DNA from: a virus
IMG/VR virus record: IMGVR_UViG_3300030098_003709
Coordinates: 1 to 23,861 of that record
Strand: one strand, 5' to 3'
Length of the DNA stretch: 23,861 bases
Part shown: piece by piece, positions 1-23,861 of the stretch
Layout: every line of letters begins with the position of its first letter
Numbering within the stretch: the stretch's first letter is position 1
Notes under the pieces: generated by a model
Told to the model about the DNA's origin: nothing
The model's input: the letters and a program-made list of their open reading frames with translations, nothing else
Databases searched by the model: none
Translations under genes and position numbers: made by a program

Positions 1-142
1 CTGCCATATCGACAGGAGCTGTTACATTAATATTTCCAATTGAAATGTTAAGTTGAACGCCTTGTAGATTTACATAAGCGTTTGGACTAAAACCTTCAGC
101 ACTAAAAGGTGCCGCTGAAAAGGACGTAACACCAAATAACAT
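1..142 (-). CDS. Partial virion/tail-fibre-type protein (N-terminus only)
   Basis: An open frame starts with ATG at 142 and runs without a stop to the window edge, giving 47 codons. The visible residues begin MLFGVTSFSAAPFS and continue into a beta-rich stretch containing QLNISIGNINV. Marine phage structural proteins often begin with such an (F)G-x-x-x-F-x-x-x-PFS segment followed by 'ISIGNV'-like beta repeats, so I infer a tail-fibre or other virion surface protein. It starts 3 bases after the stop of the preceding fibre gene, in the same late operon. No strong Shine-Dalgarno precedes the ATG. Its length and remaining domains lie outside the window; only the N-terminus is certain. Confidence 0.6.
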   Translation of the reverse strand, partial: MLFGVTSFSAAPFSAEGFSPNAYVNLQGVQLNISIGNINVTAPVDMA

Positions 143-145
143 GGT

Positions 146-1225
146 CTACACCGCCAGTGCTGGTATGCCTGATCCTGAGTTTGCTACAAATGGATTTTCT
201 GCAAAGGCTGCATATACATAATTAGTATTATCACTATTGATATTACTTTCCGTACCTCTACATCTAAATCCGTTGCTTAAAAAATTAAAAGTAAAGTTAG
301 AGTCTGCATTGTCTCCATCAGTTGTGTCTGCTTCTAAAATTTGTCCTAAATTGTTATAAGCAAATCCATTAGATGCATCTTCTCCAGATTTATTATTATA
401 TATAATCCAGTTCCAACCATTACTTCCACCTGAATAACGTATCATTACAAAAGCAGGTCTAAATCCTGTGTGTACTTTAGCACCATGACTTGTTCCATTA
501 CCATTGTATCTGCCAAAAGCTGAAAAGCCAGGTACTGTTTTAAATGCATAAACTAGATAAGTACCAGCTCCAGTATTAACTAAAGAGCTACCACCTAAAG
601 TTATATTTACGTCATCGGGAGCTGTGTCATACCATCTATCAGTACTAGTAGCAAAAGCATCTGTTGTATCTAATTCTTGATATTTAGTAGCACCCGTTGC
701 TTGGTGATACACTTGCCAGTTGGCAGCGCTATCATATCTTTTAACTATAAAAAATTGTGGAGCTGCTCCAAGACCATGAGCTAGTTTATCTCCGTTATTT
801 CCATTGCCTCCATATTTTAAAATACTAAAGCCAGATGTTGTATTAATAGAGTAAGTTGAAGGCGTAATTGTTGTTGAGCCATTAGTTGCTATTCCTGATG
901 TTGTTCCAGCTTTCCAATTCCAACTTACATAAGTTCCACCATTTGCATTTACCATACTGTTAGTTCCTACGGTAAATCCATCAGAATTAAAAGCTGTCAT
1001 CATATTTGTAGTTGAATCTTCTGCGTTGTTGTTGTCAGTAAAAAGAGTTTTATTAACTCCTCTTACTGAATCTGTAAGTGCGTGACTATCAGTTGTTCTT
1101 TTTTTAATCCAAACTAAATCTGGTTGAAATGCTAAACCTGTGTTATTTAACGAACTGCCTGTGCCTGTATAAAGCTTGGTGTCGTAATAACTTTTTGGTT
1201 TATTTATTGCTCCAAATACTGCCAT
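146..1225 (-). CDS. Cassette protein A1: DUF7483-like triple-repeat fibre protein (359 aa)
   Basis: Third gene of cassette 1. The protein is low in cysteine and rich in Gly, Asn, Thr and Tyr, as expected for an extracellular beta-rich phage fibre protein. It contains three internal repeats at about residues 16-106, 135-230 and 236-345. Each has a Gly-rich turn, a (G)F-x-P-x-x-x-(I/V)(K/R) strand (FQPDLVWIKKR, APQFFIVKR, FRPAFVMIR) and a closing strand with N-x-x-(G/N)-x-Y-(V/L)-x-(W/Y) (TYVSWNWKA, TYLVYAFKT, NYVYAAFAE). This pattern matches the DUF7483 family of marine phages by memory; no function is established for it. A GGAGG site lies in the last codons of the upstream gene, 6 bases before the ATG. 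Likely role: virion surface or receptor-binding accessory protein. It is the most divergent of the three A copies. Confidence 0.72.
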   Translation of the reverse strand: MAVFGAINKPKSYYDTKLYTGTGSSLNNTGLAFQPDLVWIKKRTTDSHALTDSVRGVNKTLFTDNNNAEDSTTNMMTAFNSDGFTVGTNSMVNANGGTYVSWNWKAGTTSGIATNGSTTITPSTYSINTTSGFSILKYGGNGNNGDKLAHGLGAAPQFFIVKRYDSAANWQVYHQATGATKYQELDTTDAFATSTDRWYDTAPDDVNITLGGSSLVNTGAGTYLVYAFKTVPGFSAFGRYNGNGTSHGAKVHTGFRPAFVMIRYSGGSNGWNWIIYNNKSGEDASNGFAYNNLGQILEADTTDGDNADSNFTFNFLSNGFRCRGTESNINSDNTNYVYAAFAENPFVANSGSGIPALAV

Positions 1226-1227
1226 AA

Positions 1228-2613
1228 TTATCCTCCAAATTGTACTATATTTTTTGTGTTAAGTGCATAATAACCTGTGGGCACTGTGTATTCAAATCTA
1301 GCTTCACCTTCACCATCAGTAGTAGCCGATGTCACATCAGTTGTTCCAAAATAACCATTCCCAAAGTTTGCTTCTAAATATTCAGATGTATTATTATTAG
1401 TGATTCCAACTGCAGGAGTCCACCAAAAATCAGATGAACCCATAGAGCTATACATAGCATTTGTTGTTGTACCATTTTCTATTTCTGTTTGAGTTGCAGA
1501 GTTTAACCACGTTCCATTTCTTCCAATCCAAATAGCTCGTGTTGTAGCATCAAAAGCATATTGAAAAATATCTCCTGTACTTGCGCCAGAAACACCACCC
1601 CAAGAAGTACCAGAACTACTAGAATTCCATTTTTCGCTATTACCATTAGTTAAACCAAAAGAATAACCATAGTCAAATTTACCGGGAAAACCATTACCAC
1701 TACTAGACATAAAGTATGTTGTCATATTTTCTGATTGAGCATTATATCCAATAACTCCACATTGCCAGTTAGCTTGATTATATTTAACTTCCCAATACCA
1801 TTTACCACCCCAAACTGTATGTGTTCCTAAAGCTCCTAAGTAGCTACCATTTCTAGCTACCGATAAATTTCCATTTTGAATATTAAGACCAGAAGGGTCA
1901 AAAGAACTAGTATCCCAAACATTATAATTATTACTAGGGTTATCCATAGTTGGAGTTAATGTACCAGCTCCTGATGACCAGTTATTTCCTAAACCAGACT
2001 GATCAGTAAGTGATGCGTTGTCTTTAAATAAATACCATCCTGTCGTTCCATAGCTTACTCCACTAGGAGCTTTAAATTGCCATTGACCTGTCGTAGAATT
2101 ACTTTCTCCAAAGTTAGTTGCAGCATAAGCATTACCATCACAATAAACAAAGTGAGAAAATAGGCCTGTAAAATAATTAGCTGCGGCATTAGCACCAAGA
2201 TAACTTACATATGCTTCACCCATCATTAAATTAGTATTTTGTGCTGGATAACCAGGACTGTCTAATGAAGCATCAGGTACCTGAACTCCATTAGCATAAA
2301 CTTTAATTCTATCAATGTTAGTAGCTTGAGTTGTGTCAATCGCAATTACGATATGATACCAAGCAGTTGGATCGCAAAATACTTTTTTAGTTTTTATATA
2401 AAAAGTGTTACTTCCACTAACATTTTGTCTAACAAGTAAAGAATCTGTGTCTTCAAATGCAATTTGAAAATAATCACTACCATTTATTATTCTGTACATA
2501 ACTTCAGTATCAGATGCATCATTAATAAGTCCTCTTTTTACCCAAAAAGAAAAAGTACCTTGTTGGTGATTTCCACCATCTTGCATTGTTCGTGTAATAT
2601 AAGTTGTAGCCAT
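1228..2613 (-). CDS. Cassette protein B1: LamG-like plus SPRY-like lectin-fold fibre protein (461 aa)
   Basis: Second gene of cassette 1. Residues about 18-170 look like a LamG / concanavalin A-like jelly roll: FSFWVKRG near the start, then WYHIVIAIDTTQ at 85-96, DRIKVYANGV at 101-110 and a closing segment near CDGNAYAATNFGE. Residues about 250-425 look like a second SPRY-type sandwich (KWYWEVKYNQ at 271-280, CGVIGYNA, and later ANFGNGYFGTT). The C-terminus GYYALNTKNI is shared in form with B2 and B3. Such tandem lectin folds in phages commonly bind surface glycans, so a host-recognition role is inferred. The gene begins 1 base after C1 without a nearby Shine-Dalgarno, suggesting coupled translation. 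B1 is clearly more divergent than B2 and B3 are from each other, for example SNSTTGQW where they have FDST-x-GIW. Confidence 0.75.
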   Translation of the reverse strand: MATTYITRTMQDGGNHQQGTFSFWVKRGLINDASDTEVMYRIINGSDYFQIAFEDTDSLLVRQNVSGSNTFYIKTKKVFCDPTAWYHIVIAIDTTQATNIDRIKVYANGVQVPDASLDSPGYPAQNTNLMMGEAYVSYLGANAAANYFTGLFSHFVYCDGNAYAATNFGESNSTTGQWQFKAPSGVSYGTTGWYLFKDNASLTDQSGLGNNWSSGAGTLTPTMDNPSNNYNVWDTSSFDPSGLNIQNGNLSVARNGSYLGALGTHTVWGGKWYWEVKYNQANWQCGVIGYNAQSENMTTYFMSSSGNGFPGKFDYGYSFGLTNGNSEKWNSSSSGTSWGGVSGASTGDIFQYAFDATTRAIWIGRNGTWLNSATQTEIENGTTTNAMYSSMGSSDFWWTPAVGITNNNTSEYLEANFGNGYFGTTDVTSATTDGEGEARFEYTVPTGYYALNTKNIVQFGG

Positions 2614-2614
2614 A

Positions 2615-3439
2615 CTAGTTAAATTGCGCGCCTCCTGACGCTCCGTGAGATATTGTTATACTGAATGCTCTATCAGCTGTTTGAGCCTCAGCATCCGTTG
2701 CTCTGATAGTAAAGTTGTAAGTAGTTGTCGCTGTTGATCCGCTTTCAGTTCCTGAAATAACTCCAGTTCCAGTATTAAGCGTAACTCCACCAGGAAAACT
2801 TCCAGATTGCAATGCAAAACTTGTAGCAGATGTAGCAGCAACAGTATATGAAACTGCACTTCCTGCAGCGTTAGTTCCTAAGGAACCAGCGCTAGTTGTC
2901 CAAGATGGGGCATCGGAAACTGTTAATAAAGCAGTTCCAGATCTTACCGCATTACCATCATTGTTCTCTATTCTTATATAATATGTTCCATCAACAGACA
3001 ATGTAAAATTGCAAGTTAATGAGGTAGCACTTGTAAAAGTCACACTATCAGCAGCTGTAATAGACCCTGTAGAAGCATTAATAGCATCAACATAAGGCAC
3101 TGAAACATAATTAGTTCCTGTAATTGTTACCGCTGTTTGTGTATTTTCAATTACCGAAGGACTAATTGAAGAAATAGTAGGTTTAGTTTCTCCTACTGTA
3201 ACTGATCCCCCTAAAGAAACAGCTGATCCATTTATAGTAATAGCACTGTTAGACAGTTTTGCATTATCTATAGAGCCAGCTAAATTCGCATTTGTGACTG
3301 AAGTATTTGGTAAATTAACTGTAGCATTAGTAGTGGTTAATGTTGCTCCACTTGGTACAGTAAATGTATCGCCGGAATCCCCCAGTTGTACTGCGGTTCC
3401 TGATCTCGGTGTTACTTTATTTACTTTTACTTCACTCAT
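2615..3439 (-). CDS. Cassette protein C1: Ig-like (IPT/TIG plus putative Ig) fibre protein (274 aa)
   Basis: First gene of cassette 1. Residues 1-45 are a short Ser/Thr/Gly-rich N-terminus (SGTAVQLGDSGDTFTVPSGA) that recurs at the start of many marine phage fibre proteins. A very conserved linker follows (SIDNAKLSNSAITINGSAVS). Residues about 85-175 resemble an IPT/TIG domain (KPTISSISPSVI, VTITGTNYVSVP, GTYYIRIENNDGNAVRS). Residues about 178-265 resemble the He_PIG-type putative Ig domain (GGVTLNTGTGVISGT, TTTYNFTIRATDAEAQTADR). Ig-like domains on phage virions are known to attach weakly to surfaces or to act as stalk elements; either fits here. C1 is roughly four-fifths identical to C2 and C3 over the domains by eye. 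It starts 2 bases past A2's stop with only a weak Shine-Dalgarno. Confidence 0.75.
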   Translation of the reverse strand: MSEVKVNKVTPRSGTAVQLGDSGDTFTVPSGATLTTTNATVNLPNTSVTNANLAGSIDNAKLSNSAITINGSAVSLGGSVTVGETKPTISSISPSVIENTQTAVTITGTNYVSVPYVDAINASTGSITAADSVTFTSATSLTCNFTLSVDGTYYIRIENNDGNAVRSGTALLTVSDAPSWTTSAGSLGTNAAGSAVSYTVAATSATSFALQSGSFPGGVTLNTGTGVISGTESGSTATTTYNFTIRATDAEAQTADRAFSITISHGASGGAQFN

Positions 3440-3441
3440 AA

Positions 3442-4458
3442 TTATCTGGCCGTTCCTACATCTTTATTAGTAGCTACTAAAGGTTCTTCAGCAAATGCCC
3501 AATAAGCATAACCTGCTGCAGCATTTTGAGCAGAGCTATTATTGTATATTCGGAAACCATTAGATAATAGATCTATTGTATCTCCTGATGTTTCTGCTTC
3601 GGTACTGTCAACATACAAAGTTTTAATTGCTCCATTAAATCCTCTTTTTGCATCTCTAATTTGCCATTGGTCAGTTCCACTTATAGCTTTTTGAATAAGT
3701 AAACCAGGTTTAAAGCCCGTGAAAACGAAGGGGCCATCCGAGTCGTTATTGCCGATATATTTTCCAATTTTTGAAAATCCGGGTTTTTCTACAAAAGCAT
3801 AAGCTATATAAGTTCCACCACTTGCATTGACATCTGTACCAACGCCAATACTAAATACAGAACTTGTTGGATCTGTATCGTTCCAATAATTAGCACTTGT
3901 TACTTCAGCAGCTGAAGTGTCCCAGATTAAATGTTTTTGCGCTCCTACTGATTTATGATAAACACTCCATTGAGCAGAAGTATCTAATCTTTTAACTATT
4001 ACTAATTTGGGAGCTTCACCTAATCCATGAGCAATCGTTCCATTACTTCCTGTGCCTGTGTATGCATAAATTCCTACTCCAGTTGTAGCATTAATAGAAT
4101 AACCAGATGGAGTTATAGTTCCTCCAGATATTCCAGTTGTTGTTGCAGCTGTCCAAGACCAACCTACATAAGTTCCAGCATTTGCATTTACAAGTGTTGC
4201 AGTTCCTAAAACAAAACCATCTGCATTAAAAGATTTTAAAGTTTCTGCCGTTGTATCTTGTAAAGATGGGTCATTAGGATAAACTATTTTTGTTGCTCCT
4301 CTAACAGCGTCAGTCATAACATGGTCTTTTATTTCTCTTCGTTTTATCCAACTTAAACCTGGTTGAAATCCAATCCCGGTTATTGTTTGTTCCGCACCTG
4401 TCCCTGTGTATAGTTTACAATTAAAATTATCTTTTGGTTGATATGTTACCCATGCCAT
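3442..4458 (-). CDS. Cassette protein A2: DUF7483-like triple-repeat fibre protein (338 aa)
   Basis: Third gene of cassette 2. It has the same three internal repeats as the other A proteins: FQPGLSWIKRR with TYVGWSWTA, then APKLVIVKR with TYIAYAFVEKPGF, then GFKPGLLIQK with AYWAFAEEPL. The middle repeat keeps a segment nearly identical to A3 (YTGTGSNGTIAHGLG), so A2 and A3 are closer to each other than to A1. The C-terminus ends VGTAR, similar to TGLAR in A3. The nearest Shine-Dalgarno (AAGGAG) is inside the end of B2, about 13 bases from the ATG, which is unusually far, so coupling to B2 (1-base gap) is likely. Inferred role is as for A1: a beta-rich virion surface protein, possibly receptor-binding. 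Confidence 0.72.
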   Translation of the reverse strand: MAWVTYQPKDNFNCKLYTGTGAEQTITGIGFQPGLSWIKRREIKDHVMTDAVRGATKIVYPNDPSLQDTTAETLKSFNADGFVLGTATLVNANAGTYVGWSWTAATTTGISGGTITPSGYSINATTGVGIYAYTGTGSNGTIAHGLGEAPKLVIVKRLDTSAQWSVYHKSVGAQKHLIWDTSAAEVTSANYWNDTDPTSSVFSIGVGTDVNASGGTYIAYAFVEKPGFSKIGKYIGNNDSDGPFVFTGFKPGLLIQKAISGTDQWQIRDAKRGFNGAIKTLYVDSTEAETSGDTIDLLSNGFRIYNNSSAQNAAAGYAYWAFAEEPLVATNKDVGTAR

Positions 4459-4459
4459 A

Positions 4460-5824
4460 TTAAATACCGAACTCCTTTATATTGTTGGTGCAAAGTGTGT
4501 AGTAACCTGATGGAACTGCATATTCCATTGCTCCATTACCATTAGCGTCTGCGTTTGCACTTGCCACAGCCGTTGTTCCAAAATATCCTCCACCTGTATT
4601 TAAATTAAAAGTTCCACTAGAGCTAGACCAAAAAGTAGTACAAGGTATATAAGCTGCTATATCTGTACTTGCTGCAGCTGTTATAGATACAGCTCCAGTT
4701 CCCGTTGCTCCACTAGTAGGATCTGATGAATTTTGCCAAACACCATTTTTAGAAAAATATAATTTTGAATTTGTTAGATCTAAAGCTATGCCAATAATAT
4801 CTCCAGCTCCAAAAGTAGCACCATAAGCAGTTCCAGAGTTATTGTTAAAAACATTTCCTGTATGTCCATCAATCATCCAGCCATTTGAAACAGAAGCAGG
4901 ATATTGATTAGTTCCATTTGCTGGGTCACCACCATCTATACCAATAGAATAATGGTCATTATCTCCAGTTTTAGAAACACATTTAGTTTCCCAATACCAT
5001 TTACTTTGAGTTAACCACATATTACAATTTGTTCCTGTGTAAGATGATCCTGTTGCAATAGTATTATTAGCATCACTAAATGTTGTATTTATATAAGGTT
5101 TGTTGTCTAAAGGGTTGTAGCACATAAAAACATTGGTTGGAGTATCGTTGTTTTGAGTTATACCAGTTCCATTAACAGTATATGTGTTTGAGTTACCTGA
5201 ACTATCTGTACCCATAGCAGCACTATTTGCAAATTTTAAAAAGTAACCATTATTTCCATAAGTTACTGATGGTGCGGTTATCGGAACCCAGATTCCGCTT
5301 GTTGAATCAAACTCCCCAAAAGTTGTAGGAGCATAAGCTAATCCATCTACATAATGAACATGAGCTAATATACCATCTAAATAATCTCCACCACCATTAT
5401 GACTTCCTATTCTAGCTTGGTCTGAAGCTGTGGGTTGTTGAAAACCTAAATTAGCATTTTGAGCTGGAACCGATGATGTTGCAAGATCTGTTTCCTGATT
5501 GCCATTTATATAAAGTTTACATCTATCTAATGCTGTTGATTGAGTAGTATCAACAACTATACATATATGGTAAAAAGCTGAAGGGTCTCTAAATTTTCTA
5601 TTTGTTGTTACTAACATTTGTTCTGAACTTGATAACAAGTCTCTAATAATTATTTGCTTATTACTTGAATCTATACGAATTTGTCCAACATTGTTAGCGT
5701 CCGCATAATTATTAAATAATCTAACTTCACCTTCTGGTGCTGATCTTTTATACCAAAAAGATAAAGTATATTTTTGTGTTCCTGTTGCTGTTCCGTTTGT
5801 TCGCGATAAATAAGTTGTAGCCAT
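4460..5824 (-). CDS. Cassette protein B2: LamG-like plus SPRY-like lectin-fold fibre protein (454 aa)
   Basis: Second gene of cassette 2. The N-terminal LamG-like sandwich is recognised from TLSFWYKRS, FYHICIVVDTTQ, DRCKLYINGN and the closing DGLAYAPTTFGEFDSTSGIW. The C-terminal SPRY-like part is recognised from KWYWETK, the segment DIIGIALDLTNSKLYFSKNG and NTGGGYFGTT. The phrase ALDLTNSKLYFSKNGVWQNS is a classical SPRY-type signature in which a strand precedes a K/R-N-G turn. The ATG overlaps the C2 stop codon as TAATG, so ribosomes finishing C2 can restart here; I see no separate Shine-Dalgarno. Middle segments (FLKF-x-N-x-AA-x-GTDSSGN) are shared with B3 but not B1. Glycan binding on the host surface is a family-based inference. 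Confidence 0.76.
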   Translation of the reverse strand: MATTYLSRTNGTATGTQKYTLSFWYKRSAPEGEVRLFNNYADANNVGQIRIDSSNKQIIIRDLLSSSEQMLVTTNRKFRDPSAFYHICIVVDTTQSTALDRCKLYINGNQETDLATSSVPAQNANLGFQQPTASDQARIGSHNGGGDYLDGILAHVHYVDGLAYAPTTFGEFDSTSGIWVPITAPSVTYGNNGYFLKFANSAAMGTDSSGNSNTYTVNGTGITQNNDTPTNVFMCYNPLDNKPYINTTFSDANNTIATGSSYTGTNCNMWLTQSKWYWETKCVSKTGDNDHYSIGIDGGDPANGTNQYPASVSNGWMIDGHTGNVFNNNSGTAYGATFGAGDIIGIALDLTNSKLYFSKNGVWQNSSDPTSGATGTGAVSITAAASTDIAAYIPCTTFWSSSSGTFNLNTGGGYFGTTAVASANADANGNGAMEYAVPSGYYTLCTNNIKEFGI

Positions 5825-6627
5825 TAGTTAAATTGCCCTGAATTTTGTATGCCGACTGTTATTGTTATACTGAAAGCTCTGTCGGCTGTTTGAGCTTCAG
5901 CGTCTGTTGCTCGAATAGTGAAACTATATGTAGTTTCAGTAGTTGCACCACTCTCTGTACCTGATATCACACCTGTGCCTGTATTTAAAGAGACACCTCC
6001 AGGTAATGACCCTGATTGCAAAGCAAAAGAAGTGGCATCTGTTGCAGCTACTGTATATGAAACTGCAGATCCAGCAGCGTTTGATCCTAAAGATCCAGAA
6101 GAAGTTGTCCAGGCTGGAGCATCAGATACTGTTAATAATGCAGTACTTGATCTTACAGCATTACCATCGTTATTTTCAACTCTAATAAAATAAGTACCAT
6201 CAGTTGCTAAAGTAAAATTGGCTACAATTGTTGTAGCACTTGTAAAAGAAACTGAGTTTGCTCTTGTAATTGCGCCTGTTGTGTTAATAGCTTCAACCGT
6301 AGGGACACTTACATAATTAGTCCCTGTTAATGTAATGTTAGTTGCATCATTTGTAATTACAGTTGGTGAAATAGATGAAAGTGTTGGTTTAGTTTCTCCA
6401 ACAGTTACACTACCTCCAAGAGAAACAGCAGAACCATTAATTGTAATTGCTGAATTTGAAAGCTTTGCATTATCAATTGATCCAGCTAATTCTGAATTAG
6501 TTACTGATCCAGTAGGTAAATTAACAGCAGTATTAGTGTTAAGGGCAATAGTTTTGCCTGATTCACCAACGGTAATTGTGCTACCGGATTCTGTTGTTAT
6601 ATTATTTACTTTTACTGTACTTGCCAT
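5824..6627 (-). CDS. Cassette protein C2: Ig-like (IPT/TIG plus putative Ig) fibre protein (267 aa)
   Basis: First gene of cassette 2. The domain order matches C1: short N-terminus, conserved SIDNAKLSNSAITINGSAVS linker, IPT/TIG-like domain (LTGTNYVSVP, GTYFIRVENNDGNAVRS) and putative Ig domain (LPGGVSLNTGTGVISGT, TIRATDAEAQTADR). Its N-terminal 40 residues differ from C1 and C3: it carries TESGSTITVGESGKTIALN and lacks the VPSGATLTTTNATVNLPN stretch that C1 and C3 share. If that region docks the protein on the virion or on a partner, C2 may attach differently. AAGG lies about 7 bases upstream of the ATG. The stop overlaps the B2 start (TAATG). The function is inferred from domain type only. 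Confidence 0.75.
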   Translation of the reverse strand: MASTVKVNNITTESGSTITVGESGKTIALNTNTAVNLPTGSVTNSELAGSIDNAKLSNSAITINGSAVSLGGSVTVGETKPTLSSISPTVITNDATNITLTGTNYVSVPTVEAINTTGAITRANSVSFTSATTIVANFTLATDGTYFIRVENNDGNAVRSSTALLTVSDAPAWTTSSGSLGSNAAGSAVSYTVAATDATSFALQSGSLPGGVSLNTGTGVISGTESGATTETTYSFTIRATDAEAQTADRAFSITITVGIQNSGQFN

Positions 6628-6629
6628 GA

Positions 6630-7667
6630 TTACCTTGCTAGTCCTGTAATATTATTACTTCCTACAATTGGATTTTCTGCATAAGCTATATACATATAAT
6701 CATTACCACTTGCATTATATTTTGAAGTACTAGTACTTGGTTGAAAACCATTTCCAAACAAGTGTAATGGGTTTGCAGTTTCTTCTGCACTATGAGCTTC
6801 TGTATATAACAAATAGGTTTGATCGTTATATCCTAATCTTTTATTATCATACTGAACCCAATTATCTTGAGCTGAAAAATCTTTTATTATTACAAAAGCT
6901 GGTTTAAAACCTGTGTAAACAAATCTACCATTTGTTCCGTTTCCATTCCCAACAAATTTACCAAATTTAGAGTATCCAGGAATTTCAGCCCAAACATAAG
7001 CCACATAAGTTGCACTACTTGTATTAACTCCACCATCCGTACCAATTGAAAATACTGTTGAGGTAGGTGCAGTTGAGTTCCAAACTGTAGCTGCAGTGGA
7101 TACAGCACTATCCGTATTTAAAGTCATATATTTAGTAGCACCACCTACTGCTGAGTGATATACTCTCCAGTCTTCTGATCCGCTAGTTTTTTTAACCCAG
7201 ATCATTTTAGGAGTTGTTCCTAAACCATGAGCAATAGTGCCATTACTTCCAGTTCCAGTATATTCATAAATTCCAAACCCGTTAGTTGTATTAATAGAGT
7301 AAGAAGATGGAGTTATTGTTCCGCCAGATAATCCAGAAGTTGTTCCAGCTTTCCAAGACCAACATACATAAGTTTCTCCACTTGCATTTAAGTCATAATT
7401 ACCACCATTCCAAGTAAATCCATCTGTTCCATAAGTTATACCTTGTGTTGATGTATCTGCTGCTGAAGTTAAGTCAGGATATATCCATTTCGTTGCTCCC
7501 TGAACACTAGTATTAACAAAATGGTTTCCAGTACCATTTCTACGTTTTACCCAGATTAAATCTGGTTGATGACCAAATCCTGTTAAAGCTCTTGGTGATG
7601 TACTATTCCCTGTGTAGAGATTAGCACTAAACATGTCGATTGATTTATTTACCGTTGTAAAAGCCAT
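6630..7667 (-). CDS. Cassette protein A3: DUF7483-like triple-repeat fibre protein (345 aa)
   Basis: Third gene of cassette 3, the first cassette to be transcribed. Three repeats are visible: GHQPDLIWVKRR with TYVCWSWKAG, then TPKMIWVKK with TYVAYVWAEIPGYS, then GFKPAFVIIK with YMYIAYAENPI. The linker SGGTITPSSYSINTTNGFGI is nearly the same as in A2. A strong AGGAGG lies 6 bases before the ATG, making this one of the few fibre genes with its own good ribosome binding site. The gene lies 8 bases after B3 and 2 bases before C2. Role inferred from family and context: a virion-exposed beta protein of the adhesin cassette. Confidence 0.73.
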   Translation of the reverse strand: MAFTTVNKSIDMFSANLYTGNSTSPRALTGFGHQPDLIWVKRRNGTGNHFVNTSVQGATKWIYPDLTSAADTSTQGITYGTDGFTWNGGNYDLNASGETYVCWSWKAGTTSGLSGGTITPSSYSINTTNGFGIYEYTGTGSNGTIAHGLGTTPKMIWVKKTSGSEDWRVYHSAVGGATKYMTLNTDSAVSTAATVWNSTAPTSTVFSIGTDGGVNTSSATYVAYVWAEIPGYSKFGKFVGNGNGTNGRFVYTGFKPAFVIIKDFSAQDNWVQYDNKRLGYNDQTYLLYTEAHSAEETANPLHLFGNGFQPSTSTSKYNASGNDYMYIAYAENPIVGSNNITGLAR

Positions 7668-7675
7668 AATTCCTC

Positions 7676-9076
7676 CTAAAAACTATTCATTCCTTTTGTT
7701 GATAAAGCTTGATAACCTGCTGGACAATCATATTCAAAAGTTCCACCAGATGCTGTTGGTCCTGTACCTGCGCTACTTATAGCCGTCGTAGCAAAAAATC
7801 CGTTTCCAAAATTAAATTGCATTGTTGCTTTGTTTGAATTTTCTACACAACACCCTGTAGCATGAACTGGTTCACCACTATTAACATATTGTGTTCCACT
7901 AGATATTGTTCCAGCCGATAAAAGACTTCCGGTTTGAGAAGCTCCAGAAGTAGGATCGCCTGAGTTTAAATAAGTTCCATTAACATGAGCATAAAAAGCT
8001 TGATTGTCCATATCTAAAGCTAAACCAACAACATCAGAAGATGCCATTGTAACTGTAGATGTCCAATTACCACCACCGCTTTTTGCTTGAACTGCATAAT
8101 ATCCATTAGAACTATTTCTATTAATCATAATACCGTTTGCAGCACTATCATCCCAAAATTGGGCGGAGTTATTATCTAATATACTAGTATATCCTATTCC
8201 AAAAGCCATACCAGTTTCACTTGACGTATAAGGTTTGCATTCCCAGTAATATTTACCTTTTGTAACTCCTAAATTAGTTATTGGATAAACATAAGTCCCG
8301 GAAGAACTACCTGTGTTACTAACAGTTGTACCTCCATTTTGTAAATAATCTTGAGTTAAAGTTCCAGCTCTGTCTCTTGTTTGAGACAAAAAGGTAGCAA
8401 AATTTTCTGAAGGTGTATCAGATGTTTTAGTTGGTGTCCCAACAGTAGACCATGTATTACCATTTCCAGAACTATCTGTTCCAAGAGCAGCATTATTTTC
8501 AAATTTTAAAAATACTCCATTAGTACCATAGCTTACGCTTGGGGTTCCTTTCGGTTTCCAAATCCCTGTTGTTGAATCAAATTCTCCAAATGAAGTTGCG
8601 TCATAAGCATAACCATCACAATAATGAAAATGTGCAAAATTCATATCAGAATAATTACTATCATATCTTCCTATTCTTAAAGTTGCTGAAGCAATGTTGC
8701 CTGAATAAGTAGAATCTTGGGCTGGGTAATTTAAAGAATCATAATCATCAGAAGTAAGTGCTACACCATTAACATAAACAACGAATCTATCTGAATTAGT
8801 GGCTTGTGCTGTGTCACTTTTTACAACTATATTATACCAACATGCAGGGTCTCTTAATCTCCATTTAGCTTCTAAATCTTCTACATAACTTCCTGAAGCA
8901 AGATTTCTTAATTTAAATTGTGGATTAGCATAAACATTAAACCTATTACTTGTATCAGTATAAAAATCAAAAATACCACCATCACCTGTATATTTATTCA
9001 TTTTAACCCAAAGTGATACTGTCCATTTTTTGTTGTTTGCACCTGAATTTGTTCTTTGTAATGAGCTACTTGCCAT
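7676..9076 (-). CDS. Cassette protein B3: LamG-like plus SPRY-like lectin-fold fibre protein (466 aa)
   Basis: Second gene of cassette 3 and the longest B copy. The LamG-like half contains WTVSLWVKMNKY, WYNIVVKSDTAQ, DRFVVYVNGVAL and CDGYAYDATSFGEFDSTTGIW. The SPRY-like half contains KYYWECKPYTSSETGMAFGI, VVGLALDMDNQAFYAHVNG and FNFGNGFFATT. The C-terminus is shortened (GYQALSTKGMNSF) relative to B1 and B2. The start has only a weak AGGAT upstream and sits 9 bases after C3. It is closest to B2 through the middle of the protein. Glycan-binding or adhesion is inferred from the tandem jelly-roll architecture; no catalytic motif is apparent. Confidence 0.76.
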   Translation of the reverse strand: MASSSLQRTNSGANNKKWTVSLWVKMNKYTGDGGIFDFYTDTSNRFNVYANPQFKLRNLASGSYVEDLEAKWRLRDPACWYNIVVKSDTAQATNSDRFVVYVNGVALTSDDYDSLNYPAQDSTYSGNIASATLRIGRYDSNYSDMNFAHFHYCDGYAYDATSFGEFDSTTGIWKPKGTPSVSYGTNGVFLKFENNAALGTDSSGNGNTWSTVGTPTKTSDTPSENFATFLSQTRDRAGTLTQDYLQNGGTTVSNTGSSSGTYVYPITNLGVTKGKYYWECKPYTSSETGMAFGIGYTSILDNNSAQFWDDSAANGIMINRNSSNGYYAVQAKSGGGNWTSTVTMASSDVVGLALDMDNQAFYAHVNGTYLNSGDPTSGASQTGSLLSAGTISSGTQYVNSGEPVHATGCCVENSNKATMQFNFGNGFFATTAISSAGTGPTASGGTFEYDCPAGYQALSTKGMNSF

Positions 9077-9085
9077 AATTTTATC

Positions 9086-9907
9086 CTAGTTTAGTTGTAC
9101 TCCTGCTCCTATTCCATGTGAGACTATAATACTAAATGCTCTGTCTGCTGTTTGTGCCTGAGCATCTGTTGCACGTAAAGTAAAGCTATACGTGGTTGTT
9201 TGGGTTGAACCAGTTTCCGTTCCAGATATTACACCAGTTCCACTATTAAGGGAAGCCCCTCCCGGTAAAGATCCTGATTGAACTGCATATGAAGTTGCAT
9301 CCGTTGCTGCAACTGTAAAATTTATTGTTCCTCCAGCATCAACAGTACCTAAACTTCCTGCTGATGTTGTCCAAGCAGGAGCGTCTGAAACTGTCAATAA
9401 AGCAGTTGAGCTTCTTACTGCATTACCGTCGTTATTTTCAATTCTTAAAAAATATGTTCCATCAGTTGCTAAAGTAAAATTAGCTACAAGAGTTGTATCG
9501 TTTGTAAAAGAAACTGAATCAGCAGAAGTAATAACTCCAGTAGAATTAATAGCTTCAACAATAGGAACAGATACAAAATTGGTACCTGATATTGTTATCG
9601 CTGTCTGTGTATTTTCAATTACAGTTGGAGTAATTGATGAAATGGTAGGTTTAGTTTCTCCAATAGTAACTGAACCACCTAAAGATACAGCACTTCCATT
9701 AATTGTAATTGCTGAGTTACTAAGTTTAGCATTTGCAATTGATCCAGCTAAGTTATCATTTGTAACTGAAGTGTTTGGTAAATTTACTGTTGCGTTTGTA
9801 GTAGTTAAAGTTGCACCTGAAGGTACAGTCATTGTATCGCCGGACTCACCAACTTGTAATGCTGTTCCTGACTGTGGTTTTATTTTATCTACTTCTATTG
9901 TACTCAT
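9086..9907 (-). CDS. Cassette protein C3: Ig-like (IPT/TIG plus putative Ig) fibre protein (273 aa)
   Basis: First gene of cassette 3 and first of the whole nine-gene array. Its N-terminus (SGTALQVGESGDTMTVPSGA followed by TLTTTNATVNLPNTSVTN) is almost the same as in C1 although C2 lies between them. The conserved linker, IPT/TIG-like domain (ITISGTNFVSVP, GTYFLRIENNDGNAVRS) and putative Ig domain (LPGGASLNSGTGVISGT, TLRATDAQAQTADR) follow in the usual order. It begins 1 base after the preceding gene's stop, in an A/T-only context with no Shine-Dalgarno, so expression probably depends on ribosomes arriving from upstream. Surface attachment or a fibre-stalk role is inferred from the domains. 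Confidence 0.75.
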   Translation of the reverse strand: MSTIEVDKIKPQSGTALQVGESGDTMTVPSGATLTTTNATVNLPNTSVTNDNLAGSIANAKLSNSAITINGSAVSLGGSVTIGETKPTISSITPTVIENTQTAITISGTNFVSVPIVEAINSTGVITSADSVSFTNDTTLVANFTLATDGTYFLRIENNDGNAVRSSTALLTVSDAPAWTTSAGSLGTVDAGGTINFTVAATDATSYAVQSGSLPGGASLNSGTGVISGTETGSTQTTTYSFTLRATDAQAQTADRAFSIIVSHGIGAGVQLN

Positions 9908-9908
9908 T

Positions 9909-10364
9909 TTATATTATTACTAAATTTCCTGTTACTGTTACCGTACCTGATACAGTTACTGGTCCAGCTAAAACTCCTGAATCAATTGTTTGTGTATCTG
10001 ATATCGTTGAATTGTGCGTGTTAATGTAAGATGTAGCTGTCATTGAAGCCGAAGGGGCTCTAGATGCAGGATAAGTACATAATACAGTTTTTGTTCCTGC
10101 AGCAAAGTCAACTAAGCTGTCTGAATTAGAAGAGGAGATTACGGTATCTCTTGAAAGTGTATCAGTAGCTGCGTCAGTTACTGTTCCAATACCGACTTCC
10201 CATTCAGAAGTACCATCGTTTGCTATCGCATAGAATGTATTATTACTGTTTCCGATACCAGTTACAAAAGTTTCGAAACCTGTTTCAGTTCCTGTTAAAC
10301 TAAATGTGCCTGTACCAGTCGTAGTACTAGTCTGTTTAACTCTATCGTTAAGTACAAAAGCCAT
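9909..10364 (-). CDS. Small virion/fibre-associated protein (151 aa)
   Basis: The N-terminus MAFVLNDRVKQTSTTTGTGT, followed by a WEVGIGTVTDAATDTLSRDT segment and AGTKTVLCTYPASRAP, matches a protein type that is very common among marine and environmental phage structural genes; I recognise the pattern but know of no proven function. The last 35 residues are a repetitive beta-helix-like tail (VLAGPVTVSGTVTVTGNLVI), similar to the short fibre tips or trimerisation segments of phage fibres. The gene sits just ahead of the adhesin cassettes and 18 bases after the 150-aa gene. AAGGAT lies about 11 bases upstream of the start. Likely a structural protein near the tail or fibre base. Confidence 0.65.
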   Translation of the reverse strand: MAFVLNDRVKQTSTTTGTGTFSLTGTETGFETFVTGIGNSNNTFYAIANDGTSEWEVGIGTVTDAATDTLSRDTVISSSNSDSLVDFAAGTKTVLCTYPASRAPSASMTATSYINTHNSTISDTQTIDSGVLAGPVTVSGTVTVTGNLVII

Positions 10365-10382
10365 CTCTATTTATCCTTACTG

Positions 10383-10835
10383 TTACGCGTCGCCAATTCT
10401 TAGAATTGCGTTTGATGAATCATTAGTAGGGAACTGAATAACAAAATCGCCATTCGTTGCCGTCTTATTTCCACCAAAATCTAACACCATAACTAATTCG
10501 TTACCACCGCCAGTAGTTTTGTAAATAGCAGCTCCTGCAGCAGTTAAAGTAACAGAAGAGAAAGTTAAATCAGAAAAATCTATAAACGCGATATTTGATG
10601 AAACTGATACTCCACTGTTTGTCAATGCATTACCGCCGGCAGTGTAGCTTGTTCCAGAAGAACTAACTTCACCATTTCCTGTGCCTGCTAAATAAACAGT
10701 TGACGCTGTGCTGTAAGAAGAGATGCTAGTGTACAAAGCAAGTTTAAAAGAGTTTCCACCATTACCAGCTGTGTCAAAATTAAAAGTTCCTTTTAACAGT
10801 CCAGTTTTAAACGAGTCAGGTACTATGTTTGCCAT
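10383..10835 (-). CDS. Conserved phage structural protein, fibre/decoration type (150 aa)
   Basis: The protein opens MANIVPDSFKTGLLKGTFNF and has the strands FKLALYTS, GEVSSSGTSYTAGGNALTN, FIDFSDLTFSSVTLTAAGAA and a conserved end NGDFVIQFPTNDSSNAILRI. This is a widespread small protein in marine phage late operons, usually annotated only as a virion structural protein. The sequence looks like one compact beta sandwich with no membrane segment. A good AGGAG site followed by ATAAAAT precedes the ATG, in the same style as the capsid-gene sites. The function is unknown; position suggests the tail or the virion surface. Confidence 0.65.
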   Translation of the reverse strand: MANIVPDSFKTGLLKGTFNFDTAGNGGNSFKLALYTSISSYSTASTVYLAGTGNGEVSSSGTSYTAGGNALTNSGVSVSSNIAFIDFSDLTFSSVTLTAAGAAIYKTTGGGNELVMVLDFGGNKTATNGDFVIQFPTNDSSNAILRIGDA

Positions 10836-10849
10836 ATTTTATCTCCTAT

Positions 10850-11533
10850 TTATTGTGATGGATTAATTGACTTGAGAGGTGTTCGAATAACGCCATCTTC
10901 ATATTCGCCTCTGCGTCTACGACCTTGTTGTTCAATCGCGTACGTTTCTAAAGCTTGATTGTAAGCCTGAGTATAGTATTGTACCATATCCTGTGGCCCT
11001 TTCAAGTACCCATATGCTTCTACAAGAGTCGCATACAAAAGTAAATCCTGATATTTATTGGATAAATACGTTCCACTACCGCTTACTGAAGAATCAGTTA
11101 AGCTAGTAGGTTGTTTAATATAAGCCATTGTAATCTCATATGTTCCATTTGGAGTAGGAGCAACTACCCAATAGCTAGAGTCCCAATTAGCATAATATTT
11201 AGGAACTCCATCAGCTGTTCCCGGCGTATTATAATATTCTGCCATAAAACTAGTATCTCTTTGTTCTAAAAATTTCTGTTTATTACCATCTGTAGAATCT
11301 TTTACTTGTACATATCTAATAATTCTTAAATCGGATGGAATAGTCACATATCTATTACCATTAACTGTATTAGATGTTGCATAATATCTATCTGCATCTG
11401 AATCCACAGATCTATATATTTTATTTTCTGCATTTATAATTAAATTATTTAATACAGATGTTGAAAAAACTGAACTATCTACTTCTGTGTAGCTTTTAAT
11501 ATCGTCTTGTAAATTTGTTAAAGTATATGCCAT
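10850..11533 (-). CDS. Adaptor / head-tail connector-like protein (227 aa)
   Basis: A helical N-terminus (LTNLQDDIKSY, LNNLIINAENKIYRSV) is followed by a beta middle (RYVTIPSDLRIIRYVQV, PKYYANWDSSYWVVAPTP, YEITMAYIKQP) and C-terminal helices (YQDLLLYATLVEAYGYLKGP, MVQYYTQAYNQALETYA). This arrangement matches the SU10-type adaptor family, whose ring sits under the portal and joins it to the tail. The last residues are a very basic RRRR patch followed by a short tail. The start overlaps no gene, but the ATG sits in TAATG with the stop of the 275-aa gene, implying coupled synthesis. The 250-aa protein encoded just upstream appears to be a distant relative. Family assignment is from pattern memory and is fairly confident. 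Confidence 0.72.
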   Translation of the reverse strand: MAYTLTNLQDDIKSYTEVDSSVFSTSVLNNLIINAENKIYRSVDSDADRYYATSNTVNGNRYVTIPSDLRIIRYVQVKDSTDGNKQKFLEQRDTSFMAEYYNTPGTADGVPKYYANWDSSYWVVAPTPNGTYEITMAYIKQPTSLTDSSVSGSGTYLSNKYQDLLLYATLVEAYGYLKGPQDMVQYYTQAYNQALETYAIEQQGRRRRGEYEDGVIRTPLKSINPSQ

Positions 11534-12360
11534 TATGTTAACGTTCTTGTGTTACTTACAGGTCCTGCAAAAACAGGATAGCTTCCACCGCTAGTAGTTG
11601 AACTTGCAGCGTTTGGAACTGTAAAAGTATATTTATCACTAAAATTTTCTAATACTCCCATTTGATTATATCTTTGTTGAGTTATAGGAGTAATTGCTCT
11701 TCCACCATAAACTGTAGTTCCAGAACTAAAAGCTTGAGCAGAAGTTGTTGCCGGACTTACTCCAAAAAATTGAGCAGAAGTTCCTCTTGTTAAACCAGTT
11801 AAAGCTCCTCCAGCTATTCCTGTATATTTAATAACTTCATAATAATATAATAAACTATTATCAACTGCATCTGGATTAGAGTCAGGTTGAATTTCTTTTA
11901 TAAAAATATATCCAGAAGTTGGAAAATCAGAAGTATCTGCTAAAGGAACAGTTGTTGCATTTGCAGTAAGAGCTCCATTTAAAGTAGTTTCTAAATTAAA
12001 AACATTTCTGTCTAATCCACCAATAGATGGAACATTAACATTACTAAATCTTACAATGTCATTTGCTGAATAACCATGAGATGGTTGAAATACTGTTATA
12101 GTAGTTGTACCTGCAGTTGAAAAAGGATTTGGTGGCATTTGAGTTGCGGTATTAAATTCTGTTCTGTCAGGTCTTGGGTTTAATAAAGCTTGAGGATCTG
12201 CATGATGGTAAGGTGGTTGTAGTTGAGGTTGTTTAGGTTCATATTCAGAAGTATGAACTAAAGCTCCTGTCCATTCTTTTACCATTTCATTATATGGAAA
12301 TTGCATTCCTGATCTATCAGAAATTGCTTTTGACCATCTGCCTTTTGACCATGTTCCCAT
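11533..12360 (-). CDS. Conserved connector/tail-associated structural protein (275 aa)
   Basis: The first 50 residues (GTWSKGRWSKAISDRSGMQF, then PYNEMVKEWTGALVHTSEYE and PKQPQL) match a conserved marine phage N-terminal motif. In relatives I recall, a form with CDRCG and VCxxC looks like a zinc knuckle; here those positions are Ser, Ser, His and Ser, so no metal site is likely. Residues about 85-115 contain FQPSHGYSANDIVRFSNV and about 125-190 a beta module (TVPLADTSDFPTSGYIFIKE, YYEVIKYTGI, LTGLTRGTS) found in many phage structural proteins. It overlaps both neighbours as TAATG and lies between two adaptor-like proteins, so a place in the neck or tail hub is inferred. Confidence 0.65.
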   Translation of the reverse strand: MGTWSKGRWSKAISDRSGMQFPYNEMVKEWTGALVHTSEYEPKQPQLQPPYHHADPQALLNPRPDRTEFNTATQMPPNPFSTAGTTTITVFQPSHGYSANDIVRFSNVNVPSIGGLDRNVFNLETTLNGALTANATTVPLADTSDFPTSGYIFIKEIQPDSNPDAVDNSLLYYYEVIKYTGIAGGALTGLTRGTSAQFFGVSPATTSAQAFSSGTTVYGGRAITPITQQRYNQMGVLENFSDKYTFTVPNAASSTTSGGSYPVFAGPVSNTRTLT

Positions 12361-13112
12361 TATACTCCGTCTCCATAAAATGTTTGTGGTGTTATGTAAG
12401 TAGATGATCGTGAACCATCTGCTGCTACTGCTCTAGCCATTTCATCTTCATAAATTAATTTATTTGCTTGAGCTGTATCTGGTGAATATTTTAAACTTAA
12501 GTAGTAAGCTAAACCTGAACACATAGGTGGAATAAAGCCATGGATAACATCAGCATTTAATGTGTATGCTCCTGCATCTTCTATTTTAGCAACATAATAA
12601 AACTTTAAATGATAATTTGCTCCTGAAAAAGAAGAGCTTGGTGTTTGATATAAATATACACTAGGTGATGCAGTTACTGCTCCAGCAGCATTTCTTACAT
12701 ATCTAGTTTTATCTACCCAATATTGGGAAGGCGTTCCTTTTGATAATTTATTAGCTAAAGCTGCGTATGCTGATCTATCTATTTTTGATAAAGTTGTATC
12801 TACCGGAGCTGTCGCTGTTGTATTATTTCTAACATATGCTTCTAATACATCACTAATATCTGTTGGAAAATTAGTGTTATCATTAGCATAAGTATATTGT
12901 GCTTGCCCTTCAACTAAAGGAACAGTAGCTAATTTAATCTTCCAAAGATTAACTCCTCTGTTGTTCCATTCAGTCAAAAGAATATTTAAAGAACGTCTAG
13001 CGCTTTTTAATTGATATCCTGTTCTATTACCACGCATTCCCGTTCTTTCGAATGCTTCTTCGACTATTTCGTCGATTGGTAAATCGAACGCTGTAGTTCC
13101 TGACGTAGGCAT
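12360..13112 (-). CDS. Adaptor-like / tail connector protein (250 aa)
   Basis: N-terminal helices (IDEIVEEAFERTGM, TGYQLKSARRSLNILLTEWN) and the phrase NNRGVNLWKIKL are typical of a marine phage connector family. A beta middle follows (GQAQYTYAND, PTDISDVLEAYVRN, TPSQYWVDKTRY, VYLYQTPSSSF, YHLKFYYVAKIEDAG), then terminal helices (MCSGLAYYLSLKYSP, ANKLIYEDEMARAVAADG). The strand and helix order parallels the 227-aa adaptor, including a G-x-P-x-x-Y segment and the C-terminal helical hairpin, so the two look like old paralogs. AAGGAG with a 6-base spacer precedes the ATG. Its stop overlaps the next start (TAATG). Inferred role: a ring in the portal-tail connector. Confidence 0.68.
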   Translation of the reverse strand: MPTSGTTAFDLPIDEIVEEAFERTGMRGNRTGYQLKSARRSLNILLTEWNNRGVNLWKIKLATVPLVEGQAQYTYANDNTNFPTDISDVLEAYVRNNTTATAPVDTTLSKIDRSAYAALANKLSKGTPSQYWVDKTRYVRNAAGAVTASPSVYLYQTPSSSFSGANYHLKFYYVAKIEDAGAYTLNADVIHGFIPPMCSGLAYYLSLKYSPDTAQANKLIYEDEMARAVAADGSRSSTYITPQTFYGDGV

Positions 13113-13120
13113 TTTACTCC

Positions 13121-13393
13121 TTACTTATCTAAAATAATAGTAGCAGTAGCATTTGTTAATGCTGATACTGTCATGCCACCTTTAAAATAGATTCCGTTTT
13201 GTGGAATATTTAAACTAAAAATATCCCCAGCAGGTACGTCTGCTTGAAATTGTGTTACAGAGTCCCCGTCTTGTAGTTGAACTGAACCTGCTGAACCATC
13301 TGAAGCTAAAATTATTCCTCTTAGTCTTGTTGGTCCTGCAAAGACACTTCCTGTTGCCGTCATTCGAACTGATTTTACATCTGTTGGTCTCAT
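13121..13393 (-). CDS. Small beta-rich virion protein (90 aa), paralog of the next gene upstream
   Basis: A short protein composed of predicted strands with no charged or membrane regions. It aligns over most of its length with the 105-aa product encoded immediately upstream: GPTRLRGIILASDGSAGSVQ against GPCRITYIQANGSAADCTVK, followed in both by L-x-DG-x-S, then F-Q-A, P-x-x-GI-x-F and a final TI/TII strand. The ATG overlaps the stop of that gene (TAATG), so the two are probably made in fixed proportion. I do not recognise a named family; small trimeric or ring-forming decoration proteins fit the size and composition. Confidence 0.62.
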   Translation of the reverse strand: MRPTDVKSVRMTATGSVFAGPTRLRGIILASDGSAGSVQLQDGDSVTQFQADVPAGDIFSLNIPQNGIYFKGGMTVSALTNATATIILDK

Positions 13394-13710
13394 TATCCTG
13401 TGTATCCTATAGTTACTGAATCAGTAGTATCCAAATCTAAATAAACTCCTGTAATAAATCTTATACCACTTCCTGGTACAAAAATATCTAACCCTTCACT
13501 TCCAAATTTAGCTTGAAATGTTGGATTACCTGCTGCTGAAGTTCCATCATAAAGTTTTACAGTACAATCTGCTGCACTGCCATTAGCTTGTATATATGTA
13601 ATTCTGCAGGGTCCAATGTCTGTTGTGCCTCCAGTAATTCTTTTAAAATTTCCGTCAGCTGTTAGAGTTGTAAACCCCTGATCACTTGAAAAAGATCCTC
13701 CGCCTGCCAT
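13393..13710 (-). CDS. Small beta-rich virion protein (105 aa)
   Basis: The N-terminus MAGGGSFSSDQGFTTLTADG is followed by a compact beta domain (GPCRITYIQANGSAADCTVK, LYDGTSAAG, FQAKFGSEGLDIFVPGSGIR, then FITGVYLDLDTTDSVTI). The domain resembles the whole 90-aa protein encoded next, so this looks like the longer member of a tandem pair, carrying about 25 extra N-terminal residues. An AAGGAG site lies just before the ATG and directly follows the 3' side of the UUCG hairpin. The function is unknown; its place between the decoration-type gene and the connector genes suggests a virion component. Confidence 0.62.
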   Translation of the reverse strand: MAGGGSFSSDQGFTTLTADGNFKRITGGTTDIGPCRITYIQANGSAADCTVKLYDGTSAAGNPTFQAKFGSEGLDIFVPGSGIRFITGVYLDLDTTDSVTIGYTG

Positions 13711-13727
13711 TATTGCTCCTTAATAAT

Positions 13728-13747
13728 GGAGCTCCCGAAGGAGCTCC
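13728..13747 (-). terminator. UUCG-loop hairpin, probable terminator or attenuator
   Basis: On the transcribed strand an 8-bp stem GGAGCTCC closes a TTCG loop, giving the C(UUCG)G tetraloop that is exceptionally stable in RNA. It is followed by ATTATTAAGG rather than a long U run. It lies 8 bases after the stop of the 130-aa gene, so it probably stops some transcripts or protects their 3' ends, lowering expression of the genes that follow. Confidence 0.65.
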
Positions 13748-13755
13748 AATTAAAA

Positions 13756-14148
13756 TTATGCGAAGATTCCTTGTACATTAAGAACTGCCCATTTAGTTCC
13801 ACCTTCTAAACTTCCAATAGTGATAAAATCACCAACTTTAGAAGTTGCTTTAGTGTTTGCTAAAACAGCATTGTTCGCTCCAGCGTAACGAATTACTTCT
13901 GCACCATTACATGCAAAGTTAATTCCATTAGTGCTATCAGCACCAGTATTTACAAATGTAAATACTCTGCCTTCTGTAATCGCAGGTAATGTAAAAGTTA
14001 CATCGCCAGATTTTGACGTGAACGTTTTTCCACTGTCTGCGTTAGCAACTGTGTATGCAGCTGATTTTTCTTCTAGATTGTATCCAGTTAAACCTGCTTC
14101 GTTAAATTTACCTTGCAGAACTGGTCCTCTAAATAGTGTTTGTGCCAT
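13756..14148 (-). CDS. Head decoration / virion surface-type protein (130 aa)
   Basis: It starts MAQTLFRGPVLQGKFNEAGL and then forms a beta-rich domain (YTVANADSGKTFTSKSGDVT, FTLPAITEGRVFTFVNTG) ending GDFITIGSLEGGTKWAVLNV. The phrase FTLP-x-x-x-x-G-x-x-(F/Y)-x-(F/V) with a C-terminal W-x-V is a recurrent capsid decoration or fibre-domain pattern in marine phages. The gene is singled out by its surroundings: a 158-base leader with a sigma70-like promoter, a strong AGGAGG site, and a hairpin terminator right behind it. This suggests a separately boosted, abundant virion protein. Decoration of the capsid is my preferred reading; a short fibre is possible. Confidence 0.65.
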   Translation of the reverse strand: MAQTLFRGPVLQGKFNEAGLTGYNLEEKSAAYTVANADSGKTFTSKSGDVTFTLPAITEGRVFTFVNTGADSTNGINFACNGAEVIRYAGANNAVLANTKATSKVGDFITIGSLEGGTKWAVLNVQGIFA

Positions 14149-14172
14149 GTTGTTATCCTCCTAGTTATTTGC

Positions 14173-14213
14173 GAATACTGTCTCTAGGCCGTCGACTATA
14201 CTCGTCAGTATTC
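14173..14213 (-). repeat. 8-bp inverted repeat in the decoration-gene leader
   Basis: GAATACTG and CAGTATTC form a perfect 8-bp inverted repeat separated by 25 bases, which include the palindrome GTCGAC. It lies downstream of the predicted promoter and upstream of the AGGAGG site, so the leader RNA could fold into a hairpin, or the repeat could be a protein operator. The significance is not established. Confidence 0.45.
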
Positions 14214-14233
14214 TTTTATTGTATAGTGCTTTA

Positions 14234-14262
14234 AATATACTCTTATTTTTAGTAGAGCGCAA
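14234..14262 (-). promoter_or_regulatory. Predicted sigma70-like promoter (TTGCGC, 17-base spacer, TATATT)
   Basis: Reading the minus strand, TTGCGC (14262-14257) and TATATT (14239-14234) are separated by exactly 17 bases. Each hexamer matches the sigma70 consensus at four or more positions. It falls in the longest non-coding stretch of the window (14149-14306), about 85 bases ahead of the 130-aa decoration-type gene, with a start point predicted near 14227. In A+T-rich DNA such matches can arise by chance, so the position is the main support. Confidence 0.5.
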
Positions 14263-14306
14263 GAGGTTCCGTATTGAAAGTATGCTTTCTGATATATAGC
14301 TTTTTA

Positions 14307-14516
14307 TTAAGTGGCTATTGACACTTCTGGAGCTGAATTATTAATAGAGTTTTCTCTATTTGCTATTTTTGCTTCTTCCAGCTTAATCTGACCAATAACA
14401 TCTCTTATAGCGCTATCGATTCTGACCATATTGAGAGTGTATCTACCTTCTTTAAGGTGTTCCTGCTCCCAACTCAACTCCAAGGACTTTTTTTGTTTGT
14501 ACAGGTCTTGTACCAT
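14307..14516 (-). CDS. Small helical hypothetical protein (69 aa)
   Basis: Residues from MVQDLYKQKKSLELSWEQEH onward form one predicted long charged helix pair (GRYTLNMVRIDSAIRDVIGQ, then KLEEAKIANREN), ending in a short polar tail. A longer reading from the ATG at 14531 would place the Shine-Dalgarno inside the coding sequence; AGGAGG at 14523-14528 is 6 bases from the ATG at 14516, so I chose that start. The gene overlaps the end of the 86-codon gene by 65 bases in another frame. The family is unknown; similar small helical proteins sit between capsid and decoration genes in related phages. Confidence 0.5.
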   Translation of the reverse strand: MVQDLYKQKKSLELSWEQEHLKEGRYTLNMVRIDSAIRDVIGQIKLEEAKIANRENSINNSAPEVSIAT

Positions 14517-14706
14517 CATTAACCTCCTCATAGGTTATCCATTTACGACCCTTGTCATAAAATCCTGATTCGTCCCACTTTACACTATTTTCTCCCAGCT
14601 TGTCAACTATAGATTGTTCTATACTTTCTACACTATCTTGGGCTCTAATATTAAATTCTGTTTGATAGCCGTATGCTATGATTTTTACCTTGAAGTCCTT
14701 TTCCAT
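14452..14706 (-). CDS. Small hypothetical protein (84 aa)
   Basis: The sequence MEKDFKVKIIAYGYQTEFNI, then AQDSVESIEQSIVDKLGENS and ESGFYDKGRKWITYEEVNDG looks like a small alpha/beta domain. A GTG at 14712 could add two residues, but AAGG is 5 bases before the ATG at 14706, which I prefer. It is the first gene after the terminator behind the major capsid gene, and its 3' end overlaps the next gene by 65 bases. I do not recognise the family. The compact alternation of strand and helix argues that it is a real protein rather than a chance frame. Confidence 0.55.
   Translation of the reverse strand: MEKDFKVKIIAYGYQTEFNIRAQDSVESIEQSIVDKLGENSVKWDESGFYDKGRKWITYEEVNDGTRPVQTKKVLGVELGAGTP
14523..14528 (-). 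promoter_or_regulatory. Ribosome binding site that decides the start of the 69-aa gene
   Basis: AGGAGG on the minus strand is 3 bases from the ATG at 14519 and 6 bases from the ATG at 14516. The second spacing is the usual one. The site lies inside the coding sequence of the upstream overlapping gene, so translation of that gene will pass over it. Confidence 0.55.
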
Positions 14707-14725
14707 TTTCACCTTTTATTCTGAA

Positions 14726-14753
14726 AATGAGGCGGTTTTAAGGCCGCCTCATT
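14726..14753 (-). terminator. Hairpin terminator after the major capsid protein gene
   Basis: A perfect 10-bp stem (AATGAGGCGG with CCGCCTCATT) encloses an 8-base loop. On the transcribed strand it ends ATTTTC, giving a short U-rich tail. It lies 13 bases past the capsid gene's stop. G+C-rich stems are rare in this A+T-rich sequence. It probably ends or trims most capsid transcripts, keeping capsid mRNA abundant relative to later genes. Confidence 0.75.
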
Positions 14754-14766
14754 AATTTAATTAAGA

Positions 14767-15672
14767 TTACGCTCCTGGTGAGCCGAAAATACCTCTAGGG
14801 TCAGACCAGCCGAAGCTGTATCTTTCTCTAGCTTTGTATCTAACGTTACCAGTATCGAAGTCACCTTCCATAGCTGTCTTAATTGGTGCTCTAACGAACA
14901 TTTTCATTCCGTTAGGTACATCTGTTCTAATGAACCAAGCGTCAGTATCAGTTAAGAAATTGTTAACCACATAACCTTGTGGAACCATTCCCATTGATTT
15001 GACAGCATTGATATCATTATCAGCTGTTCCAACTCTACCTGCAGACTTCATCAGTCTTTCAGCAGTAAATTGAAGCGCAGAAGGAATAATCATTTTATTC
15101 CCCTTAGCAGCAATTTTAAGACCTCTTTCATCAACCATTGCAGCAATGTCTATTAAAGCTTGCTCCAAGGAAGTTTCATTCAAGTCGGCTGAAGTAGTCA
15201 ACTCGTTTTTGAAAGATCCCGCTAATATCGGGTGGTCCGTAGCACATAGTTCTTTTCCGTCGCCACCTTTGTAAGTGTTGTCGAATGCATTGTTTAGAAC
15301 GTTTGCCGCTTTCACTTGTTTAGTGTTCGACATAGATCTAGCTAATGCTTTTGTATATCTAGACGCAAGTCTGTCATACAAGTTATCTTCAACCGCTTCT
15401 TCAGTGATTGCGAAAGCAAGTGCTATCGTTTCATGAGTGTATCTAGCTGTGAAAGTCTCTTGTGCATCATCAAATGATACTCCTTGACCTTCCGCTTTAA
15501 CCTGTGCGTTTCCGAATCCAGATAACATAACTTCTTCTTCAAAAGCTCTGTCTGAATTTTCTGTTTCAAAGATTTCAGCGTGCTGATTCTCATATCTTTT
15601 ATATTCCAGGCCGAATAAAGCATTCAATCCTGGCTCTAGTTCTTTAACTAGCTGTGATCGTGATATTGCCAT
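14767..15672 (-). CDS. Major capsid protein, HK97-fold, Mu gpT-like (301 aa)
   Basis: It forms the icosahedral head shell. An N-terminal helical part (residues 1-45) leads to the E-loop/P-domain region (FTARYTHETIALAFAITEEA at 74-93 and LYDRLASRYTKALARSMSNT at 99-118). The A-domain region includes ELCATDHPILAGSFKNELTT at 141-160, SLEQALIDIAAMVDERGLKI at 168-187 and KMIIPSALQFTAERLM at 193-208. The TDHP-ILAG, DERGLKI and IIPSAL-x-x-x-AERL motifs are typical of the Mu gpT-like capsid group common in marine phages. At 301 aa it is a normal, compact length without an obvious protease or insertion domain. A strong AAGGAG precedes the ATG; a terminator follows. Scaffold and co-chaperonin genes lie upstream, as expected for head assembly. 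Confidence 0.9.
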   Translation of the reverse strand: MAISRSQLVKELEPGLNALFGLEYKRYENQHAEIFETENSDRAFEEEVMLSGFGNAQVKAEGQGVSFDDAQETFTARYTHETIALAFAITEEAVEDNLYDRLASRYTKALARSMSNTKQVKAANVLNNAFDNTYKGGDGKELCATDHPILAGSFKNELTTSADLNETSLEQALIDIAAMVDERGLKIAAKGNKMIIPSALQFTAERLMKSAGRVGTADNDINAVKSMGMVPQGYVVNNFLTDTDAWFIRTDVPNGMKMFVRAPIKTAMEGDFDTGNVRYKARERYSFGWSDPRGIFGSPGA

Positions 15673-15686
15673 AATTTATCTCCTTA

Positions 15687-16304
15687 TTATATGCCTGTTG
15701 CTAATGAGCCAACTAAGTACTGGTGTAAGTTACATTTAACTACAACCGAGCAATATGCAGCTGTCTCATCTTGGTTTTCTGGATTTTCTCCTACTCTAAC
15801 CATTCTCAATTGTTTTGCAGTTGTTGCTGCAGAAGCAATATCCAATGTTATAGAAGATCTTCCGTTTGTATCGTCACCAGCCGCTGCTGTCGTTGCAAAA
15901 GTCAAGCCTACTTTAGCTTGTCTTAAAGCAACCGTCGCGCCTAGCGTTGCGTTTGTTCCAATCATGTATTCCTGAAAAGGATCATCGATTATAAACGCTT
16001 TAGTGGTCTCACTGTTCGCAGGTGTTGTTCCGCCAACGTACCAGTTATTCCATGTTGGTTTTGAAGTTGTACCATCTGTGTAGTACACACCATTCAAAGT
16101 TCCCACCATAGCAGTACCTTGAGCAGCTTCAACAATGTATCCACCTGTAGCGGCATTTATGTCTACTTTAACAGGTGTTCCATTATATAGCGTCCCAGCT
16201 TGAGCACTAGCGATTTCGTATTTAGACTGACCTTGAATAGAAGGTGTATTACCAACTCTCATGATCGGTCGCAAACCGAAACCTTGCGTGTGTGTGTTTG
16301 CCAT
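15687..16304 (-). CDS. Capsid-accessory protein next to the MCP (205 aa)
   Basis: The start MANTHTQGFGLRPIMRVG, followed by YEIASAQAGTLYNGTPVKVD, is a signature of a protein found directly ahead of the capsid gene in many marine phages. The rest is beta-rich (GGYIVEAAQGTAMVGTLNGV, then AFIIDDPFQEYMIGTNATLG) with a conserved-looking C-terminus (ENPENQDETAAYCSVVVKCN, LHQYLVGS). A capsid cement or stabilising role is inferred from context. The ribosome site (ATAAGGAGATAAA) is almost the same as that of the capsid gene, suggesting matched high expression. A 10-bp palindrome lies just upstream of it. Confidence 0.68.
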   Translation of the reverse strand: MANTHTQGFGLRPIMRVGNTPSIQGQSKYEIASAQAGTLYNGTPVKVDINAATGGYIVEAAQGTAMVGTLNGVYYTDGTTSKPTWNNWYVGGTTPANSETTKAFIIDDPFQEYMIGTNATLGATVALRQAKVGLTFATTAAAGDDTNGRSSITLDIASAATTAKQLRMVRVGENPENQDETAAYCSVVVKCNLHQYLVGSLATGI

Positions 16305-16319
16305 AGTTTATCTCCTTAT

Positions 16320-16341
16320 GTTTACGACACATGTCGTAAAC
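16320..16341. promoter_or_regulatory. 10-bp perfect inverted repeat before the capsid-accessory gene
   Basis: GTTTACGACA and TGTCGTAAAC are perfect inverted arms separated only by CA. On the transcribed strand the repeat ends a few bases before the AAGGAG site of the 205-aa gene. No U run follows, so it is not a normal terminator. It could be an operator, an RNA processing or stability hairpin, or a translation control element. Confidence 0.6.
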
Positions 16342-16378
16342 GGTTTATGTTAATTCGTTGGTTAGAATCGTTAAAAGA

Positions 16379-16840
16379 TTAACTTTTCTTAGTACCACCG
16401 AAGGTTACACGAGTCTGCCTTTCACTATCGATCGGCATACTTGGATGCTGTTCCTTCATAAGGTCGTTGTCTAATGCTTCGTTCTTAGCTTCAGTTTGTT
16501 TTCTGAAGTACTCTTCACGAGCTTTCGCAACCTCTTCTGGTATCCTAGCCAGCAATAGGCCGCCAACCCCAATGACTCCTGCATATTTGCCTTCTTTAAC
16601 AGTTGGATAATCAGAACCTGGGTATTGGTCTGCTCTCACGAGTTCCCATCCAGATCTAACTTTGCCAGACATATTCTGGGCATCATCAAAGCCCATAGTC
16701 TCAGCTCTTATCCATCTGTGCCGAAAACCGTCTGGCGCAGGTGGTGCATCTAAAGATGACGGGGGAGTCCAAGTGGTAGGTCTTTTAACCTTATCTCTTG
16801 TCTGACTCGCGCGATGAGTTTTTATGTTGTCGTTTTTCAT
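16379..16840 (-). CDS. Conserved phage protein of the head operon (153 aa)
   Basis: A basic, disordered N-terminus (KTHRASQTRDKVKRPTTWTP and a Pro-rich stretch) precedes a small conserved core (FRHRWIRAETMGFDDAQNMS, then VRSGWELVRADQYPG and the hydrophobic GVIGVGGLLLARIPEEVAKA). The C-terminal third is charged and helical. The RWIR...GWE-x-V core is common just before capsid genes in marine phages, but I know of no proven function. It follows the scaffold gene with a 1-base gap. Because of its place between scaffold and capsid, a head-assembly or internal head role is reasonable. GVIGVGGLLL is too short and too Gly-rich to be a sure membrane span. Confidence 0.62.
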   Translation of the reverse strand: MKNDNIKTHRASQTRDKVKRPTTWTPPSSLDAPPAPDGFRHRWIRAETMGFDDAQNMSGKVRSGWELVRADQYPGSDYPTVKEGKYAGVIGVGGLLLARIPEEVAKAREEYFRKQTEAKNEALDNDLMKEQHPSMPIDSERQTRVTFGGTKKS

Positions 16841-16841
16841 G

Positions 16842-17819
16842 TTACGCCTCCTTCGCGATTAATTGTTTTGCGTACTCTTCAAGTGGCACACCTAATCTTT
16901 TAGCGATTGCCGTTTGTGATGGTGTGAGTTTCACAGTTTTTCTGCGTCCTGTTACGCTTGGACGTTTAGCTGATGCTACAGTCTGAGCAGGTTTATTTGC
17001 TCTTTCTGTAGAAGTACCTTCCATCTTATCAAATTTCTGCGGAAATTCAAGTCTCATTCTTTTATCAATTTCAACATAATATTCGTCAGATTGAGGGTCA
17101 AAACCTTCCTTCTCTACGAGTGTTTTATGCATGTCAAATGCAGTATAAGTCATTGCAGTATCATTGCCAAACCAGCCATTTTTAGATGCCCAAGCTTCCG
17201 CTTTAGGATCAGTTTTAGCCGTTTCAGTACCTTGAGGTCTAACTTTTACCTCTTTGTCCTGTTCTTTAGCAGTTTCTTCCTTCAATGTTTTCAAAGAGGA
17301 TAATCTAGCTGCATCTGCAGTTAAATTAGCCATTTGTTCTTGAGCTTTAACTTGACCATCAACGTCTCCTGCTTCAATTGCTGATTTTAAAGCAATTCTC
17401 GCAGCATCCATGTTGGTTTTAACTCTAGTTTCAAACTCAGAAACATAAGACTTATCAAGTTTAGAGAATCTATCTTGTAATTGATCTCTTTCACTTTTAG
17501 CTGTTTTTGCAAAAGCAATAGCTTCTTCTCTTTGTCTTTCTGCTTCACGCATTTTTCGAGTTAATTTAGCAATACGTTTTTGAACGCCTTCGCTATATTG
17601 TTTTAACTCGTCTTTCTCTTCTACTTTTGTTTCTTCCTTCTCTTCTTTCGGAGCCTCAGTCTTAACAGGCGTATCTTCCACCTGTTCAACTTTGATCTCT
17701 TCCTTCTCAGCAGTATTTGTCTGCTCTTCCGGCTTCTTTTCTAGATCGACTTCAGTTTCACTTTCGTTAGTGTCTCCTACATCAACCATAGGTTCTTTTT
17801 TTATGTCTTCTTCTTGCAT
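16842..17819 (-). CDS. Capsid scaffolding protein (325 aa)
   Basis: It directs assembly of the procapsid from capsid protein and then leaves. The N-terminal 75 residues are strongly acidic and low-complexity (repeated E/K/V/T). Residues about 73-125 and 130-185 are predicted coiled coil (KRIAKLTRKMREAERQREEA at 81-100). A middle segment contains WASKNGWFGNDTAMTYTAFD at 210-229. The C-terminal 40 residues are basic and helical (SAKRPSVTGRRKTVKLTPSQ, then AIAKRLGVPLEEYAKQLI), resembling the positively charged coat-binding end of P22-type scaffolds. No protease motif is seen. It lies two genes upstream of the capsid gene pair and right after the co-chaperonin, which supports the role. GGAAGG precedes the start. 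Confidence 0.85.
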   Translation of the reverse strand: MQEEDIKKEPMVDVGDTNESETEVDLEKKPEEQTNTAEKEEIKVEQVEDTPVKTEAPKEEKEETKVEEKDELKQYSEGVQKRIAKLTRKMREAERQREEAIAFAKTAKSERDQLQDRFSKLDKSYVSEFETRVKTNMDAARIALKSAIEAGDVDGQVKAQEQMANLTADAARLSSLKTLKEETAKEQDKEVKVRPQGTETAKTDPKAEAWASKNGWFGNDTAMTYTAFDMHKTLVEKEGFDPQSDEYYVEIDKRMRLEFPQKFDKMEGTSTERANKPAQTVASAKRPSVTGRRKTVKLTPSQTAIAKRLGVPLEEYAKQLIAKEA

Positions 17820-17834
17820 AGTTCCTTCCTATGT

Positions 17835-18299
17835 TTATATGTAATGAAGAATTGATTCGGGATCTTTTATAGTCCCTAACACTTCATCATCGTTTAGTAT
17901 TCGCACTTCTCCACCTTCAATTGGTAATCTTGAACCCGCATAACGAGCAAAGATAACCCAATCTCCTAATTTGCACCAAGGTTCATTAAATTTTTCTTTA
18001 TCCTTGTATGCAAGATCCCCCATCTTTAAAACATAACCACAATTTGTAGCTATTCTTGCTTTGTCTAAAGATTCTTGGGAAAAAATTATTCCACCTTTAG
18101 TTTTCTCTTTTGGAGTAAAAGGTAAAACTAAAAGTCTATATCCTGTTGGATTTGGTAATTGTTCTTTTTGATTTTCAACATCTTCTGGATCAAGCCTTTT
18201 AGTTTCTTCTTCTTTTGGTTCTGAATTATATTTATCTAATAAAGCTGATTTATTTTTTGGGATTTCTCCCTGAGATGTCGACGATTGTTCCTTTTTCAT
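17835..18299 (-). CDS. groES: GroES-like co-chaperonin (154 aa)
   Basis: A GroES/Cpn10-type cap that would pair with a host GroEL to fold phage proteins, most likely the capsid protein. Residues 1-50 are a charged extension absent from bacterial GroES, which is about 95-100 aa. The core begins TGYRLLVLPF (52-61). The mobile loop KEKTKGGIIFSQESLDKA spans 64-81 and contains the GroEL-binding hydrophobic triplet IIF (71-73; IVL in E. coli). Later come GYVLKMG (88-94), LGDWVIFARYAG (111-122) and the closing VRILNDDEVLGTI (132-144), which match the GroES end where the IL-x-x-x-(D/E)-x-L motif lies. T4 gp31 is a known functional parallel. It lies directly before the scaffold gene. AAGGAG lies 7 bases from the ATG. 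It overlaps the 78-aa gene by 50 bases. Confidence 0.88.
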   Translation of the reverse strand: MKKEQSSTSQGEIPKNKSALLDKYNSEPKEEETKRLDPEDVENQKEQLPNPTGYRLLVLPFTPKEKTKGGIIFSQESLDKARIATNCGYVLKMGDLAYKDKEKFNEPWCKLGDWVIFARYAGSRLPIEGGEVRILNDDEVLGTIKDPESILHYI

Positions 18300-18486
18300 T
18301 TTTTTGCTCCTTATCTTTAAGCAGGTTAGAGATTTCCTGTAATGCTATTTGTATAGCATGTGCTTGTCCTACTAAATACTTGTATTTTTCCATATTGTCA
18401 ACCCCATCCATTAAACTATCCCCGATAGTTTGTAATTGACCATGAAGTCTCTTTCTTAATGTAGTTATTATTTCAAAAGTATCCAT
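18250..18486 (-). CDS. Small helical conserved phage protein (78 aa)
   Basis: The sequence MDTFEIITTLRKRLHGQLQT, then GDSLMDGVDNMEKYKYLVGQ and IQIALQEISNLLKDKEQK is a helix-turn-helix-shaped hairpin (about 2-28 and 35-62) with a basic tail. I recognise it as a recurrent small protein near portal or capsid genes in marine phages; its function is unknown. It resembles small proteins that bind or staple other virion proteins, but that is only shape. GAGGAG lies upstream of the ATG. Its last 50 bases overlap the co-chaperonin start in another frame, so the two are probably translated in a coupled way. Confidence 0.68.
   Translation of the reverse strand: MDTFEIITTLRKRLHGQLQTIGDSLMDGVDNMEKYKYLVGQAHAIQIALQEISNLLKDKEQKNEKGTIVDISGRNPKK
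18307..18312 (-). promoter_or_regulatory. Ribosome binding site for the co-chaperonin gene inside the upstream gene
   Basis: AAGGAG with a 7-base A-rich spacer precedes the ATG at 18299. The site lies within the coding sequence of the 78-aa gene in another frame, which supports the chosen co-chaperonin start and the 50-base gene overlap. Confidence 0.7.
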
Positions 18487-18509
18487 TCTCTTCTCCTCTT
18501 TTCTTTTGT

Positions 18510-18722
18510 TTAGGGTTTAAATCCTTTATCTTTATAGTATTTTCTATAGGTAGGATTAGATAGATTTATACCATCATATTCACCCTGTATGTTAGGTCCT
18601 ACATATCCACCTAAAGATTTTTTTACTCTACCACCTTTATTATACTTTCTTTCCCATTCTTTTGCAATTTTGGGAAGATTAGCATGCATATATCTTCTTT
18701 GTTTTTCTGATTTAAAAGGCAT
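18510..18722 (-). CDS. Small basic conserved phage protein (70 aa)
   Basis: The N-terminus MPFKSEKQRRYMHANLPKIA, followed by KEWERKYNKGGRV, is a well-conserved motif among small proteins of marine phages. The rest is Gly/Tyr-rich (KKSLGGYVGPNIQGEYDGIN). It is strongly basic with no membrane span. A role in binding nucleic acid or the acidic surface of a virion protein is possible but unproven. The ATG overlaps the stop of the 83-aa gene as TAATG; it has no separate strong ribosome site. Confidence 0.62.
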   Translation of the reverse strand: MPFKSEKQRRYMHANLPKIAKEWERKYNKGGRVKKSLGGYVGPNIQGEYDGINLSNPTYRKYYKDKGFKP

Positions 18723-18973
18723 TATTTATCACCAAATATTTTTTTTGCAGTTTCCAAATTTTTCTTAGTTTTGTTAACTGTGTCTTTTAGATTATCTTCA
18801 GTTTTTTTAAGTGTTTGTTTCAAATCAAATGCAGCAGCTTTCATTTTAGCCATACCTGCTTTCATTTTAACCTCACCCTTAGTCATTGCGCCTTTAATTG
18901 GTTTAAGAGGCTTAACTTTATCAATAACTTTTCCAGCTGTTTTTGGATTACGTAATAAGTTTATCCAACCCAT
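18722..18973 (-). CDS. Small Lys-rich helical protein (83 aa)
   Basis: The N-terminus MGWINLLRNPKTAGKVIDKV is followed by a long Lys/Ala-rich region with K-M-K-A repeats and KKTEDNLKDTVNKTKKNLET, predicted as extended amphipathic helix or coiled coil. It is very basic. Nothing in it identifies a function. It starts in a TAATG overlap with the 75-aa gene and ends in a TAATG overlap with the 70-aa gene, so the three are translated as a chain. Internal virion or DNA-associated roles are possible but not supported further. Confidence 0.58.
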   Translation of the reverse strand: MGWINLLRNPKTAGKVIDKVKPLKPIKGAMTKGEVKMKAGMAKMKAAAFDLKQTLKKTEDNLKDTVNKTKKNLETAKKIFGDK

Positions 18974-19200
18974 TAGGATTTATCCATTGTTGAAACTGAA
19001 GAATATGCTCTTTTACCCATAGCTTTTTCCATGCCTTTAGACTCATCTCTTCTAGCTTTGTAGCTTTGAGATTTAGTCGATTCAGCACCATCTCGTGCAC
19101 CTAAAGATTCATCAAGTCTATCATCATAGCCTTGTTTTTTCTTTTCAGTTGCAGACGCATATGGAAAACGAACATTAGATCTTACTCCGTTTTGTCTCAT
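18973..19200 (-). CDS. Small charged hypothetical protein (75 aa)
   Basis: Highly polar and probably disordered: MRQNGVRSNVRFPYASATEK, then KQGYDDRLDESLGARDGAES and SKGMEKAMGKRAYSSVSTMD. The DDRLDESLGARDG-like phrase is familiar from small proteins near portal genes in marine phages, but I cannot name a family. Its start overlaps the end of the 114-aa gene by 4 bases (ATGA). The frame is uninterrupted and embedded in a chain of coupled genes, which is the main support that it is real. Confidence 0.55.
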   Translation of the reverse strand: MRQNGVRSNVRFPYASATEKKKQGYDDRLDESLGARDGAESTKSQSYKARRDESKGMEKAMGKRAYSSVSTMDKS

Positions 19201-19541
19201 TTGTCCTCCTTATTTTTTTTGTCCTCTTTATCTTTAGTAAGTAAACTTTTACCAGCCCCATAAGTTGCGACCGGCGATGTTACTTTAAGATATCCTTTAG
19301 CTTTAGTCAAAGCCTTCTTTGTATCACTTTTATTAGCTTCTTTTTTAGTAATCGAAGGTTTTCCACTTTTTGTATATTTAGGGGTAACTCCAGAAGCAGC
19401 TTCTGTTACTGCCGTTGAGGACCATTGATTAATTTTTCCTTTTATCAGTTGTTTAGGATCTTTTAATCTATAAACCGTTTCTGTTTTAGGGCTTTTTAAA
19501 AAAGCTTTTCCCCAACCAGTTAAGGCTCTTACTTTACTCAT
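19197..19541 (-). CDS. Lys-rich hypothetical protein (114 aa)
   Basis: It starts MSKVRALTGWGKAFLKSPKT and contains Lys/Thr/Ser-rich stretches ending in a K/D/E tail (KDKEDKKNKEDK). A short hydrophobic piece (YLKVTSPVATYGAGKSLL) lies near the C-terminus but is not a convincing membrane helix. No family is recognised. It follows the 56-aa gene after 3 bases without a clear Shine-Dalgarno, so coupling is likely. Its composition matches the other small basic proteins of this cluster. Confidence 0.55.
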   Translation of the reverse strand: MSKVRALTGWGKAFLKSPKTETVYRLKDPKQLIKGKINQWSSTAVTEAASGVTPKYTKSGKPSITKKEANKSDTKKALTKAKGYLKVTSPVATYGAGKSLLTKDKEDKKNKEDK

Positions 19542-19544
19542 TGT

Positions 19545-19715
19545 TTATGCGACTTCGCAGCCGTAACCTTTTTTAGCTTTTCCTCTAGATGTAATTTCCT
19601 TTACAACTCTTTTCTTTTCAGCTTTAAGATTTTCTTTTCCTTTTTTAGTATATGCTTTTTCAGCATCTACACGACCTAATTCTTCTAGTTCGTTCATTTT
19701 TTTTGTGTTTGCCAT
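19545..19715 (-). CDS. Short Lys-rich protein (56 aa)
   Basis: A 56-codon frame from ATG at 19715 to TAA at 19545: MANTKKMNELEELGRVDAEK, then YTKKGKENLKAEKKRVVKEI, then TSRGKAKKGYGCEVA. A GGAGG site lies 9 bases before the ATG, and the ATG overlaps the preceding stop (TAATG). It fills what would otherwise be a 170-base gap. The RGKAKKGYG end resembles the (R)G-x-A-x-(K/R)G-x-x-(Y/F)-x-G tails of many small marine phage proteins. The function is unknown. Confidence 0.62.
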   Translation of the reverse strand: MANTKKMNELEELGRVDAEKAYTKKGKENLKAEKKRVVKEITSRGKAKKGYGCEVA

Positions 19716-20104
19716 TATTTTTTTCCTCCGTTTCTAAATATTTGTGTTCCCTTTATACCAAAAATACTCGCCACGACCAAAATCCACAAATTTGTGAACC
19801 ATTGAGGAAGCGTCGAGAAGTATTCAAAAAACAATTTTACTTTTTCCATAGCTGCAGGATCATCACTTATTACCGCCCACATAAGCACTATGATCGGAGC
19901 CGAAATTATGACCAATACAAATTCGTCTTTCCAGTCTGATTGCCTAGCTTCTAAAAGTTTGCCCTGGTAAGATTCCTCACCTCGAGCCATACGCTCTGCG
20001 TGCATTAATTGTGCATCAGACATAGCCATTTTAGTTTTCTGGCGGTTAGAATAAATCTTCGCACCAGCTTGCATAGCAATTTTTGCTAAACTGAACCAGG
20101 CCAT
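19715..20104 (-). CDS. Two-helix membrane protein, candidate holin (129 aa)
   Basis: The first 55 residues are a charged amphipathic region (FSLAKIAMQAGAKIYSNRQK, then DAQLMHAERMARGEESYQGK). Two membrane spans follow: about 61-79 (EFVLVIISAPIIVLMWAVI) and about 102-118 (WFTNLWILVVASIFGIK), joined by a polar loop with DDP, and a basic tail (RNGGKK). The QSDWKDEFVL entry to the first span is shared with a protein common in marine phages. Size and topology fit a holin, which would make the inner-membrane lesion at lysis, and the layout is reminiscent of gene-transfer-agent/marine holin-like proteins. No endolysin is next to it, so an injection- or membrane-associated virion protein is an alternative. 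It starts 1 base after the 59-aa gene. Confidence 0.6.
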   Translation of the reverse strand: MAWFSLAKIAMQAGAKIYSNRQKTKMAMSDAQLMHAERMARGEESYQGKLLEARQSDWKDEFVLVIISAPIIVLMWAVISDDPAAMEKVKLFFEYFSTLPQWFTNLWILVVASIFGIKGTQIFRNGGKK

Positions 20105-20105
20105 A

Positions 20106-20285
20106 TTAGTACCAAGTAGCTTTAACTGGCTTCTTGTCTTTTCTTAAGGCTTTTGTTCCTTTAACAATTACAGTTTGTGATTCTGCAATGTTAGGGGGTG
20201 TAATATCTACTCCACCTTTTAAATAACCATCTTTATTTAAAAACTGGGAGTGCTTTATTACCACTTTGCCATCTTTATTTTTCAT
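20106..20285 (-). CDS. Short basic protein (59 aa)
   Basis: A 59-codon frame from ATG at 20285 to TAA at 20106: MKNKDGKVVIKHSQFLNKDG, then LKGGVDITPPNIAESQTVIV, then KGTKALRKDKKPVKATWY. AGGAG with an A/T spacer precedes the ATG, and the stop is 1 base from the next start. The GTKALRKDKK segment followed by TWY recurs, to my memory, in small proteins downstream of marine phage portals. It is basic with no membrane span and of unknown function. It explains most of the gap between portal and membrane-protein genes. Confidence 0.62.
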   Translation of the reverse strand: MKNKDGKVVIKHSQFLNKDGYLKGGVDITPPNIAESQTVIVKGTKALRKDKKPVKATWY

Positions 20286-20314
20286 ATTTGCTCCTATTAA
20301 TTAGTACCACAAAA

Positions 20315-22780
20315 TTATCTATTTTGCGACCCTTTTGGTTTCATTCTAGCTAACTTTTCTCTTGAATCATTAGCCATTTCTTGCTTTTCAAGTGAAGTAT
20401 CAGCTCTTAATTCCGCTAATTCTTCATTTTGGTCAAGTTTATCATCATGAATATCCTGATTCATCATTAATTTAGATGTATCTATATCCACACGTGCCTT
20501 ATCATATGCACTTTTTCTCTCATTTTCCATAGCTCTTAAGTCTACTTCTCTTGCTTTTAATTTTAATAGAGGGTCTCCATCAAGTTGAGAGGTAATTCTA
20601 TTTTCTTCTACAGTATAATCAGCAGTTAATTCAGCAACTAAAATAGCTTTTCTTGCTTCAATTTTTTGATTGATAGCGTTAATTTGTTGTAAAAGTTGTG
20701 GGTTCTGTGCTGCCATCATAGTCATTTGTTGAATTTGCATTAATTCAGCTGCAAATTCCATTTGAACTTGTTCTGTAGCCATCAAAGTTATGTGCTCAAG
20801 TATATTCTTTTGAATTGCAGCCATCATTGATGGATTATTTCTAACCATATTTAAACCCATAAACGCTAAGTGAGCATCTATGTGAGCTTGATGGTCTTGA
20901 CCAGGAAATGCCTGGAAAGGCTTCATCCCCATTGCCATAATATGTTCCATACTTGGATCAATTGGTTGTGGTTGTACTGGTGGTGGTAAAATTCCATTAA
21001 TATTTTTCACACCGATGGCTTCATACATTGAGCGATACGCCTGATACATATTGTGCATTGTTGGATTTGAGGTAGCCAACTGCAACTGTGTCTGAGCCAT
21101 CGATATTCTTTGCGTTTGAGAGAAAATATTAGGGTCTGCGACCGGTAAAATATCTACTCTGTCATCAAAATCTTGTACCTTAACTGTTTTTGCTCCACCA
21201 GCAACATCATAAGGATATTCAGGTGGTAAATAAGTTTTGAACACATCAGCTAGTAATTTAAATTCTTGTTTTAGACCTACATATAATCTTTTGTGAATAG
21301 CAGACATTGTTCTGCTTCCTCTTTCAAGTAATGCAACTGTTGTACCTACTGCAGCTCTTTGATTACCGTCGCCCACTTGCATATCTGCAATTGCCGCGAA
21401 ACGTTGGCCTGCTCCTACAACTGTACCTAATAATTGTAATAAAACAACTGAAGGCTCTTTGTAAGGAAGAGTCATAAAAGAATCTTTTATGTTTCCTCCT
21501 GGTGCATCTACATCTCTAAACTCTCCAGGTTGTAATGGTTGTGCATCATCTCTTACTCTTATCCCTCTTGATTTAAAACCAGCTGGCAGATTAGATAGCG
21601 TTCCTGCATCTAAGAGCTGTCTTAAAGCTGTGGTCGCTGTTCTTGACAGTCCACCTATCATGTGGATAAGACCAAAACCATAAAAACCTGTGCCAGGTAA
21701 AAATTTAAATTGCACAAAGTAATTAACTTTTCTTTTTCTTGGGTCGTTTTCTTTGTAGTTTCTTCTAATAGATAAAACTTTTCTAGAACTTTCATCAAGA
21801 GTGATAACATATGGAAGTTTAATTCCTGTAGTCTCACCATCTTTCATATCTTCAAAACCTTCTAAATCTATGTTAACGTGACACTCAATTAAAGTATAAA
21901 TATCATCTTGTTTTAGTTGTTTAATTCCTTCTAGCTCTTGTTCTTTTTTAGTTATCTCATCATTTTGCATTTGAGGTGGTGTTAGATCTATATCTTTATA
22001 AAAACCTGACACTTGTTGTTTTCTCAAATCATTTTTAGGCATTTTGATAACATGCATTATTGCTTCTGCATCATCTAGACTTGTTGCTGAGTAGGGTACT
22101 ACCAAATCGTCGGCAGGTATGAATTTCGATACCGCCCTACCCAAAAGATCATCATAGTAGACTTTCTTAAAAGTTGACCCGCTTAGAGGGAGGTAAAATA
22201 GCATTTGGTCAAACTCCGGTTCATATTCCTTCATCTGGTCCATGATTTGGTAATTCATAAAATCTTTTACTCGAAGGGATTGTTCTTGTTTTTGTGGTGT
22301 TTGTAATCCTAAAATTTGTGTTCTAACTGGACCATCAGCTGGTAATAATTCTTTGTATGCTTGAGCTTGAAATTGTGTAACAGCTTCTGCAAGAACTGGG
22401 TGAGTAACACCTGCAGCACCTTTAAAAGGTTCTGTTCTTGGAGTGTATTTAAATCCTAAAAGATCTAATCCATTTCTATAAGTATTTTCCCACTCTTTTC
22501 TAGATTGTTTATAGTCTAAATAATCACTAATTAATTGTGCACCAATTGGATCTAAAATTGAGTTATCTAAAAGCTCTGCTAAATTTTGAAAATGTGTATT
22601 TGAAGCTTGTGGAATAATAGCATTTGGATCAAAAGAAACTTCTGCTCCACCATCTAAAGTTTCTGTAACTTCAATATCTTTTTGTGGCGCAGCTGGAGCT
22701 CCAGCTTCGACTTCAACTTCTTTTAAGTCTTCAACAGTTAATTCCGGTTGATTAGGTAATGATTTATCTATATCTGCCAT
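20315..22780 (-). CDS. Portal protein, P22-like, with extended C-terminal helix (821 aa)
   Basis: The portal is the dodecameric ring at one head vertex through which DNA is packaged and ejected. An acidic N-terminus (1-60) precedes the body: RKEWENTYRNGLDLLGFKYT at 94-113, PVLAEAVTQFQAQAYKELLP at 128-147, and the wing region near 190-250. The core has GTGFYGFGLIHMIGGLSRTA at 363-382 and LRQLLDAGTLSNLPAG at 386-401. The segment QLLGTVVGAGQRFAAIADMQ at 449-468 followed by GTTVALLERGSRTMSAIHKR is typical of P22-type portals in marine phages. Residues 610-710 are Met/Gln-rich helix and 710-815 a charged coiled helix, resembling and exceeding the P22 barrel (P22 portal is 725 aa). Its start is 15 bases after the upstream gene's stop. 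Confidence 0.85.
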   Translation of the reverse strand: MADIDKSLPNQPELTVEDLKEVEVEAGAPAAPQKDIEVTETLDGGAEVSFDPNAIIPQASNTHFQNLAELLDNSILDPIGAQLISDYLDYKQSRKEWENTYRNGLDLLGFKYTPRTEPFKGAAGVTHPVLAEAVTQFQAQAYKELLPADGPVRTQILGLQTPQKQEQSLRVKDFMNYQIMDQMKEYEPEFDQMLFYLPLSGSTFKKVYYDDLLGRAVSKFIPADDLVVPYSATSLDDAEAIMHVIKMPKNDLRKQQVSGFYKDIDLTPPQMQNDEITKKEQELEGIKQLKQDDIYTLIECHVNIDLEGFEDMKDGETTGIKLPYVITLDESSRKVLSIRRNYKENDPRKRKVNYFVQFKFLPGTGFYGFGLIHMIGGLSRTATTALRQLLDAGTLSNLPAGFKSRGIRVRDDAQPLQPGEFRDVDAPGGNIKDSFMTLPYKEPSVVLLQLLGTVVGAGQRFAAIADMQVGDGNQRAAVGTTVALLERGSRTMSAIHKRLYVGLKQEFKLLADVFKTYLPPEYPYDVAGGAKTVKVQDFDDRVDILPVADPNIFSQTQRISMAQTQLQLATSNPTMHNMYQAYRSMYEAIGVKNINGILPPPVQPQPIDPSMEHIMAMGMKPFQAFPGQDHQAHIDAHLAFMGLNMVRNNPSMMAAIQKNILEHITLMATEQVQMEFAAELMQIQQMTMMAAQNPQLLQQINAINQKIEARKAILVAELTADYTVEENRITSQLDGDPLLKLKAREVDLRAMENERKSAYDKARVDIDTSKLMMNQDIHDDKLDQNEELAELRADTSLEKQEMANDSREKLARMKPKGSQNR

Positions 22781-22795
22781 TATTTCTCCCCTTGA

Positions 22796-23861
22796 CTATG
22801 TAACATAATATCGAAGATTTTCCAAGCCCTGAGGTAAAGGTCCTTTTTCAGGGGGTATTGCATTTGGTCTTCTAATACTAGCTATTCCACCGCCTGCCAT
22901 CATTTGAGGCATATATTTTCCATAAGCAGTAGAAGTATCTTTTCCAAAACCACCCACTGTATTATCTAGCCATCCTTGCATAGCTTGCATAGGAACTTTA
23001 AAAGTTTGATCATGCCACGTTGCTTGTGACATTGGAAAATTAATTTTCTCATTTTCTATTCGAATAATTTCATTAGCTTCGTCATGTTTACCTTGAAGTT
23101 TTAGTTGTCGAGCTTCCAAAAGATTTTGAGCTCTTTCATTACCGAATATACCTCTTATTGCTTTACTTCCTGTAAAGAAATTCCAAAAAGGTCCAGCATA
23201 AGGATTTACCTGTGTAGTCATAGCTTCATATCTTTTTGGATCTACCTTTTGCATAGATGTTCTTGTGGCTTGTCCTAGACCACCCATTGCTTGAGCAGAT
23301 ATAATATCAATTTGTTTACCAAACTCTTTTGCAGTAGCCTCATTAGGATTTATACCAGTTCCTATAAACATATTCTTAAACATACTCTCAACATCGTCGT
23401 CGTATTTTTGTTTTGCTTGAGCTATTCTAAACTCTACTATTTCTTGAATCTTTTCCTGAGATATACCACTTATCGGTTCATAGTTTTGTGCTAAATCACT
23501 TGCTCCTGCTACTTTGGATCTTTCGTATAATGCTTGAGAATTAGTTGCGTCTAAAAATTTATTTACTGCTGCCTGTTCTCCATCAGTATACCCTAATTTT
23601 TCCATGGCTTTATAAATATCTTCTCTAGCACTATCTTTATTATTCCACCAAGCAGCTACATCGGAAGAAGTTTCTGAAGATAGTCCCATTTTACCTCCAG
23701 CCCAATCAGTTAGTCCATAAGCTATTGCTTCACCTCCTACTACACCCAAAGGACCAAAAGTGGAACGTCCTATCACTTTAGCAGCCTTACCTGTATTTTT
23801 CATAAGAGCTTTAAATCTAGCTGGATTATTATTTTTTAATTTAACAAGTTTTTCTTGAAGA
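22796..23861 (-). CDS. C-terminal part of a large virion protein (5' end outside window)
   Basis: The frame stays open from the stop at 22796 to the window edge, giving 354 visible codons. The first ATG in view (23803) has no Shine-Dalgarno and is preceded in frame by an uninterrupted stretch (PARFKALMKNTGKAAKVIGR spans it), so the true start lies beyond the window. A Gly/Ala-rich segment near the start (STFGPLGVVGGEAIAYGLTD) could be membrane-seeking. The rest is mostly helical and charged, and the end is GGGIASIRRPNAIPPEKGPL with a final LENLRYYVT. Such (A)GGGIA-x-(I/L)RRP-type tails are found at the ends of very large virion proteins in marine phages. An internal or ejection protein is inferred from position before the portal; no catalytic motif is visible. 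Confidence 0.6.
   Translation of the reverse strand, partial: LQEKLVKLKNNNPARFKALMKNTGKAAKVIGRSTFGPLGVVGGEAIAYGLTDWAGGKMGLSSETSSDVAAWWNNKDSAREDIYKAMEKLGYTDGEQAAVNKFLDATNSQALYERSKVAGASDLAQNYEPISGISQEKIQEIVEFRIAQAKQKYDDDVESMFKNMFIGTGINPNEATAKEFGKQIDIISAQAMGGLGQATRTSMQKVDPKRYEAMTTQVNPYAGPFWNFFTGSKAIRGIFGNERAQNLLEARQLKLQGKHDEANEIIRIENEKINFPMSQATWHDQTFKVPMQAMQGWLDNTVGGFGKDTSTAYGKYMPQMMAGGGIASIRRPNAIPPEKGPLPQGLENLRYYVT

Follow-up and report, generated by a model that had tools for sequence, protein, structure and literature searches.

Does a phage that carries the same adhesin cassette three times in a row have three parallel fibres, and is the cassette itself the unit that is inherited? The question is raised by a window of 23,861 bases, the whole stretch of DNA analyzed here, which starts at base 1 of a 34,020-base metagenomic virus record and in which nine consecutive minus-strand genes at 146-9907 follow the order C-B-A, three times over. 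On the strength of sequence comparisons among related phages, we consider it likely that this array is a three-position fibre rack, in which every position combines a fixed dock with an exchangeable head that is predicted to bind receptors. SAR11 bacteria, the probable hosts of this phage, are among the most abundant in the ocean, and few viruses on the planet are as numerous as their phages; for most of these phages, to our knowledge, the receptor that is bound is not known.

Organization and lineage of the array

An uninterrupted threefold C-B-A order filling about 41% of the window had been described from the sequence alone, and the ORF listing confirms it: the array spans 9762 of 23,861 bases, no extra gene was found between the nine ORFs at 146-9907, and the intergenic gaps measure 1-9 bases, with the exception of C2 and B2, which have one base in common. 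All features given here lie on the minus strand. In slot 1, the fibre base C1 (9907-9086, 273 residues), with two Ig-like domains that make up its neck (9086-9661), is followed by B1 (9076-7676, 466 residues), a lectin-type protein with LamG and SPRY-like regions, and by A1 (7667-6630, 345 residues), a DUF7483 protein with three internal repeats. Slot 2 consists of the fibre base C2 (6627-5824, 267 residues, neck at 5824-6399), the LamG/SPRY-like B2 (5824-4460, 454 residues) and the DUF7483 protein A2 (4458-3442, 338 residues); slot 3 has the corresponding C3 (3439-2615, 274 residues, neck at 2615-3193), B3 (2613-1228, 461 residues) and A3 (1225-146, 359 residues). Directly upstream of C1 lies U (9909-10364, 151 residues), a conserved gene for a putative tail/connector protein that immediately precedes C1 in nearly all relatives and whose homolog in HTVC023P, gp58, stands ahead of that phage's fibre array. 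At the other end, the truncated gene D (1-142) matches the first gene past A3 in four viral contigs (L020, L028, L042 and L045; 84% DNA identity to L020), which indicates that the array closes at three cassettes.

The lineage was placed by the portal, or head-to-tail connector, gene (20315-22780), whose product is 66% identical to that of 023Pt_psg01, 65% to that of HTVC027P and 54% to that of HTVC023P over 90-98% of its length. Behind U stand fibre genes with alpha, gamma and beta docks (see below), a feature also found in HTVC023P (gp58-62) and 023Pt_psg01. By these two features the phage is an HTVC023P-type podovirus, with SAR11 as its probable host. Two such podoviruses of Pelagibacter have been cultured in all, HTVC023P and HTVC027P (PMC9599517). 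The A protein is absent from 023Pt_psg01, HTVC027P and HTVC023P, and HTVC027P, the second-closest relative by portal, has no annotated array of this kind either.

As the window comes from a metagenomic fragment of 34 kb, misassembly of repeats might have produced tandem copies. Identity among the copies in the window is 73-78% for C, 42-48% for A and 36-37% for B, so the triplication is old and not an echo of assembly; copies within arrays differ widely from one another (identity no higher than 57% for A and 46% for B), and the same architecture is found in many contigs. The isolates HTVC103P and HTVC104P, moreover, have two CBA cassettes with two genes between them, one for a glycine-rich fibre and one small. 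Misassembly is in substance refuted by these data.

Relatives were found by scanning viral contigs for C and A, followed by profile annotation. Counting C-B-A triplets in other phages, a check proposed with the sequence-only reading, gave exactly three in about 20 viral contigs, near-copies among them (L031/L032, L020/L057 and L042/L044), and a fourth cassette in none of the whole arrays, certain contigs stopping soon after A3. Examples with three complete cassettes are L017, L020, L028, L029, L031, L034, L035, L037, L038, L039, L042, L045, L073, L076, L084, L088 and L117; L088 has a further gene of 535 residues, weakly similar to C, downstream of the array. As relatives repeatedly show three successive C-B-A cassettes, the contrary picture, of single genes scattered among them, does not hold.

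Domains and predicted structure

Pfam and PHROG matches back the initial assignment of C as Ig-like, B as LamG plus SPRY and A as DUF7483-like. DUF7483 (PF24299) is matched over its full length by A1 (E = 3e-96), A2 (4e-93) and A3 (2.5e-89), with 300-323 bits against a gathering cut-off of 27. Profile comparison of A (6630-7667 in the window, and other A genes) resolved three related repeats of ~95 residues with a probability of 97-99%; no match of A to solved structures was found by sequence, and no mention of DUF7483 in the literature searched. In B, LamG exceeds the Pfam cut-off in B1 only (Laminin_G_3, 5.5e-7) and SPRY in B2 only (3.4e-13), with a weak SPRY score in B3 (0.03); all three nevertheless match a single PHROG, 27411 (8e-61 for B3). 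The Ig-like domains of C1-C3 are of the He_PIG family (E values of roughly 1e-12 to 1e-11), and the model of C3 (mean pLDDT 87) has two Ig-like domains after a loosely ordered N-terminal third. The T7 tail fibre N-terminal domain (PF03906) has no Pfam match in C1-C3 and is present in HTVC011P gp35 and HTVC200P gp034, which shows that C has only the distal neck in common with those fibres.

Many other phages encode B and A as a single fused protein, and the natural fusion of L123 was modelled as a proxy for the two (mean pLDDT 81.5). Its best Foldseek matches, which are not assignable to the A part, include sialidases, laminin LG, pentraxins, galectin-8 and SPRY domains. As judged from profiles and this model together, a ConA-like (LamG, SPRY) lectin-type fold is present.

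Extra residues were observed at two places in the arrays of relatives. Many gamma-dock C proteins have ~120-140 of them between dock and neck (L020:10050-11228, L029:9773-10969, L088:7484-8671), and the slot-2 A of one clade also holds an insert (L035:10496-11965, L039:11412-12890). Both have a His...Cys..His...Met pattern (HPLRFY...YYQCSSHSNMGN and SHPMKF...YYYCHYHSGMGG) that by eye resembles a cupredoxin copper site; neither insert has a Pfam match.

Three docking tips, one of each

Inspection of N-termini shows that the first residues of C are of three kinds: an alpha tip (for example MSTIEVDKI), a beta tip (MSEVKVNKV) and a gamma tip (MASTVKVNNI, MSSILKVDTI), the last being longer by one residue. 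In the window, C1 has the alpha-type tip MSTIEVDKIKPQSG (9806-9907), C2 the gamma-type tip MASTVKVNNITTESG (6526-6627) and C3 the beta-type tip MSEVKVNKVTPRSGT (3338-3439). When N-termini of 34 residues were clustered automatically, the three kinds were not cleanly resolved, and explicit motif rules were therefore adopted and then checked on a second sample. By these rules, each of the three dock types is present exactly once in 33 of the 35 contigs with at least three docks, a count made on the same sequences on which the types had first been set by eye; the order is alpha-gamma-beta in 22 and alpha-beta-gamma in 11, and the remaining two, HTVC023P and L102, have one extra dock. In the hold-out, a sample reached through gene U, three or more docks were recognised in 15 contigs, and every one of these has one of each type (L274 in this sample is the same contig as L029), with alpha first in 14 and the order beta-alpha-gamma in one (L301). 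L308 has a fourth fibre, which is glycine-rich.

The docks are not tied to one kind of head. HTVC023P and 023Pt_psg01 have the same dock types, in the order alpha-gamma-beta, under single-gene glycine-rich heads (PF21722), and many racks of the second sample bear glycine-rich heads on all three docks. Mixed racks also occur there, with a glycine-rich slot 1 followed by CBA, or glycine-rich heads twice and then C. Given that glycine-rich or other heads sit on the same docks, what is constant is the set of three docks and not three CBA cassettes.

These counts bear on whether C1, C2 and C3 are different chains of one obligate heterotrimeric fibre with a B-A head on each chain. Phage tail fibres are usually trimers, and the three docks look mutually homologous and occur once each per genome, as such an assembly would have it. 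The genomes with a fourth dock (HTVC023P, L102) argue against it, as do T7-type pelagiphages, in which a single C-bearing fibre gene goes with the same neck, B and A, so that the neck needs no three chain types. We regard the heterotrimer as unlikely and favor three separately docked fibres. It is possible, and we put this forward tentatively, that the one-each rule stems from a constant physical constraint in the tail, which might offer three non-equivalent sites or bear a single heterotrimeric fibre; an entire group of abundant ocean phages would then have an obligatory adsorption device with three heads, and these heads (neck-B-A, glycine-rich or other) would be interchangeable modules common to different phage families.

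Several further gene arrangements were seen at these loci. A third type of head, at slot 1, consists of an alpha-dock protein of 138-154 residues followed by a protein of 357-472 residues of no clear family (L071:6021-7880, L046:3964-5479, and in L252, L256 and L259). A small protein of 115-172 residues that starts with MAHFAKL, possibly a partner or chaperone of glycine-rich fibres, follows such fibres in several phages (HTVC023P gp63, L008:22990-23508; L007:18719-19189; L056:4155-4502; L102:4423-4806; L058:9352-9699). L102 has two non-fibre genes (202 and 194 residues) between slots 1 and 2 (L102:4806-6015), and a short second gamma-dock C beside the full-length one (L102:9242-9688).

Docks stay in place and heads move

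Slot number was used at first as the unit of comparison, and by slot the nearest neighbour matched for 55 of 59 C proteins, 27 of 59 A proteins and 24 of 59 B proteins. Slot labels changed 10 times on the tree of C (28.6 when shuffled), 23 times on that of B (28.4) and 25 times on that of A (28.3). Dock type fits better than slot number because beta and gamma trade order between lineages: nearest neighbours in other arrays agreed in dock type in all 57 cases for the docks themselves, in 51 of 57 for necks, in 27 of 56 for B proteins and in 25 of 56 for A proteins, the last two being somewhat above the one third expected. The contigs are related and certain ones near-identical, so that these counts do not represent independent events. 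B and A travel together: when the B proteins of two cassettes were 60% or more alike, the mean identity of their A proteins was 62.9%, compared with 46.0% when A was shuffled within arrays, and none of 2000 permutations reached so high a value.

Five moved blocks of ~3.0 kb, found at different slots in different phages, run from inside C near the dock/neck border to the end of A. Four are continuous (L042 slot 3/L117 slot 1, L042 slot 1/L045 slot 3, L039 slot 3/L055 slot 1 and L055 slot 1/L073 slot 3), and the fifth (L073 slot 1/L084 slot 3) is interrupted in B by a divergent gap. A crossover between dock and neck is also seen when the window is set against L011 and L010. The portal of L011 is 98% identical to that of the window, and identity of 97-100% at U and the start of C1 falls to ~60-90% within C1 from about residue 60-100; B1 and A1 are unrelated to those of the window, and identity is again 98% from the start of C3. 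L010 shows the same drop within C1, and L009 has the same slot 1 head as the window.

An arrangement in which the whole of C is fixed and only B-A moves was considered and rejected, the DNA alignments showing that the neck has moved too. The neck does not always move with B and A, as is evident from its mostly matching by dock (51/57). The C-B-A cassette, taken as a unit in the sequence-only reading, is consequently not the unit of inheritance: C splits into a position-fixed dock and a neck that in the clearest cases moves with B and A.

That heads occur at different slots in different phages would also suit a switching reservoir, in which three alternative heads are kept, with expression or packaging of just one at any time. 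None of the window ORFs was recognised as a recombinase gene, strong inverted repeats beside the cassettes are absent, the genes lie end to end on a single strand in operon-like fashion, and every cassette has its own complete dock, unlike the others. We therefore hold a reservoir to be very unlikely and retain three fibres in parallel. The longest exact DNA matches among the C genes of the window are 16-23 bases, which would make exchange inside one genome inefficient today; sequence comparison suggests that head exchange between related phages is more likely than exchange within one genome.

The pattern of divergence also touches on whether B and A are receptor-binding at all, or serve in assembly or as some other part of the structure and simply happen to adjoin a fibre gene. 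One PHROG that covers regions of both A and B has no label beyond 'virion structural protein', in keeping with the latter. A also matches a PHROG labelled tail fiber, the fused B-A homolog has lectin-type folds (pentraxin, laminin G, galectin, SPRY), and divergence of B and A is fast and independent of position, as for receptor-binding parts. A role in assembly or structure is accordingly quite improbable, and we treat B and A as the predicted head.

Proposed model of the fibre rack

In the fibre rack that we propose, the short N-terminal tip of C would dock the fibre at one specific site (alpha, beta or gamma), the pair of Ig-like domains in which C ends would form the neck, and the receptor-binding head would consist of two lectin-like proteins made separately, B with its LamG/SPRY fold and A with DUF7483 and three internal repeats. 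A head block of ~3 kb, including the neck in the clearest cases, could give way to one from a different position or a different phage, with one crossover within C at the border of dock and neck and the other at the boundary of A with the next C. The conserved linker that joins dock and neck would presumably be the site of homologous recombination in such exchanges. B and A may together form the fibre tip, the heads may bind surface glycans or other receptors, and all three fibres may be present on every virion; a single particle could then probe three receptors, and its heads could be renewed position by position. The three heads might also differ in the glycan that they bind or act at separate steps of adsorption, as the earlier reading proposed. 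The earlier proposal of three parallel fibre or adhesin complexes thus stands in part: an ordered three-protein module present three times is most simply read as three parallel fibre assemblies, but the C-B-A cassette is not their real unit. No description of a three-dock rack was found in the literature searched.

Such a rack offers a way to read receptor-binding diversity from metagenomes, in which fibres are sorted by dock and their heads compared. Differences in host range between phages with nearly identical backbones become testable, as does whether one particle tries several receptors at once.

Comparison with known systems

The nearest known system is the tail-spike complex of the Ackermannviridae (CBA120, S117; TSP1-4), which resembles the rack in having several receptor-binding proteins per phage, conserved N-terminal assembly domains, and variable C-terminal parts that are swapped by recombination in the conserved 5' part (PMC11414711). 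Each of those spikes is one protein, and the spikes branch off one another through XD domains with one virion anchor on TSP4 (PMC11414711), whereas the head in the rack comprises two further separate proteins, every fibre carries a dock of a different type, with each type used once, and swaps between types of head are seen. Searches with general Pfam and PHROG profiles gave no match to XD/TD (gp10-like) domains in the nine array proteins. Metaviromic islands and hypervariable regions of marine phages, in the portions of the reports available to us, concern host-recognition genes, lectin-like ones included, that differ between near-identical phages; those portions describe neither a three-dock rack nor a block moving between docks (PMC3909814, PMC10504331).

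HTVC023P and 023Pt_psg01 are like the rack in dock order and have a related portal, with U upstream in HTVC023P; they differ in their glycine-rich single-gene heads, which lack neck-B-A, and HTVC023P has a fourth fibre gene. HTVC103P and HTVC104P likewise have three positions (C-B-A, a third fibre gene, C-B-A), but with other N-terminal docks and the glycine-rich fibre in the middle. In the Autographiviridae pelagiphages HTVC011P, HTVC200P and HTVC201P, the same neck of C forms the distal end of T7-type tail fibres and is followed by B and A, in one cassette on a T7 gp17-type N-terminus (PF03906) and without alpha, beta or gamma docks. HTVC200P gp034 thus has PF03906 at its start and the C neck at its end, and C, B and A matches follow in series in HTVC201P. 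In HTVC011P (NC_020482.1, 31903-32573), similarity to C continues in several pieces beyond the annotated stop of gp35, which makes a frameshift, or a sequence error, likely.
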